DNA from: Skermanella rosea
GTDB lineage: Bacteria > Pseudomonadota > Alphaproteobacteria > Azospirillales > Azospirillaceae
Assembly: GCF_016806835.2 (NCBI RefSeq)
Contig: NZ_CP086111.1
Span: 1,809,001-1,873,000 of the forward strand
Direction of reading: 5' to 3'
Length of the DNA stretch: 64,000 nt
Below, in pieces: positions 1-64,000 of this stretch. The stretch's first letter is position 1. Each line of letters begins with the position of its first letter. The translations under genes were made by a program, and so were the position numbers. The notes below the pieces were generated by a model. The model had not been told where the DNA came from and ran no database searches. It worked only from the letters and a program-made list of their open reading frames with translations.

Positions 1-1275
1 GCAAGTCTGGTCAGCAACTTCGTCGGCATCCGGTCGCCCAACCCGTTCTGGCTGGCCTCCGCGCCGCCGACGGACAAGGAATACAACGTCGTCCGCGCCT
101 TCGAGGCGGGCTGGGGCGGCGTGGTGTGGAAGACGCTGGGGGAGGACCCGCCGGTCGTCAACGTGTCGTCGCGCTACGGCGCTTTCAGCTACAACGGCAC
201 CCGCGTCGCCGGGTTCAACAACATCGAGTTGATCACCGACCGGCCGCTGGAGGTCAACCTTCAGGAGATCAAGTCGGTCAAGCAGCGGTTCCCCGACCGG
301 GCCATGGTCGTGTCGCTGATGGTCCCCTGCGAGGAGGAGAGCTGGAAGCGCATCCTGCGCCGGGTCGAGGAGACCGGGGCCGATGGCATCGAGCTGAATT
401 TCGGCTGCCCGCACGGCATGTCGGAGCGGGGCATGGGCTCGGCGGTGGGGCAGGTGCCCGAATATGTCGAGATGGTCACCCGCTGGTGCAAGCAGCACAG
501 CCGGATGCCGGTGATCGTCAAGCTGACGCCCAACATCACCAACATCCTGGGCCCGGCCCGGGCGGCCAAGCGCGGCGGCGCCGACGCGGTGTCGCTGATC
601 AACACCATCCAGTCCATCATGTCGGTGGACCTGGACGCGATGGCGCCGACCCCCACGGTGGACGGCAAGGGCACCCACGGCGGCTATTGCGGCCCGGCGG
701 TCAAGCCGATCGCCATGCGCATGGTGGCCGACATCGCCCGCGACCCGGAATGCCAGGGGATGGCGATCAGCGGCATCGGCGGCGTCTCCACCTGGCGGGA
801 CGCGGCGGAGTTCATCAGCCTGGGCGCCGCCACGGTCCAGGTCTGCACCGCCGCGATGCACCACGGCTTCCGCATCGTCGAGGAGATGGCCGACGGGCTG
901 GCCAACTGGATGGACGGCCGGGGCTTCGGGGAGGTGAAGGACTTCACCGGCATGGCGATCCCCAACTATGTCCATTGGGAGGACCTGAACCTCAACTACA
1001 AGATCGTCGCCCACATCGACCAGGACAGCTGCATCAAGTGCGGCTTGTGCCACATCGCCTGCGAGGACACCGCGCACCAGGCGATTGGCGCCCTGCGGAC
1101 GGCGGGCGCCCGGCGCTACGAGGTGATCGAGGAGGAATGCGTCGGCTGTAACCTGTGCATGCATGTCTGCCCGGTCGAGAACTGCATCACCATGGAGCGG
1201 CGCGACGAGGGCAAGCCCTTCCTTACCTGGAAGGACCATCCCAACAACCCGATGCGGCGGGAGGCGGCGGAGTAG
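1..1275 (+). CDS. preA: NAD-dependent dihydropyrimidine dehydrogenase subunit PreA (5' end cut by window)
   Basis: PreA is the FMN/Fe-S subunit that reduces uracil and thymine in the reductive pyrimidine pathway, working with the NADH-binding subunit PreT. The frame is open from base 1 and reads directly into the typical N-terminal SNFVGIRSPNPFWLASAPP segment, so only a few codons are missing. A dihydroorotate-dehydrogenase-like TIM barrel is followed by two ferredoxin-type 4Fe-4S motifs, CxxCxxCxxxC at about 1030-1062 and again at 1138-1170. In the active-site loop (GCPHGMSERGMGSAVGQ), the position where I recall the mammalian enzyme's general-acid Cys holds Val. I believe bacterial PreA proteins commonly differ there. 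The partner preT is presumably upstream, outside the window. Confidence 0.93.
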   Translation, partial: ASLVSNFVGIRSPNPFWLASAPPTDKEYNVVRAFEAGWGGVVWKTLGEDPPVVNVSSRYGAFSYNGTRVAGFNNIELITDRPLEVNLQEIKSVKQRFPDRAMVVSLMVPCEEESWKRILRRVEETGADGIELNFGCPHGMSERGMGSAVGQVPEYVEMVTRWCKQHSRMPVIVKLTPNITNILGPARAAKRGGADAVSLINTIQSIMSVDLDAMAPTPTVDGKGTHGGYCGPAVKPIAMRMVADIARDPECQGMAISGIGGVSTWRDAAEFISLGAATVQVCTAAMHHGFRIVEEMADGLANWMDGRGFGEVKDFTGMAIPNYVHWEDLNLNYKIVAHIDQDSCIKCGLCHIACEDTAHQAIGALRTAGARRYEVIEEECVGCNLCMHVCPVENCITMERRDEGKPFLTWKDHPNNPMRREAAE

Positions 1276-1363
1276 GGAGCGGGGCGGGCGGCGGGGCGGA
1301 GGGTGCCGGGGCGACGGTGACCCTCCGATGAGTACGCCGCAGGGGTCAATGCAGGTCATCATC

Positions 1364-1604
1364 GGTCATGTCATGTCGGGATGACGTAGGCGCGGTAGAG
1401 CGAAGCGGCGGGATTCGCGCGTGGATGGACGGATCAAGTCCACGGCTGTCCGGCACGGTTCTTGCCGGTCAACCATTGAGAACATGTCCAGCGACTGTTT
1501 TCTCCTTCGTTTCGTCATCCGCGGGCTTGACCCGCGGATCGCAAGGCACGGAGGCATCGATGCTTCCCGCGGACGATGGCCGGATCAAGTCCGGCCATGA
1601 CGGG
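1364..1604. repeat. Cluster of degenerate palindromic intergenic repeats
   Basis: This gene-free stretch between preA and the terminase-like gene holds several short dyads of one family. At 1513-1540 the sequence CGCGGGCTTGACCCGCG is embedded in a GTCATCC...GGATC context. At 1575-1604, GCCGGATCAAGTCCGGCC is followed by ATGACGGG. A weaker copy, TGGACGGATCAAGTCCA, lies near 1425-1443. Each has arms around a central TTGAC or ATCAAG core. This is the usual look of dispersed palindromic elements found between genes in alphaproteobacteria; mobility or function cannot be judged from one locus. Confidence 0.6.
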
Positions 1605-1702
1605 AGAGGGGTGATCACCGTGCCGGAGAGGGGCCGAGGGCGCCGGGGCGACGGTGACGCCCCCCGGGGAAGGCCGCGAATGTCAGCATTCGTCATCATG
1701 GC

Positions 1703-2344
1703 TCATCCCGCCGCGGCGGGAAGTGCGGGCCATTGGCTGCGCGGGAGCAGCCGGCCTTTCCGGTCGAAGTAGCGCAGGGCCTGGCTGGTTTGGGAGAGCC
1801 GGCAGGCGATCTCGGGGAGGTGGTCCTCCAGGTAGGCCATGCAGCGCAGCATCCGGCGTGCCGTGGCGACGGCGGACTCGCTGTCCTCGTGGTTGTAGTC
1901 GATTTCCTCGGGCGGCGGGGCCGGTTCGGGTTCCGGCTCCGGTGGCGGTTCGGGCGGTGCCGCGGGAGCATCGTCGTCGGCGTCGAAAACGGCGAAGGGA
2001 TCGCGGGACGTGGGCAGGAGGTTGCGGAAGCGGGCGATCCGATCGACGGCCCGCAGCACGGCGAAGTGGTTCTGCTTTTCCAGGGCGTCAAGCATCACCC
2101 TCTTGAGCGCGCCGACCAGTTCGTCCGTCTCCTCGCGCCGGCGGGTGTCTTCGGCGTCGATCAGCTCCGCCACGCGCGCCGCGACGCGGGCATCGCGCAT
2201 CAGCCGCGACCCGGCTTGGCGGGCACTGTCCCAGGCATAGCCGGAAAGCCGGGCGGCCGCCGTCAGGCTGCGGCCGGAGGCGACATGGCGGGCGAAGGCC
2301 TCCTGCCGGTGGGGGAGGTCCTGTTCTGCGGCGGTATCGGGCAT
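1703..2344 (-). CDS. Terminase small subunit-like protein
   Basis: A 213-residue protein. The N-terminal ~70 residues (RQEAFARHVASGRSLTAAAR followed by LSGY...SARQAGSRLM) match the pattern of phage terminase small subunits: a helix-turn-helix that binds DNA, followed by 'V..RVAELIDAE'. The middle (about 120-150) is a Pro/Glu-rich linker (PPEPPPEPEPEPAPPP), and the C-terminus is a helical segment I do not recognise. A GGAG lies nine bases before the ATG. No large terminase, portal or capsid genes are nearby, so it is either a prophage remnant or a domesticated DNA-binding protein. The frame is intact and the codon use is ordinary for the window. The homology call rests on motif reading only. 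Confidence 0.6.
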   Translation of the reverse strand: MPDTAAEQDLPHRQEAFARHVASGRSLTAAARLSGYAWDSARQAGSRLMRDARVAARVAELIDAEDTRRREETDELVGALKRVMLDALEKQNHFAVLRAVDRIARFRNLLPTSRDPFAVFDADDDAPAAPPEPPPEPEPEPAPPPEEIDYNHEDSESAVATARRMLRCMAYLEDHLPEIACRLSQTSQALRYFDRKGRLLPRSQWPALPAAAG

Positions 2345-2619
2345 GCGGGCGTGCTCCGGGTGGACGGGTGGTGCTTGGGGGTAGGTATATTGTCTTAGAC
2401 TGTCGAGGATATCAATCCTTTACGGTGGGGGTGTCGCGGGGCGGAAGACGCTGCGGCGGGACGCCGGCCGCCGGACCGCGTGCGGGATGGTGGAGATTTG
2501 TTCGACCGGAGCGGGAGGATCGCTTCGACGCCTTCCGATTGCCGCCCCCGTGCGGGGTTGGCCGCGCCGCTTGCGGTTGAGGCGGAGAATACGCCTAAAC
2601 TTCTCATCAAGATTGACTT
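2345..2619. other. Gene-free region upstream of the terminase-like gene
   Basis: I see no convincing coding frame here. The stretch should hold the promoter of the minus-strand terminase-like gene. An unusually AT-rich patch near 2387-2420 (TATATTGTCTTAGACTG) is the most promoter-like part, but I could not assign -35/-10 boxes with confidence. Confidence 0.4.
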
Positions 2620-2703
2620 ATGCGGACTCCCGTCGCAGAGTCCGCATGCCCATGCACCCGCAGGGCGGTCGGACGAGGAGCCTTGGAACTCCTCAGCCCG
2701 ACC
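2620..2703 (+). ncRNA. Tandem stem-loops, candidate structured leader or small RNA
   Basis: Two hairpins lie side by side. The first pairs ATGCGGACTC (2620-2629) with GAGTCCGCAT (2638-2647) around an 8-base loop. Each arm contains a GANTC (CcrM) site. The second is a two-part stem: GGTCGG (2667-2672) pairs with CCGACC (2698-2703), and inside it GAGGAG (2675-2680) pairs with CTCCTC (2689-2694) around CCTTGGAA. A short ORF with a ribosome-binding site begins 35 bases downstream. I cannot match this to a known RNA family, so the call rests on pairing alone. Confidence 0.35.
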
Positions 2704-2738
2704 TGACCACCGATCACTCTGCTTAAGGAACGAAATCG

Positions 2739-2867
2739 ATGGCTGCGACCAGCTTTAGCACAACCGGCGCGTATCTGCGCCACTCATTGTTCTCCGCCGC
2801 CGCAGTGGTCCCGACCGCTGCGGCGGCGGGAACACCCGTTCCCGATCCGTCCCCGCGCGCCGGCTGA
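2739..2867 (+). CDS. Possible 42-residue small protein
   Basis: A short frame starts MAATSFSTTGAYLRH and runs through an Ala/Val-rich patch (LFSAAAVVPTAAAAG) to a TGA at 2865-2867. An AAGGA lies about nine bases before the ATG, and a hairpin followed by four T residues lies 30-60 bases after the stop, so the arrangement resembles a small transcription unit. There is no recognisable domain. The middle could be a weak hydrophobic segment, but it is too short and too small-residue-rich to call a membrane helix. Chance cannot be excluded for a frame of this length in GC-rich DNA. Confidence 0.3.
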   Translation: MAATSFSTTGAYLRHSLFSAAAVVPTAAAAGTPVPDPSPRAG

Positions 2868-2898
2868 ACCGCCGCGCCTGACCCTATCCGGCTGAACG

Positions 2899-2924
2899 GC
2901 GGCGGCTTCCGCCGCGACCGTTTT
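2899..2924 (+). terminator. Candidate intrinsic terminator
   Basis: GCGGCGG (2899-2905) and CCGCCGC (2909-2915) form a 7-bp GC stem with a 3-base loop. Four T residues follow at 2921-2924 after a five-base gap. It lies just after the small ORF at 2739-2867. Confidence 0.4.
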
Positions 2925-3046
2925 CCCGTATCCGGACCATGACCGGGCCGCACGGCACGGAACGCCGGCGGCCGCCCGCTCACGGCCCGAACCCGGCACG
3001 ATTCCGGCCTGTTCCGTACAGCCCGGCGGCGGAGGCACGACTCGAC

Positions 3047-3283
3047 ATGCAGCACGACGACGACCTGGACCGGGCGGCGGACGCCCCCTCACGCCTGCTC
3101 GACACCGCCCTTGGCATCGTCGAGGCCCTGAGGGACTACAGCATCACCGTGACCGAAGCGGAGCCGACCGACGCCATGGTGGCGGCCGGCATGGCGGTGT
3201 CCGGCCTCGGCGCGGAACAGGTCCGCGCGATCTTCAGGGCGATGCTCGCCGCCAACGCGCACCCGCCCGGCCGGATGCAGTAG
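3047..3283 (+). CDS. Hypothetical protein, 78 residues
   Basis: A small acidic protein beginning MQHDDDLDRAADAPSRLLDT. The C-terminal half carries a 'EPTDAMVAAGMAV...VRAIFRAMLAAN' segment. This kind of phrase (PT-x-AM-xxAG ... FRAMLAA) recurs in small phage-associated proteins, but that is an impression and not an assignment. I chose the ATG at 3047 because a GGAGG lies upstream (3031-3035); a longer in-frame reading from 2939 has no such signal and an unlikely Pro/Arg-rich extension. It lies 35 bases before the next unknown gene on the same strand. Confidence 0.5.
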   Translation: MQHDDDLDRAADAPSRLLDTALGIVEALRDYSITVTEAEPTDAMVAAGMAVSGLGAEQVRAIFRAMLAANAHPPGRMQ

Positions 3284-3318
3284 GCGCCGGCATGGCCCGG
3301 CCGTTGGAGACCTTGACC

Positions 3319-3846
3319 ATGGTTGTCCGTTTCGATCCGGTGGAATACCGGTATCCCTGTTGCGCGTGGCTGACCGGCCACCCGCCGCTCGACCATCTGC
3401 TGACCGTCTGGCGCGGCAACCAGAACCGGCGCGAGGGCCGGCCGCCGCGCTGGTCGGAGATCCGCAGGCATTTCTGGAACCCCGACGCCGGGGAGCCGGC
3501 GTGCATGGACTTCATGCTGGTGTACGATCCCGGCGGCATGCGTCCGCCGGCCTGCGACACCATGATGCCCGTGGCCTCCGCCCTGCTCGGCCTGCCCTTG
3601 TTCTTCGCCGGGACGGATTGGCGCGACGGGGCGCGGACGCGCAAGGTCGCCCCGTTCGTCCGCCGGGTGGCGCGGAGCCAACGCGCGATGAGGGGTTTCC
3701 TGACGCCGGGGGCGCGCGCAGTGCATGCGCGGGCCGGGAGGCTGCTGGCCGTGGCCGGCGTGCCGCTCGCGCCGGAGGCGGGTGGTGTGGGGGAGGGGGT
3801 ACGCGGGAGGTTGGTGCTTATGACGGTGGCGTGGGCGGAGAGGTGA
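3319..3846 (+). CDS. Hypothetical protein, 175 residues
   Basis: The frame has normal high-GC codon use and a GGAG nine bases before the chosen ATG. An upstream ATG at 3292 is possible but lacks a clear ribosome-binding site. The N-terminal part (HPPLDHLLTVWRGNQ...PPRWSEI) faintly recalls the 'HPLL..L..YW......PSRADI' opening of the PAS_5-type domains common in Azospirillum relatives, but the conserved remainder is not evident. I therefore leave the function open. The C-terminal ~50 residues are rich in Arg, Ala and Gly and may be disordered. Confidence 0.45.
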   Translation: MVVRFDPVEYRYPCCAWLTGHPPLDHLLTVWRGNQNRREGRPPRWSEIRRHFWNPDAGEPACMDFMLVYDPGGMRPPACDTMMPVASALLGLPLFFAGTDWRDGARTRKVAPFVRRVARSQRAMRGFLTPGARAVHARAGRLLAVAGVPLAPEAGGVGEGVRGRLVLMTVAWAER

Positions 3847-3963
3847 AGGGAGGGGCGGAAAAGCACGAGGGGAGGCGCGGGGCGAGGTCTATTCCTGGAG
3901 GTCCGGAAGCGGTTTGGTTGGAGCAATGAGCGATCCAATGCCGGAGCGCTTCCGGCCGAAATC

Positions 3964-4007
3964 ACTCTGACCCCATTTTTGAAAAATGACTCTGGCCCCT
4001 TTTTTGA
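3964..4007. repeat. Two tandem 19-bp repeats (ACTCTGRCCCC...)
   Basis: ACTCTGACCCCATTTTTGA at 3964-3982 is repeated as ACTCTGGCCCCTTTTTTGA at 3989-4007, with two mismatches, separated by AAAATG. The T-rich, low-GC character stands out against the surrounding DNA. Similar 'actctgacccc' words are familiar to me from REP-like elements, but no transposase of that kind is adjacent. Confidence 0.6.
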
Positions 4008-4030
4008 GTGCGTTCAGATGATCGGTTTGC

Positions 4031-4063
4031 CGTAGGTCGGCCTCGGCCGAAGGCCGACCTACG
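4031..4063. repeat. Palindromic repeat, family A copy 1
   Basis: CGTAGGTCGGCCT and AGGCCGACCTACG flank CGGCCGA, giving a 13-bp-arm hairpin in the gap before the pemK-like toxin gene. Nearly the same word occurs again in inverted orientation at 25553-25577, which marks it as a dispersed element and not a one-off terminator. It could still act as a terminator for the minus-strand toxin gene that ends at 4089. Confidence 0.65.
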
Positions 4064-4088
4064 CCGCAACCGCTCCGCTGAAGAAACA

Positions 4089-4445
4089 TCAGTCGCCGTC
4101 AAAGCCGATCGACAGGGCGATACGCCGCCTGATTTCCGCCAGTTGAGCGTCGGTTATCCTGGATGCGGTCGTTTGTATCCGCCGCTTCGACGTCGCGGTG
4201 ACATGGTGGGCGATAGCCCAGGAAACCTTGGCGCACCCATTCTCCGGCGTCGGAGCGATGGACACGGACAGGGACGGCATGGCCAGTTTCGGATCGTCGG
4301 TAAGCGGCACCAGAATGACGTTTGGATAGGCCGGGTCGAACAGGTCGCTGTCCTCCACCACGACGGCGGGCCGCTTCTTGTTCGCCTCCTTGGGAAGCGC
4401 GTCCCGCCAGTCCGCGATCACGATGGCGCCGGCCGTCACGCTCAT
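4089..4445 (-). CDS. Type II toxin, PemK/MazF family endoribonuclease
   Basis: A 118-residue protein that should cleave mRNA when released from its antitoxin. The MazF/PemK fold is visible in the opening strand (GAIVIADW), the KKRPAVVVEDSDLF segment carrying the conserved Arg-Pro, and the VILVPLTDDP strand with the conserved Thr. It ends with a helical tail (ITDAQLAEIRRRIALSIGF). The gene starts inside the last codons of the antitoxin gene with an ATGA overlap at 4442-4445, the normal coupling for such pairs. Length and motifs are intact, so the toxin looks functional. Confidence 0.85.
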   Translation of the reverse strand: MSVTAGAIVIADWRDALPKEANKKRPAVVVEDSDLFDPAYPNVILVPLTDDPKLAMPSLSVSIAPTPENGCAKVSWAIAHHVTATSKRRIQTTASRITDAQLAEIRRRIALSIGFDGD

Positions 4446-4690
4446 CGCTTGCCACCTTCGGCCGTCGGCGTGCCCCAGTCGGCATAGAAAGCCTGCGCCT
4501 CGGGCGAGGCGGCCACATACTCGGCCACGTCCCGGCTCTCCGCCCGGATCCGTTCCTTGCGGATCCTCCTGGCCTCTCTCAGGGCTATTTCGCGGAGATA
4601 TGTCGAAAGGCCGATGCCCCGCTCCCTGGCGGCGGCCTCGAGCACTTCCTGGGCGTCATCGTCCAGGCGCACTGATACGGGCGAGCCCAT
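4442..4690 (-). CDS. Ribbon-helix-helix antitoxin partner of the PemK-like toxin
   Basis: An 82-residue protein beginning MGSPVSVRLDDDAQEVLEAA. The first ~45 residues look like a ribbon-helix-helix DNA-binding domain (SVRLDDDAQ strand, then two helices ending LSTYLREIALREAR). The C-terminal 35 residues, with AQAFYADWG, are the likely toxin-binding tail. The start was set at 4690 because GGAGG lies seven bases upstream; the longer upstream frame is the shadow of the flavin reductase gene. It should repress its own promoter through the dyads just upstream. Confidence 0.8.
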   Translation of the reverse strand: MGSPVSVRLDDDAQEVLEAAARERGIGLSTYLREIALREARRIRKERIRAESRDVAEYVAASPEAQAFYADWGTPTAEGGKR

Positions 4691-4701
4691 CCACAACCTC
4701 C

Positions 4702-4751
4702 GAAGCGCTTCAATGGCGTCCTCCCGGAGTGTATGGCGCTGGTGTAATACA
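4702..4751 (-). promoter_or_regulatory. Likely toxin-antitoxin promoter/operator
   Basis: Directly upstream of the antitoxin's ribosome-binding site lies the perfect palindrome GAAGCGCTTC (4702-4711). Further out, TGTAT (4730-4734) and ATACA (4747-4751) form an inverted repeat, the latter inside the TGTAATACA dyad. Such symmetric sites are where RHH antitoxins bind. The AT-rich 4726-4755 patch would also supply the promoter. Confidence 0.4.
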
Positions 4752-4797
4752 TTCAAGTGGCGGAATGTGACCGCGCGCAACGCCGGCAGCCCTATCT

Positions 4798-5277
4798 TCA
4801 CTCCCCAACGCGGGCGTAGTCGCCCTTGTAGTAGAGCAGGGGCTTGCCGTCCGCCAGGGAGGACAGGCGCTTCACGCGGCCGACCAGGATGACGTGGTCG
4901 CCGCCGTCGTGGACGGCTTCGGTGGTGCAGTCGAGGGAGGCGAGGCAGCCTTTCAGGATGGGGGCGCCGGTCTCCCAGGCTTCCCACTCGACGCCGTCCC
5001 AGCGGTCGCCGATCGCGGTGGAGAAGCGGACGGACAGGTCGCGCTGGGTCTCGGCCAGCACGTTGACGGCGAACCGGCCGGAGGCGGTGAAGGCGTCCAG
5101 GGCGTTGGACGAACGGGCCAGGCAGAACAGGACCAGGGGCGGGTCGAGCGACACCGAGCTGAAGGAGTTGGCGGTCAGCCCGAAAGCCTCCCCGGCGTCG
5201 TTCGCCGTGGTGATCACGGTGATGCCGGTGGCGAAGCATCCAAGGGCGTTTCGGAACGCCCGCCGGTCGAAACTCAT
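4798..5277 (-). CDS. Flavin reductase family protein (FMN-dependent)
   Basis: A 159-residue member of the flavin reductase / NTAB-reductase fold that uses NAD(P)H to reduce free flavin, usually for a partner monooxygenase. Family marks are the FRNALGCFATGITVITT start, LTANSFSSVSLDPPLVLFCL, FAVNVLAETQ, and the late GDHVILVGRV with a C-terminal 'KPLLYYKGDYARV'. The ATG at 5277 gives the canonical start; the in-frame extension to 5829 is shadow sequence. No monooxygenase oxygenase component is next to it, so the partner is unknown. It could equally be a general flavin reductase. Confidence 0.85.
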   Translation of the reverse strand: MSFDRRAFRNALGCFATGITVITTANDAGEAFGLTANSFSSVSLDPPLVLFCLARSSNALDAFTASGRFAVNVLAETQRDLSVRFSTAIGDRWDGVEWEAWETGAPILKGCLASLDCTTEAVHDGGDHVILVGRVKRLSSLADGKPLLYYKGDYARVGE

Positions 5278-5466
5278 CGCGCTGGACTCTTTGCCGTGGG
5301 CTCGGGGTGCATGTCGCGTGCTTCGGTATAGCAGGCGGGGACCGCGCGCAAGCCTCATGTACCCCGGCGAACCCTGCTCCCGCACGGCCACTAAGGGCTT
5401 CTTAACGAAACTGGACGACCCTGCTGGTCGTATTCCCTGACCTTCACGCGGTGGCTGCTCCACGAC

Positions 5467-6327
5467 ATGCTGTTCATCATAGGCTCCATCACCGTCCTGG
5501 CCTGCGTGCTGGGCGGCTACGCGGCCATGGGTGGGCATCTCGCCGTGCTGTGGCAGCCGTTCGAGGTCGTCATCATCGTGGGCGCCGCGATCGGCGCCTT
5601 CATCATCTCCAACCCGAAGACGGTGCTCGGCCGCTGCGGCAAGGCGATGGTCACCCTGCTGAAGGGGTCGCGCTACAACAAGGAAAGCTACCTGGAGCTG
5701 CTCAGCCTGCAGTACCAGGTGTTCAAGATCGCCAAGACCCGCGGGCTGCTGGCGCTGGAGCAGCATATCGAGAAGCCCGAGGAGAGCTCGCTGTTCCAGC
5801 AGTTCCCCAAGTTCCACGCCGACCACCACGCCGTCGTCTTCCTGTGCGACTACCTGCGCCTGATGTCACTGGGCTCGGACAATCCGCACGAGCTGGAAAA
5901 CCTGATGGACGAGGAGCTGGAGACCCATCACCAGGAGCATGCCCAGATCTCGGGCGCGATCCAGACCATGGCCGACGGCATGCCGGCGCTGGGCATCGTC
6001 GCGGCGGTGCTGGGCGTGATCAAGACCATGGGCGCCATCACCGAGCCGCCGGAAGTGCTGGGCAAGCTGATCGGCGGCGCGCTGGTCGGGACCTTCCTGG
6101 GGGTCTGGATCTCCTACGGCTTCATCGCGCCGATCGCCAGCTCGCTGAAGGCGGTGTACGAGGCCGAGGCGAAATATTTCCAGTGCATGAAGGCGGGGCT
6201 GCTGGCCCATCTGCACGGCTACGCCCCCGCCGTCTCGGTCGAATACGCCCGCAAGGCGCTGCTGTCCGACGTCCGCCCGACCTTCTACGAGGTCGAAGAG
6301 GCGACGTCGGCGCTGCCGCCGGCCTGA
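5467..6327 (+). CDS. motA: Flagellar motor stator protein MotA
   Basis: A 286-residue inner-membrane stator subunit that with MotB forms the proton channel driving the flagellum. The opening MLFIIGSITVLACVLGGYAA is the first transmembrane helix, and a second follows at about 33-50. The large cytoplasmic loop (about 55-165) includes the GSDNPHELENLMDEELE region that corresponds to the rotor-contacting charged helix. Two helices near 170-215 include the conserved Pro in MPALGIVAAVLGVIKTMG. motB follows after a 13-base gap. No other flagellar genes are in the window, so this is a stand-alone stator operon. Confidence 0.95.
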   Translation: MLFIIGSITVLACVLGGYAAMGGHLAVLWQPFEVVIIVGAAIGAFIISNPKTVLGRCGKAMVTLLKGSRYNKESYLELLSLQYQVFKIAKTRGLLALEQHIEKPEESSLFQQFPKFHADHHAVVFLCDYLRLMSLGSDNPHELENLMDEELETHHQEHAQISGAIQTMADGMPALGIVAAVLGVIKTMGAITEPPEVLGKLIGGALVGTFLGVWISYGFIAPIASSLKAVYEAEAKYFQCMKAGLLAHLHGYAPAVSVEYARKALLSDVRPTFYEVEEATSALPPA

Positions 6328-6340
6328 GGGGGCGGTCGCC

Positions 6341-7288
6341 ATGGCGCCTCCCCCTTCCCAGTCGTCCGGTGGACAGCAGCCGGTCGTCATCATCAAGCGC
6401 AGGAAGAAGTCCCGCCACGACGCCCACCACGGCGGCGCCTGGAAAGTCGCCTATGCCGACTTCGTGACGGCGATGATGGCCTTCTTCCTGCTGCTCTGGC
6501 TGCTCAACGTCACCACGTCGGAGCAGCGCCAGGGCATCGCCGACTATTTCAGCCCGGCCAGCGTGTCGCGCTCGACCAGCGGCAGCGGCGGCGTGCTGGG
6601 CGGGCTGACCATTACGGTGCCCGGCGCCATGATCTCGCCCGGAGCCCCGCTCAACGTCGCCCAGCCGACCCCCAGCCGGGCCGGAGAGTCCGACCGGGAG
6701 CCCGACCAGACCTCCGAGGAGCTGTACGACCGCGCCGGGATCAGCGCCCGGCAGCTGGAGGAGCGGGCGCTGCGCGAGGAGATGGCGCGGCGCGAGCAGC
6801 GGCAGTTCGAGGAGGCGGAGAAGACCCTGCGCAAGGCGATCGAGGGCGTGCCGGAGCTGGCCCAGCTCGCCGAGAGCCTGATGATCGAGCAGACGCCGGA
6901 GGGGCTGCGCATCCAGATCGTCGATCAGGCGAACTATTCCATGTTCCCGCTCGGCAGCGCCCAGATGTACACGCCGACCCGCCAGCTGCTGGGGCTGGTG
7001 GCGCAGGCGGTGGGCCGCCTGCCGAACAAGCTGTCGATCAGCGGCCATACCGACGGGACCCGGTTCGCCCGGGGCGACGTGTACGGCAACTGGGAACTGT
7101 CCACCGACCGAGCCAACGCCAGCCGGCGCGCCCTGATCGCCGGCGGCATCGACGAGAGCCGGATCGAGACCGTCGTCGGCCGCGCCGACCGCGAGCACCT
7201 GTTCCAGGACGATCCCCAGTCGCCGCGCAACCGCCGCATCAGCATCGTCCTGCTGCGCGACGCCAAGCCGCCGCCGCCCCGGCGCTAG
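6341..7288 (+). CDS. motB: Flagellar motor stator protein MotB
   Basis: A 315-residue stator subunit anchoring MotA to peptidoglycan. After a basic cytoplasmic start (KRRKKSRHDAHHGG) comes WKVAYADFVTAMMAFFLLLW, the single membrane helix with the proton-carrying Asp. A Ser/Gly/Pro-rich periplasmic linker and a charged helical stretch (about 130-175) precede the OmpA-like peptidoglycan-binding domain, recognised by ISGHTDGT and DRANASRRALIAGG near the C-terminus. It is surely co-transcribed with motA. Nothing looks damaged. Confidence 0.95.
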   Translation: MAPPPSQSSGGQQPVVIIKRRKKSRHDAHHGGAWKVAYADFVTAMMAFFLLLWLLNVTTSEQRQGIADYFSPASVSRSTSGSGGVLGGLTITVPGAMISPGAPLNVAQPTPSRAGESDREPDQTSEELYDRAGISARQLEERALREEMARREQRQFEEAEKTLRKAIEGVPELAQLAESLMIEQTPEGLRIQIVDQANYSMFPLGSAQMYTPTRQLLGLVAQAVGRLPNKLSISGHTDGTRFARGDVYGNWELSTDRANASRRALIAGGIDESRIETVVGRADREHLFQDDPQSPRNRRISIVLLRDAKPPPPRR

Positions 7289-7315
7289 GGCGGGGCGGGC
7301 GGGGAGGGAGGGGCT

Positions 7316-8560
7316 TCAGGCCGCCTTGACGCTCGCGATCACGAAGCCGCTGTTCGGCATCGTGGGCATGCGCGACAGGGGGATGTCGAGGTCCTGGCCG
7401 GGCACGTCGTAGCGCATCGCGGTGGTCAGCATCCGCACCGCCCGCTTGATCAGCTCGATCGTGATCCATTCTCCCGCGCAGCGGTGGTCCAGCCCGAAGT
7501 CGCCGCCGCCCTGGGGGATGAAGTTGAACGGGCTGCCGTCCCAGCCGACGAACCGTTCGGGATCGAACCTGCCGGGGTCCTTCCAGGTGCGGGCGTCGTG
7601 GTTGGTGCCGTAGAGGTCGAGCAGCACCCAGTCGTTCCGGCCGAAGCGGTGGCCGCGCCACTCGAACGGCTCCATCACCCGGCCGCCGACCAGCGGGAAG
7701 AAGGGGTAGAAGCGCCGGACCTCCTGGACGAACATCTCCAGGTACCGGTCGTCGCCGGCCGCCTCGCCGCGCGTTTCGGGATACTGGTGGAGGGCCAGCG
7801 CCGCGAAGGTGACGAAGCGGTGGACGGCGACCGTCGGCCGCAGGATGTTGAGCAGTTCCACCGCCGCCGCGTCCGGCGGGAGCTGTCCGCCGTCCCGGCC
7901 CCGGAAGCGGGCGATGACCTCCAGCGCGGTCCCCGGGGTCACCGGCAGGTCGCCGCGCCGGACCCGCTCGATCAGGTCCCGCGCCCAGTTCTCCGTCCGG
8001 CGGCGCAGCATCAGGCCCCGCCAGTTGCGCGGGCCCACGGCACCGGCGCCGTCCACCATGGCGCCGAACTCGCGCGTCCGCTCCGGCAGCTCGGCGTCGT
8101 CCAGGGGGACGCCCGCCCAGTCGCAGGCCGCCCGGCACAGCACGCCCTGAACCTCGTCATGGAGCACGACCCTGTCCATGCGCTCCCAGGCGGGCAGCCG
8201 GGCGCGCCAAGCCCGTTCCAGCGCGTCGCCCATCCGCCTGACCGCGTCGGGCGACATCAGCGACATGAACATGCGCTTGCGGTCGTGGTGGGCCTCGCCG
8301 TCGAGCGCCTGGACGCTGCCCTTGTCCTGGAGCAGCATCAGCGTCGGCTTCGGGATGGCCTGCTTCCGCGTGAACCGGCCCGGGCTGTAGAACTCCCGCG
8401 CCGCCTCCGGGCCGCTCATGCACACGGCCGGACGCAGCATCAGGCGCGTCCCGAAGATGTCCGACCCGTGTCGGCGGCAGCGGTTGGGGATGAACCGATA
8501 GCCTTCCCTCAGCAGGGAAAGCGTACTGTCCGGGGTCTTGTCGCGGGGGATGTTCGCCAT
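7316..8560 (-). CDS. Cytochrome P450 of the CYP152 peroxygenase type (fatty-acid hydroxylase)
   Basis: A 414-residue P450. CYP152 enzymes use hydrogen peroxide directly to hydroxylate or decarboxylate fatty acids and need no redox partner. The diagnostic feature is the I-helix: ordinary P450s carry an acid-Thr pair, whereas here the segment reads NILRPTVAVHRFVTFAALAL, with the Arg-Pro pair typical of CYP152. The haem loop is PQGGGDFGLDHRCAGE, with Cys as the axial ligand, and the tail SRMPTMPNSGFVI is also family-like. The start at 8560 has GGAG upstream. The DMT-family transporter gene lies 60 bases upstream on the same strand and may be co-transcribed. No ferredoxin or reductase is adjacent, consistent with a peroxygenase. 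Confidence 0.9.
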   Translation of the reverse strand: MANIPRDKTPDSTLSLLREGYRFIPNRCRRHGSDIFGTRLMLRPAVCMSGPEAAREFYSPGRFTRKQAIPKPTLMLLQDKGSVQALDGEAHHDRKRMFMSLMSPDAVRRMGDALERAWRARLPAWERMDRVVLHDEVQGVLCRAACDWAGVPLDDAELPERTREFGAMVDGAGAVGPRNWRGLMLRRRTENWARDLIERVRRGDLPVTPGTALEVIARFRGRDGGQLPPDAAAVELLNILRPTVAVHRFVTFAALALHQYPETRGEAAGDDRYLEMFVQEVRRFYPFFPLVGGRVMEPFEWRGHRFGRNDWVLLDLYGTNHDARTWKDPGRFDPERFVGWDGSPFNFIPQGGGDFGLDHRCAGEWITIELIKRAVRMLTTAMRYDVPGQDLDIPLSRMPTMPNSGFVIASVKAA

Positions 8561-8620
8561 CGGATCTCCATGGGTTCGCGGTAGGGCTGCCCTGGACAAC
8601 CGGCCGCCGAGGCGACCGTT

Positions 8621-9544
8621 TCACCTGCCGCCGGCTTTGGCGGCGGAAGGCGCGGCCGCGGCGGTCCCCAGGTAGATTCCCGGCAGGATCAGCGCGATCC
8701 CGGCGACATGGTGGAGCCGGGGCTGCTCGCCCAGCAGCAGCCAAGCCAGCCCGGCGATGTAGACCGGGACCAGGTACATCAGCAGCCCGGTCCGGCTCGG
8801 CCCGACCATCGCCACCAGCTTGCCGTAGAGCAGGTAGGCGCCGAGGCCCGGCACCAGCGCCAGGAACACCCAGATTCCGACCGTCCGCGCGTCGAACAGC
8901 GCCCGCTCGCCCAGCGCCGCCTCGATCCCCAGGAACGGCACCAGCACCAGCACTCCGCCCAGCGTGATCGCGGTGAACCTGGCCGTCAGGTCCAGGCGCG
9001 ACGGCCGGTGCTTGAGGAGCACCGAGTAGAGCGCCCATCCCAGGGTCGCCAGGACGGTCCACAGGTCGCCCGCGGTGAAGGACAGGGTCGCCAGCGTCGT
9101 CGGGTCGCCGCGCGTGACGATCGCCAGAACCCCGCCGAGGCACAGGGCGATGCCGGCCGCCTGCCGGACCGATACCCGCTCGCCCCAGAAGATCCGGCCG
9201 AACACCACGATCAGGATCGGCGTGGTCGAGTAGATCAGGCCGATGTTGGTCGCCGTGGTGGTCGCCCCGGCCAGATAGACCGGCGGCCCGCAGACGCCCA
9301 TGCCGAGCGCGCCCAGCAGCAGCAGCGTCGGCCATTCCGCCGCCACCGCCGACCGGCGGCGCCACAGCCCGCCCGCCGTGAAGGGAAGCAGCAGGAGCGC
9401 CGTCAGCAGCCACCGCCCGAAGGCGAGGGCCACCGGCGGGACGCTCCCCTCCACCCAGCGGGCCGCCAGCATGTTGCTGGACATCAGCAGCGGCGCGAAC
9501 AGCAGCAGGACATAGGCCAGGCGCTGGGGCGTACGGTCCCCCAT
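8621..9544 (-). CDS. EamA/DMT-family transporter
   Basis: A 307-residue integral membrane protein with about ten hydrophobic helices in two EamA repeats. The first repeat runs from LAYVLLLFAPLLMSSNMLAAR to ALCLGGVLAIVTRGD, and the second from SFTAGDLWTVLATLGWALYS to the LLLGEQPRLHHVAGIALILPG motif that closes each repeat. Members export amino acids, metabolites or drugs; the substrate here is unknown. The ATG at 9544 begins with MGDRTPQRLAY, just before the first helix. It precedes the P450 gene on the same strand, so a role with the P450 product or substrate is possible but unproven. Confidence 0.88.
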   Translation of the reverse strand: MGDRTPQRLAYVLLLFAPLLMSSNMLAARWVEGSVPPVALAFGRWLLTALLLLPFTAGGLWRRRSAVAAEWPTLLLLGALGMGVCGPPVYLAGATTTATNIGLIYSTTPILIVVFGRIFWGERVSVRQAAGIALCLGGVLAIVTRGDPTTLATLSFTAGDLWTVLATLGWALYSVLLKHRPSRLDLTARFTAITLGGVLVLVPFLGIEAALGERALFDARTVGIWVFLALVPGLGAYLLYGKLVAMVGPSRTGLLMYLVPVYIAGLAWLLLGEQPRLHHVAGIALILPGIYLGTAAAAPSAAKAGGR

Positions 9545-9702
9545 CAGCCCGCTCCGGTTCGGGACGACCGGGGCGGGCACGACATTATGACGCGGAGCAT
9601 GGGCGGTTTCGATCTCCTTCAGGTTACCTCGCCTTAGCGAAGCTCGTCTAATTTGATATTTCAGAACAGATATATACACGCGTTGATATGCACGAGGTCG
9701 CG

Positions 9703-10878
9703 ATGCCACACCGTAAGAAGCTTCCTAAAGTCTATGAAACCGTCGGACCCCGCGAGGTTTCGCCCCGGCAGGTCCAGGGAAACTTCGCGGTGGCGCTCGG
9801 TGGGCTGGCCGGCAACAACGCCCATGGCGCCGGCGTGATCGAGGCGCTTTACCGATGCGGCAAGAAACCCAGGCTGATCTCGTGCACCTCCGGCCAGATC
9901 CGTTTCACCTACGCCTACCTGCGCGGCCTGACCCCCGGGTCGGAGGTGAACCCCTATAGCATGCTGCAACGGCATTTCAATTCGGCCCAGCCGTTCAAGG
10001 ACATGACCGACGTCAACCTGAACTACAAGCTGATGACCTGGCCGTTCCAGCACATCCGGCCCTCGGTGCCGGAGTTCTCGGCCGACATGCTGGGCAACCT
10101 GACCCGCTCCATGAAGCATTTCCTCGCCAACCCGCGCGACTTCTCGGTATGGCGCGAGATGTACCGGATGATGCCGGCGCGGACGCTGGTGTCCCAGGAC
10201 ACCCTGTTCGACCCGGACGTCTTCTCCGACATCGCCGCCCTGTTCAACTCCGACGGCGGACCCGACGGGCACGGCATCGGCGTGATGTTCAACGCCTATG
10301 ATTTCGTCAAGGGCGAGGAATACGTCTTCATGAACGGGACCGCGGCCATCCTGACCGGCCACGCTCCCGGCGTCGGGAGCGCCAGCCGGCCCTGGATCAA
10401 GTACGAGGCGATCACCGAGGAAGCGGTGCGCAACGCGCTGCGCCTTTACGAATACGGCTTCCACGAGGAAGGCAACCTGCTCGACGGCGCCTATCTCAGG
10501 GGCCTGATCCTCAGCGAGATCCCCAACAAGGGCAACGGGATCGACACCATCGTGGTCGGCCGTCCGCTGGCGGACCGCTGGCTGGGCGACGCGCCGTCGA
10601 GCCTGATCGAACTGCGCGACATGCAGACGGAGGTGAATTTCCTGGGCAGCTATCTCGGCGAGAAGGGCCAGATCGAGCTGATCAACCAGCTGCTCCGGAC
10701 CGGCCGCCCGGTGGCTCCCCCCGCCAACGCGACGCCGATCACGATCCTGGAGGTTGAGATGGACCGCCAGCGCGGCTGGTGGGAATATGTCCTGGAGGAC
10801 GAGGCGGTCTTCAACAGCGCCTTCCACCGCACCCGGTCCGAGATCTGCCCGCGCCTGGAACTGCCCAAGGCGGCATGA
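9703..10878 (+). CDS. Patatin-like protein with altered nucleophile elbow
   Basis: About 391 residues. The segment FAVALGGLAGNNAHGAGVIE resembles the glycine-rich oxyanion loop of patatin-like lipases, and PRLISCTSGQI aligns with the GxSxG elbow, although it reads C-T-S-G-Q. A later LLDGAYLRG fits the catalytic Asp-Gly motif. So the Ser/Asp dyad may be present but the elbow is unorthodox. The remaining ~250 residues, with LYEYGFHEEGNLLDGAY and a C-terminal WWEYVLEDEAVFNSAF region, are not recognised. GAGG lies eight bases before the ATG at 9703; an upstream ATG at 9688 has no such signal. The gene is divergent from the DMT transporter. Confidence 0.6.
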   Translation: MPHRKKLPKVYETVGPREVSPRQVQGNFAVALGGLAGNNAHGAGVIEALYRCGKKPRLISCTSGQIRFTYAYLRGLTPGSEVNPYSMLQRHFNSAQPFKDMTDVNLNYKLMTWPFQHIRPSVPEFSADMLGNLTRSMKHFLANPRDFSVWREMYRMMPARTLVSQDTLFDPDVFSDIAALFNSDGGPDGHGIGVMFNAYDFVKGEEYVFMNGTAAILTGHAPGVGSASRPWIKYEAITEEAVRNALRLYEYGFHEEGNLLDGAYLRGLILSEIPNKGNGIDTIVVGRPLADRWLGDAPSSLIELRDMQTEVNFLGSYLGEKGQIELINQLLRTGRPVAPPANATPITILEVEMDRQRGWWEYVLEDEAVFNSAFHRTRSEICPRLELPKAA

Positions 10879-10956
10879 CCGTCCGGCGGGCGGATCCTTC
10901 CTGCCGGCGCCCGCGTTCCATTCGGATCGAGGCGCCCGGCAGGAGGGATCGACGCC

Positions 10957-11163
10957 ATGGACACCGACGACCGCGAGGAACGGGTGCGGCAGCGCGCCCA
11001 CGAGATCTGGATCCGCGAGGGCCGCCCGGAGGGCCGGCGGGACCTGCACTGGCAGCAGGCGAAGGAGGAGATCGAGGTGGAGGAGGGCGGCTCCCTCTCC
11101 GCCGCCGGCGAGGAGGATCCGGAGCCGATCGCGGTCCCTAGTTTTCCGGGCCGAGACGCCTGA
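10957..11163 (+). CDS. DUF2934 domain protein
   Basis: A 68-residue acidic protein. REERVRQRAHEIWIREGRPE followed by a GRRDLHWQQAKEEI segment is the DUF2934 signature, a short module common in proteobacteria and of unknown function, often near stress genes. GGAGG lies upstream of the ATG. Its last 26 bases overlap the end of the convergent Crp/Fnr gene, an arrangement that could couple the two transcripts through antisense pairing. Confidence 0.8.
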   Translation: MDTDDREERVRQRAHEIWIREGRPEGRRDLHWQQAKEEIEVEEGGSLSAAGEEDPEPIAVPSFPGRDA

Positions 11164-11830
11164 ACTCGTCCCGGATGATCCGGTAGCAGTCGCAGGCGAC
11201 CTCCTCCAGCCCGGCCGGGTCAAGGATCGTGATGTTCCCGCGCGTGTAGCGGATGAAGCCGGCCTTCTGCAGGAGGTTCGCGGTGACCGTCACCCCGGCC
11301 CGCCGCACGCCGAGCATGATGGCGAGATATTCCTGCGTCAGCGGAAAGTCGTCGCCGACCCGGTCGCGGGTCATCAGCAGCCAGCGGGCACAGCGCTCGT
11401 CGATGGTGTGGAGGCGGTTGCAGGCCGCGGTCTGGGCCACCTGGTTGAAGTGCCCCTGGGCGAAGCGCAGGAGCTTGGCGCGGAGCGTGTCGCTCCGGCG
11501 GAGCGCCGTCCTCAGCGCCTGCGCCGGCATCCGCCAGCCGTCGCCCGGGATCTGCATGTCGCACTGCATGGGCATCCGGTCGGACTCCAGAAGGACGGGC
11601 GTGCCGACCATTCCCTCGTTCCCGATCGTGCCCACCTCGACCGCGCCGCCGTCGGGCAGGGTATTGATCAGGGAGGCGCAGCCCCGCTCGATGAAGAAGA
11701 CGTGGGTGATCGCTTGGTCGGCGTGGACGACCGTCATCTTGTGCGGGAGCTTGACGGGCTCCAGATGGGGCCGCACCAGCGCCTCCTCTTCCGGCGAGAG
11801 GAGTTTCAGGATGTAGTTGCGGCTTTCCAT
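11138..11830 (-). CDS. Crp/Fnr-family transcriptional regulator
   Basis: A 230-residue regulator. An N-terminal cyclic-nucleotide-binding-like beta-roll (about 10-120: LEPVKLPHKMTVVHADQAIT, VFFIERGCASLIN, GTIGNEGMVGTPVLL) is joined by a dimer helix to a C-terminal winged helix (FPLTQEYLAIMLGVRRAGVT). It lacks the N-terminal Cys cluster of oxygen-sensing FNR, so it is not a classical 4Fe-4S sensor. The sequence resembles the subgroup containing many single-copy alphaproteobacterial stress regulators. The ribosome-binding site GGAGGCAGCAG immediately precedes the ATG. Effector and targets cannot be read from the sequence. Confidence 0.88.
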   Translation of the reverse strand: MESRNYILKLLSPEEEALVRPHLEPVKLPHKMTVVHADQAITHVFFIERGCASLINTLPDGGAVEVGTIGNEGMVGTPVLLESDRMPMQCDMQIPGDGWRMPAQALRTALRRSDTLRAKLLRFAQGHFNQVAQTAACNRLHTIDERCARWLLMTRDRVGDDFPLTQEYLAIMLGVRRAGVTVTANLLQKAGFIRYTRGNITILDPAGLEEVACDCYRIIRDEFRRLGPEN

Positions 11831-11908
11831 TCTGCTGCCTCCGGGTCGGACTAAGGAAAACCTTCACTCCTTCAACGGACGGCGCGGCGATTCGGGCCGG
11901 CCGTTCGG

Positions 11909-13123
11909 TCAGGACACGTCGTCCATCAGCTCGGCGGGGTAACCGGCTTCGCGCAGCTTGGCGATTATGGCGTCGACATGGGCGGGGTCGCGGGTTTCCA
12001 GGACCACGTCGATATCGGCCATCTTGACCGGGACGTTGTGGAACAGGCGCTGGTGGTAGACCTCCACGATGTTGCCCCCGGCGTCGCCCAGGAACTGTGC
12101 GACCTTGGCGAGCGCGCCCGGCGCGTCGCTGAGGCCGATGCGCAGCCGGACCACCCGGCGCTGGCGCACCAGCCCGCGCATCAGGATCGAGGCGAGCACG
12201 CGGGCGTCGATGTTGCCGCCGCAGATCACGGTGCCGACGGTCCGGCCCTTGAACCGGGCCGGGTCGTCGAGCAGGGCCGCCACGCCGGCGGCGCCGGCCC
12301 CCTCGACCACCAGCTTCTGCTCGGTGATCAGGGTGTAGATCGCCCGTTCCAGGCATTCCTCGCCGACCAGGACGATGTCGTCGACCAGGTCGCGGACGAT
12401 CTCCCGGGTGAGTTGGCCGGGCGCCTTGACGGCGATGCCCTCCGCGATGGTGGCGCCGGAGCAGGCGACGGGTTCGCCCGCCAGGGTCTGCTTCATGGAG
12501 GGGTACATTTCGGCCTCGACGCCGATCACCTCGATGCCGGGCTTCAGCGCCTTGGCGGCCGTGGCGATGCCGGCGATCAGGCCGCCGCCGCCGATCGGGA
12601 CCACCAGCACGTCCAGGTCGGGGACGGCGTCCAGCATCTCCAGCCCAACGGTGCCCTGGCCGGCGATGATCAGCGGGTCGTCGTAGGGATGGACGAAGGT
12701 CAGGCCGTCGCGCGCGGCGATGTCGTGGGCGAAGGCCTCGGCGTCGCTCAGGGTCTCGCCGTGAAGCAGGACGCGGGCGCCGTATGCCTCGGTCCGCTCC
12801 ACCTTGGTGAAAGGCGTCTGCGCCGGCATCACGATGGTGGCGGGGATGCCCAGCCGGGTCGCGTGATAGGCGACGCCCTGGGCGTGGTTGCCGGCCGACA
12901 TGGCGATGACGCCCTGGCGAGCCGCCGCCTCGTCCAGGCTGCGCAGCTTGGCCAGGGCGCCGCGCTCCTTGAAGGAGCCGGTGTGGTGCAGGCTTTCCAG
13001 CTTCAGGAACAGGCGGGTGCCGGTCTGCTCCGACAGGCGCCGGGCCGCGACGGTCGGCGTTACCGGAAGCTCGCCGGCCAGGATCGCCGCCGCGCGCCGG
13101 ATGTCGTCGAGGGCGATGGTCAT
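11909..13123 (-). CDS. ilvA: Threonine ammonia-lyase (threonine deaminase) with C-terminal ACT domain
   Basis: A 404-residue PLP enzyme converting threonine to 2-oxobutyrate and ammonia, the first step toward isoleucine. The PLP lysine is in LHHTGSFKERGAL. Other marks are MSAGNHAQGVAYHA, the glycine loop VVPIGGGGLIAGIA and the Ser/Gly-rich VVEGAGAAGVAAL. The last ~75 residues (RIGLSDAPGALAKVAQFLGD onward) are a single ACT domain, as in shorter, biodegradative-type enzymes and unlike the two-ACT biosynthetic form. The ATG at 13123 is the first sensible start. It lies 38 bases after the penicillin acylase gene and is probably in its operon. Confidence 0.92.
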   Translation of the reverse strand: MTIALDDIRRAAAILAGELPVTPTVAARRLSEQTGTRLFLKLESLHHTGSFKERGALAKLRSLDEAAARQGVIAMSAGNHAQGVAYHATRLGIPATIVMPAQTPFTKVERTEAYGARVLLHGETLSDAEAFAHDIAARDGLTFVHPYDDPLIIAGQGTVGLEMLDAVPDLDVLVVPIGGGGLIAGIATAAKALKPGIEVIGVEAEMYPSMKQTLAGEPVACSGATIAEGIAVKAPGQLTREIVRDLVDDIVLVGEECLERAIYTLITEQKLVVEGAGAAGVAALLDDPARFKGRTVGTVICGGNIDARVLASILMRGLVRQRRVVRLRIGLSDAPGALAKVAQFLGDAGGNIVEVYHQRLFHNVPVKMADIDVVLETRDPAHVDAIIAKLREAGYPAELMDDVS

Positions 13124-13161
13124 GGACGGCTGCTCCGGTTCGGGTGGATCAGGGCGGACAC

Positions 13162-15543
13162 TTAGGGCGGAGGGACCAGGGTCAGGCGGCCGAGGCCGTC
13201 GGTCGCGACCGCGTCCAGCGAACCGCCGATGGTGAAATGCTCCCCGTCGCGCCAGCGTTCCACCAGGTCGCCGTAATGGGGCGACAGCGGGTTGCCGGAC
13301 TGGCCCGTGGCGATCATGAAGCGGGAGTTCTGCGGATCGGACATGTCGTAGACCGCCCGGTAGCCGGCGCCGTGGATATGGGCGAACGGGGTTTCGGCGT
13401 TGCGGATCGCGCTGCCGCCGCGGTTGACCGTCTGGTTGCCGCCGTCGGTCTCGATCCCGATGCCTAACAGGTCCTTGAGAACCGGCACCCGCGAGAGCAC
13501 CTGGTGGCCGAGCGGCGCCCGGTGCTCCAGGCCCCAGCGCCACGCGGCCGGGTCGTCCCCATGGCGTTCCGCGAGCTCCGCGAGGGTCCGGTCGAGCGAG
13601 GCGGCCAGGATGTCGGGGCAGCTCTCCGTCCGGTCCGGGGTGCCGACGTCGTCGCACCAGCGCCGCGCGGTGCGGAGCATGTGGATGACCAGGCGGGGCG
13701 AGGACGACCAGACGTCGCCGAACAGCTCGCCCAACTCGTCGGCGTAGAGCGCCCGGTGCAGGTCGCGCAGCCACCATTCGAAGATCAGCGGCTCGGGCCG
13801 GTCGCGGGTCAGGGTGCCGTCCCAGGCGCGCAGCAGGTCGAGCGCGGTCCGGGCCTGCGGCGAGGAAGGTTCGATCCGCAGCATCTCCGGCAGCAGATCC
13901 TGCGCCGCGACGGAGACGTTGTCCATCAGCAGGGCTTCCGCCGCGTCCACGTCGTGGCGCTGGCCGGACCCGAGGACCTGCTCGATCCGGGCGGCGCGGT
14001 ACCAGTCGTCCCAGCGGTTGGTCAGGAAATGCGGGTAGTCCGGGCCGACGATGCGGTTGTTGGCATTGACGATCCGCCCGGCCGCCGGGTTGAACGCGTG
14101 CGGCATCCGCTCGAACGGGACGGCGCCGGTCCAGCCGTACTCGTCGGTCCAGCCGGGCACCGGCACGCTGCCGTCGCCCTTGCGGCGGATCGGGACCAGC
14201 CCCGGGGTGTAGAAGCCTATGTTGCCCTGCACGTCGGCGTAGACGATGTTCTGGAGCGGCGCCTGAAAGTGCCGGAGCGCCGCCTTGAACCCTTCCCAGT
14301 CGGGTGCCCGGGCAAGGCGGTAGAGCGCTTCCGGCGTCGTGTCGCGGTCGCTGAGGCCGGTGAAGGCCAGGGCGATGACGTGGCCCTCGGGAGCGGCGCC
14401 GAGGGCGTCCGGCTCGATGTCGGACAGCACGGGGCCGTGCCGGGTGGTTCGAACGGTGAAGGTCTCGTCCGGCGCGTCCTTGACCCGGATGGTCTCGCTG
14501 CGCTGGACGAAGGGTTCGGGGCCGTCGGGCGTCAGGTACCGGGAAGGATCGGCGGGATCGAGCCGCTCGACGAATAGGTCCTGCACGTCGCCGCCGGTGG
14601 TGGTGAAGCCCCAGGAGATGCGGTCGTTGCGGCCGAGCACGTGGAACGGCACGCCGGGAACGGTGGCGCCGGTGACCGAGAAGCCCGGCGCCTCGATCCG
14701 GGCCAGGTACCACAGGATCGGGGCGCCGAGTTGGAGGTGCGGGTCGTTGGCCAGCACCGGCAGGCCGGTTCCGGTCCGCCCGCCCGCGACCACCCACTCG
14801 TTCGACGCGGTCGCGGGGCCGAGCGGCGGCGGCAGGGCGGCGGCCAGACGGTCGAAGTCCAGGTCGGGCAGGCCGGCGGTCAGGGTGACCGGGGCGGAAG
14901 CGGGATAGTCGGGGAACAGGTCGCGGACGCGGTCGGGCGGCAGGCGCCCCATCATCCGGGCGCGCAGCAGTTCCTCGGTGTAGTTGCCGCTGAGCTGGAG
15001 CGCCATCAGCTTGCCCCAGACGATGCTGTCGGCCGGGCGCCAGGGTTCCGGCTCGTAGCGGAGGACCTGGAACTCGATCGGGAGGGGGCCGCTCCGGCCG
15101 TCGAGCCAGGCGTTGACGCCGGCGGCGTAGGCTTCCAGCGCCAGCCGCACCTCCGGCGCCAGGGCTCGGACGCTGGCCTCGGCGTCGCGGTAGAATCCCA
15201 GGGTCCGCATCAGCTTGTCGTAGCGCAGGCCGCCGGCCCCGATCAGCTCGGACAGCCGGCCGGCGCCGATCCGGCGGTTCAGGTCCATCTGCCACAGCCG
15301 GTCCTGGGCGTGCACGTATCCCAGGGCGAAATAGGCGTCCTCCTGGGTCTGCGCGAAGATGTGGGGGACCGCGTTGGCGTCGCGCGCGATCTCCACCTTC
15401 GACACGAGGCCGGGCAGGGAGATCGTGCCTCCCAGGTCGGGCAGGCCGGAGCGCAGCCACAGCCAGGCCGCCGGAACGCCGAGCAGCGGGACGGCGACGA
15501 CGATCGCCAGGATTGCCAGGATCGCCCGCCGTAACCGCCGCAT
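13162..15543 (-). CDS. Penicillin acylase family protein (Ntn hydrolase)
   Basis: A 793-residue periplasmic or secreted amidase. A basic start and one hydrophobic helix (AILAILAIVVAVPLLGVPAA) act as signal or anchor. The alpha-chain part shows VEIARDANAVPHIFAQTQED and FALGYVHAQDRLWQMDLNRR, which are family hallmarks. The autoprocessing site is at ATASNEWVVAGGRT, giving Ser247 as the new N-terminal nucleophile of the beta chain; NDPHLQL and the LGRNDRISWGFTTTGGDVQD loop follow. Substrates in this family range from beta-lactams to acyl-homoserine lactones, so quorum-signal acylase activity is possible but not readable here. It lies 16 bases after the aldehyde dehydrogenase gene. Confidence 0.92.
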   Translation of the reverse strand: MRRLRRAILAILAIVVAVPLLGVPAAWLWLRSGLPDLGGTISLPGLVSKVEIARDANAVPHIFAQTQEDAYFALGYVHAQDRLWQMDLNRRIGAGRLSELIGAGGLRYDKLMRTLGFYRDAEASVRALAPEVRLALEAYAAGVNAWLDGRSGPLPIEFQVLRYEPEPWRPADSIVWGKLMALQLSGNYTEELLRARMMGRLPPDRVRDLFPDYPASAPVTLTAGLPDLDFDRLAAALPPPLGPATASNEWVVAGGRTGTGLPVLANDPHLQLGAPILWYLARIEAPGFSVTGATVPGVPFHVLGRNDRISWGFTTTGGDVQDLFVERLDPADPSRYLTPDGPEPFVQRSETIRVKDAPDETFTVRTTRHGPVLSDIEPDALGAAPEGHVIALAFTGLSDRDTTPEALYRLARAPDWEGFKAALRHFQAPLQNIVYADVQGNIGFYTPGLVPIRRKGDGSVPVPGWTDEYGWTGAVPFERMPHAFNPAAGRIVNANNRIVGPDYPHFLTNRWDDWYRAARIEQVLGSGQRHDVDAAEALLMDNVSVAAQDLLPEMLRIEPSSPQARTALDLLRAWDGTLTRDRPEPLIFEWWLRDLHRALYADELGELFGDVWSSSPRLVIHMLRTARRWCDDVGTPDRTESCPDILAASLDRTLAELAERHGDDPAAWRWGLEHRAPLGHQVLSRVPVLKDLLGIGIETDGGNQTVNRGGSAIRNAETPFAHIHGAGYRAVYDMSDPQNSRFMIATGQSGNPLSPHYGDLVERWRDGEHFTIGGSLDAVATDGLGRLTLVPPP

Positions 15544-15559
15544 CGCCGTCTTCCCCGCC

Positions 15560-17059
15560 TCAGCCCATGTTCAGGATGATCGTCTTCTTGTGGGTGAAAT
15601 GTTCCAGCATGGCCTCCAGGGAAGCCTCCTTGCCGAGTCCGGACTGCTTGACGCCGCCATAGCTGAGGCCGGGCTGGACAACGAGATTCTGGTTGACCTG
15701 GACGAAGCCGGCCTCCAGCCGCTGGGTGGCGTCCAGCGCGGTGCGCAGGTCGCGGGTCCAGATGGTGGCGGCCAGCCCGTACTCGCTGTCGTTGGCCTGT
15801 TCGATCGCGCTGTCGTAGTCGGTGAAGCGGATGATGCAGGTGACCGGGCCGAAGATCTCCTCCCGCGCCAGCCGGCTGTCGTTGCCGAGGCCGGTGAAGA
15901 TGACGGGGCGGACGAACAGGCCCTTGGCGAGCCTCGGGTCGTCCGGCATGGCCGAGCAGGCGTGCGCGGTGGCGCCGGGGGTCGCGGTGCCGAGCTGGAT
16001 GTAGGAGTTCACCTTCTCGAACTGCTGGGGCGAGACGATGGTGCCGATGTCGGTGGCCTCGTCCAGCGGGTCGCCCATCCTCATGGCGTCGACGCGGGCC
16101 TTCAGGCGGCTGACGAACTCGTCATGGACGCTGTCATGGACGAAGATGCGGCTGGCCGCCGTGCAGCTCTGCCCCTGGCGGGTGAAGCGCATGCCGGCCA
16201 CGGCGCCGTCGATCGCCTTGTCCAGGTCGGCGTCGCCCATCACGATCATGGGGCTCTTGCCGCCCAGCTCCAGCGTGACCGGGATCAGCTTCTCGGCCGC
16301 CGCCCGGTAGATGATCTTCCCGGTCTCGACCGAGCCGGTGAAGGTGACCTTGCCGACCTTGGGGTGGGCGACCAGCGGCCCGCCGCATTCCGGTCCCTGG
16401 CCGGACAGGATGTTGAACACGCCCTTGGGCAGGATCGTGTTCATGATCTGGCAGGTGCGCAGCACGGCCAGCGGCGCCTCCTCCGCCGACTTGACCACCA
16501 CCGTGTTGCCCGCGACCAGCGCCGGCGCGATCTTCAGCGCCATCAGCATCATCGGGACGTTCCACGGGATGATGGCGCCGATCACGCCGATCGGGTCGCG
16601 CTGGGTGACGGTCAGCATCTTCGGGTTGAAGGGAACGGATTCGCCCTTCAGCTCGGAGCCCAGGCCGCCGTAGAAGACGAAGGCGTCGGCCAGCACGCCG
16701 GACTCGACCCGGCTCTCGGTGCGCAGCGCCTTGCCGGTCTCCAGCGCCACCAGGCGGGCCAGTTCCTCGGCATGGTCGGTCAGGCGGCGGCCGCATTCGG
16801 TGACCAGACGGCCGCGCTCGCGGGCGGTCAGCTTCGACCAGGACTTCTGCGCGGCATGGGCCGATTGGACCGCGACATCCACGTCGATCGCCTCGCCCTC
16901 CGCCGCGTCCGCGATGGTGGCGCCGGTCGCGGGATTGACCACGGCGAAGGTCCTGCCGGAGCGCGCGGGCACCAGTTCCCCGTCGATCAGCAGCTTGCCC
17001 GACAGCTCCCGTGCCAGCGCGTGGGGGTCCAGGTTGGGGGTGAGGGTTTGCGGTGCCAC
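15560..17059 (-). CDS. NAD(P)-dependent aldehyde dehydrogenase
   Basis: A 499-residue ALDH-superfamily enzyme oxidising an aldehyde to the acid. Visible motifs are IGVIGAIIPWNVPMMLMALK (the N of the PWN motif helps form the oxyanion hole), VTLELGGKSP with the general-base Glu, and RQGQSCTAASRIF with the catalytic Cys. C-terminal EEIFGPVTCIIRF completes the fold. I chose a GTG start at 17059, since a perfect AGGAGG lies at 17067-17072 seven bases upstream; the ATG further out at 17128 lacks one. It heads an apparent operon with the penicillin acylase and ilvA genes. The substrate is unknown. Confidence 0.92.
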   Translation of the reverse strand: MAPQTLTPNLDPHALARELSGKLLIDGELVPARSGRTFAVVNPATGATIADAAEGEAIDVDVAVQSAHAAQKSWSKLTARERGRLVTECGRRLTDHAEELARLVALETGKALRTESRVESGVLADAFVFYGGLGSELKGESVPFNPKMLTVTQRDPIGVIGAIIPWNVPMMLMALKIAPALVAGNTVVVKSAEEAPLAVLRTCQIMNTILPKGVFNILSGQGPECGGPLVAHPKVGKVTFTGSVETGKIIYRAAAEKLIPVTLELGGKSPMIVMGDADLDKAIDGAVAGMRFTRQGQSCTAASRIFVHDSVHDEFVSRLKARVDAMRMGDPLDEATDIGTIVSPQQFEKVNSYIQLGTATPGATAHACSAMPDDPRLAKGLFVRPVIFTGLGNDSRLAREEIFGPVTCIIRFTDYDSAIEQANDSEYGLAATIWTRDLRTALDATQRLEAGFVQVNQNLVVQPGLSYGGVKQSGLGKEASLEAMLEHFTHKKTIILNMG

Positions 17060-17391
17060 GATCGATCCTCCTGATTTTCTTGGCCTTCGCCGCGCCGTCG
17101 CCAGGGATCGGCGAGCGGCCGGCGGCATGGCGTCCTTGTAGCACCCGGCCGGGCTCGCGGAAACGGCTGCATTGCAGCATCACGGTCCCGGCTGTCAAGC
17201 GGGGCTATGCCGAAGAGAAGTTCAGGCTTGTGTGTAAAATGAAGTACAAATGCAGGGAGGGTGCCTTATTAACTGAGTCTTTACCCTGGAAAAATCATAA
17301 AGCGATCAATATCGCTCCCGTGGCGGGCGAGGCAGGTGACGGTCGGCTCTTTCCGTCATCGACAGAGCATTTTTCCAGTACATCCTGAACG
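17060..17391. promoter_or_regulatory. Divergent promoter region and long leader of the decarboxylase gene
   Basis: This 332-base gap separates the aldehyde dehydrogenase and decarboxylase genes. It is clearly AT-richer than the genes around it at about 17210-17310 (TGTGTAAAATGAAGTACAAA). A small hairpin (GACGG...CCGTC) lies at about 17338-17357, close to the decarboxylase start. Alphaproteobacterial decarboxylases of this kind are known to be preceded by the structured speF RNA motif. I cannot confirm that motif by eye, so this is only a place to test. Confidence 0.4.
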
Positions 17392-18642
17392 ATGGAACGC
17401 GCGCCCATGTCTTTGCCCTTCACCGCTCCCCTTGCCGCTCACGAGCATGCCGTCTATGCGGATGCGGCCGCGATGGTCGCGGCGCTTCGGCCGGAACAGC
17501 CGGTCTACTGCATCCGCCCGCACGTCCTGAGGGAAGCGGCCCGGCACTTCGTCGAGACGTTCCCCGGCAAGGTCCTCTATGCGGTGAAGTGCAACGCGGA
17601 GCCGGCGTTCCTCGATGCCCTGCACGAGGGCGGCATCCGCCACTTCGACACCGCGTCGCTGCCCGAGATCTCGGTCGTCGCCGAGCGGTTCGCCGACACC
17701 ACCTCCTATTTCATGCATCCGGTCAAGCAGCGGGGCGGCATCCGCGCGGCCTACGGGCAGCACGGCGTCCGCCACTTCGTGGTCGATCATGCCGACGAAC
17801 TGGCGAAGGTCATGGTGGAGACGGGCGGGGCCGCCGACGCGGTGATCGTCGTCCGGCTGGCGACGGCGCGAGGCGCCGCGATCTATGACCTGGGGGGCAA
17901 GTTCGGGGCGTCCCCGGCGCAGGCCGCGGCGTTGCTGAGGCAGGCCCACGGGGCGGGGCGCAGGGTCGGCCTGTCGTTCCATGTCGGCTCGCAGTGCCTG
18001 ACGCCGGGGTCCTACACGGCGGCCCTGCGGCTCGCGGCGCACACGCTCGACCTTGCCGGCGTGCCGCTGAGCGTGATCGACGTGGGCGGCGGCTTTCCCG
18101 TCGCCTATGTCGGCCTGCACCCGCCGCCGCTGGAGGACTATGTCGCCGCGATCCGGGCCGGGCTGGCCGGGATGGACCTGCCGGCGGAGTGCGAGCTGTG
18201 GTGCGAGCCCGGCCGGGCGCTGGTCGCCGCCGGCGCGTCGCTGGTGGTCCGGGTCGAGCTTCGCCGCGACAATTTCCTGTACATCAACGACGGCGTCTAC
18301 GGCAGCCTGTCCGACCTGAAATATGCCGGGCTGCGCTTCCCCATGCGCGTGCTGCGGCCGGCCGGGGACCGGGTCGAGGTGCTGGAGGAGGACCTGGGGG
18401 AGTTCAGTCTGTTCGGGCCGACCTGCGATGCGGTCGACGTGATGGAAGGCCCTTACCGGCTGGCGGCCGACGTGCGGGAGGGCGACTATATCGAGATCGG
18501 GCAGGCCGGGGCCTATACGCTGGAGCTGCGCACCGACTTCAACGGCTTCTGCCCCGACCGCTTCGTGGAGGTCGGCGACGACGCCTTCCTGCCGACGGCC
18601 GGGATGGAGCCGGTTCCGTTCCTGAGCGCCGCCGCCGAGTAG
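17392..18642 (+). CDS. Fold-III PLP-dependent ornithine/lysine decarboxylase
   Basis: A 416-residue alanine-racemase-fold decarboxylase, making putrescine or cadaverine. PLP Lys is in VLYAVKCNAEP. Further marks are SFHVGSQCL, VIDVGGGFP, the phosphate-binding WCEPGRALVA, GPTCDAVDV with the catalytic Cys from the other subunit, and a late GQAGAYTLE. It is typical of alphaproteobacterial bifunctional ornithine/lysine decarboxylases; Orn versus Lys versus carboxynorspermidine preference cannot be fixed by eye. The start is either 17392 or the ATG 15 bases later (MSLPFTAPL); neither has a strong ribosome-binding site. It is divergent from the aldehyde dehydrogenase operon. Confidence 0.88.
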   Translation: MERAPMSLPFTAPLAAHEHAVYADAAAMVAALRPEQPVYCIRPHVLREAARHFVETFPGKVLYAVKCNAEPAFLDALHEGGIRHFDTASLPEISVVAERFADTTSYFMHPVKQRGGIRAAYGQHGVRHFVVDHADELAKVMVETGGAADAVIVVRLATARGAAIYDLGGKFGASPAQAAALLRQAHGAGRRVGLSFHVGSQCLTPGSYTAALRLAAHTLDLAGVPLSVIDVGGGFPVAYVGLHPPPLEDYVAAIRAGLAGMDLPAECELWCEPGRALVAAGASLVVRVELRRDNFLYINDGVYGSLSDLKYAGLRFPMRVLRPAGDRVEVLEEDLGEFSLFGPTCDAVDVMEGPYRLAADVREGDYIEIGQAGAYTLELRTDFNGFCPDRFVEVGDDAFLPTAGMEPVPFLSAAAE

Positions 18643-18737
18643 GGCGCCGGCAGGGCCGGCATCATGCCGCATGGGCGGGCAGGCGGAAATCGGGTTCCAT
18701 CCGGCGCCCCGCCTCCTGCCATGGTATGCGCCGCCCG

Positions 18738-19697
18738 ATGTCCGCCGTCCACGACTCGCTGTTCCGCGCCCTGATCGACGATCCGGTGCGGGCCGGCGTC
18801 CTGATCCGCGATTTTCTGCCGCCGGACATCGCCGCGCGGCTGGCCGACAAGCCGCCGACGCTGCTGGACGGCAGCTTCGTCGATCCGGAACTGAACCCGA
18901 GCCAGAGCGACCGGCTGTTCAGCGTCGCGCTGCGCGCCGGCGGGTTCGCGCTGCTTTACATCCTGATCGAGCACAAGAGCTTTCCCGACCCGATGACGCC
19001 GATCCAGGTGCTGCGGTACCGGGCGGAGATCTGGCGCCGCTTCGCCGAGGCGGCCGGCCGGGGCAAGCTGCGGCTGCCGCCGATCATCCCGATGGTCTTC
19101 TACCATGGCAGGGGACCGTGGAACGTGCCGACGTCGGTGACCGCCTGCCTGGACGCCGACGAGGACCTGAAGCAGGTGCCGGGCGACATGGGATACATCC
19201 TGTGCGACCTCGGGCCGATCCCCGACGCCGAGCTGTCGTCCGACGACGAGGTCCGTGCCGGGCTGCTGGCGCTCAAGCATGTCTTCCGCTCCGGCGATCC
19301 GGAAGCCCTGCTGGGGGAGATCCTGTCCGCGCTGCGCAGCGGAACGACCTTTGAGGAGCAGTTGATCCGCTATATGATCCTGACCTATCCGGCCATCACG
19401 GCAGACCTGTTGTCCAGGGTCGCGCGTCGGGTCGATCCGCATCGGGAGGGGAAATTGATATCGCTCGCTGCACAGGAATGGCTCCGCCAAGGTGAGGAGA
19501 AGGGGATCGCCATCGGTGTCGCCAAGGGGAAGGCCGATACGATCCTGATGTTTCTTGAGTCGCGGTTCGGACCGGTTCCGCCCGGGGTTGAGGATCGCGT
19601 CCGCGGATCGGCGCCGGAGGAAATGGACCGCCTGTTCCGCCGGGCCATGACGGCGTCCTCGCTCGACGAACTGTTCTCCGGCGAACCTCGGCACTGA
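18738..19697 (+). CDS. Rpn family recombination-promoting nuclease / PD-(D/E)XK transposase-like protein
   Basis: A 319-residue protein of the family once called transposase_31. It opens MSAVHDSLFRALIDDPVRAG. The nuclease core is seen in NPSQSDRLFSVAL (catalytic Asp) and LLYILIEHKSFPD (E-x-K), followed by MTPIQVLRYRAEIW and PPIIPMVFYHGRGPWNVP, all family phrases. Members are DNA endonucleases that raise recombination in E. coli and move between genomes. The frame is intact and codon use is normal. The start at 18738 matches the family; an ATG twelve bases earlier is also in frame. No terminal inverted repeats were seen. Confidence 0.88.
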   Translation: MSAVHDSLFRALIDDPVRAGVLIRDFLPPDIAARLADKPPTLLDGSFVDPELNPSQSDRLFSVALRAGGFALLYILIEHKSFPDPMTPIQVLRYRAEIWRRFAEAAGRGKLRLPPIIPMVFYHGRGPWNVPTSVTACLDADEDLKQVPGDMGYILCDLGPIPDAELSSDDEVRAGLLALKHVFRSGDPEALLGEILSALRSGTTFEEQLIRYMILTYPAITADLLSRVARRVDPHREGKLISLAAQEWLRQGEEKGIAIGVAKGKADTILMFLESRFGPVPPGVEDRVRGSAPEEMDRLFRRAMTASSLDELFSGEPRH

Positions 19698-19767
19698 CGC
19701 GCACGCGCGCGCGTGTCCCGTCGCGCCGCCGTTGGAACGGCGGCGCCGGTGTGCTACGTTTTTATGT

Positions 19768-20640
19768 ATGCACGCTTATCGAGAAAAGAGCCTTCGCGGG
19801 CTGAACGTCGCCGGCTTCCACCGGGTCGGCTATACCGAGTGGGGACCGGAGCGTTCCGACCGGACGGTCGTCTGCGTCCACGGGCTGACCCGCAACTCCC
19901 ACGACTTCGATTGGGTGGCGCCGGTGCTGGCGGCGCAGGGCTTTCGGGTGGTCTGCCCCGACGTCGCGGGACGCGGGCGGAGCGGGTGGCTGCCGGTCGC
20001 GGCGTCCTACGGCTTTCCCCAGTATCTCGCCGACATGACGGCGCTGGTCGCCCGCCTCGACGTGGAGAGGGTGGACTGGGTCGGGACCTCGATGGGAGGC
20101 ATCATCGGGATGATGCTGGCGGCCCAGCCCGACACGCCGGTCGCGCGGCTGGTGATCAACGATGTGGGAGCCTTCATCCCGGCAACGGCGCTGCAGGCGA
20201 TCAATGCCTATGTCTCGGAGCAGCCGGCGTTCGACGATGTCGCCGATGTCGAGAGGGAACTGCGGGCGCGGCTGACCGGCTATGCGCCGGTGACCGACGC
20301 GCAATGGCGCCGGCTCGCCGAGGTCGAGGCTCGGCGCGACGACGACGGCAGGCTGAGGCTCGGCTACGATCCCGCCATCGGCGCCGCGATGGCGGCGGCC
20401 GGGCCGGCCAAGGACGTCGATCTCTGGCCGCTCTACGACCGCATCTCCTGTCCGACGCTGCTCCTGCGCGGCGCCGACAGCGCATTGCTGACGGCCGGCA
20501 CGGCCCGCGAGATGACGGAGCGCGGACCGCGCGCCAAGCTGGTGGAATTCGCCGGGGTCGGGCATGCTCCGCCGCTCATGTCGGACGATCAGATCGCGGC
20601 CGTCCGCGATTTCCTCGTCCAAGGGACGGAGCACCGATGA
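19768..20640 (+). CDS. Alpha/beta hydrolase
   Basis: A 290-residue hydrolase of the alpha/beta fold. VVCVHGLTRNSHDFDWVAP is the oxyanion-hole strand, VDWVGTSMGGIIGMML holds the nucleophile Ser, ISCPTLLLRGADSALL leads to the acid, and VGHAPPLMSD has the catalytic His. The substrate is unknown; the closest general resemblance is to small ester or C-C hydrolases. The start MHAYREKSLRG at 19768 is the best of two nearby ATGs, the other being out of frame. The next gene begins in its stop codon (ATGA), so the two are translated together. Confidence 0.85.
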   Translation: MHAYREKSLRGLNVAGFHRVGYTEWGPERSDRTVVCVHGLTRNSHDFDWVAPVLAAQGFRVVCPDVAGRGRSGWLPVAASYGFPQYLADMTALVARLDVERVDWVGTSMGGIIGMMLAAQPDTPVARLVINDVGAFIPATALQAINAYVSEQPAFDDVADVERELRARLTGYAPVTDAQWRRLAEVEARRDDDGRLRLGYDPAIGAAMAAAGPAKDVDLWPLYDRISCPTLLLRGADSALLTAGTAREMTERGPRAKLVEFAGVGHAPPLMSDDQIAAVRDFLVQGTEHR

Positions 20641-21098
20641 CAGCATTTCCGATACCGAGACCGGCGCAGTCGGCCTGCGAAGGCTTCGACGACGACCAGA
20701 CCCGCCTGTTCGACAGCCTGGTTGAAATCCTGGCCGAAGAGCCGACATGGAAGCAGCGCCGCGCGGTGTTCTTCCAGATCATCGAGCGGCTGCGCAAGGC
20801 CTTCGACCGGAACCGGCAGGACCCGGACAGCCGCGGCGACATTCCGTTCATCGCCGTGCTGCCGCTCCACATCGGCGCGATCCTGGAAAAGATGGGCGAG
20901 GAGGAGATGATGTCGGTCGATCAGGCCGCATTCTACCTCCTGTCGATCCATCCCGAGCACCAGCAGGCGGCCGACCAATGGATTCAGGGCGACAAGGCCA
21001 ACCTGAAGGCCATGACGAAGTTCATCGACACCAATCCCTTCTACGCCGCACTGCACCGCTCCTATGAACAGTATTCCGCCGAACCCGACGACCGCTGA
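20637..21098 (+). CDS. Hypothetical protein, 153 residues
   Basis: I do not recognise this protein. It is mostly helical, with LFDSLVEILAEEPTWKQRRA, FFQIIERLRKAFDRNRQDPD, PFIAVLPLHIGAILEKMGEE and AAFYLLSIHPEHQQAADQWI. There is no signal peptide and no metal-binding cluster. It sits between two alpha/beta hydrolases: its ATG overlaps the stop of the first, and its last 35 bases overlap the start of the second. It is almost certainly co-translated with both. Confidence 0.75.
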   Translation: MTAFPIPRPAQSACEGFDDDQTRLFDSLVEILAEEPTWKQRRAVFFQIIERLRKAFDRNRQDPDSRGDIPFIAVLPLHIGAILEKMGEEEMMSVDQAAFYLLSIHPEHQQAADQWIQGDKANLKAMTKFIDTNPFYAALHRSYEQYSAEPDDR

Positions 21099-22179
21099 GA
21101 CCGCTGGCGAAGCCGGCGGCGCCACCGTGCCCGTGGACCTGACGTCCGCCGTGGCCGCGGCACCGTTCGACTTCCCGTCCTTCACGCCGCGTGCCCCCTG
21201 GTGGGGCGCCGATCTCCAGACCGTGCGCAGCGTGCTGATGCGGCAGCGCTACCGGCCGGAGGACCACCCGCAGAAGCAGATGCGATTCCGCATGCCGGAC
21301 GGCACCGGCGACGTGCTCCATGCGACCCTGAACCAGCCGGCCGAACCGGCCGGTGACCTGCCGCTGGCCGTCCTGGTCCACGGGCTGACCGGCTGCACCG
21401 AGAGCCATTACATGCGGGCGAGCGCGGCGGTGCTGCTGCGCCGGGGCATGAGGGTGCTGCGCGTCAACCTGCGCGGCGCCGGGCCGTCGCGCCCGTTCTG
21501 CCAGGAGCAGTACCATGCCGGCCGGACGGAGGACCTGCGGAGCGTCCTGGCCCAGATTCCCGAGCCGCTGACCCGGTCGGGCATCGTGCTGGTCGGCTAC
21601 TCGCTGGGCGCCAACCTGACGCTGAAGCTTCTGGGCGAGGGGACGCCCGCCGGGGTGGTCGCCGCCGCGGCGGTGTCGGCGCCGATCGACCTGTCCGAGA
21701 CCAGCCGGCGCATGATGAGCCGCCGCAACTTCTTCTATCATCGCCGGGTCGTCGCCCGCATGAAGGAGGAAGTGCTGGGCATGCCGATCCCGGAGCAGTA
21801 CAAGGCGGCCGTCCGCGAGGTGCGGAACTGCTACGAGTTCGACGACCGCTTCACCGGGCCGCGGAACGGCTGGCGCAGCGCCGACGAGTACCACCAGGTG
21901 AATTCGGCCGTCCGGTTCATGGGCGGCATCCGGGTCCCGACGCTGGTGATCCACGCGCTGGACGATCCCTGGATCCCGGCCGACGCCTATCTCAGCTTCG
22001 ACTGGAACTCCAATCCCGGGCTGACCCCGCTGCTGCCGCGAAGCGGCGGCCATGTCGGGTTCCACGGGGCCGGTGCCGACCCCTGGCATGACCAGTGCCT
22101 GGTGAAATTCCTGGAGGCAGTCGTCGGCCCGCTCGGCGAGGCGAACGTCCCGCTCAGCGCCGCCGCCCGGGCTGGCTGA
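21064..22179 (+). CDS. YheT-type alpha/beta hydrolase (AB-hydrolase 4 family)
   Basis: A 371-residue hydrolase of the YheT/ABHD1-like family. The hallmark start of the domain is FTPRAPWWGADLQTVRSVLM. LAVLVHGLTGCTESHYMRA supplies the oxyanion hole, GIVLVGYSLGANLTLKLLG the nucleophile Ser, VIHALDDPWIPAD the acid and GGHVGFHG the His. ABHD1-type members act on lipids or esters; the substrate here is unknown. The first ~40 residues are Ala/Pro-rich and look disordered. The ATG at 21064 is used because the next Met is far inside the domain. The end overlaps the convergent gene at 22154 by 26 bases. Confidence 0.87.
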   Translation: MNSIPPNPTTAETAGEAGGATVPVDLTSAVAAAPFDFPSFTPRAPWWGADLQTVRSVLMRQRYRPEDHPQKQMRFRMPDGTGDVLHATLNQPAEPAGDLPLAVLVHGLTGCTESHYMRASAAVLLRRGMRVLRVNLRGAGPSRPFCQEQYHAGRTEDLRSVLAQIPEPLTRSGIVLVGYSLGANLTLKLLGEGTPAGVVAAAAVSAPIDLSETSRRMMSRRNFFYHRRVVARMKEEVLGMPIPEQYKAAVREVRNCYEFDDRFTGPRNGWRSADEYHQVNSAVRFMGGIRVPTLVIHALDDPWIPADAYLSFDWNSNPGLTPLLPRSGGHVGFHGAGADPWHDQCLVKFLEAVVGPLGEANVPLSAAARAG

Positions 22180-22744
22180 CGTCGGTCTGGCTGAAGTCGG
22201 GCAGGCTGGGCGCCCTGGCGACCAGTCCCTCGACCATCCCGAGCGCAAGCTCCACCGCTTCCAGCAGGCCGGCGGCCTGGAGCGCCGCGTGCTCCGGCTG
22301 CGCGGTCACCCGGTCGCGGACTTCCGACAGGGTCCGCAGTTCCGGCAGGAACAGTTCGCGGGCGCCCAGCGGCAGGGCGTTCGACTTTCCAATCAGGGCA
22401 TAGAAGCGGGTGCTGGTCCGGACCAGCATCACGAGGACGGCGGCGTCGAGCCGCCGGAACTGCTCCCGCAGCTCCTCCGCCTGGTCATCCTCCATGCGGC
22501 CCAGCCGCTCCTCGATCAGGGCGATCAGCGCCTGGACCTCGTCCACCTTGGCCCGGAAACGGAAATAGGCGGTGTACGAGTCGCGGCTGGCTTCGCCGTG
22601 GGCCCGGTCGGCGAGCGTGGCGGCTTCCTTCGCCTGCTTCTCCAGTGCCGACAGCATCGAGGCGATCTCGCGCCGATCCGGAGCCTTCCTGATGAAGTGT
22701 CGCCTCAACTGAACGGATCCCGAATTGCCGATGCCGGACTGCAT
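22154..22744 (-). CDS. Hypothetical helical protein, 196 residues
   Basis: Not recognised. The protein is almost all helix and highly charged: MLSALEKQAKEAATLADRAH, then a coiled-coil-like VDEVQALIALIEERLGRMED and REQFRRLDAAVLVMLVRTST, followed by LPELRTLSEVRDRVTAQPE. There is no signal peptide or membrane helix. The frame has normal codon use, which supports a real gene despite the lack of homology. It is convergent with the YheT-type gene and overlaps its 3' end by 26 bases. Confidence 0.65.
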   Translation of the reverse strand: MQSGIGNSGSVQLRRHFIRKAPDRREIASMLSALEKQAKEAATLADRAHGEASRDSYTAYFRFRAKVDEVQALIALIEERLGRMEDDQAEELREQFRRLDAAVLVMLVRTSTRFYALIGKSNALPLGARELFLPELRTLSEVRDRVTAQPEHAALQAAGLLEAVELALGMVEGLVARAPSLPDFSQTDVSQPGRRR

Positions 22745-22766
22745 TCACCAGTCGGTATAGGAGCTT

Positions 22767-23183
22767 TCAGCAAGGGGTGAAATCGCTGCCGCCTTCGGCA
22801 TACCGTGGCAAATCAGCGCTCGCGTCCAGGGCCGGAACGGCGGCGCTGCACCAGCTATGGTGCCCTGGCTCGACCGCGTTCGGATCGTCGAGGGTCGCCA
22901 GGGTCACGTCGATGTTTTCGGGACCTTCCGTATAGTGGAAGGTGAGCTGGGTCCCGCAGGCGGAGCAGAACCGCCGGACCCCCTTGGGCGAGGATCGATA
23001 CTCGGCAGGCTCGCCGTCGGTGAACCGGAAATCCGATGTCCGCCAGGTTCCCCAGGCGACCACGGGCGCGCCGCTGGCGCGGCGGCAGAGGCTGCAGTGG
23101 CAGAACCCCGCTCCCTCCGCCGTGAGTTCGCCGTCGATCCGGTAGCGCACGGCGCCGCACAGGCACCCTCCCGTCAATACCAT
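22767..23183 (-). CDS. GFA family protein (glutathione-dependent formaldehyde-activating enzyme-like)
   Basis: A 138-residue zinc protein of the GFA/CENP-V fold. The cysteine pattern is complete: GGCLCGAVRYRI, then CHCSLCRRASGAP and RRFCSACGTQLTF, which bind two zinc ions in the founding enzyme. Most members have no proven activity, and formaldehyde chemistry should not be assumed. GGAGG lies five bases before the ATG at 23183, making it a better start than the ATG fifteen bases upstream. It is transcribed toward, and ends 22 bases before, the unknown helical gene. Confidence 0.88.
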   Translation of the reverse strand: MVLTGGCLCGAVRYRIDGELTAEGAGFCHCSLCRRASGAPVVAWGTWRTSDFRFTDGEPAEYRSSPKGVRRFCSACGTQLTFHYTEGPENIDVTLATLDDPNAVEPGHHSWCSAAVPALDASADLPRYAEGGSDFTPC

Positions 23184-23314
23184 CGCTTCCTCCACCAAGG
23201 CGGCTCGACATCGCCGAAAATTATCACCCTTCGGGCGTTGAACCCTTTTTGCCTCCTGGGTCGTTCCTCTTCAACGTTCTTGACCGGTCATTCAATCATG
23301 TGGGGGGAAATCGG

Positions 23315-24232
23315 ATGCAGTGGCGTGGGCGCCGGCAGAGTGACAACATCGAGGACCGGCGCGGCATGGGTCCGGTATCCGGGTCGGGCCTGCCGGGCGG
23401 CATGCTCGGCGGCCGGGGAATGCGGCGGGGCGGCTTCGGCCTCGTGGGGACGGTGGTGATCCTGCTGCTCGGGCTCGTGTTCGGTTTCGACCCCAGCTTC
23501 CTGCTGAACGGCGGGTCCGGTGGCCCCGGTGGTGGCTATGTGGAGGCGCCGCAGCCGCGCATGGGCACCGCCCCGGGACCGAGGTCGGGCGGGGACGAGG
23601 ATCTCGCCGACTTCGTCAGCGTCGTGCTGGCTGAGACGGAAGACGTCTGGGGCGACATCTTCGCCCAGTCGGGCCGGCGCTACGAGGAGCCGGTGCTGGT
23701 GCTGTTCAGCGGAACGGTCCAGTCGGCCTGCGGCTTCGCCCAGTCGGCCATGGGGCCGTTCTACTGCCCGGCCGACCGCAAGCTCTACATCGACCTGAGC
23801 TTCTACCGGGATCTGCGCACCCGGATGGGAGCGCCGGGCGATTTCGCCCAGGCCTATGTGGTCGCCCACGAGGTCGGGCACCATGTCCAGAACCTGCTGG
23901 GCGTCTCCGGTGATGTGCAGGCGGCCCAACGGCAGTCGTCGCGCAGCGACTCCAACGCGCTGTCGGTCCGCCTGGAGCTCCAGGCGGACTGCTTCGCCGG
24001 CATCTGGGCCTTCCACATGGCCCAGCAGGGACAGGTGCTGGAGCCGGGCGACATCGACGAGGCGCTGAACGCCGCCAGCGCGGTCGGCGACGACCGATTG
24101 CAGGAGCGGGCGACCGGCAGGATCACGCCCGACTCGTTCACCCACGGCAGCTCGGCCCAGCGGGTCGAGTGGTTCCGCCGCGGGCTTGAGTCGGGCGCGC
24201 CGACCTCGTGCGACACCTTCCAGGAGGGGTGA
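23315..24232 (+). CDS. YpfJ-type neutral zinc metallopeptidase
   Basis: A 305-residue protein of the putative neutral zinc metallopeptidase family. It opens MQWRGRRQSDNIEDRRG, a family signature, followed by a Gly-rich stretch and one membrane helix (FGLVGTVVILLLGLVFGF), then a Gly/Pro linker. The catalytic domain shows SACGFAQSAMGPFYCPAD, AYVVAHEVGHHVQNLLGV with the HExxH zinc site, and LELQADCFAGIWAF. It is probably anchored in the inner membrane with the domain outside. A run of G residues before the ATG at 23315 acts as ribosome-binding site. The biological substrate is unknown. Confidence 0.9.
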   Translation: MQWRGRRQSDNIEDRRGMGPVSGSGLPGGMLGGRGMRRGGFGLVGTVVILLLGLVFGFDPSFLLNGGSGGPGGGYVEAPQPRMGTAPGPRSGGDEDLADFVSVVLAETEDVWGDIFAQSGRRYEEPVLVLFSGTVQSACGFAQSAMGPFYCPADRKLYIDLSFYRDLRTRMGAPGDFAQAYVVAHEVGHHVQNLLGVSGDVQAAQRQSSRSDSNALSVRLELQADCFAGIWAFHMAQQGQVLEPGDIDEALNAASAVGDDRLQERATGRITPDSFTHGSSAQRVEWFRRGLESGAPTSCDTFQEG

Positions 24233-24259
24233 CATACGGTTGAACGTCTGTCTCCGGCG

Positions 24260-25033
24260 TCAGTCCGCCAGTTCCAGCACCACGGGGGTGTGGTCGGAGG
24301 CTTTCTCCTCGCCGCGCGGGCCGCGGTCGATCCGGCAATCGACAAGGCGGTCGGCGGCCTGGGGCGACAGCAGGAAATGGTCGATGCGGATGCCCTGGTC
24401 GCGCGGCCAGCGGCCGGCTTGATAATCCCAGAAGGTATAGGCGCGGGATTCGTCGGGATGCACCGCGCGGAAGGCCTCGGTCAGGCCCAGGTTGAGCAGG
24501 GCGCGGAACTGGGCGCGGGTCTCGGGGCGGAACAGGGCGTCGGTCTCCCACGCCTGTGGGTCGTAGACGTCCTCGGGGGCGGGGATGACGTTGTAGTCTC
24601 CTCCCAGCACGAAGGGCTGCTCGGTCTTGAGCAGTTCCGCCGCGTGACGGCGCAGCCGTTCCATCCAGCGGAGCTTGTACGGGTACTTCTCGGTCCCGAC
24701 GGGATTGCCATTGGGCAGGTAGAGCGAGGCGATGCGGACGCCGGCCACGGTGGCTTCGACATAACGGCCCTGGGTGTCCTCGGCATCGCCGGGCAGATGG
24801 TCGAGCACGTCCTCGGCCGGCTGCTTCGACAACAATGCCACTCCGTTGTAGCTCTTCTGCCCGACGACGGCGCAGCAATAGCCCAGCGCCTCGAACTCCT
24901 GTTTCGGGAAGGAGGCGGTCTCGCACTTGATCTCCTGGAACAGGACGACATCCGGGGATGCGCGCTCCAGCCACGCCAGCACGTTGGGCAGGCGGGCCTT
25001 CACGGAGTTGACGTTCCAGGTGGCGATTTTCAT
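24260..25033 (-). CDS. xthA: Exodeoxyribonuclease III
   Basis: A 257-residue Mg-dependent AP endonuclease / 3'-5' exonuclease of base-excision repair. It starts with MKIATWNVNSVKARLPN; VVLFQEIKC carries the metal-binding Glu, and later motifs are SLYLPNGNPVGTEKYPYK, GGDYNVIPAPEDVYDP and the terminal SDHTPVVLEL with Asp-His. Full length and every catalytic motif are present. It converges with the YpfJ-type gene, with 27 bases between stops. A short frame upstream ends with ATGA overlap at its start codon. Confidence 0.95.
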   Translation of the reverse strand: MKIATWNVNSVKARLPNVLAWLERASPDVVLFQEIKCETASFPKQEFEALGYCCAVVGQKSYNGVALLSKQPAEDVLDHLPGDAEDTQGRYVEATVAGVRIASLYLPNGNPVGTEKYPYKLRWMERLRRHAAELLKTEQPFVLGGDYNVIPAPEDVYDPQAWETDALFRPETRAQFRALLNLGLTEAFRAVHPDESRAYTFWDYQAGRWPRDQGIRIDHFLLSPQAADRLVDCRIDRGPRGEEKASDHTPVVLELAD

Positions 25034-25242
25034 GGGGTGTCTTCCTTGTTGGTCAGCGGTCGCAGATCGACCTGGACGGGGTTTACGTCTCGGCCCGGCG
25101 CGTCGCGGGGAAGAGCCTTCTGGAACATGACGGTCTGTCCAGTTCCGCGTTGCCGGAACGGCACCCCTTCACGCTTGAGGAGATCGAGCGCGACGACTGG
25201 TATCCCGATCCTCTGAACTGAAGGCTGGACGCCCGCAGGCAT
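25030..25242 (-). CDS. Possible short ORF coupled to xthA
   Basis: A 70-residue frame ending in an ATGA overlap with the xthA start. Its sequence (IPVVALDLLKREGVPFRQRG, ending PLTNKEDTP) matches nothing I know. The overlap is the only positive sign; no clear ribosome-binding site was found. It may be a remnant or simply chance. Confidence 0.2.
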   Translation of the reverse strand: MPAGVQPSVQRIGIPVVALDLLKREGVPFRQRGTGQTVMFQKALPRDAPGRDVNPVQVDLRPLTNKEDTP

Positions 25243-25243
25243 T

Positions 25244-25706
25244 CAGGGAGCGTGGAAGAACGGATCATCTCCGTCGTGGGCAAGCTTCCTAGCTGCCCGG
25301 GGAAAGCTTCGCAGGTGCTGCTGGTTCGACGTCATTTCGATCAGGTCCGACATAGCGCTCGAATTTCTACAGTGCGGTCGACTCTACAGCTTCACCGTAG
25401 AAAACCCCTTGCAACAGTGGGTTAGCTTTTGCTGTCGGGCCTGCGGGCTTCATCGGGGTCTCCGTCTCGGAAGATGCGCGGTAGATCGGCCTTCGCCTGT
25501 CAGGGCGAACGCCGACGCCCCGCATCATCGCTCCGGCCATGCTGTCGGCGTCGGCCTTCGGCCGAGGCCGACCTACGGCGGACCGGGCGGAAGCAGCGTG
25601 CCGGCACTTATCCGAGGACTTCTCGCTTCGATGAGGTCGAGTGCATCGGCTTGCTCGGGCGCTCGCCTGTGCAAATTCGGGCCTTCGGGACGGCCGCCGG
25701 ACCGCA
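25244..25706. other. Gene-free region with decayed repeats
   Basis: No convincing gene is seen between the short frame before xthA and the end of erpA. The stretch holds a low-GC patch with repeated TCTACAG words (near 25365-25400: TTCTACAGTG, CTCTACAGC, CGTAGAAAA). It also holds one full and one degraded copy of the palindromic element described at 25489-25577. It reads like a site where mobile or palindromic sequences have piled up and decayed. Confidence 0.5.
25489..25577. repeat. Palindromic repeat, family A copy 2 plus a degraded relative
   Basis: TCGGCCTTCGGCCGAGGCCGACCTACG (read 25551-25577 in parts) is the inverse of the element at 4031-4063 and shares the GGCCGACCTACG arm exactly. 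A weaker relative, GTAGATCGGCCTTCG followed by GGGCGAACGCCGAC, lies at about 25481-25515. The recurrence 21 kb apart shows a dispersed family. Confidence 0.6.
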
Positions 25707-26096
25707 TCACACCGCGAAGGACGAGCCGCAGCCGCAGGACGCTGTGGCGTTGGGGTTCTTGATCTGGAAGCTGGCGCCCATCAGGTCCTCGACGAAGTCG
25801 ATGATCGAGCCGTTCAGCAGGTCGAGCGAGACGTCGTCGGTCACGACCGAGGTCCCCAGGTGCTCGAACACGTAGTCGTCCTCGTTGACGGTCTTGTCGA
25901 AGCTGAAGCCGTACTGGAAGCCCGAGCAGCCGCCGCCGGATACCGTGATGCGCAGCATCAGGGCGTCGTCGCCTTCCATCTGGCGGAGCACGGCGACCCG
26001 CCGGGCGGCACTGTCGGAGATCGAGAGGGACCGGCCGCCCGGGGCCACGGCGGCGGCTGAGTCGGTCTGCGGTGTGTTGAGCGCCGTGTCGGCCAT
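25707..26096 (-). CDS. erpA: Iron-sulphur cluster insertion protein ErpA
   Basis: A 129-residue A-type carrier that delivers Fe-S clusters to target proteins. The three ligand cysteines are in SGGGCSGFQYGF and the C-terminal ASCGCGSSF. DDVSLDLLNGSIIDFVEDL is the usual middle segment. The first ~25 residues are a low-complexity extension common in alphaproteobacterial copies. It is divergent from dgt with a 196-base shared upstream region. The neighbourhood with dgt-argS is conserved in Rhodospirillales to my knowledge. Confidence 0.93.
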   Translation of the reverse strand: MADTALNTPQTDSAAAVAPGGRSLSISDSAARRVAVLRQMEGDDALMLRITVSGGGCSGFQYGFSFDKTVNEDDYVFEHLGTSVVTDDVSLDLLNGSIIDFVEDLMGASFQIKNPNATASCGCGSSFAV

Positions 26097-26187
26097 GGTC
26101 TTCTCCTTGGGTTCCGCGCGTTCTCCGCGGGAGGTCGGTCGAAAGCGGGCCTAAAAAATGCCCATGTCGGGGAGTTTCACTTGACCC

Positions 26188-26216
26188 TATGTAAGCAGAC
26201 CTGACCGTCTGTTCAA
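26188..26216 (-). promoter_or_regulatory. Candidate sigma-70 promoter of erpA
   Basis: Read on the minus strand, TTGAAC (26216-26211) is followed after exactly 17 bases by TACATA (26193-26188). The start site would fall near 26181, giving a leader of about 85 bases before the erpA ATG. The same -10 word appears in the higB promoter. Confidence 0.35.
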
Positions 26217-26271
26217 AGGGCCGGGCGCGCGGCAGGTCAATAGGTCGCGATGGTGATTGAAATATGAACCC

Positions 26272-26285
26272 CACTATCGGTAGTG
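26272..26285. promoter_or_regulatory. CACTA-TCGG-TAGTG dyad before dgt
   Basis: A perfect 5-bp inverted repeat with a 4-base centre lies seven bases upstream of the dgt ATG, where a ribosome-binding site would normally be. No purine-rich ribosome-binding site is visible there. It may be a small operator or a hairpin in the leader. Confidence 0.25.
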
Positions 26286-26292
26286 TCCGGGC

Positions 26293-27504
26293 ATGATCGC
26301 CGATCAATCCCTTCTCCGGAACGCCGAACCGGGACCGGCCGCCTATGCGTGCCGCCCGGAGCTTACCCGCGGCCGGCTGAAGCCCGAGCCGGAGAGCCCG
26401 ACGCGGTCGGTGTTCCAGCGCGACCGCGACCGCATCATCCATTCCGGCGCGTTCCGCAAGCTGAAATACAAGACGCAGGTCTTCGTCTACCACGAGGGCG
26501 ACTATTACCGCACCCGCCTGACCCACAGCCTGGAGGTCGCCCAGATCGCCCGCTCGGTCAGCCGCACGCTGGGCCTGAACGAGGACCTGGCGGAGGCGGT
26601 GGCGCTCGCCCACGACCTTGGCCACACCTGCTTCGGCCATGCCGGGGAGGAGGCGCTGAACGAGGCCATGAAGCCCTATGGCGGCTTCAGCCACAACGAC
26701 CAGACGCTGCGCATCCTGACCCGGCTGGAGCGCCGCTACGCCGAGTTCGACGGGCTGAACCTGACCTGGGAGACGCTGGAGGGAGTGGTCAAGCACAACG
26801 GCCCGCTGCTGCCCGAACTGCCCGGCCACGGCCTGCCGACGACGATCCGCGAGTTCCAGCAGGAGCTGGACCTGGAGCTGGGCACCAATCCCGGCATGGA
26901 GGCGCAGGTCGCGGCGCTGGCCGACGACATCGCCTACAACAACCACGACATCGACGACGGGCTGCGCGCCGGCCTGTTCACGCTGGAGGAGATCGCGGAG
27001 CTGCCGCTTCTGGGCGGCATCATCCGGGGCCTGCACGACCGCTATCCGGGGCTGGACCGGACCCGGCTGGTCCACGAGACGATCCGGCGCATGATCGACC
27101 ACATGGTGACCGACCTGCTCGCCGAGACCCGGCGGCGGATCGCCGAGGTCGGGCCGCGCTCCGCCGCCGAGGTGCGCGCGGCGCCCCGCGCCATGGTCGC
27201 CTTCAGCGACGGGATGCGCGACCATGATCGGGTCTTGCGCGGATTCCTGAAACAGCGCATGTACCGGCATTACAAAGTGAACCGCGTCACCAGCAAGACG
27301 CGGCGCGTGGTCTCCGAGCTGTTCTCGCTGTTCATGGCCGAGCCGGAATGCCTGCCGACGGAATGGCAGGCCGACCTGGCCGCGCTGGGCGGCAACGACG
27401 AAAGATCGCGCGCCCGGCTGGTGGCCGATTATATTGCAGGCATGACCGATCGCTTCGCCCTGGCGGAGTACGAGCGGATGTTCGACATGGAATCCAAGAC
27501 CTGA
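26293..27504 (+). CDS. dgt: Deoxyguanosinetriphosphate triphosphohydrolase-like protein
   Basis: A 403-residue HD-domain dNTPase that splits dGTP (or other dNTPs) to nucleoside and tripolyphosphate. The HD metal site is visible as [18 protein letters not shown], then [20 protein letters not shown], and a later [19 protein letters not shown]. The [10 protein letters not shown]-like opening ([20 protein letters not shown]) is typical of the alphaproteobacterial group. It leads the seven-gene operon; its TGA overlaps the argS ATG by one base. Confidence 0.93.
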
Positions 27505-29261
27505 TGAATCTGTTCAACGAGTTCGCCAAAGACCTTCGCGTCATCCTGGATGACCTCGCGGCACGCGGGCAGCTTCCGGGCGGGCTCGACCTGTCCAAGG
27601 TGACGGTGGAGCCGCCGCGCGACGCCTCCCACGGCGACCTGTCCACCAACGCCGCCCTGGTGCTGGCCAAGCAGGCGGGATTGAAGCCGCGCGCGATCGC
27701 GGACATGCTGGTGGAGCGCCTGAAGGGCCTGGACGACGTCGTCTCGGTCGAGATCGCGGGACCCGGCTTCGTGAACCTGCGCCTGTCCGACGACACTTGG
27801 CGCCAGCGGATCGGCGACATCCTGGTGGCGGGCGTCACCTACGGCAACAGCAGCGTGGGCGCCGGATCGGCGGTCAATGTCGAGTATGTCTCGGCCAACC
27901 CGACCGGCCCGCTGCACGCGGCGCACGCGCGCGGCGCGGTGGTCGGCGACGCGCTGGCGTCACTGCTGGAGAAGGCGGGCTACACCGTCACCCGCGAATA
28001 TTACATCAACGACGCCGGCGCGCAGGTCGAGGTGCTGGGCCGCTCGACCTACCTGCGCTACCGCGAGGCGCTGGGCGAGACGGTCGAGATCCCGGCCGGC
28101 ATGTATCCGGGCGAATACCTCAAGGACGTGGGCGCCGCCCTGGCCGGGCGGGACGGGCCGAAATGGCTCGACGTTCCCGAATCGGAATGGCTGCCCGCCG
28201 TGCGCGACTTCGCGATCGAGCAGATCCTGGCCGGGATCAAGGACGACCTGGACGCGCTCGGCGTGCGCCGGCAGGTCTTCTCGTCCGAGCGGAACCTGAT
28301 CGCCAGCGGCGCGGTGGAGGACGCCTATCAGTCGCTGGTCGACCAGGGGCTGATCTATACCGGCGTGCTGGAGCCGCCGAAGGGCAAGAAGCCTGAGGAC
28401 TGGGAGCCGCGGCCCCAGACGCTGTTCCGCGCCACCCAGTTCGGCGACGACGTGGACCGCCCGCTGAAGAAGTCGGACGGCAGCTGGACCTATTTCGCCA
28501 ACGACATCGCCTACCACCTGGACAAGTTCCGCCGGGGCAGCCCGATCCTGATCGACGTCCTGGGCGCCGACCACGGCGGCTACGTCAAGCGCATGCAGGC
28601 GGCGACAACGGCGGTGACCGGCGGGCAGGGCTCCCTGGACGCCAAGATCTGCCAGCTGGTCCACCTTCTCCAGAACGGCGAGCCGGTCAAGATGTCGAAG
28701 CGCGCCGGCACCTTCGTGACCCTGCGCGACGTGATCGACCAAGTCGGCCGCGACGTGGTCCGCTTCATCATGCTGACCCGGCGCAACGACCAGACGCTGG
28801 AGTTCGACTTCGCCAAGGTGACCGAGCAGTCCAAGGACAACCCGGTCTTCTATGTCCAGTACGCCCATGCCCGCTGCTGCTCGGTGCTGCGCCACGCCAA
28901 GGAAGCCGACCCGGAGCGCAGCCTGAACTCGGACGACCTGGCGGCGACCGCCAACCTGTCCCGCCTGGAGGCGCCGGAGGAGCTGGCCCTGGTCAAGCTG
29001 ATGGCCAACTGGCCGCGGATCGTCGAATCGGCGGCGCAGGCCCACGAGGCGCACCGCGTCGCGTTCTACCTCTACGACCTCGCGGCGGCCTTCCACGGGC
29101 TGTGGAACAAGGGCAAGGACGACACGACGATGCGTTTCCTGCTCGATGAAGACCCTGAGCTGACCACCGCCCGGCTGGCGCTGATCAAGGCGGTGTCGAT
29201 CGTGATCGCATCCGGTCTGGGTGTGATGGGAGTGGAGCCTGTCGAGGAACTGCGCGGATGA
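27504..29261 (+). CDS. argS: Arginyl-tRNA synthetase
   Basis: A 585-residue class I synthetase charging tRNA-Arg. It starts [20 protein letters not shown] at the TGATG junction with dgt. The HIGH region reads [19 protein letters not shown], with HAAH in place of the usual HVGH, so the normally conserved Gly is Ala. The second signature is intact ([20 protein letters not shown]). The C-terminal anticodon-binding helices end with [14 protein letters not shown], typical of ArgS. The SPOR gene follows with an ATGA overlap. Apart from the altered HIGH motif it looks complete. Confidence 0.95.
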
Positions 29262-30301
29262 GCCAGTACGATCGCCGAGACCCCTATGGCCGGGACGACC
29301 ACGGACCGGAGGGCGATGGCCGGGACGAGTATGCCGCCGGCAACGGTCCCGACGCCGAGGATGCCCGGTACATGCCCCGCGACCTGCGGGTCGAGCCGCG
29401 GGTCTACCAGCGCGGCTCCTACCGGCCCAATCCCGACGCGCGGCCCGCGCGCGGCCGGCGCCGGCTGTTGGCGCCGATCCTGGCCGGCGTGGGGCTGGTG
29501 CTGTTCTTCGCGATCGTCTGGCTGACCTATACCGGCGGCCAGGACGGCGGTACCGACGGCGGCATGCCGCTGATCAAGGCCGACGGGTCCCCGGTCAAGA
29601 TGCGCCCGGACCAGCCCGGCGGCATGGCCGTGCCGCACCAGGACAAGCTGATCTACGACAGGTTGAAGGCCGAGACCGGCAATACCGAGACCGCGGCGGT
29701 CGAGCGGCTGCTGCCCCCGCCGGAGACGCCGCTGCCGCGTCCCGAGCCGCCGCAGGCGGCGCCGGAGCCGGTCCCGCAGCTTCCGCCGGCGGCGGCCGGC
29801 GCGCCGGTGCCGCTGTCCCAGGACATGGCGGCGTCGGAGCAGCCGGGCCTGGTCGAGGACGAGGGGCCGGCGGAGGAAGTCCCGCCGCCCGCCGCGATCC
29901 CGGCGCCTCCGCCGCCCGTGGCCGCCGCTCCGGCACCGCCGCCGGCGCCGGCTCCCGCGGCGCGTCCGGTGCCGCTTGCACCGCCCGCGGCACCCCCGCA
30001 GACGGCGGCCCTGCCGCCGCCGGCACCCCCGGCTCCCGCGGCATCCTCGGGCGGCGGAGGGTTCCGTCTCCAGATCGCCTCGGTGAAGTCCGAGGACGGC
30101 GCGCGGGCCGAGTTCCAGCGGCTCCAGCGCCGCTATCCCGAGATCCTGGGAGGTCTGGGCGTCAACTATGTCCGGGCCGACCTGGGTGCCAAGGGTGTCT
30201 ATTACCGGGTGCAGGCCGGGCCGGTGGACGAGGCCCGCGCCTCGTCGATCTGTTCGTCGCTGAAGGCCCAGAGCGTCGGGTGCATAATTGTCCGCCAGTA
30301 A
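29258..30301 (+). CDS. SPOR-domain membrane protein
   Basis: A 347-residue cell-envelope protein. A charged cytoplasmic start of ~70 residues precedes one membrane helix ([20 protein letters not shown]). A long Pro/Ala-rich periplasmic linker follows (about 145-260), and the protein ends in a SPOR domain ([20 protein letters not shown] to [20 protein letters not shown]). SPOR domains bind denuded peptidoglycan at division sites, and this gene's position after argS is a conserved alphaproteobacterial arrangement. The ATGA overlap with argS and a 14-base overlap with nagZ imply tight co-translation. Confidence 0.92.
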
Positions 30302-31361
30302 GTCCGTTCTCTCCGGGAAGCGTCCCGCCGCCGTCGTCTATGGCTGTGCCGGCCTGAGCCTGAGCGAGGAAGAGCGGGAGTTCTTCCGCCTCGCCGACCC
30401 CTTCGGTTTCATCCTGTTCCGCCGCAATTGCCAGTCCCGAGACCAGGTCCGCGCCCTGGTCTCGGAGCTGCGCGCCTCGGTCGGCCGGGCTGACGCGCCG
30501 GTGCTGATCGACCAGGAGGGCGGCCGGGTCGCGCGCATGCGCCCGCCGGAATGGGCTGCCCACCCGGCGGCCCGGCGGATCGGCGACTTGGCGGTCGGCG
30601 ACCCGGAGGCGGGGGCGGAGGCTGCGTGGCTGAACGCGCGGCTGCTGGCCGCGATGCTTCACGAGGTCGGCATCACGGTCGATTGCGCGCCGGTGTGCGA
30701 CGTGCCGGTGGACGGCTCCCACGACGTGATCGGCGACCGGGCCTTCTCGGACGATCCGGAGCTGGTCGCGAGCCTCGCCCGGATCTCCTGCACCGGGCTG
30801 CTGGACGGCGGCGTGCTGCCGGTGATCAAGCACCTGCCGGGCCATGGCCGGGCGCTGTGCGACAGCCACCTGGAGCAGCCGCTGGTCGAGGCGGGCCGGG
30901 CGGAGCTGGCGCGCAGCGACTTCCTGCCGTTCGAGGTGGTGTCGGACATGCCGCTGGGCATGGTCGCCCATGTCGTCTACCGGGAGCTGGACCCGGTCCA
31001 TCCCGCGAGCACGTCGCGCATCGTCATCCAGTCGGTGATCCGGGAGCAGATCGGCTTCGACGGGCTGCTGTTCTGCGACGACCTGTCGATGGAGGCCCTG
31101 GCCGGCACCGTCGCCGAGCGCGCCGCGGCGGTCCTGGAGGCCGGCTGCGACGTGGTCCTGCACTGCAACGGCAGGCTGGAGGAGATGCGCGACCTGCTGG
31201 GCGTGGTGCCGCCGCTGACCGACGCCGCCGCCGTGCGGTGGGAGCGGGCTTTGACCTTCCTGAAGCCGCCGGGGCGGGGTGACGTTGATGCCATGCGCGA
31301 GCGGCTGGACGGGCTGCTGGAGGGCGATGCCCTGGATCCCGGCGCGGACCTGGTGGCCTGA
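30288..31361 (+). CDS. nagZ: Beta-N-acetylhexosaminidase NagZ
   Basis: A 357-residue family-3 glycosidase of peptidoglycan recycling that removes GlcNAc from anhydro-muropeptides in the cytoplasm. Key segments are DPFGFILFRRNCQSRDQV, VLIDQEGGRVARM, VIKHLPGHGRALCDSHLEQP with the catalytic His/Asp loop at 181-194, and GLLFCDDLSMEA with the nucleophile Asp. It begins with a TTG at 30288 inside the SPOR gene, and its TGA overlaps the next ATG by one base. The product's release of muropeptides fits the peptidoglycan theme of its neighbour. Confidence 0.93.
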   Translation: MSASKSVLSGKRPAAVVYGCAGLSLSEEEREFFRLADPFGFILFRRNCQSRDQVRALVSELRASVGRADAPVLIDQEGGRVARMRPPEWAAHPAARRIGDLAVGDPEAGAEAAWLNARLLAAMLHEVGITVDCAPVCDVPVDGSHDVIGDRAFSDDPELVASLARISCTGLLDGGVLPVIKHLPGHGRALCDSHLEQPLVEAGRAELARSDFLPFEVVSDMPLGMVAHVVYRELDPVHPASTSRIVIQSVIREQIGFDGLLFCDDLSMEALAGTVAERAAAVLEAGCDVVLHCNGRLEEMRDLLGVVPPLTDAAAVRWERALTFLKPPGRGDVDAMRERLDGLLEGDALDPGADLVA

Positions 31362-32047
31362 TGCCGGATATCGGGCAGTTCCTGTTCGACGCGTCGGTCT
31401 GGGTGATCCCGGTCATCGTGGCGATCACCTTCCACGAGGCGGCCCACGGCTATGTCGCGTGGAAGCTGGGCGACGACACGGCGAAGGTGCTGGGGCGGGT
31501 GACCTTCAACCCGCTGCGCCATGTCGATCCGTTCGGCACGGTGGTGCTGCCCGCGATCATGTATTTCACCACCTCCTTCCTGTTCGGCTGGGCCAAGCCG
31601 GTTCCGGTCAATTTCAGGCGGCTGCGCAACCCGCGCTACGGCATGGTGCTGGTGGCGCTGGCCGGGCCGGCGATCAACATCGTCCTGGCCTTCTTCTCCG
31701 CCTGGGCGCTGCGCTGGGTCGGGCTGCTGCCGGACGAGGCCCTGCTGTGGGTCCAGCAGAGCCTGGTGATCGCGGTCCAGATCAACGTGATCCTGGCGGT
31801 CTTCAACATGATCCCGCTGCCGCCGCTGGACGGCGGCCGGGTCGCGGTCGGGCTGCTGCCGCGCCAGCTCGCGATGCCGATCGCCCGGATCGAGCCCTAC
31901 GGGCTGTTCATCCTGATCGGCGTGCTGTTCATCCTGCCGCTGATCGGGACGCAGCTCGGATATAACCTCAGCGTGCTGCCCTGGCTGCTGGGGCCGCCGG
32001 TCGAGTATGTCATCCGGCTGCTCGGCTTCGTGACCGGACACGGCTGA
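31361..32047 (+). CDS. Site-2 protease family (M50) intramembrane metalloprotease
   Basis: A 228-residue polytopic membrane protein of the YwhC-like M50 group. The zinc site HEAAH is in VAITFHEAAHGYVAWKLG, and the third ligand is in NMIPLPPLDGGRVAVGLL. About five hydrophobic helices are visible. Members cleave membrane-bound substrates; no substrate is known for this clade. The ATG overlaps the nagZ stop; a six-base gap separates it from scpA. Its presence between nagZ and scpA is a conserved feature of the cluster. Confidence 0.92.
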   Translation: MPDIGQFLFDASVWVIPVIVAITFHEAAHGYVAWKLGDDTAKVLGRVTFNPLRHVDPFGTVVLPAIMYFTTSFLFGWAKPVPVNFRRLRNPRYGMVLVALAGPAINIVLAFFSAWALRWVGLLPDEALLWVQQSLVIAVQINVILAVFNMIPLPPLDGGRVAVGLLPRQLAMPIARIEPYGLFILIGVLFILPLIGTQLGYNLSVLPWLLGPPVEYVIRLLGFVTGHG

Positions 32048-32053
32048 CGCCCC

Positions 32054-32812
32054 ATGGCCGACCAAGCGATCCTGGAAGCGGAAGGGCAGCTGGTCCTCGA
32101 CCTCGACGGGTACGAGGGGCCGATCGACGTGCTGCTGACCCTGGCGCGCGACCAGAAGGTGGACCTGACCCGGATCTCCATCCTCCAGCTCGCCGACCAG
32201 TACCTGGAGTTCGTCGCCGAGGCGCGGCGCATCCGGCTGGAGCTGGCGGCCGACTATCTGGTCATGGCGGCGTGGCTGGCCTACCTCAAGTCCCGGCTGC
32301 TGCTGCCCGAGCAGGACGAGGAGGAGCCGAGCGGCGAGGACCTGGCCCAGGCGCTGGCCTTCCAGCTCCAGCGGCTGGAGGCGATGCAGGAGGCCGGGAC
32401 CAAGCTGCTCGACCGGCCCCGGCTGGGGCGCGACGTGTTCGCGCGCGGCGCTCCGGAGGGCATCCGGATCGTCACCCGGTCGATCTTCGACCTGTCGCTG
32501 TACGACCTGCTGAGGGCCTATACCGAGCACAAGCGGCGCGAGGAGTTCGGCACCTGGCGCATCCAGCCGACCGAGCTCTATTCGCTGGAGGACGCGCTGA
32601 AGCACCTGTCGGAGATGCTGGGCCGGCTGCCGGACTGGACGGACCTCGCCAATTTCGTGCCGGGGGCGGGCGGCGACACGCTGCTGAGCCGCTCGGCCCT
32701 GGCCGCCCATTTCGTCGCCAGCCTGGAGCTGACCAAGGCCGGCAAGCTGGAGCTTCGGCAGGAGGGCGTGTTCTCGCCCATATATCTGCGCCGCGTGCGG
32801 TCGCCGTCATGA
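32054..32812 (+). CDS. scpA: Segregation and condensation protein A
   Basis: A 252-residue kleisin that bridges SMC heads and is needed for chromosome segregation. The family core is LVLDLDGYEGPIDVLLTLAR, followed by KVDLTRISILQLADQYLEF and YLVMAAWLAYLKSRLLLPE. A C-terminal winged-helix portion (FVASLELTKAGKLELRQEG) binds the SMC head. scpB overlaps its stop by four bases (32809-32812). No smc gene is in the window. Confidence 0.95.
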   Translation: MADQAILEAEGQLVLDLDGYEGPIDVLLTLARDQKVDLTRISILQLADQYLEFVAEARRIRLELAADYLVMAAWLAYLKSRLLLPEQDEEEPSGEDLAQALAFQLQRLEAMQEAGTKLLDRPRLGRDVFARGAPEGIRIVTRSIFDLSLYDLLRAYTEHKRREEFGTWRIQPTELYSLEDALKHLSEMLGRLPDWTDLANFVPGAGGDTLLSRSALAAHFVASLELTKAGKLELRQEGVFSPIYLRRVRSPS

Positions 32813-33387
32813 ACCCGCAGCTCCGATTGCTGGAGGCCCTGCTGTTCGCCTCGGCCGAACCGCTGGACGCCCGCAGCCTGGGGGCGCGGCTGGGGCAGGG
32901 TGCCGACGTTGACGCGCTGCTGGGCGAGCTGGCGGCGCATTACGCCGAGCGGGGCATCAACCTGGTGTGCACCGGCGGGCGCTGGTCGTTCCGGACGGCG
33001 CCGGATCTGGCCGAGAAGCTTCGGGTGGATGCCGAGGTGCAGCGAAAGCTGTCGCGGGCGACCGTCGAGACTCTGGCGATCATCGCCTATCACCAGCCGG
33101 TGACCCGCGCCGAGATCGAGAGCATCCGCGGGGTCGCGACCAGCAAGGGCACGCTGGACATCCTGATGGAGGCGGGCTGGATCCGTCCCGGCAAGCGCCG
33201 CGAGACGCCGGGACGGCCGCTGACCTGGATAACGACCGACGGCTTCCTCGACCATTTCGGCCTGGAGAGCCTGCGCGACCTGCCGAACCTGGAGGACCTC
33301 AAGGCTTCGGGCCTGCTGGACTCCCGGCCGGTGCTCGCCGCGGTCGGAGGCGGCGAGGCGCTGCCAGGGCGGGAGGAGGAGGGATAA
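32809..33387 (+). CDS. scpB: Segregation and condensation protein B
   Basis: A 192-residue partner of ScpA with two winged-helix domains. MNPQLRLLEALLFASAEPLD opens the first; the second contains SRATVETLAIIAYHQPVTRA and EIESIRGVATSKGTLDILME, and WITTDGFLDHFGLESLRDLP closes it. It is the last gene of the dgt-to-scpB operon here. In many relatives tatABC follow, but in this window the next gene is on the opposite strand, so the cluster is interrupted. Confidence 0.95.
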   Translation: MNPQLRLLEALLFASAEPLDARSLGARLGQGADVDALLGELAAHYAERGINLVCTGGRWSFRTAPDLAEKLRVDAEVQRKLSRATVETLAIIAYHQPVTRAEIESIRGVATSKGTLDILMEAGWIRPGKRRETPGRPLTWITTDGFLDHFGLESLRDLPNLEDLKASGLLDSRPVLAAVGGGEALPGREEEG

Positions 33388-33425
33388 CGACCCCGATAAC
33401 CCGGTTCCGGCCGATAGTCTGTCGT

Positions 33426-34487
33426 TCAGTGCGTCAGGTCGTGCATGTAGCCGAGCTTCGCGATGACCGCCGGGGATAGGATGAACGGGTAGAGGTCGGG
33501 CTGGCCCATGCTGCGGTTGAGGGCGTTGACCGCGTAGGTCAGGGGCAGCCAGTTGTCGATCAGGTCGTCGATGTCCTTCGCCTTGTGCGGGTCGAAGTCC
33601 ACCTCGGCCTGAAGCTCGTGGCCCAGCCGGATCCGCGGGCGGATCTTCATGCCGAAGGAGCGCGCCGTCTCCAGCGTGTCGACGATGTGCAGGTAGTGCG
33701 CCCAGGTCTCGGCGAAGTCCTCCCAAGGATGGGCGGTCGCGTAGGTGCTGACGAAGTTGTCCTGCCAGTCGGCCGGGGGGCCGTTGTTGTAGTGGGTCTG
33801 GAGCGCCTGCCCGTAGTCCGCCCGCTCGTCGCCGAACATCTCGCGGAACTTGGCGAGGCTTTCATCGCCGGCGTCGCGGACCAGCTTGTCCCAGAAGTAA
33901 TGGCCGACCTCGTGGCGGAAATGGCCGAGCAGGGTCCGGTAGGGCTCCTGCATCTGGGTGCGGCGCTTCTCGCGCTCGGCGTCGTCGGCTTCGGCAACGT
34001 TGATGGTGATCAGGCCGTTGTCGTGGCCGGTCAGAACCGTCGTCACGTTGCCGTCGGCGTCAACCTGGTCGGACAGGAAGTCGAAGGCCAGACCGCCCTC
34101 CGGGTCGTCGGTCCGGTTCTTCAGCGGCAACTTCAGCTTCAGCATCGTGTAGAACAGGTGATGCTTGGCCATCTCCAGCTTCCGCCAGCGCGCCATGTTC
34201 TCCGCGTCGGAAATGTCCGGGATGGTGCGGTTATGACGGCAGGCGGCGCAGTGCGGCTCGGCGGAATCGGCGGGGAGGAGCCAGTTGCAGGCATCCACCT
34301 CGGCGTTCAGGCAGAACTTGTACAAGGTGCCAGGGGCGCCCAGCGCGCGCCAAGCTTCGCCTTCCGGCTCCAGCGCCGTCACCTTGTTGACTTCCGGAAC
34401 ATAGCCCAGCCGATGGCCGCAGCTCTCGCACACCGTATTCTCGAAATAGAGCGGCTGGCCGCAGCTCTCGCATTCAAACAGCTTCAT
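33426..34487 (-). CDS. Zinc-ribbon protein with putative zinc metallopeptidase domain
   Basis: A 353-residue protein of the 'putative zinc-binding metallopeptidase' family. The N-terminal ribbon has paired CxxC motifs, FECESCGQPLYF and CESCGHRLGYVPE, and a further CAACRHNRT cluster lies near residue 90. The peptidase-like domain carries HFRHEVGHYFWDKLV with HExxH, and a later HPWEDFAETWAHYLHIVDTL supplies the extra Glu/His ligand region. The function is unproven in the family. The start at 34487 puts the first ribbon at the very N-terminus. It is downstream of the hmu genes on the same strand but 133 bases away. Confidence 0.88.
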   Translation of the reverse strand: MKLFECESCGQPLYFENTVCESCGHRLGYVPEVNKVTALEPEGEAWRALGAPGTLYKFCLNAEVDACNWLLPADSAEPHCAACRHNRTIPDISDAENMARWRKLEMAKHHLFYTMLKLKLPLKNRTDDPEGGLAFDFLSDQVDADGNVTTVLTGHDNGLITINVAEADDAEREKRRTQMQEPYRTLLGHFRHEVGHYFWDKLVRDAGDESLAKFREMFGDERADYGQALQTHYNNGPPADWQDNFVSTYATAHPWEDFAETWAHYLHIVDTLETARSFGMKIRPRIRLGHELQAEVDFDPHKAKDIDDLIDNWLPLTYAVNALNRSMGQPDLYPFILSPAVIAKLGYMHDLTH

Positions 34488-34620
34488 GTCACTTTCGCCT
34501 TGCCGGAAGATGCCCGCCTTCAGTCGCCCAGCAACGCTCTGGAGCGCGCAGTGTTCCAAGAAATGGCAGCCATGCTTCGAAGAGATGGCCGGTCGGTCGA
34601 CAATACTGCGCAATAAAGAT

Positions 34621-35403
34621 TTAGACGGCGGGAACGATCAGCGGCCGATCCAGGTCGGCCCGCCGAGACACCAGCACGGGATGGTCGAAGGCGGCGGTCA
34701 GGCATTCCGGCGTCATGACGGTCCAGGGGGTGCCGGCCGTCAGGACGCGGCCGTCGCGCATCAGGACGACGGTGTCGGCATGGACGGCGGCGAGGTTGGG
34801 GTCGTGCAGCACCGCCATGACCGCCCAGCCCCGGCGGGCCAAGCCATGGGCCAGCCCGAGAAGCTGGGCCTGGTGGCGGATGTCCAGGCTGGAAGTCGGC
34901 TCGTCCAGGATCAGGTAGCGGGGGGAAGGGTCGGCGCCGTCGTCCAGCTGGGCCAGCACGCGGGCGAACTGGACCCGCTGTTGCTCGCCGCCGGACAGGG
35001 ACGGGTAGGAGCGCTTGGCGAGGTGCAGCGCGTCGGCCGCGAGCAAGGCCCTCTCGACCGCCTTCAGGCTTTCGGTCCGGGTCGAGCGGGTCCGGTGCGG
35101 CGCCCGGCCCAGCATCGTCACCTCGCCCACGCCGAGCGGGAAGGACAGGGTGACCGACTGGGACAGCACGGCCCGGCGGCGCGCCAGCACTTCCGGCTCC
35201 CACTCCGCCAGCGGGCGGCCGTCGAGCGTGACGGTGCCGGCGTCGGGCGCGGTCTCGCCCGACAGCAGGCGGACCAGGGACGACTTGCCGGCGCCGTTCG
35301 GCCCGAGCACCGCCGTCAGCGTGCCCGGTTGCAGGTCCAGCGAGACCCGGTCCACCAGCGTCTGGCCGCGGCGCCTGAGCGTCGCGTCGGTCGCCCGGAT
35401 CAT
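34621..35403 (-). CDS. hmuV: Haemin ABC transporter ATP-binding protein
   Basis: A 260-residue ATPase powering haem import across the inner membrane. Walker A is VLGPNGAGKSSLVRLL, the signature YPSLSGGEQQRVQFARVLAQ, and Walker B YLILDEPTSSLDIRHQ, followed by the H-loop VLHDPNLAA. All of these are as expected for HmuV. Its ATG lies in the stop of hmuU (ATGA, 35400-35403). It is the last gene of the haem operon. Confidence 0.94.
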   Translation of the reverse strand: MIRATDATLRRRGQTLVDRVSLDLQPGTLTAVLGPNGAGKSSLVRLLSGETAPDAGTVTLDGRPLAEWEPEVLARRRAVLSQSVTLSFPLGVGEVTMLGRAPHRTRSTRTESLKAVERALLAADALHLAKRSYPSLSGGEQQRVQFARVLAQLDDGADPSPRYLILDEPTSSLDIRHQAQLLGLAHGLARRGWAVMAVLHDPNLAAVHADTVVLMRDGRVLTAGTPWTVMTPECLTAAFDHPVLVSRRADLDRPLIVPAV

Positions 35404-36449
35404 GACAGGGTCTCCCGCCGCCGGCGGATCAGCAGCCAGAGGAAAAAGGGGCCGCCGAGCAATGCCGTGACCAGGCCGATCGGCAACTCGGCCGGCGCCA
35501 CGACGGTGCGCGCGACGATGTCGGCGAGCAGGACCAGGGTGCCGCCGAGCAGGGCCGAGGCCGGCAGCAGCAGCCGGTGCCCGGCCCCGGCGACCAAGCG
35601 GACCAGATGCGGCACGACCAGCCCGACGAAGCCGATCACCCCCGCGACCGCCACGCTGGCGCCGACCGCGGCGGCGCAGACGATCACGATCCCGGTCTTG
35701 GCCGGCTCGACCCGGAAGCCCATCAGCGCCGCCTCGCGCTCGCCCAGCAGCAGCGCGTCCAGCACGCCGGCCCAGCGCCCGGCGGCCAGGACGGCGCCCA
35801 GGGCGAACGGCGCCAGGGCGAGCACCACCGGCCAGGCGGCCCCGCCCAGGGAGCCCATGGTCCAGAAGGTGATGTCGCGCATCTGCCGGTCGTCGCTGCC
35901 GAAGACCAGGTAGCCGGTCCCCGCCGAGGCGATGGCGTTGACCGCGATGCCGGCCAGCAGCAGGGTCGCCACGTCCGTCCTGCCGTCGCCGCGCGCGACC
36001 CGCTGGACCGCCAGGATGGTGAGGAGGCTGCCGGCGAAGGCCGCGGCCGGCAGGGCGAAGGGGCCGGCCAGCCCGGCGACCGCGGCGGGAACGCCCAGCA
36101 CGATCACCGCGACCGCCGCCAGGGCGGCGCCGCCGGAGATTCCGATCAGGGCCGGATCGGCGAGAGGGTTGCGGAACAGCCCCTGCATCATGGCGCCGCT
36201 GACCGCCAGCGCCGCCCCGACGCCGAACCCCAGCAGCATGCGCGGCAGCCGGAGCTGGAGCACGATCGCGGCGTCGCGGGGAGCGATGTCGCCCCCGGCG
36301 AGCGCCGCGATTACGGTCCCGGGCGGGATGGCGGAGGCGCCGATGGCCAGGCTCGCCACCACGGCGGCGCAGGCCAGCGCCGCCAGTAGCGCGAGAAAGC
36401 CCCAATGGCCGAGCGCGGCGGCGCCGTCGCGCGCCGTCAGGCAGGTCAC
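35400..36449 (-). CDS. hmuU: Haemin ABC transporter permease
   Basis: A 349-residue FecCD-type permease with about ten membrane helices. Family features include LQLRLPRMLLGFGVGAALAV, SGAMMQGLFRNPLADPALIG and VIGFVGLVVPHLVRLVAGAG. It pairs with HmuV and receives haem from HmuT. Overlaps of ATGA with both neighbours (hmuT at 36446-36449, hmuV at 35400-35403) show one translational unit. Confidence 0.94.
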   Translation of the reverse strand: MTCLTARDGAAALGHWGFLALLAALACAAVVASLAIGASAIPPGTVIAALAGGDIAPRDAAIVLQLRLPRMLLGFGVGAALAVSGAMMQGLFRNPLADPALIGISGGAALAAVAVIVLGVPAAVAGLAGPFALPAAAFAGSLLTILAVQRVARGDGRTDVATLLLAGIAVNAIASAGTGYLVFGSDDRQMRDITFWTMGSLGGAAWPVVLALAPFALGAVLAAGRWAGVLDALLLGEREAALMGFRVEPAKTGIVIVCAAAVGASVAVAGVIGFVGLVVPHLVRLVAGAGHRLLLPASALLGGTLVLLADIVARTVVAPAELPIGLVTALLGGPFFLWLLIRRRRETLS

Positions 36450-37324
36450 GAGCGGCCCCTGGGCGGCTTCGGGAAGGCGTCGGTCCGGTCCGGGTGCAGC
36501 GCGCGGGCGAGGTCGGCCAGGGCGTGGGGCAGGCGGGGGCCGAAACCCAGCAGGTAGAGGGTGTCCATTGCGACCAGCCGGCCGTGCCGCGCCGCCGGGG
36601 TCCCGGCGAACTGGGGCATCGCCAGGATCGCGTCGCGCCCGCCGGCGGCCTCCACCGCGTCGGACGGCAGCAGCAGCACGTCGGGAGCCGCCGCCAGGAT
36701 CGCTTCGCCCGACGCCGGCTTGTAGCCCTCGTATCCCTCCATGGCGTTGATTCCTCCCGCCAGCCGGATCATGGCGTCGGCGGCGGTGTTCTGCCCGGCC
36801 GCGGTCGGGGCGCCCCGGCCCAGCCCCATCAGGAACAGCACGCGCGGGCGGTCCGGGATGGTATCGACGACAGCGCTGACCGCCTCCACTCCCTCGGTGA
36901 TGTCACGGGCCACGGCTTCAGCCTCCTCCTGCCGGTCCAGGAACGATCCGACCGCGCGGACCTTCTCCGCGACGCCCTCCACGGTCGGCCGGTCGGGGAC
37001 CATCCGGGTGGGAATGCCCAGGCTTCGGATCTGGGCGATCACCGGGGGCGGGCCGGCATTGTCGCTCAGCAGCACCAAGTCGGGGTGGAGCGCCGCGACA
37101 CCCTCGGCGGACAGCGCCCGCATGTAGCCGATCTGCGGCAGCTCCCGCATGGCGGGCGGATGGAGGCTGGTGCTGTCGACCGCGACCAGGGTGTCGCCCA
37201 GGCCCAGTTCGTTGACGATCTCGGTTACGGCGCCGCCGACCGAGACGATCCGCGCGGGCGGGTCGGCCGCGGCGGCGATCGACGCCAGCACCAGGGAGAA
37301 CAGGACCGGCGGCCATGTCCTCAT
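36446..37324 (-). CDS. hmuT: Periplasmic haemin-binding protein
   Basis: A 292-residue binding protein with a cleavable signal peptide (MRTWPPVLFSLVLASIAAAA). The mature part begins PPARIVSVGGAVTEIVNELG and includes VAVDSTSLHPPAMRELPQIG, with a typical HmuT Tyr region GYMRALSAEGVAALHPDLVL. It hands haem to HmuU/V. The start at 37324 overlaps the hmuS stop; the longer frame upstream is shadow. Confidence 0.92.
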   Translation of the reverse strand: MRTWPPVLFSLVLASIAAAADPPARIVSVGGAVTEIVNELGLGDTLVAVDSTSLHPPAMRELPQIGYMRALSAEGVAALHPDLVLLSDNAGPPPVIAQIRSLGIPTRMVPDRPTVEGVAEKVRAVGSFLDRQEEAEAVARDITEGVEAVSAVVDTIPDRPRVLFLMGLGRGAPTAAGQNTAADAMIRLAGGINAMEGYEGYKPASGEAILAAAPDVLLLPSDAVEAAGGRDAILAMPQFAGTPAARHGRLVAMDTLYLLGFGPRLPHALADLARALHPDRTDAFPKPPRGRS

Positions 37325-38421
37325 GGCGCCGCCTCCGGCCCGGCGAGGCCGGCGGCCAGCACGCGCCAGCCGTCCAGCTCGGGTTCGGAGGGCTTGCGGC
37401 GGCCGAACACGAAGGCGATGGTCTCCCCCGCGGCGTCGAACAGCTCCAGCGAGGTGACGATGCCGTCGGCCGTGGGCTTGCGCACCACCCAGGCGGTTGC
37501 GATGCGGTCTTCCCGGAGATGCAGGTTGAAGCCGGGGTCCAGCACGTTCAGCCACGGCCCCATCGCCTTGATCCGGCGGACCGGCCCGGTATGGATTCCG
37601 ATGCAGCCCCGGTTGCCGACGAACACCATGATCGGCAGCCCGCTGCCGGCCGCGGAGTGCAGCACGGTCGAGAGCGCCGACGCCGCGACCGGGCGCGCCC
37701 GGTCCGGTCCCGCCAGCCGCAGCGCCTGGACGCGGCCCAGCCCGAAGCGGCGCAGCAGGCCGAAGAATTCATGGGTGTCCTCCAGCGCGTCCCAGCCGGC
37801 ATGGAAGCCTGCCAGGCCGACCCGCTCGTCCTCGGTCGGCGCGGCGGGTTCCCCCGGCGGCTCGGCGTCGAAGGCGGTGCTCTGGTCGTCGGTCTTCCGG
37901 GCGGCCACCAGCCGGTCGAACGCCGCGCGGTCGCTGTTCTCGGTCAGGTAGATCTTGTGGACCGCGTTTCCGGCGCCGTCGAAGACCTGGAGGCTGAGGC
38001 GGGCGGTGCCGTGGCTGTCCTCCCGGACCATGAACAGGTGGCGCCAGTGGTTGAAGAACAGGCGCAGGTCGATGTCCGGGTCCAGCACCAGCCCCATGGC
38101 CGGCCCGCACTCGATGTCGCGGTAGGTGCCCGTCTTCTCGATCACCGCATGCTCGTTGCGGGTCAGCGCCATGACCGGGCCGAGCGTGCCGACCCCTTCC
38201 AGGAAGGTGCCCCAGTCGCCGGGGCGCAGGCGCAGGCTGATCCGGCCGCAGCCGCTGGCGATCAGCGCCGCTTCCGGAACCTCCAGTTCGAGCGCCGCGT
38301 CGCGGGCGCGGATGCCGGGGCGGTCCTTGCGCAGCACCTGCCAGCAGTCCCACAGCAGGTCGTTGGCGGGCAGCGGCATGCCGGGCAGGGTCTTCAGGTC
38401 GGATAGGATGTCGGGACTCAT
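37321..38421 (-). CDS. hmuS: Haemin-degrading / haem-trafficking factor
   Basis: A 366-residue cytoplasmic protein of the HmuS/HemS family, built from two repeats of the same fold. It accepts haem after import and breaks or stores it. Family phrases are TLGPVMALTRNEHAVIEKTG, LFFNHWRHLFMVRED, LSLQVFDGAGNAVHKIYLTE and MVFVGNRGCIGIHTGPVRRI with LNVLDPGFNLHLRED. The gene begins three bases after the receptor remnant's stop and overlaps hmuT, so it remains intact inside the operon. Confidence 0.93.
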   Translation of the reverse strand: MSPDILSDLKTLPGMPLPANDLLWDCWQVLRKDRPGIRARDAALELEVPEAALIASGCGRISLRLRPGDWGTFLEGVGTLGPVMALTRNEHAVIEKTGTYRDIECGPAMGLVLDPDIDLRLFFNHWRHLFMVREDSHGTARLSLQVFDGAGNAVHKIYLTENSDRAAFDRLVAARKTDDQSTAFDAEPPGEPAAPTEDERVGLAGFHAGWDALEDTHEFFGLLRRFGLGRVQALRLAGPDRARPVAASALSTVLHSAAGSGLPIMVFVGNRGCIGIHTGPVRRIKAMGPWLNVLDPGFNLHLREDRIATAWVVRKPTADGIVTSLELFDAAGETIAFVFGRRKPSEPELDGWRVLAAGLAGPEAAP

Positions 38422-38424
38422 GGC

Positions 38425-39258
38425 TCACCACTTCACGATGGCATTGACCGCGACGGTGCGGCCGGGTTGGGCATAGCGTTCGATGCTCGTGGAAGTCCGG
38501 CTCTGGCCGGTGACATCCTGGGGGTTCCAATAGCGCTCGCCGGTCAGCTTGAGCGTGTCGTGGTCGCCCGCGTTCCAGACCCACTTGCCGGCGCGGCCAG
38601 CCAGGGTCGCCGCGGTGGAGAGGCTCCTGTCGGCGCCGTCGTAGGCGGTCTTGGCGCTGGCGAAGACGTCGCGGCCGAATTCCGCCAGGTAATCCGCCGG
38701 ATCCTTGGTGATGTAGGCGACCACGCCGCCGATCGCATCGCTGCCGTCGAGCGACGAGGCCGGGCCGCGCACGATCTCCACCCGACTGACCGTGTGCAGG
38801 TCCACATAGTCGCGGTTGAAGGTCGGGCTGGTCGCGGGGAAGTCCGGCAGCCGCGCGCCGTCCACCTGGACCAGCACCCGGTTCCCGCCGATGCCGCGGA
38901 TGGTGCAGTTGGTCAGGCCCGAACGCGACGGGTCTTTGCCGATCGACACGCCCGGGCCGTAGCGCAGCAGGTCGCGCGGGCTGGAGACCAGCCGCCGGTC
39001 GATCTCCGCGTCGGTGATGACGGAGACGGTGCCGGGCACCTCGTCCACCGGCCGCTCCCCGCAGGTCGCCGTCACGGTGACCGGGTCGAGGCGAAGCACG
39101 GAGGCGGGCGGGTCCGCCGCCGGGTCCGGCGCGGCTTCCTGGGCAAGGGCGCCCACGGCGCCGAGAGCGACGATGCTGGTGGACATCAGGACCGTGCGGC
39201 TGAGACGGGCACCATGACCCGTCGATCCGATGCTAATGAAATTAGGAATCAGTCGCAA
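38425..39258 (-). pseudogene. TonB-dependent haem/haemoglobin receptor with in-frame loss of most of the beta-barrel
   Basis: A 277-residue frame where a full receptor would have roughly 700 or more. The TTG start at 39258 (GGAG nine bases upstream) gives a good signal peptide ending GAVGALA, then a TonB-box-like region and a complete plug (DEVPGTVSVITDAEI, GVSIGKDPSRSGLTNCTIRG, RVEIVRGPASSLDGSDAIGG). After GRAG (residue ~224) the reading jumps to KWVWNAGDHDTLKLTGER, which looks like an early barrel strand. It then jumps again to YWNPQDVTG and the true C-terminus IERYAQPGRTVAVNAIVKW. The barrel is thus missing in frame, probably by two deletions. It cannot form a normal outer-membrane pore; an assembly error is the alternative. 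Confidence 0.8.
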
Positions 39259-39306
39259 TTCGAAAGTCTCCGGGTTGGAGTCGGCGATGCTGCGTGCCTT
39301 CCATTT

Positions 39307-39329
39307 GATAATGATAATCGCTCGCATTA
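39307..39329 (-). promoter_or_regulatory. Fur-like iron box upstream of the haem operon
   Basis: GATAATGATAATC at 39307-39319 carries two perfect GATAAT hexamers of the Fur consensus; the third is degenerate (GCTCGCATTA). It lies about 50 bases upstream of the receptor's TTG start. The ATG of the longest possible receptor frame falls inside this box, which is why I rejected that start. Iron-replete repression by Fur or a related iron regulator is the expected outcome. Confidence 0.7.
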
Positions 39330-39396
39330 GTCAGCGTCAATTCGGGCGGAAAGGTGACGGCGCTTTCCGGGATCCCAGCCACTCCGGGGCGGCGCC

Positions 39397-39410
39397 GTGC
39401 GGAAATCCGG
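39397..39410 (+). promoter_or_regulatory. Candidate DctD upstream activator site
   Basis: GTGCGGAAATCCGG contains the dyad CGGA-AA-TCCG and lies about 90 bases upstream of the sigma-54 promoter of dctA, the right distance for an enhancer. It resembles the GTGCGGAAATCCGC-like word I recall from rhizobial dctA enhancers, but that comparison is from memory. Confidence 0.4.
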
Positions 39411-39496
39411 AAAACCGGCCCCGCAGCCGCCGGCCTGCCGCAGCGTGATTCCATCAACATCAGAGACTTAGCCGCACCACCCGGAATCCCCTGCTT

Positions 39497-39513
39497 CTGG
39501 CACGGAACCTGCT
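39497..39513 (+). promoter_or_regulatory. Sigma-54 (-24/-12) promoter of dctA
   Basis: CTGGCACGGAACCTGCT matches the YTGGCACGRNNNTTGCW consensus at every defined position but one. GG (39499-39500) and GC (39511-39512) are separated by the required ten bases. It lies about 100 bases before the dctA ATG on the same strand. Sigma-54 control with a DctD activator is the established mode for dctA in rhizobia. Confidence 0.8.
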
Positions 39514-39611
39514 GAACAGCCCTCCAGTTGCACTGCCGCTCGACACGAAGAATGCCCGGCTTCCCAGGTGGGAAGGGACGGCAAAAGCGGTTCAGTCAAG
39601 GGAGAAGCACC

Positions 39612-41015
39612 ATGCAGGCCACCGGAAGCGCGGCTGTGACCGCGCCTGTCCCCCACAAGAAAATTTATCACCACCTCTATTTCCAGGTGCTGTGCGCCAT
39701 CGTGATCGGCGTGCTGGTCGGGTATTTCTATCCCGAGTTCGGCGCCAGCCTGAAGTGGCTGGGCGACCTGTTCATCAAGCTGATCAAGATGCTGATCGCC
39801 CCGATCATCTTCTGCACCGTCGTCCACGGTATCGCCAGCATGGAGGACATGAAGAAGGTCGGCCGGGTCGGCGTGAAGGCGCTGATCTATTTCGAGGTCA
39901 TGACCACCCTGGCGCTGATCATCGGCCTGGTCGTCGTCAACCTGTGGCAGCCCGGCGCCGGCATGAACGTCGACGTCAACTCGCTCGACACGAAGGCGAT
40001 CGCGGCCTACACCTCGAAGGCGGCCGAGCAGGGCACCATCGAGTACATCATGCACATCGTGCCGAGCACGGTGGTCGGCGCCTTCGCCGAGGGCGAAATC
40101 CTCCAGGTGCTGTTCTTCGCGCTGCTGTTCGGCTTCGCGCTGTTCGCGCTGGGCGAGAAGGGCAAGCCGCTGCTGGGCATCATCGACCAGTCGGCCCACG
40201 TCTTCTTCAAGATCGTCGGCATCGTGATGAAGGTGGCCCCGATCGGCGCCTTCGGCGCCATGGCCTTCACCATCGGCAAGTACGGCGTCGGCTCGCTGCT
40301 GTCGCTGGGACAGCTGATGCTGGCCTTCTACGCCACCTGCCTGCTGTTCATCTTCCTGGTGCTGGGCACGGTGGCGCGGCTGGCCGGCTTCAGCATCGTC
40401 AAGTTCATCAAGTACATCAAGGAAGAGCTGCTGATCGTCCTCGGCACCTCCTCGTCGGAATCGGTCCTGCCGCGCATGATCGCCAAGATGGAGCTGCTGG
40501 GCTGCGAGAAGTCGGTGGTCGGCCTGGTGATCCCGACCGGCTATTCGTTCAACCTGGACGGCACCTGCATCTATCTGACCATGGCGGCGATCTTCCTGGC
40601 CCAGGCGACCGGCACCGACCTGTCGCTCAGCCAGGAGATCGGCATCATCGCCGTGCTGCTGCTGACCTCCAAGGGAGCGGCCGGCGTGACGGGAAGCGGT
40701 TTCATCGTGCTGGCGGCGACGCTGGCCTCGGTCGGGACCATTCCGGTCGCGAGCATCGCGCTGATCCTGGGCGTGGACCGCTTCATGTCCGAAGCCCGGG
40801 CCCTGACCAACCTGATCGGCAACGGCGTCGCCACCGTGGTGGTCGCCCGCTGGGAAGGGGCCCTGGACACGGAGCGGATGCACCGCCACCTGAACAACGA
40901 GACCGACGAGGAAGCCGACAACCCCGAATCCGTCCTGGTGACGGAGGAAGAGACGGCGGGCATCGGCACCGGACACATCGGAACCGGGCAGGGCGTCGGC
41001 GCCCGGGCCTATTGA
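39612..41015 (+). CDS. dctA: C4-dicarboxylate/proton symporter DctA
   Basis: A 467-residue inner-membrane importer of succinate, malate and fumarate. Signature segments are [58 protein letters not shown] and [19 protein letters not shown], which form the substrate site of the DAACS family. The ATG at 39612 follows GGGAGAAGCACC. The C-terminal 40 residues are an acidic tail with little conservation. A sigma-54 promoter precedes it and the dctD-type gene follows. Confidence 0.95.
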
Positions 41016-41087
41016 TCTTCGCCTTGCCGAGGCGGTCCTGCTGAAGCAGAGTCCGGCGGCGCCAGACCGGCGCCAAAGGAGCGAGCC

Positions 41088-42434
41088 ATGCAGGACACCC
41101 TGACCGTGCTGCTGGTCGAGGACGACAACGCGGTCCGCGCGGCCAGCATCCAGACGTTCCAGCTCGCCGGCATCGAGGCCAAGGGCTTCGGTGCCGCCGA
41201 GCCGGTCCGCGACATGATCCACCCCGACTTTCCCGGCGTCATCGTCACCGACGTCCGGCTTCCCGGCATGAACGGGCTGGCGCTGCTGGACCACGCCATG
41301 CGGGTCGATCCCAAGCTGCCGGTGGTGCTGATCACCGGCCACGGCGACATCGCCATGGCGGTGGACGCCATGCGGGTCGGGGCCTACGACTTCATCGAGA
41401 AACCTTTCCCGACCGACCGCCTGGTCAACTCGGTCCAGCGCGCGCTGGAGCACCGCGCCCTTACGCTGGAAGTCGAGACGCTGCGCCGGAAGCTGTCCGA
41501 CCGCGAGGGGATCGAGTCCATCCTGCTCGGCCAGTCCCCGGCCATCCAGGAGGTCCGGCGGGTCATCCTCCAGGTCGCCGACACGGCGGCCGACGTGCTG
41601 ATCCTGGGCGAGACCGGCACCGGCAAGGAACTGGTCGCCCGCTGCCTGCACCAGTTCTCCCGCCGCCGCGACGCGAACTTCGTCGCGATCAATTGCGGCG
41701 CCATGCCGGAGACCATGTTCGAGAGCGAGATCTTCGGTCATGAGTCCGGCGCCTTCACCGGCGCCAGCCGCCAGCGCATCGGCCGGCTGGAGCATGCCGA
41801 CGGCGGCACGCTGCTGCTGGACGAGATCGAGTCCATGCCGCTGGCGCTCCAGGTCAAGCTGCTGCGGGCCTTGCAGGAACGTGTGGTCGAACGGCTGGGA
41901 TCAAACCGGGAGATCCCGATCGACATCCGCATCGTCGCCGCGACGAAGGAGGATCTGGCGGAGCTGAGCCGGCAGCAGCGGTTCCGCAGCGACCTCTATT
42001 ACCGGCTGAACGTGATCTCGGTGACCCTGCCGCCCCTGCGCGAGCGCAGGGAGGACGTGCCGCTGCTGTTCGAGCATTTCGTGCTCCAGGCGGCGGCCCG
42101 GTACCGGCGCGAGGCTCCGGTGCTGTCGAGCGCCCAGCGCCGGCAGCTGATGGCCCATGCCTGGCCCGGCAACGTGCGGGAGCTGCGGAACGTCGCCGAC
42201 CGCTTCGTGCTGGGCATCCACGGCACTCCGCTCGACCTGGTGGGCGACGCCGCCCCGGGCGAGCCGCCGTCCTTCGCGGAGCAGGTGGACGCCTTCGAGC
42301 GGGCGGTGATCTCGGAAGCCATGGCCCGCCACCAGGGCAACATCGGCGCCGTCAGCGACAGCCTGAAGCTGCCGCGCAAGACCCTTTACGACCGCCTGAA
42401 GCGCCTGAACCTGCCGATCGAGACCTTCCGGTGA
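41088..42434 (+). CDS. dctD: DctD-type sigma-54-dependent response regulator
   Basis: A 448-residue NtrC-family activator. The receiver domain (1-~125) has VLLVEDDNAVRAA and the phospho-acceptor Asp in VIVTDVRLPGMNGL. The AAA+ domain has Walker A GETGTGKEL, the HESGAFTGA motif that contacts sigma-54 and GGTLLLDEIESMPL. A Fis-type HTH ends the protein (GNIGAVSDSLKLPRKTLYDR). AAAGGAGCG precedes the ATG. It lies 72 bases after dctA and should activate the promoter at 39497. The sensor kinase DctB, normally next to it, is absent from the window. Confidence 0.9.
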   Translation: MQDTLTVLLVEDDNAVRAASIQTFQLAGIEAKGFGAAEPVRDMIHPDFPGVIVTDVRLPGMNGLALLDHAMRVDPKLPVVLITGHGDIAMAVDAMRVGAYDFIEKPFPTDRLVNSVQRALEHRALTLEVETLRRKLSDREGIESILLGQSPAIQEVRRVILQVADTAADVLILGETGTGKELVARCLHQFSRRRDANFVAINCGAMPETMFESEIFGHESGAFTGASRQRIGRLEHADGGTLLLDEIESMPLALQVKLLRALQERVVERLGSNREIPIDIRIVAATKEDLAELSRQQRFRSDLYYRLNVISVTLPPLRERREDVPLLFEHFVLQAAARYRREAPVLSSAQRRQLMAHAWPGNVRELRNVADRFVLGIHGTPLDLVGDAAPGEPPSFAEQVDAFERAVISEAMARHQGNIGAVSDSLKLPRKTLYDRLKRLNLPIETFR

Positions 42435-42470
42435 GATCAGGTCGAGGAATCAGAGCAGACTCTGCGCACG

Positions 42471-42499
42471 TTGACACCCGAGAGGTGACGGGTTACATA
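42471..42499 (+). promoter_or_regulatory. Strong sigma-70 promoter giving a leaderless higB transcript
   Basis: A perfect TTGACA (42471-42476) is followed after 17 bases by TACATA (42494-42499). Only five bases separate the -10 box from the higB ATG at 42505. A normal start site six or so bases after the -10 box would be the A of that ATG. No ribosome-binding site lies within 15 bases of the ATG. Confidence 0.6.
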
Positions 42500-42504
42500 C
42501 TTTC

Positions 42505-42783
42505 ATGATCCGAAGCTTCCGGCATAAAGGCTTGCGCCTGCTTTTCGAGGAGGGAGATCGCCGCAAGATCCAGTCTGCGCATGCAGACAGGATCGAGCGT
42601 ATCCTCGCCTTGCTGAACCGTGCAGCCGAAGCCAGCGACATGGCGCTGCCGGGCTACAGGCTGCACCCGCTTAAAGGCGAACTGGCAGGCTTCTGGACAG
42701 TTTCAGTTTCGGGAAATTGGCGCGTGATCTTTCGCATCAAGGACGGTCACGCCTGGGATGTCGATTTGGTCGATTACCATTAG
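42505..42783 (+). CDS. higB: HigB/RelE-family type II toxin
   Basis: A 92-residue ribosome-dependent mRNA interferase of the HigB subgroup. It opens [20 protein letters not shown], the family form, has [17 protein letters not shown] in the middle, and [20 protein letters not shown] with the conserved Arg near the end. Toxin-first order with higA ten bases downstream is typical for this group. The likely absence of a 5' leader is described with its promoter. Confidence 0.88.
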
Positions 42784-42793
42784 GGAGCGCGAC

Positions 42794-43099
42794 ATGCTGA
42801 TGAAGAACCCTCCGCATCCGGGTCTGACCATCAAGCACGACTGTCTTGAGCCGTTGGGACTGACGGTGACCAAAGGCGCGGAGATCCTAGGTGTCAGCCG
42901 CAAGACACTTTCCGATCTTGTCAACGGGCGAGCGGGAGTTTCTCCCGAAATGGCCATTCGTCTATCCAAGGCGTTCGGCAGTCGGCCTGAAGTCTGGGCG
43001 GGCCTTCAGCTCGACTACGACATGGCTCAGGCCATGCGGAAGGAGAGCGAGATCATGGTACAACGAGTCGTCATGCCTGAGGCTGCTCAAGGCTGCTGA
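42794..43099 (+). CDS. higA: HigA-family antitoxin
   Basis: A 101-residue antitoxin. [20 protein letters not shown] is the HigA opening, followed by an XRE-type HTH ([20 protein letters not shown] then [18 protein letters not shown]) and the tail [16 protein letters not shown]. It binds its promoter and masks HigB. The ATG at 42794 has GGGAG eight bases upstream; an in-frame ATG six bases later is also possible. Confidence 0.9.
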
Positions 43100-43175
43100 A
43101 GCAACTTCGAGGAGTGCGGCACGCCGCCAATCGACCCCGCGTCCCTGGCATCCGCCGGGGACGCGATCCGGCTTA

Positions 43176-43607
43176 TCAGGCCTGCCGGCGCTCGATCTCG
43201 ACGCCGATGCTGGCGGCCTCGGCGAAGACATCCAGTTTCTCGACGCGGACGGTCGCGACGCGCACCCGGCGGTCGATCAGCAGGCGGTCGGCGATGCGCT
43301 CGGCCAGCGTCTCGCACAGGTTGACGTGGCCCGCGGCGACGATCTCCTTCACCGTCGCGACCATGGTGTCGTAGGACACCACGTCGGGCAGGTGGTCGCG
43401 CGACGGGCCGGGCCGCAGCTCCACCTGGAGGTCGAGGTTGACGCGGATCCGCTGGGGCTTGTCCCGCTCGTGCTCGTACGCGCCGATCATCGCGTCCAGC
43501 ACGAGGTCACGGATGAAGACACGGGTGAGCGCCCGCTCGGCGGAGGGGCGCGCCACCGGGGCGACGACTTGTGCGAAAAGCTTGTTCATGGCGCGCTGAT
43601 TTACCAT
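43176..43607 (-). CDS. folB: Dihydroneopterin aldolase
   Basis: A 143-residue pterin enzyme of folate synthesis. VFIRDLVLDAMIGAYEHERD is the FolB opening, RIRVNLDLQVEL the next strand, DVVSYDTMVATVKEIVAAGH the core helix, and NLCETLAERIADRLL carries the catalytic Glu region; VRVEKLDVFAEAASIGVEIE ends the fold. The start at 43607 has AGAGGGGG just upstream. It lies 48 bases downstream of ccrM on the same strand and is probably co-transcribed. Not all folate genes are nearby. Confidence 0.92.
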   Translation of the reverse strand: MVNQRAMNKLFAQVVAPVARPSAERALTRVFIRDLVLDAMIGAYEHERDKPQRIRVNLDLQVELRPGPSRDHLPDVVSYDTMVATVKEIVAAGHVNLCETLAERIADRLLIDRRVRVATVRVEKLDVFAEAASIGVEIERRQA

Positions 43608-43655
43608 TCCGCCCCCTCTAAGCCAAGCGTCGGCGATGAAACAATAAAGAGCGGA

Positions 43656-47179
<3,524 letters not shown>

Positions 47180-47238
47180 GGAAGTGTCATCGAGTCGGAT
47201 TGGCGGGGGCGCGGCACGCCGCCGTCACTGGGCCGGTG

Positions 47239-48258
47239 TCAGTGCGCCGGGCCGCCGTGGCTTCCGGCATGGACCGCCTCCAGGATCCGTCGCCCGGCGG
47301 AACGCAGGGTGGCGCGGGAACGGACCGCCAAGCCCCGGCCGACCCGCTTTCCAAGGCGGGGCAGGCTGAAGAAGGGATTGAGGGCCAGGGCGGCGGTCAG
47401 GCACAGGACGGCACGGAAAGTCCGCCTTTCGGCATTGTGGATGCTGGCGTTGCGGTAGTTCTGCCGCGCCATGCCGTCGACCCATTCGAGCAGCCGGATA
47501 TAGGCCGGCGCGCTGTCCAGGGCGCGCATGAACTCTGCCGGCGGGCAGATCACACGGCCGGCCAGGACGGCGCGGTTGCGGGCTTCGATATACCGGATCA
47601 GGCGGATCTGGTGGGCCGCCTTGCCCGATGTCACGCTGCCGCCATGGACGCGGTAGTCGGTCAGCGCCACCGGCAGGACGCGCGCCGGGCCGAACGCGAC
47701 CAGCCGGTGCAGCAGTTCGAGATCCTCGGCCGAATTGAAGAACGGGTCGTATCCGCCGATCTCAAGCGCCAAGTCGCGCCGGAACATCACCGTCGGCCCC
47801 TGGATCACCAGCAGGTCGCCGGCCGACCGCTTGCTCTCGAACTCCTCCTGCGTCGCCGGTCCGGTCCGCAGGGTGCGCAGGGGCTTGCCCTTGCGGTTCA
47901 CCAGCCGGGCATGGCTTCCCCACAGGACGACCGAGGGATCCTGTTCGGCCGCCCTCATCTGGAGTTCCAGCCGGTTCGGATGCATGACGTCGTCGGCGTC
48001 GAGCCGGGCGATCCAGGGATACCTGGCTTCCCGGAGCCCGATATTGCAGTTCAGGCTGATGTTCCGGCAGTTGTTCAGCAGAAGCCTGATCCGGTCGTCC
48101 TGGCCCATCAGGCGCCTGACGATGTCGAGGGTGCCGTCCGAGGAACCGTCGTCGCAGACCAGCAGTTCGAAATGGGGGAATGTCTGTGCCCTGACGCTCT
48201 CGATAGCCCGTTCGATGAATTCCGCCGAATTGTAGGACGGCATGACGATCGAAATCAT
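47239..48258 (-). CDS. Family 2 glycosyltransferase
   Basis: A 339-residue GT-A fold transferase. MISIVMPSYNSAEFIERAIE opens the nucleotide-sugar domain, FELLVCDDGSSDGTLDIVRR follows, and YPWIARLDADDVMHPNRLEL carries the DxD metal motif. The C-terminal ~110 residues are Arg-rich and contain a hydrophobic patch (FRAVLCLTAALALNPFF) that may touch the membrane. Acceptor and sugar are unknown. The start at 48258 gives the canonical N-terminus. It appears to head a minus-strand run through the GMC gene, rnhB, ccrM and folB. Confidence 0.88.
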   Translation of the reverse strand: MISIVMPSYNSAEFIERAIESVRAQTFPHFELLVCDDGSSDGTLDIVRRLMGQDDRIRLLLNNCRNISLNCNIGLREARYPWIARLDADDVMHPNRLELQMRAAEQDPSVVLWGSHARLVNRKGKPLRTLRTGPATQEEFESKRSAGDLLVIQGPTVMFRRDLALEIGGYDPFFNSAEDLELLHRLVAFGPARVLPVALTDYRVHGGSVTSGKAAHQIRLIRYIEARNRAVLAGRVICPPAEFMRALDSAPAYIRLLEWVDGMARQNYRNASIHNAERRTFRAVLCLTAALALNPFFSLPRLGKRVGRGLAVRSRATLRSAGRRILEAVHAGSHGGPAH

Positions 48259-48451
48259 GACCAGTGGACCCCTGTGCTTTTGACCTAAATTTGTCCTCCT
48301 GGTTAGCAGGTGGGATGCCCGCCCCGACACGGCCCAAACGGCCCTAGAACATCAACCCTAGAACACCCGGAGCGGAAGCTACTCAGTTCAGATAGCATCA
48401 GATTCAGCCGGTTACCCCCAACCGCCCCGGTGTTCGATGAAAGGGAAAAAT

Positions 48452-48466
48452 GTTCCCTTTACGTTC
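48452..48466 (+). promoter_or_regulatory. Alphaproteobacterial LexA (SOS) box
   Basis: GTTCCCTTTACGTTC is a perfect GTTC-N7-GTTC direct repeat, the LexA site of alphaproteobacteria, with flanking A- and T-rich sequence. It lies 27 bases before the ATG of the radical SAM gene, so it should cover that gene's promoter. The divergent glycosyltransferase start is about 195 bases away. Confidence 0.8.
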
Positions 48467-48493
48467 TTTTCGTGGCGGTTTATCGTCGCTTCC

Positions 48494-49570
48494 ATGGACG
48501 AGATCAGGCGCAGGGCTCTCAAGGGTCGGGGGGCGATCAGCAACGAAAGCTCGCGTTTCGAGCGCGAGCGGCGCGTGCTCGTGGATGACGGGTGGGGAGC
48601 CGACGGTGTCGAGTTGCCGCCGGTCCGGACCACCGTCCTGGACGACCGCGCCCGCAGCGTCATCGCCCGCAACAGCTCGCCGGACATCCCGTTCGAGCAG
48701 TCGGTCAATCCCTATCGCGGCTGCGAGCACGCCTGCATCTACTGCTTCGCCCGCCCGACCCACGCCTATCTGGGGCTGTCGCCGGGGCTCGATTTCGAGA
48801 CGCGGCTGTTCCGCAAGCGGGATGCGGCCGAGCTGCTGGCCCGCGAGCTGCGCGCGAAGTCCTATGCCTGCCGGCCGCTGGCGATCGGCGCCAATACCGA
48901 CCCTTACCAGCCGATCGAGCGGGAGGAGCGGATCACCCGGTCGCTGCTGGAGGTCTGCCGGGACTTCGGCCAGCCGGTCTGCATCATCACCAAGTCGGCG
49001 CTGGTGACCCGCGACCTGGACATCCTGGCTCCGATGGCGGCGAAGCGGCTGGCGAGCGTCGCGGTGTCGATCACCACGCTGGACCGGGACCTCGCCCGCC
49101 GCATGGAGCCGCGCGCGGCTACGCCGCCCCGGCGGCTGGAGGCGATCCGGGAATTGACGGCGGCGGGCGTGCCTGTCTCGGTCCTCGCCAGCCCGATGGT
49201 GCCGGGGCTCAACGACCACGAGCTGGAGGCCATTCTGGAGGCCGGCGCGGGGGCGGGAGCCGCCGGCGGCAGCTATATCCTGCTGCGGCTGCCGCTGGAG
49301 ATAAAGGACCTGTTCGAGGAATGGCTGCGCGAGCACGTTCCCGACCGGGCCGACCGCGTGCTGAGCCTGATCCGCCAGGCGCGGGCCGGCGGCCTCTACC
49401 AGTCCGAGTTCGGCACCCGCATGACCGGCACCGGCCCGATCGCCGAGCTGCTGTCCCGCCGCTTCAAGCTGGCCTGCCGGCGGCTGGGCCTCGACGGCCG
49501 GCGCTGGGACCTGGACTGTGGGCTGTTCAGGCCGCCGCCTGCGCGGGGGGACCAATTGCCGCTGCTGTGA
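48494..49570 (+). CDS. PA0069-family radical SAM protein
   Basis: A 358-residue radical SAM protein distantly related to spore photoproduct lyase. It starts MDEIRRRALKGRGAISNESS and has the family phrase IPFEQSVNPYRGCEHACIYC, the CxxxCxxC motif for the 4Fe-4S cluster, then FARPTHAYLGLSPGLDFE, GANTDPYQPIEREERITRSL and VSVLASPMVPGLNDHELE. The biochemical role of the family is undetermined. The perfect LexA box directly upstream argues that it belongs to the DNA-damage response. The in-frame extension upstream of 48494 would run over the LexA box, so I rejected it. Confidence 0.9.
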   Translation: MDEIRRRALKGRGAISNESSRFERERRVLVDDGWGADGVELPPVRTTVLDDRARSVIARNSSPDIPFEQSVNPYRGCEHACIYCFARPTHAYLGLSPGLDFETRLFRKRDAAELLARELRAKSYACRPLAIGANTDPYQPIEREERITRSLLEVCRDFGQPVCIITKSALVTRDLDILAPMAAKRLASVAVSITTLDRDLARRMEPRAATPPRRLEAIRELTAAGVPVSVLASPMVPGLNDHELEAILEAGAGAGAAGGSYILLRLPLEIKDLFEEWLREHVPDRADRVLSLIRQARAGGLYQSEFGTRMTGTGPIAELLSRRFKLACRRLGLDGRRWDLDCGLFRPPPARGDQLPLL

Positions 49571-49647
49571 GGGCTGTCGGTATGGGCCGTCATTGCGGAT
49601 ACTTGATTATAGGACGTTGACAACCTGTCTCCCATAGAGGACAGTGA

Positions 49648-49938
49648 TTGATTGAAATTCAGCAGACCGATCTATTCGCCGCATGGATCGAGTCAGTTCG
49701 TGACGATCGCGCCCGTCTGCGGGTCGAGACGCGGATTCGGCGACTGCAACTTGGCAATCCCGGAGACGTCAATCCAGTCGGAGAAGGCGTGTCGGAAATG
49801 AGGATCGACTATGGGCCGGGCTACAGAGTGTATTTCACCTGCCGGGGCCGGACGGTGATAGTCCTCCTGGCCGGCGGAGACAAGCGTACCCAGGATCTGG
49901 ATATCGCGGCGGCTATCCGTCTGGCCCGGGAGCTTTGA
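49648..49938 (+). CDS. RelE/ParE-superfamily toxin (addiction-module killer protein)
   Basis: A 96-residue toxin of the short 'putative addiction module killer' group. It begins MIEIQQTDLFAAWIESVRDD, has RARLRVETRIRRLQLGNPGD, GVSEMRIDYGPGYRVYFTCR and the closing GGDKRTQDLDIAAAIRLARE, all group phrases. The start is a TTG at 49648 with AGAGGA upstream. The antitoxin follows after ten bases. A CTGTC...GACAG dyad between 49626 and 49645 may be an operator. Confidence 0.9.
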   Translation: MIEIQQTDLFAAWIESVRDDRARLRVETRIRRLQLGNPGDVNPVGEGVSEMRIDYGPGYRVYFTCRGRTVIVLLAGGDKRTQDLDIAAAIRLAREL

Positions 49939-49948
49939 GGAATCCCGC

Positions 49949-50254
49949 ATGTCCAAGACCGAAACCCGTCCATGGGACATCGTAGACAGCCTCACCAACG
50001 AGGAGCGTATCGCTGCATACCTGGAAGCTGTCCTGGAGGACGGCGATCCGGAACTTGTCGCGGCAGCGCTCGGCGATATCGCGCGGGCGAAAGGCATGAC
50101 GGACATAGCGCGCCGCACCGGGCTGGGGCGACAGAGTCTGTACAAGGCCCTGGCGCCGGGCGGCAATCCGGAATTCGCAACCGTGTTGAAGGTGATCCGC
50201 TCGCTCGGATTGCGCCTCACCGTCACCGTGGACCCTGAAGGTCCAGGAACCTGA
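49949..50254 (+). CDS. Addiction-module antidote protein (HTH)
   Basis: A 101-residue antitoxin of the group that pairs with the preceding killer protein. RPWDIVDSLTNEERIAAYLE is the opening, and AKGMTDIARRTGLGRQSLYK with ALAPGGNPEFATVLKVIRSL is the DNA-binding helix-turn-helix. It has toxin-first order, as in HigBA-like systems. Length and motifs are complete, so the pair looks active. Confidence 0.9.
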   Translation: MSKTETRPWDIVDSLTNEERIAAYLEAVLEDGDPELVAAALGDIARAKGMTDIARRTGLGRQSLYKALAPGGNPEFATVLKVIRSLGLRLTVTVDPEGPGT

Positions 50255-50336
50255 CACGGTGCGGAAGTGATGTTGTGATTCGCAATGTCGCTCCGCGTTG
50301 ATGGCGTCAGCGAAACGGCAATATGGGAAGTCCTTC

Positions 50337-50579
50337 ATGAAGGCATCTATCCTCGTCCGAGCCGAATGGGACCCGGAAGCCGAGGTATGGGTCGCCACGA
50401 GCGACGACGTTCCAGGCTTGGTCACCGAGGCGGAAAACCCTGCCGAGCTTGAACGCAAGCTTCTGGTCATGATCCCGGAACTGCTTGAACTCAATAACGA
50501 CCTTCTCAATGAGTTTCCGTCGGAAGTCCCGGCGTTCGTCGCTTCCCAGCAGTTCACGAAGGTCCGTTTGAGGGCCTGA
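50337..50579 (+). CDS. DUF1902 / HicB-like antitoxin
   Basis: An 80-residue protein. ILVRAEWDPEAEVWVATSDD followed by VPGLVTEAENPAELERKLLV is the DUF1902 signature, a HicB-like partial RNase H fold usually encoded next to a HicA toxin. GGGAAG precedes the ATG at 50337; the longer frame from 50298 is less likely. No intact hicA is found on either side; a possible remnant follows directly. Confidence 0.85.
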   Translation: MKASILVRAEWDPEAEVWVATSDDVPGLVTEAENPAELERKLLVMIPELLELNNDLLNEFPSEVPAFVASQQFTKVRLRA

Positions 50580-50653
50580 ATGAACGACTACGGAAGAGCA
50601 GGCATACCGCCAACGGCATCATGAAGCAGGCAGGTCTGTCCCATCGCTTTTGA
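50580..50653 (+). pseudogene. Possible decayed HicA toxin fragment
   Basis: Immediately after the HicB-like stop, ATG at 50580 opens MNDYGRA and soon stops. In another frame the same DNA gives GIMKQAGLSHRF before a stop at 50651. These two pieces resemble the beginning of HicA-type toxins that pair with DUF1902 (an 'MNDY.RA...LLKQAG..F.RQGKG' pattern), as if frameshifted and truncated. The match is short and from memory, so it is a hypothesis. Confidence 0.3.
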
Positions 50654-50667
50654 GCAGGTCGGAGACA

Positions 50668-51633
50668 TCACAGGCTGTCTCGCACCCGCCCGACCGTCGC
50701 CGGGTCGAAAAAGTCTTCGATCCGCTCGCGGACATGGGCGATGGTGCGCGGGTCGATGCCGGCGCCGAAGGCCGCCGATCCCTCCACCTTCCAGCGGGCC
50801 ATCCAGGACAGGGTGCGCAGCCAGACCAGACGGCGGGCGATGCCGAACCAGGGACGCACCGCCTCGGCCATGCCCGGCGGGACGGCGTCGCTCCAGGCGG
50901 CGTAGAAACGCCGGGTGTCCTCGCGGGAGAGCACCGCCGCCACGTCGGGGTCCCAGGTGGTCGAGGTGTAGAGGCTGGCGTGGGCAAGGTCGATCGCCGG
51001 AAGCCCGTCGGTGGCCTTCTCCAGGTCCACGAACCAGGCTTTCCCCCCGCCGTCGATCAGGAAGTTGCCGGGGTGGGTGTCCGTGCCGACCAAGGCTACG
51101 GGGGGCTCCGGGGTGGTCGGGAGGGAGCGGACCCACTCCAGCTCGGCGTCGAGGTGGGCCATGGTTTCCAGCGCCAGGCCTGCGCGGGCGAAGCAGGGCG
51201 CCTGCCGCTCGATCACCCGGATGGTGGCCTGGATCGGGTTGGCCGCGGGTTCGGCCGGCAGGACGTGGAGGGAGGCCAGCGCGCGGGCGATGGCCGGCAT
51301 GTCGTCGGGCAGGCGCGGCGGGCGTCCGGCGATCTCCTCGACCAGGAGGGCGCCCATGGGAAGGTCCGCGCCGGGTTCCAGGACGCCGGTCAGGCGCGGC
51401 GTGTGGCCGCCGGGGGCGGCCCGGGTGAAGGCCGTCGCCTGGTGGCGCAGGTTGGCGGCGGGATCGAGGCCGATCTGGCTCCAGCGCGGCACCCGCGCCA
51501 GCACGCCGCCCGGCAGGCGCAGATGCGCGTGGGCCATTCCCTTGGGCGGCAGCGGTACCGGATCGGAGTCCAGCCCCAGGCGGCGGCGGAGCGCGGCCGG
51601 GAGATGCCGGTCAGGCACGGATCCTTCAGGCAC
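50668..51633 (-). CDS. Aminoglycoside-phosphotransferase-fold kinase
   Basis: A 321-residue APH/ChoK-like protein. The nucleotide lobe is weak, but the catalytic loop VALVGTDTHPGNFLIDGGGK and the metal-binding AWFVDLEKATDGLPAIDLAH are present. The family phosphorylates small molecules; the substrate is unknown and antibiotic resistance should not be assumed. Its start overlaps the end of moaB by eight bases, so the two are co-translated. In the catalytic loop the first His of the HGD motif is Thr while the Asp and Asn are kept. Confidence 0.82.
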   Translation of the reverse strand: MPEGSVPDRHLPAALRRRLGLDSDPVPLPPKGMAHAHLRLPGGVLARVPRWSQIGLDPAANLRHQATAFTRAAPGGHTPRLTGVLEPGADLPMGALLVEEIAGRPPRLPDDMPAIARALASLHVLPAEPAANPIQATIRVIERQAPCFARAGLALETMAHLDAELEWVRSLPTTPEPPVALVGTDTHPGNFLIDGGGKAWFVDLEKATDGLPAIDLAHASLYTSTTWDPDVAAVLSREDTRRFYAAWSDAVPPGMAEAVRPWFGIARRLVWLRTLSWMARWKVEGSAAFGAGIDPRTIAHVRERIEDFFDPATVGRVRDSL

Positions 51634-52174
51634 CGGCGGGCTTCACATGCTCCATCAAGCGCGGCATCAGCTCGACCAGGTTGCAGGGCCGGTGCCGGTT
51701 GTCGAGCTGGAACTTCAGGATGCCGTCCCAGGCGTCGCGGCAGGCGCTGGGCGAGCCGGGCAGGGCGAACAGGTAGGTCCCGCCGGTCACCCCGCCGGTC
51801 GCCCGGCTCTGGATCGTCGAGGTGCCGACCTTCTCGTAGCTGATCATGCGGAACAGCTCGCCGAAGCCGGGGATCTCCTTGTCGTAGATCGCGTGGAACG
51901 CCTCCGGCGTCACGTCCCGCCCGGTCACGCCGGTGCCGCCGGTCGAGATCACCACGTCGATGCCGGGATCGGCGATCCAGGCCTGGACCTGGGCGATGAT
52001 CGAGGGGATGTCGTCCTTGACGATGGCGCGGGCGGCGAGGCGGTGGCCGTCGGCGGTCAGTCGCTCGACCAGGGTGTTGCCCGACCTGTCGTCGGCCTCG
52101 ACCCGCGTGTCCGACACGGTCAGGACCGCGATGTTGACCGCGAGGAAGGGCCGGGAGTCGTCAATCTTTGCCAT
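51626..52174 (-). CDS. moaB: Molybdenum cofactor biosynthesis protein MoaB
   Basis: A 182-residue MogA/MoaB-fold protein that binds molybdopterin in cofactor assembly. Signatures are AVLTVSDTRVEADDRSGNTL, DVVISTGGTGVTGRDVTPEA and TYLFALPGSPSACRDAWDGI. The start at 52174 has AGGTGG upstream and lies inside the end of the lytic transglycosylase gene (14-base overlap). It is followed by the kinase gene with an eight-base overlap, so the three form one minus-strand unit. Confidence 0.93.
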   Translation of the reverse strand: MAKIDDSRPFLAVNIAVLTVSDTRVEADDRSGNTLVERLTADGHRLAARAIVKDDIPSIIAQVQAWIADPGIDVVISTGGTGVTGRDVTPEAFHAIYDKEIPGFGELFRMISYEKVGTSTIQSRATGGVTGGTYLFALPGSPSACRDAWDGILKFQLDNRHRPCNLVELMPRLMEHVKPAGA

Positions 52175-53999
52175 CGGTGGCCACCTGCTGAACTGCCTTC
52201 GGCGCGGGAGCTTCGCCGTCCCTTGCCATATAAACCGGCCACCGGCCGGCCGCAATGGCCTCCAGGGACGGCAAGGGCCGGCCCAGGCGCTGGCTGTAGA
52301 TCCAGTAGTTGGTCAGCACCTGCTCGACGAAGGTGCGCGTTTCGCGGACGGGCAGGCTCTCGATGAACAGCAGCGGGTCCTTGACCTGGGACAGGCGCCG
52401 CCGCCAGCGCTGGAGGTTGCCGGGGCCGGCATTGTAGGCCGCGACGGTCAGGATCAGGTTGTCCTCGATCCCCTTCTGCTCCAGCAGGTAACGCACATAG
52501 TGCTGGCCCAGGGTCATGTTGACTTCCGGCTCGTACAGGTCCGGCTTGCCCCGGGTCAGCTCCAGGATGTCGGGCGTCAGCTTGCCGGCGACATAGGAGG
52601 CGGTGCTGGGCATCAGCTGCATCAGGCCCCTGGCCCCGGCGCCGCTCCGGGCATCCGGCTCGAACCGGCTTTCCTGGCGCATCAGGGCGAACAGCAGCGC
52701 CCGGTCCACGGTGAAGCCGCCGCGCGGCTCCCACGGAGGCAGGGGATAGAGCGCCGAGTCGTAGGCGGTTCCGTCCGAATCGGTCAGCACGCTGCCGAGC
52801 CGCATGGCGAGCGACGGCATCCCGGCCATGTCGGCCAGGGCGACCAGCGCCTGTTCCAGGGTCTCGTCGCCGCGCGCCTCGATCCGGCGCAGCTCCTGTT
52901 CCGCGCTCTCGCGCCGGCCGGCCTGGACCAGGGCTATGGCGCGCCGGCCGGCCGGATGCTCGGCCAGGACGCGGACATGGCGCCGGGTCAGGATCGGCTC
53001 CCGCAGGTCGGCGTCGGAGACGTCGCCGAGGGTCTGGCGGGCGATCAGGCCGTAGAAGGTCCGGGGATGCCGGGCGGCCTCGGCCAGCCACTTTGCGGCC
53101 TCGTCGCCGCGCCGCGCGCGCTGGTGCGCCCGGGCGGCCCAGTAGGCGCCTGCGGAGCGGTCCCACGGCGAGGCCGACTCGGCCTGGGCGAACGCCTGGA
53201 AATGCCGGGCGGCCTTGTCGTTCTGGCCGATCCGCCAGGCCGCGATGCCGGCGCTCCAGCTTCGGCCGCCGGCCGCCGGGGACGCCGGCTCCGGCTTCGG
53301 GAGGGCGGCCACCGCGGCCGATGCGGCGACGGTCACGGCGCCGGCGGGCAGCACGGGGCCGTCCACCGCGACCTTGGCGGCCTGGATCGGTGCCTCGACC
53401 GCGAGGCCCCGCCGCGGAGCGGAGGCCTGGAGCCCGCGGTCCGACGCATAGGCGCCGTTCTGCCCGGCGGGGAGGGCTGCCGCTTGGCCCCGCGGGGCCG
53501 GCGGCTTGCGCTCGCCCCGGGCCATGCGGCGCAAGGCCAGCTGGTAGACCTTGTCGGCGCCGGGATGGTCGGCGAACCGTTCCAGCCAGCCGCGAAGCTC
53601 GTGGTAACCGGCCTTGTAGGAGGGATGCATCAGCCGCTGATACTCGACATGCCCGATCAGCCGCATGTCGGTCACCTCGCCGATCAGCCTGTCGGCGGCG
53701 TTCCAGTCGCCGGAATCCTGAAGCTCGAAGATGCGCCGGTAGCGCCCGGCTTCCTGCGCGGTGAGCTGAGAGTCGTGGGTGGCGCGGCTCTGCCGGCTGG
53801 GTACGACCGGAACGTCCACCGACCACGGGGCCGACGACTCGTCAGTTTTGTAAGCGGTATCCCGGTCGCGCGCTGAAGCCTGACCGGCACCCGGAAAAGG
53901 GGGCAGGACCAGGACGGCAAGGCACAGGAAGGCACCGCTGAGGAGGTGTGAGCGCAGGCACCGAATGGTTAAGCCTGCGTTAACAATCTTCCCGGACAT
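52161..53999 (-). CDS. Soluble lytic murein transglycosylase
   Basis: A 612-residue Slt-type enzyme that cleaves glycan strands of peptidoglycan in the periplasm. A signal peptide (LLSGAFLCLAVLVLPPFPGA) precedes a long helical superhelix with repeats such as WERFADHPGADKVYQLALRR-like and GRSWSAGIAAWRIGQNDKAA. The catalytic domain shows LLFALMRQESRFEPDARSGA with the acid Glu, GARGLMQLMPSTASYVAGKL and VAAYNAGPGNLQRW. The ATG at 53999 was chosen; a GTG in frame at 54032 is possible. About 75 residues near 175-250 are Ala/Pro-rich linker. Confidence 0.92.
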   Translation of the reverse strand: MSGKIVNAGLTIRCLRSHLLSGAFLCLAVLVLPPFPGAGQASARDRDTAYKTDESSAPWSVDVPVVPSRQSRATHDSQLTAQEAGRYRRIFELQDSGDWNAADRLIGEVTDMRLIGHVEYQRLMHPSYKAGYHELRGWLERFADHPGADKVYQLALRRMARGERKPPAPRGQAAALPAGQNGAYASDRGLQASAPRRGLAVEAPIQAAKVAVDGPVLPAGAVTVAASAAVAALPKPEPASPAAGGRSWSAGIAAWRIGQNDKAARHFQAFAQAESASPWDRSAGAYWAARAHQRARRGDEAAKWLAEAARHPRTFYGLIARQTLGDVSDADLREPILTRRHVRVLAEHPAGRRAIALVQAGRRESAEQELRRIEARGDETLEQALVALADMAGMPSLAMRLGSVLTDSDGTAYDSALYPLPPWEPRGGFTVDRALLFALMRQESRFEPDARSGAGARGLMQLMPSTASYVAGKLTPDILELTRGKPDLYEPEVNMTLGQHYVRYLLEQKGIEDNLILTVAAYNAGPGNLQRWRRRLSQVKDPLLFIESLPVRETRTFVEQVLTNYWIYSQRLGRPLPSLEAIAAGRWPVYMARDGEAPAPKAVQQVATDGKD

Positions 54000-54113
54000 G
54001 AGGGACAAATACCGGATGTTTTCCGGACCCACAAGCTTCCTTGTGGCTCCCGGTCCCGCATACCCCGGTCAACCTGCCGGGGCGGGGGGCGGCAGGCCAA
54101 TGATTCCAGTCCG

Positions 54114-54986
54114 CTAGGTCACCAGAAATTTTTTCTTGAAGGCCACCAGGTCGCGCCACGCATCGCGCTTCATGGCGGGTTGGCGCAGCAGGAAGGCCGG
54201 GTGATAGGTCGGCAGGACGGGAATCGGCCTGGCATTGGCCGAGGGGGCGAACTCGAACCAGCGGCCGCGCAGCCGCATGATGCCGTCGGTCCGGTTCAGC
54301 AGGGCGCTGGCCGAGGTGCCGCCCAGCAGCATCAGCCCTTCGGGAGCCACCAGTTCCACGTGCCGCTCGACGAAGGGAAGGCAGGTCTGGATCTCGTTGG
54401 GGTTGGGCTTGCGGTTGCCGGGCGGGCGCCACGGCAGGATGTTGGTGATGTAGACCTGGGTGCGGTCGAGTCCGATGCAGGCCAGCATCTGGTCCAGCAG
54501 CTTGCCGCTCTTGCCGACGAAGGGGAGGCCCTGGCGGTCCTCGTCCTCGCCCGGCGCCTCGCCGATCAGCATCAGCCGCGCCTTCGGGTTGCCGTCGGCG
54601 AACACCAGGTTGGTGGCGGTCGTCTTCAGCGCGCACCCCTCGAACGCCGCCATGGCGGCGCGGAGCGCGTCGAGGTCGCCGGCGTCTGCCGCCATGGCGC
54701 GTGCCGTGGCGCCCGCCGCGGGCGTGCCGAGCAAGGGTTGCTGGACCGGGCGGCCTGCCGCGGCCGGGGCGGCGCGGGGCGGCAGGGTGCGGCCTCCGGT
54801 CCCGGAACCGGCACCGGAGCCGGGGAGTTGCCGCGCCTGCGCCGGGGCCGTGGAAGCAGGGGCGGGCGCCGCGCGCGCGACGACCTTCGTCCAGTCCGTG
54901 GGAGTGTCCGCGATCGCCTCGTCCACGCCGACATCCAGGTGCCAGCGCAGCAGAGCGACGATTTCGCGCATGTCAGATTCGCTCAA
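54114..54986 (-). CDS. Uracil-DNA glycosylase, family-4-like, with missing Fe-S ligands
   Basis: A 290-residue glycosylase that removes uracil from DNA. The N-terminal ~100 residues are an Ala/Pro/Gly-rich linker after a short helix. The domain shows [58 protein letters not shown] and [20 protein letters not shown]. Family-4 enzymes use four Cys for a 4Fe-4S cluster. Here FEGCAL keeps one of the first pair and TCLPF keeps the last, but the other of the pair is Phe and the Cys before RPPGNR is Trp. The start is a TTG at 54986 with AAGGTGAG upstream. Confidence 0.9.
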
Positions 54987-55165
54987 AACTCACCTTGGGC
55001 GGCGCTCATTCATGGTTTGACCCTAGCATCGAACCTATGTTCTTTCATCGGCCGGAAACGGAGAACCGGAACTAGAGATAGGCAGCCAAAGCCGGATTCG
55101 GAGATGCCGTGGCGAGGGCATGGTCTGTTGGACCGGATCCATAGGGCTTGGTAGGGGAAGGAACC

Positions 55166-56800
55166 ATGGAACGCGAGGTAATGGAATACGACGTCGTGAT
55201 CGTCGGAGCCGGGCCGTCGGGCCTGAGCGCCGCGATCCGGCTGAAACAGCTCGCCGCCGAGCAGGAACACGAGGTGTCGGTCTGCATCCTGGAGAAGGGC
55301 TCCGAGGTCGGCGCCCACCTGCTCTCGGGCGCGGTGCTGGAGCCGCGGGCGCTGGACGAGCTGATCCCGGACTGGAAGGACAAGGGCGCGCCGCTCAACA
55401 CGCCGGCCACCGAGGATTATTTCCTCCACCTGACGGAGAAGCGCTCGCGCCGGCTCAAGACGCCGCCGCAGATGAACAACCACGGCAACTACATCATCAG
55501 CCTCGGCGAGTTCGGCCGCTGGCTGGCGGCGCAGGCCGAGGAGCTGGGCGTCGAGATCTATCCGGGATTCGCGGCGGCCGAGGTGCTGTACCGCGAGGAC
55601 GGCTCGGTCAAGGGTGTGGCCACCGGCGACATGGGCATCGGCAAGGACGGCGAGAAGACCGACGCCTACACGCCGGGCATGGAGCTGCACGCGAAGCAGA
55701 CCCTCTTCGCCGAGGGCTGCCGCGGCTCGCTGGCCAAGGGGCTGATGGAGCGCTTCGACCTGCGCCGCGACTGCGACCCGCAGACCTACGGCATCGGCAT
55801 CAAGGAGCTGTGGGAGATCGACCCGGCCAGGCACAAGGAAGGCCTGGTGGTCCACACCATCGGCTGGCCGATGGACGAGAAGACCTACGGCGGCTCGTGG
55901 ATGTACCACATGGCGGGCAACCAGGTCTCGATCGGCTTCGTCATCGGGCTGGACTACGAGAACCCGCACCTGTCGCCCTTCGACGAGTTCCAGCGCTTCA
56001 AGCTGCACCCCGACATCCGCAAGTACCTGGAGGGCGGGCGGCGGATCTCCTACGGCGCGCGGGCCTTGAGCGAGGGCGGGTTCCAGTCGATCCCCAAGCT
56101 GACCTTCCCGGGCGGCTGCCTGGTCGGAGACAGCGCGGGCTTCCTGAACGTGCCCAAGATCAAGGGCAACCACACCGCCATGAAGAGCGGCATGGTGTGC
56201 GCCGAGGCGGTGTTCGACCTGCTGAGGTCCGAGGCCGGCGAGGTCGAGGCGGTCGCATATCCCGAGCGGCTGAAGGAAAGCTGGCTGTGGGAGGAGCTGT
56301 ACCATGTCCGCAACATCCGGCCGTCGTTCCGGCGGGGGTTGTGGGGCGGGATCGCGTATTCGGCCTTCGACACCTTCGTGATGCGGGGCAAGGCGCCGTG
56401 GACGTTCCACAACCACGCCGACCATCTCCAGCTGAAGAAGGCGAGCGAGATGCCGAAGATCCAGTACCCCAAGCCGGACGGGGTGCTGACGTTCGACCGC
56501 CTGTCGTCGGTGTTCATCTCGAACACCAACCACGAGGAAAACCAGCCGGCGCACCTGACGCTGAAGGACCCGACGATCCCGATCCGGATCAACCTGCCGG
56601 ACTACGACGCGCCGGAGCAGCGCTACTGCCCGGCCGGGGTGTACGAGATCGTGCGGGACGACTCGGGCGCCAACCCGAGGCTCCAGATCAACGCGCAGAA
56701 CTGCGTCCACTGCAAGACCTGCGACATCAAGGACCCGACCCAGAACATCAACTGGGTCGTCCCGGAGGGCGGCGGCGGGCCCAACTACCCGAACATGTAG
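55166..56800 (+). CDS. Electron-transfer flavoprotein-ubiquinone oxidoreductase
   Basis: A 544-residue inner-membrane enzyme that passes electrons from ETF to ubiquinone, linking fatty-acid and amino-acid oxidation to respiration. FAD motif [20 protein letters not shown] is at the N-terminus. [20 protein letters not shown] and the 4Fe-4S cluster site [20 protein letters not shown] are near the C-terminus; [20 protein letters not shown] and [20 protein letters not shown] mark the quinone region. The ATG at 55166 follows AGGGGAAGG. No etfAB genes are in the window. A large inverted repeat terminates the transcript. Confidence 0.95.
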
Positions 56801-56822
56801 GCCGCCGGACCGGCAAGCGGAA

Positions 56823-56882
56823 CCGGGGGCCGCCGTGATCCATGCCGCTTCGGCAAGCGACGGCGATCACGGCGGCCCCCGG
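56823..56882. terminator. Bidirectional terminator hairpin between ETF-QO and the AraC gene
   Basis: CCGGGGGCCGCCGTGATC (56823-56840) and its exact reverse complement (56865-56882) form an 18-bp stem with a 24-base loop that itself contains GCCGCTTCGGC. It sits between convergent genes. The right arm extends into the last codons of the AraC gene, whose C-terminus RGRGPP it encodes. No T-tract follows. Confidence 0.75.
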
Positions 56883-57865
56883 CCCCGCGGCGAAACCGCC
56901 GCCCGCCACGAGGCCGGGGGCAGGCCGGTGCATCGCTTGAAGGCCCGGCTGAAGGAGGCCTCGGACTCGTATCCGATCCTCACCGCGACGTCCGCTATGC
57001 AGGCCGTGTCGTGCAGAAGCATTCCGGCCGCCAGCTGCATGCGCCATCGCGTCAGGTACGTCATCGGCGGCATGCCGAGGCGGGCGGTGAATCGCTCGGC
57101 CAGGACCGTCCGGGAAACCCCCGCCTCCCGCGCCAAGCCGGGCAATGTCCAGGGGCGGCCCGGATCCCCGTGGAGCAGCATGAGCGCCCGGCCGACCTGG
57201 GGGTCGCGAAGCGCGCCGAGCCATCCCGCCGTCTCCGGGGGAAGGGTTTCCGCGTGCAGGCGCACGGCCTCCATGAAGATCAGCTCGCTCAGCTTTTCCA
57301 GCACCCCGACGCTTCCCGCCCCGCTGTTCCGGCTCTCCCTGACCGTCGCCTCGATCAGGCTGCCCAGCCACCCGCCCCTGGCCCCACAGCCGTCGTCGAT
57401 GTGCAGCAGGCGGGGCAGCGCCTGGAGCAGCGGGTTGAACGGCCTGTTGTCGCATCCCAGGAATCCGCAGATCAGCCGCGTCGCGTCCGGTCCGCCGCCG
57501 GCCGGCTCCAGGCGGAACGGCAGGGTTTCGCCTTCCGCCGGCTGGCGATAGACGCCCAGGTCCGGTGCGGCGCGCATCCGGGGCGCGCTGGACAGGACAT
57601 GGGGGTCGCCGCGCGGAAAGATGATCACGCTCCCGCGGGTCAGGCGGACCGGGTCCGTGTCCGCGTTCACGATGCCCGCCCAGCAGGCACCGTCCGTCAC
57701 TACATGATACTCGATCACGTGCTGGGCGCCCGGCATCACCAGCGGCGCGACCTCGCTGCTGGGAGGCGCCTCCGCGACCCAGGGCGAGGTCGCGTCGACC
57801 TCGAAGAATACGGCGCCCGACAGCCTGACCGAGCGGAGAAGGTCGGATAGGACGTCCGCGATCAT
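56867..57865 (-). CDS. AraC-family transcriptional regulator with N-terminal cupin domain
   Basis: A 332-residue regulator. The N-terminal cupin-like domain (about 1-170: GAVFFEVDATSPWVAEAPPS, AQHVIEYHVVTDGACWAGI, LTRGSVIIFPRGDPHVLSSA) should sense a small molecule. The C-terminal double HTH is LPGLAREAGVSRTVLAERFT and DVAVRIGYESEASFSRAFKR. The start at 57865 opposes the methyltransferase gene, and the 282-base gap probably contains its own and the methyltransferase's promoters. Regulation of that gene is a fair inference; the effector is unknown. Confidence 0.9.
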   Translation of the reverse strand: MIADVLSDLLRSVRLSGAVFFEVDATSPWVAEAPPSSEVAPLVMPGAQHVIEYHVVTDGACWAGIVNADTDPVRLTRGSVIIFPRGDPHVLSSAPRMRAAPDLGVYRQPAEGETLPFRLEPAGGGPDATRLICGFLGCDNRPFNPLLQALPRLLHIDDGCGARGGWLGSLIEATVRESRNSGAGSVGVLEKLSELIFMEAVRLHAETLPPETAGWLGALRDPQVGRALMLLHGDPGRPWTLPGLAREAGVSRTVLAERFTARLGMPPMTYLTRWRMQLAAGMLLHDTACIADVAVRIGYESEASFSRAFKRCTGLPPASWRAAVSPRGRGPP

Positions 57866-58147
57866 CGTGGGTTTCCCTCTTCGCCGTGACCGGTGCCCGA
57901 TCGGCGACGGATCCGTCACATCCCGGACGATCGGCCAAGTCTGCCGGACGCCGAGCCATTCATGCGGCAGGCCGGCACAGGTATAACCGGTCCCAAGGCA
58001 CCGGGTCCGAAGACTAGCACATATTTTCGGTGGATGCGCCCGCCGCCGCGGCGGCGCGATCGCAAGACTCTTGCCCGCTGCCATCAAGGAAAGCGCGGAG
58101 AGTCCGCCGAGCGGGGCGGGCTGCAACTTTTTGCCGGGAGGAAAAGG

Positions 58148-59227
58148 ATGGATACGTATTCTGAAACTGCCGAGCTGGATCCTCGGAAAGTGGAGCAGTT
58201 CGCCGGGAAGATCATGCAGGATATCGGCGGCTCCATGGCCCTGCTGCTCTCCTACATGGGCGACCAGACCGGGGTGTACCGCGCCCTGCGCGATACCGGC
58301 CGGTGCGATGCCGGAACACTTGCCGAAGCCGCCGGCGTCGACCGGCGTTACTTGGCCGAATGGCTGGGAGCCCAGGCCGCCGCCGGCTATGTATGCCATC
58401 ACGAGGAGGACGAGACCTTCTCGATGACGCCCGAACAGGCGATCGTCCTTGCCCAGGAAGGCCATCCGGCCTGCCTCCAGGGATTCGTGCAGATGATCGT
58501 GGCCCAGTACGCCACATACGAAAAGGCGGTCGAGGTGTTCAGGTCGGGCGCCGGGCGGGCCTGGGGCGATCATCACGCATGCTGCTTCTGCGGAACCGAC
58601 CGGTTCTTCCGGCCGGGCTACATGGTCAACCTGGTGGACAGCTGGCTGCCAGCCCTCGACGGCGCCGTGGCGAAGCTGGAGAAGGGCGCCAAGGTCGCGG
58701 ATATCGGATGCGGCCTCGGATCCTCGACGCTGCTGATGGCGAAGGCGTTCCCGAACTCGGTGTTCCACGGGATGGATTTCCACGCGGCCTCCATCGAGGG
58801 CGCCCGGCGGGAGGCGGAGGAGACGGGCCTGACCGCGAACACGAGGTTCACGGCCGTCACCGCGAAAGGCTATGACGAGACGGGATTCGACCTTGCCTGC
58901 GTCTTCGACGCCCTGCACGACATGGGCGATCCCGTCGGCGCGGCCCGCCATATCCGGGAAAGCCTGAAGCCGGACGGGACCCTGATGCTGGTGGAGCCGA
59001 TCGCCGGCGACCGCCTGGCCGACAACCTGAACCTGATCGGGCAGATCTTCTACTCGGCATCGACCCTCGTCTGCACGCCCGCCTCGCGGGCGCAGGAGGT
59101 GGGGTTGGCGCTCGGCGCCCAGGCGGGGGAGAAGAGGCTCGCGGAGGTCCTCCGGCAGGCGGGCTTCACCCGCGTGCGCCGTGCCGCGGAGACGGCCACC
59201 AACATGGTCCTGGAGGCGCGTCCCTAG
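58148..59227 (+). CDS. SAM-dependent methyltransferase with N-terminal winged helix
   Basis: A 359-residue class I methyltransferase. The first ~95 residues look like a winged helix (GALRDTGRCDA-type region: TLAEAAGVDRRYLAEWLGAQ). The Rossmann domain has KVADIGCGLGSSTLLMAKAF as the SAM loop, FPNSVFHGMDFHAASIEGAR, FDLACVFDALHDMGDPVGAA and LMLVEPIAGDRLADNLNLIG. The fold resembles Rv2258c-like O-methyltransferases; the substrate is unknown. GGGAGGAAAAGG precedes the ATG. The AraC-type gene is divergent and may control it. Confidence 0.88.
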   Translation: MDTYSETAELDPRKVEQFAGKIMQDIGGSMALLLSYMGDQTGVYRALRDTGRCDAGTLAEAAGVDRRYLAEWLGAQAAAGYVCHHEEDETFSMTPEQAIVLAQEGHPACLQGFVQMIVAQYATYEKAVEVFRSGAGRAWGDHHACCFCGTDRFFRPGYMVNLVDSWLPALDGAVAKLEKGAKVADIGCGLGSSTLLMAKAFPNSVFHGMDFHAASIEGARREAEETGLTANTRFTAVTAKGYDETGFDLACVFDALHDMGDPVGAARHIRESLKPDGTLMLVEPIAGDRLADNLNLIGQIFYSASTLVCTPASRAQEVGLALGAQAGEKRLAEVLRQAGFTRVRRAAETATNMVLEARP

Positions 59228-59238
59228 GGCATGGGGAG

Positions 59239-59280
59239 CGGTGCCGCGTCAGTCGGGGCGCGATCCCCGCCGCGGCACCG
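59239..59280. terminator. Bidirectional terminator hairpin between methyltransferase and hydrolase genes
   Basis: CGGTGCCGCG (59239-59248) pairs exactly with CGCGGCACCG (59271-59280) around a 22-base loop. It lies between convergent stops, and its right arm is in the coding end of the hydrolase gene, encoding part of its SVPRRGSRPD tail. Confidence 0.6.
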
Positions 59281-60331
59281 ATTCCAGGAACGCCCGGAGC
59301 TCCGCCGCGTAGAACCTGGCCATGGCCGTCGTGCCGTGGCCGCGAGTCTCGTCGCTGGCCGGGATCAGGAACAGGCGTCCGTTCCTGACATGCTTCATCG
59401 CCGCTTCCGTTACGCCGGTTTCCGGCGGGTTGCGCTCGTCGTCGGCCGCGTTGATGAAGAGCAGCGGCGCCGTGATCCGGTCCAGGAGCGGCGTCGGATT
59501 GTATTCGCCCGAGGACTCCCACGCATAGATGAAGTCGTTGGCATCGGCGTTGAACTGTACCGCCAGCCGCTCCTCGACCATTTTGTCCGCCATCTCGCGC
59601 GTCGGGGCCAGCTTCTGGTAGGCCAGGGTGCCGCCGCTGGTGGCCGTGGCGTAGAACACGTTGGCCAGCCTCATCGACTTCGGCTGCTCGGCGTAGTCGC
59701 CGCCGTTGTAGCCGGGGTCCTGGCGGATCATCTCGATCATCAGCCGCCGCAGCATCCAGTTGCGGGCAGCCATCTCCGTCGGCTGCGACGCCATCGGCAC
59801 CAGCGCGTCCATATAGTCGGGATACTTGCCGCCCCAGATCCAGGTATGCATGCCGCCCATCGAGTTGCCCATGATCACGTGGACATGCTCCAGGCCGAGC
59901 CCCTCGGTGAGCAGCCGATGCTGTCCTTCGACCATGTCCTCGGAACTGTATTTCGGGAACTTCGCCTTCAGGCCGTCGGACGGTTTCGTGGATTTGCCGT
60001 GGCCGATCGCGTCCGGCAGGATGATGAAATATTTCTTCGCATCCAGCGGCTGACCCTCTCCGAACAGTTCGCCGGCGAAGGCGGGCGTCAGCATGCCGGC
60101 ACCCGATCCTCCGGTCCCGTGAAGCACCACGACGGGCTCGCCGGAGGGTTCGCCGACCGTCCGGTAGTGCAGGCGCACCTCCGGAAGGACCTCGCCGGTA
60201 TGGAACCTGAAGTCCTTCGCGACGAACGTGGCCTCCTTCGGCGCCGGATAGTCGGCTGCGCCGGCCGCGAAGGAGACGAACGACAGGGCCGCGCCCGCCG
60301 CGGCGTAAATCAACGATCTGAAGACCGTCAT
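59249..60331 (-). CDS. Exported alpha/beta hydrolase, homoserine O-acetyltransferase-like
   Basis: A 360-residue protein with a clear signal peptide (LIYAAAGAALSFVSFAAGAA). The fold is of the MetX-like group: LHYRTVGEPSGEPVVVLHGT, YFIILPDAIGHGKSTKPSDG, VHVIMGNSMGGMHTWIWGGK with the nucleophile Ser, LLFINAADDERNPPETG with the acid and GHGTTAMARFYAAELR with the His. Real MetX enzymes are cytoplasmic, so the secreted form points to an esterase or other hydrolase and not to methionine synthesis. It is convergent with the methyltransferase and divergent from the GNAT gene. Confidence 0.88.
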   Translation of the reverse strand: MTVFRSLIYAAAGAALSFVSFAAGAADYPAPKEATFVAKDFRFHTGEVLPEVRLHYRTVGEPSGEPVVVLHGTGGSGAGMLTPAFAGELFGEGQPLDAKKYFIILPDAIGHGKSTKPSDGLKAKFPKYSSEDMVEGQHRLLTEGLGLEHVHVIMGNSMGGMHTWIWGGKYPDYMDALVPMASQPTEMAARNWMLRRLMIEMIRQDPGYNGGDYAEQPKSMRLANVFYATATSGGTLAYQKLAPTREMADKMVEERLAVQFNADANDFIYAWESSGEYNPTPLLDRITAPLLFINAADDERNPPETGVTEAAMKHVRNGRLFLIPASDETRGHGTTAMARFYAAELRAFLESVPRRGSRPD

Positions 60332-60514
60332 GGCGACCTCCCTTTTTCTTGATTACAAGTTCCCATGGCATGCGGGACGGGGCGTGTCGTCGCTCCGTCT
60401 GCATACCTGCATCATCACCTTGTGCGTGCGAGGGCACAAGCCGCCTCCACGTCCGGTCACGGTCACCGGAATGGGCACCGGGGAGGGCAGGGGGAGCCTG
60501 GAGGGTGGAAGAGG

Positions 60515-60997
60515 ATGCTGATCCGGGATTACGACGTCGCCGACGCCCCGGCCCTGGTCGAGCTTTACGGCCGATCGGTCCGCGGCATCGGTCCGAGGGA
60601 CTATTCGGCCCGGCAGGTGGAAGCCTGGGCCTCCCTCGCCCCGACGCCCGGGCAACTGCACCGGCGAGTGGCGGACGGCCGCAGGGTCCTTGTCGCCGCG
60701 GACGACCGGGGGCAACCCCTGGGATTCGGCGACATCGCGGCGGACGGGCACATCGGCTATTTCTACTGCTCCCCGGAAGCCGCGGGCACCGGAGTCGCCG
60801 CAGCACTCTATGGAGCCCTCGAGGATATCGCCCTGAAGGCTCTCCTGACCCGCATCCATGTGGAAGCCAGCGAGGCCGCCAGGCGCTTCTTCCTCCGCCA
60901 GGGCTTCACCGTCCTCCAGCGCCGCGACCTGCTGATCGGCGACGTCCCCATCCACAACTTCGCGATGGAAAAGCGCTGGCCCCTCGGAAGCCGATGA
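60515..60997 (+). CDS. GNAT-family N-acetyltransferase
   Basis: A 160-residue acetyltransferase. MLIRDYDVADAPALVELYGR is the usual opening, GQPLGFGDIAADGHIGYFYC with CSPEAAGTGVAAALYGALED holds the acetyl-CoA loop (here SPEAAGTGVA in place of R/Q-x-x-G-x-G/A), and EASEAARRFFLRQGFTVLQR closes the fold. It resembles the 'YafP-like' group. The substrate is unknown. The ATG at 60515 has GGAAGAGG directly before it; the upstream frame is discarded. Confidence 0.87.
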   Translation: MLIRDYDVADAPALVELYGRSVRGIGPRDYSARQVEAWASLAPTPGQLHRRVADGRRVLVAADDRGQPLGFGDIAADGHIGYFYCSPEAAGTGVAAALYGALEDIALKALLTRIHVEASEAARRFFLRQGFTVLQRRDLLIGDVPIHNFAMEKRWPLGSR

Positions 60998-61122
60998 TGC
61001 CCCCCAGGAATGGGGTCGGAGTGGATAACCGGCGACGACGGAAGCCTGTCATTACGCAGAAAAAATTAATTAAAATGATCTAGTCCTTGCGGCGTACAAG
61101 GCTGCATCGGAAGGTCATCGAC

Positions 61123-61701
61123 ATGAGAACCCTGTTCAGCATCGTCTCGCTGGTCGGTGCGGTCCTGCTGGTGTCGGGATGCGCAACGACCGGAGAGTCC
61201 TATACGTCCGGCAAGAGCGGTCCGATGGATTGCAAGGATTTCCGCATCCAAAGCGCTCGGGGCGACCTGAAGCCGGCGAGGGAGAAAGACTGCTGGTCGG
61301 GCAATGTCGGTTCGGTCGAACATGTCGGGACCCGGTATGGCCGGTATTTCGAAACCAGCACCGGCTATATGAATACCATGCTCGATGTCGCCGGACATGG
61401 CACCCTGATAAACCACAGGGAACTCCAGGCGCTTCTGACCGGCTTGAATCGGGTGAAGATGGAGGGCGCGGGGTGGGAGGAACTTCCACCCCTGGAGGCC
61501 AACGGCCGGAGATACCGGCTGATGAAATTCTCCCTGGCCGCCTCCCACCATGACTGCATCGGATTTTCCGCTTTCGGCGATTCCGTTCAGCACGGTTATC
61601 GCAGCTCCCTGTTCGGCTACTCGTGCAAGCTCCCGAAACAGGGCAGTATGCAGGTGCAGGACCTTCAGAAGGATCTCGACGCCCTGCGCGTCCGCCTGTA
61701 G
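61123..61701 (+). CDS. Hypothetical lipoprotein, 192 residues
   Basis: Not recognised by family. [20 protein letters not shown] is a type II signal peptide with lipobox VSGC, so it should be lipid-anchored. The mature part contains four further Cys (DCKDF, DCWSG, HDCIGF, SCKLP), possibly disulphide-bonded in the periplasm. A candidate core is [20 protein letters not shown]. The ATG at 61123 follows AAGGTCATCGAC. The upstream gap has an unusual AT-rich patch (GAAAAAATTAATTAAAATG) that may be its promoter. Confidence 0.75.
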
Positions 61702-61703
61702 CC

Positions 61704-61735
61704 CCGGGCAGCCCCTGTTGCGAGGGGCTGCCCGG
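61704..61735. terminator. Terminator hairpin between the lipoprotein and katG genes
   Basis: CCGGGCAGCCCCT (61704-61716) pairs perfectly with AGGGGCTGCCCGG (61723-61735) around a 6-base loop. It is placed right after the lipoprotein stop and before the convergent katG stop. A T-tract is lacking, so the strength is uncertain. Confidence 0.7.
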
Positions 61736-61813
61736 TGCGTCGTACCGGTTCACGGGAGGCCCGGTCGGGCGGGAACCGGCACCCCGCCCGATCCAAAGCC
61801 TGAACCTGAGCCG

Positions 61814-64000
<2,187 letters not shown>

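Follow-up and report, generated by a model that had tools for sequence, protein, structure and literature searches.

The hmuR locus of Skermanella rosea

In the desert soil bacterium Skermanella rosea M1T, an open reading frame of haem-receptor type (hmuR) is found in front of hmuS, hmuT, hmuU and hmuV in the window, that is, the whole 64,000-nt stretch of DNA that was analysed (Table 1). The hmuR frame can be extended upstream to an ATG at position 39327, which gives a reading of 300 aa. A Pfam scan matched the plug of TonB-dependent receptors as the sole domain of the product, the beta-barrel domain being absent. The preliminary description of this DNA had assigned to the 277-residue frame a signal peptide, a plug and the C-terminal strand of a receptor, and analysis of the open reading frame together with the Pfam scan agrees with this. 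Compared with the HmuR/HemR families TIGR01785 and TIGR01786, the remnant aligns to the initial 170–174 positions of the models and falls below both curated cut-offs (157 against 323.75 bits and 147.6 against 316.85 bits, respectively), whereas the S. mucosa orthologue passes both. Thus, of the characters of a TonB-dependent haem receptor of these families the plug is present, but the full barrel and a score above the cut-off are not.

Table 1. Coordinates of the features of the hmu locus in the window.
Feature	Position	Strand	Description
hmuV	34621–35424	−	ATPase, intact (Pfam); above the cut-off of NF010068, haem ABC transporter ATP-binding protein
hmuU	35400–36449	−	FecCD-type permease, intact (Pfam)
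hmuT	36446–37330	−	Periplasmic binding protein, intact (Pfam)
hmuS	37321–38421	−	HemS/ChuX-type, 366 aa, intact (Pfam); 92% to S. mucosa
hmuR remnant	38425–39258	−	277-codon open frame, TTG start; sister orthologues 754–767 codons
Retained hmuR C-terminal end	38425–38552	−	Runs to hmuS via TGA GCC ATG
Deletion 2 junction	38535–38552	−	1275 bp (425 codons) lost; overlap of imperfect 18-nt direct repeat
Retained island	38535–38589	−	55 nt, early barrel strand; 92.7% to S. mucosa
Deletion 1 junction	38586–38589	−	108 bp (36 codons) lost; shared 4-nt GGCA
Plug domain of TonB-dependent receptor, PF07715	38722–39048	−	Residues 71–179; Pfam E 1.4e-25
Fur-box-like site	39307–39325	−	14/19 to the Fur-box consensus

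The 4.5 kb downstream (38552–34001), which include hmuSTUV, align without gaps to the corresponding regions of S. mucosa and S. pratensis, and all four frames are open, as had been supposed from the sequence of S. rosea alone. The spacing of three bases between the hmuR stop codon and the hmuS start codon is the same in S. rosea and in two sisters; with this spacing kept, translation could still reach hmuS after in-frame losses, which is what the preliminary description had expected. The Fur-box-like site has counterparts matching 14–15 of 19 positions of the consensus at the sister loci (three species), and only two matches of such a score occur over both strands of the window. Taking into account the conserved stop–start junction and the Fur-box-like site upstream, the hmu operon may still be expressed.

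Two deletions relative to intact receptor genes

The locus was compared with those of S. mucosa 8-14-6T, S. pratensis (most likely W17T) and S. stibiiresistens SB22. The nearest relative of S. rosea, according to the available text of the genome paper (PMC11767975), is S. cutis TT6T (CP067420), which is not among the genomes identified in the set compared here. At the same place the three species carry intact receptor frames of 767, 754 and 764 codons, respectively. In a pairwise alignment, S. rosea hmuR is collinear with the S. mucosa DNA at ∼94% identity apart from two losses, each divisible by three in length, which remove 461 codons (36 + 425) present in all three sister species. Together the two deletions account for about 60% of the coding sequence, including nearly the whole barrel; when placed on an AlphaFold model of the S. 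mucosa receptor, the lost residues (about 254–289 and 306–730) correspond to ∼18 of the roughly 22 strands of the barrel. The syntenic alignment therefore bears out the earlier proposal of two in-frame losses taking nearly all of the barrel, the junctions of which had been placed near 38587 and 38533, correctly to within a few bases. The repeat at the second junction has a core (38535–38547) of the sequence CTGACCG[G/A]CGAGC, and the two corresponding sites in S. pratensis are identical at 12 of 13 positions.

The seven S. rosea contigs were searched for the deleted DNA with 1,441 bases of sister sequence spanning most of the lost part. Apart from the 55-nt island, only a single weak match of 36 nt was retrieved, which speaks against a translocated or shuffled barrel segment.

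Structure prediction for the remnant with an alignment of 20 relatives yielded no confident fold (AlphaFold pLDDT 35). The S. mucosa receptor, modelled with the other 19 relatives, was predicted as a plugged barrel (pLDDT 73.5, pTM 0.76) and may serve as a control of sorts, rather than as proof that the remnant is unfolded. The closest solved relative of the S. mucosa receptor is PhuR of Pseudomonas aeruginosa (PDB 8THE), matched over residues 83–764 of 767 with an E-value of 1.6e-130. PhuR consists of a complete plug and barrel, whereas what is left in S. rosea is a plug with fragments of about four strands.

In order-wide searches, the receptor was matched at an E-value of 1e-60 in at least 39 of 82 genomes. 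The matching frame is at least 723 codons long in 38 of these, two of which contain one TAG within the match, and S. rosea is the sole genome with a short one. Equally short close homologues, which the preliminary description had considered as an alternative to loss, are thus not found among the 38 other receptor-bearing genomes of the order. The remaining 43 genomes gave no receptor match at 1e-60 among the best candidates, up to 12 per genome, and one of the five Skermanella genomes (G001) has a match neither to an hmuR-type receptor nor to hmuS. Since the receptor match is missing from these 43 genomes and from one in five within the genus, the haem receptor system seems to be dispensable in this group.

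An hmuS match unaccompanied by a receptor match at 1e-60 was observed in four of 23 genomes (G017, G059, G061 and G081). In G059 and G081, a different full-length receptor adjoins hmuS. In G017, hmuS adjoins a Fur-family gene (C30:37000-48000) and the 11 kb inspected lack a frame of receptor length: none of the nine frames listed, two of which were scanned, exceeds 506 aa. G017 might possibly hold another haem operon that is without its gate.

Substitutions in the plug and in hmuSTUV

In order to count nonsynonymous and synonymous changes (N/S) on the individual branches we used three-species parsimony, and the counts are therefore independent of rooting. As controls served 30 other genes of the window, open frames picked by a mechanical rule on synteny and low N/S, so that a few may not be real genes. 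The haem genes were not put through this filter, and the N/S of the controls may for this reason be too low on all branches. Fisher tests were performed on rounded counts, with changes treated as independent.

On the S. rosea branch, N/S amounted to 8.5/8.5 for the plug, 44/64 for hmuSTUV and 195.6/559.4 for the controls. The ratio for the plug (1.0) is higher than that for the controls (0.35; p = 0.043), as is that for hmuSTUV (p = 0.002), and the difference is most pronounced for the plug and hmuSTUV combined (52.5/72.5; p = 0.0005). In single-gene tests hmuS (p = 0.008) stands out together with the plug, the values for hmuT, hmuU and hmuV being 0.19, 0.15 and 0.30, respectively; own-branch N/S is as high as 0.69 in two of the 30 controls. 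No difference between the plug plus hmuSTUV (28/74) and the controls (164.8/386.2) was found on the S. mucosa branch (p = 0.64). On the S. pratensis branch the combined value is also raised (75.2/131.8, p = 0.010), the excess being due to hmuV alone (30.3/30.7). When hmuV is left out, N/S is 0.44 for S. pratensis (p = 0.37) and 0.73 for S. rosea (p = 0.0007), and the direct contrast of S. rosea gives p = 0.028 against S. mucosa and p = 0.068 against S. pratensis. From these counts, relaxed selection across the whole hmu operon is likely rather than shown.

The replacements in the plug were then considered by position. Of the 203 columns examined, 46 are at least 95% identical, and four of the nine replacements on the S. 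rosea branch fall into these, which is no fewer than expected from random placement (P for four or more = 0.12). Three of them, R66C, E101G and K158S, strike columns identical in all 26 relatives, and the fourth, Y171D, a column identical in 25 of 26. On the branches of the sisters S. mucosa and S. pratensis, by contrast, none of nine replacements affects such a column; the comparison (4/9 against 0/9, p = 0.08) is suggestive, not decisive. In HmuS, the changes of S. rosea avoid the most conserved columns, and hmuS is therefore not visibly broken.

If the plug were fully unconstrained, its N/S would be 2.1–2.5. Because the value observed in S. rosea is 1.0 and that of the sisters about 0.49, the comparison suggests, very roughly, that the plug has been free of constraint for the final quarter to third of the S. 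rosea branch. The persistence of an open frame does not show selection for the product: only 1–2% of random substitutions in the remnant yield a stop codon, so that the ∼17 changes predict just 0.2–0.3 stops. The chance that two independent deletions are both in frame is one in nine.

Probable inactivation of hmuR and alternative readings

Of the marks of a pseudogene, S. rosea hmuR displays a lesion that disables it in comparison with its intact syntenic orthologues, the lack of any second, intact copy in the genome as assembled and, modestly (by the plug N/S and the column contrast above), relaxed selection on the retained part. It is very probable that hmuR is a recently inactivated haem receptor gene of the PhuR/HmuR type, a loss-of-function remnant in front of an intact, perhaps weakening hmuSTUV. 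Slippage or template switching at short direct repeats would have produced the deletions, perhaps both at once, and outer-membrane import of haem by the hmuR route would have been lost with the barrel. A recent loss that left the frame open, with translation still reaching hmuS, might explain why the hmuSTUV genes are still there, and they would perhaps now be under weaker selection.

The result is based on one genome of the species, and a full-length gene collapsed by the assembler might in principle look the same. Such an artefact is extremely improbable, since the available text of PMC11767975 describes a hybrid assembly of Nanopore and Illumina reads at 917x, in which the replicons are circular, the junction repeats (4 and ∼13–18 nt) are too short to mislead an assembly of this kind, and a collapse would not create replacements at invariant sites of the plug. 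In addition, the search of the seven contigs for the deleted DNA recovered the island and the weak match alone. The preliminary description had proposed that the plug may have acquired a new role, and a short protein selected, for instance, as a periplasmic plug binding TonB or haem would account for the retention of the signal peptide, of the stretch in which a TonB box would be expected and of an open frame in which Pfam still detects the plug. The N/S of the plug does not reach that of full neutrality, and the lack of a stop codon and the two deletions in multiples of three might be taken as signs that a product is selected for. However, replacements on the S. rosea branch have erased residues invariant in 26 relatives, a short homologue does not occur in the other 38 receptor-bearing genomes, and the predicted structure is not confident, although constructs of this kind may be unsuited to AlphaFold. 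A new role is thus unsupported and very unlikely. A particular form of it, in which the secreted barrel-less plug would still engage TonB in the periplasm under iron starvation as a decoy dampening other TonB-dependent uptake, appears hardly probable; if true, the decoy plug would be a receptor turned regulator, early in its evolution.

The same description had raised the possibility that the strain depends on another receptor, and a receptor that took over haem import might have freed hmuR to decay. The nearest candidate is an 808-codon STN-type receptor (C1:2190-2193 kb) with weak matches to the haem-receptor families and HasR. Its scores are 119–168 bits against cut-offs of 317–324, and it adjoins ECF sigma, FecR and IucA/IucC-family genes, which would fit a siderophore. 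Receptors with similar weak matches (806 and 778 codons) also occur in S. mucosa and S. pratensis, respectively, both of which have kept hmuR. No other S. rosea gene exceeds the TIGR01786 cut-off genome-wide, and the six other receptor frames that were scanned, one of them a guessed frame, all fall short of the TIGR01785 and TIGR01786 cut-offs. With no tested candidate above the cut-offs, the dependence on another haem receptor is unsupported, and a takeover is improbable. It is conceivable, if rather unlikely, that the remnant is kept just as a translated leader, frame breaks in which would cut hmuSTUV expression through uncoupling or Rho-dependent polarity, so that deletions in frame would have been tolerated or even favoured. 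Both deletions are in frame, the distance between the hmuR stop and the hmuS start is unchanged from two sisters, hmuSTUV are open and gap-free, and HmuS changes avoid conserved columns. On the other hand, the raised N/S of hmuSTUV on the S. rosea branch fits a fading need better than strong selection, and two in-frame events would arise by chance with the frequency given above. The leader reading is compatible with inactivation of the receptor, not opposed to it, and it is possible that the hmuR frame is kept in order to translate up to hmuS.

A comparable situation is known from Rhizobium leguminosarum, where an fhuA pseudogene lies beside fhuCDB (Stevens et al. 1999 and Yeoman et al. 2000, as cited in the part of PMC3836376 available). 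Both cases, as far as that account goes, concern a soil alphaproteobacterium in which the pseudogene of a TonB-dependent receptor adjoins the genes of its ABC importer; the receptor is of the ferrichrome type in R. leguminosarum and a haem receptor in S. rosea. A limited literature search, mostly at the level of abstracts, returned no matching case of a barrel-less receptor or a haem-receptor pseudogene, and the available text of the S. rosea genome paper (PMC11767975) does not contain heme, hemin, siderophore, iron, TonB or pseudogene as whole words. The hmuR remnant is new as an instance and ordinary as a kind. The probable inactivation of hmuR provides a clean case of a nutrient-uptake operon that is perhaps starting to die, the outer-membrane gate going first: in-frame deletions spare the downstream genes, and the counts hint at a subsequent increase in protein change over the rest of the operon. 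It also means that hmuSTUV by itself is no evidence of the ability of a strain to import haem.

Two further observations concern other parts of the genome and the distal end of the operon. The region C1:2184000-2198000 contains an STN-type TonB receptor, an ECF sigma factor and FecR, followed by an IucA/IucC-family gene, and is, judging from its gene content, a probable cell-surface-signalling siderophore locus. In hmuV, dS between S. rosea and S. mucosa is 0.06, against 0.17–0.19 for hmuS, hmuT and hmuU, and the S. pratensis hmuV has many residues in common with S. stibiiresistens, a pattern that resembles interspecies homologous exchange of hmuV, seemingly between S. rosea and S. mucosa.
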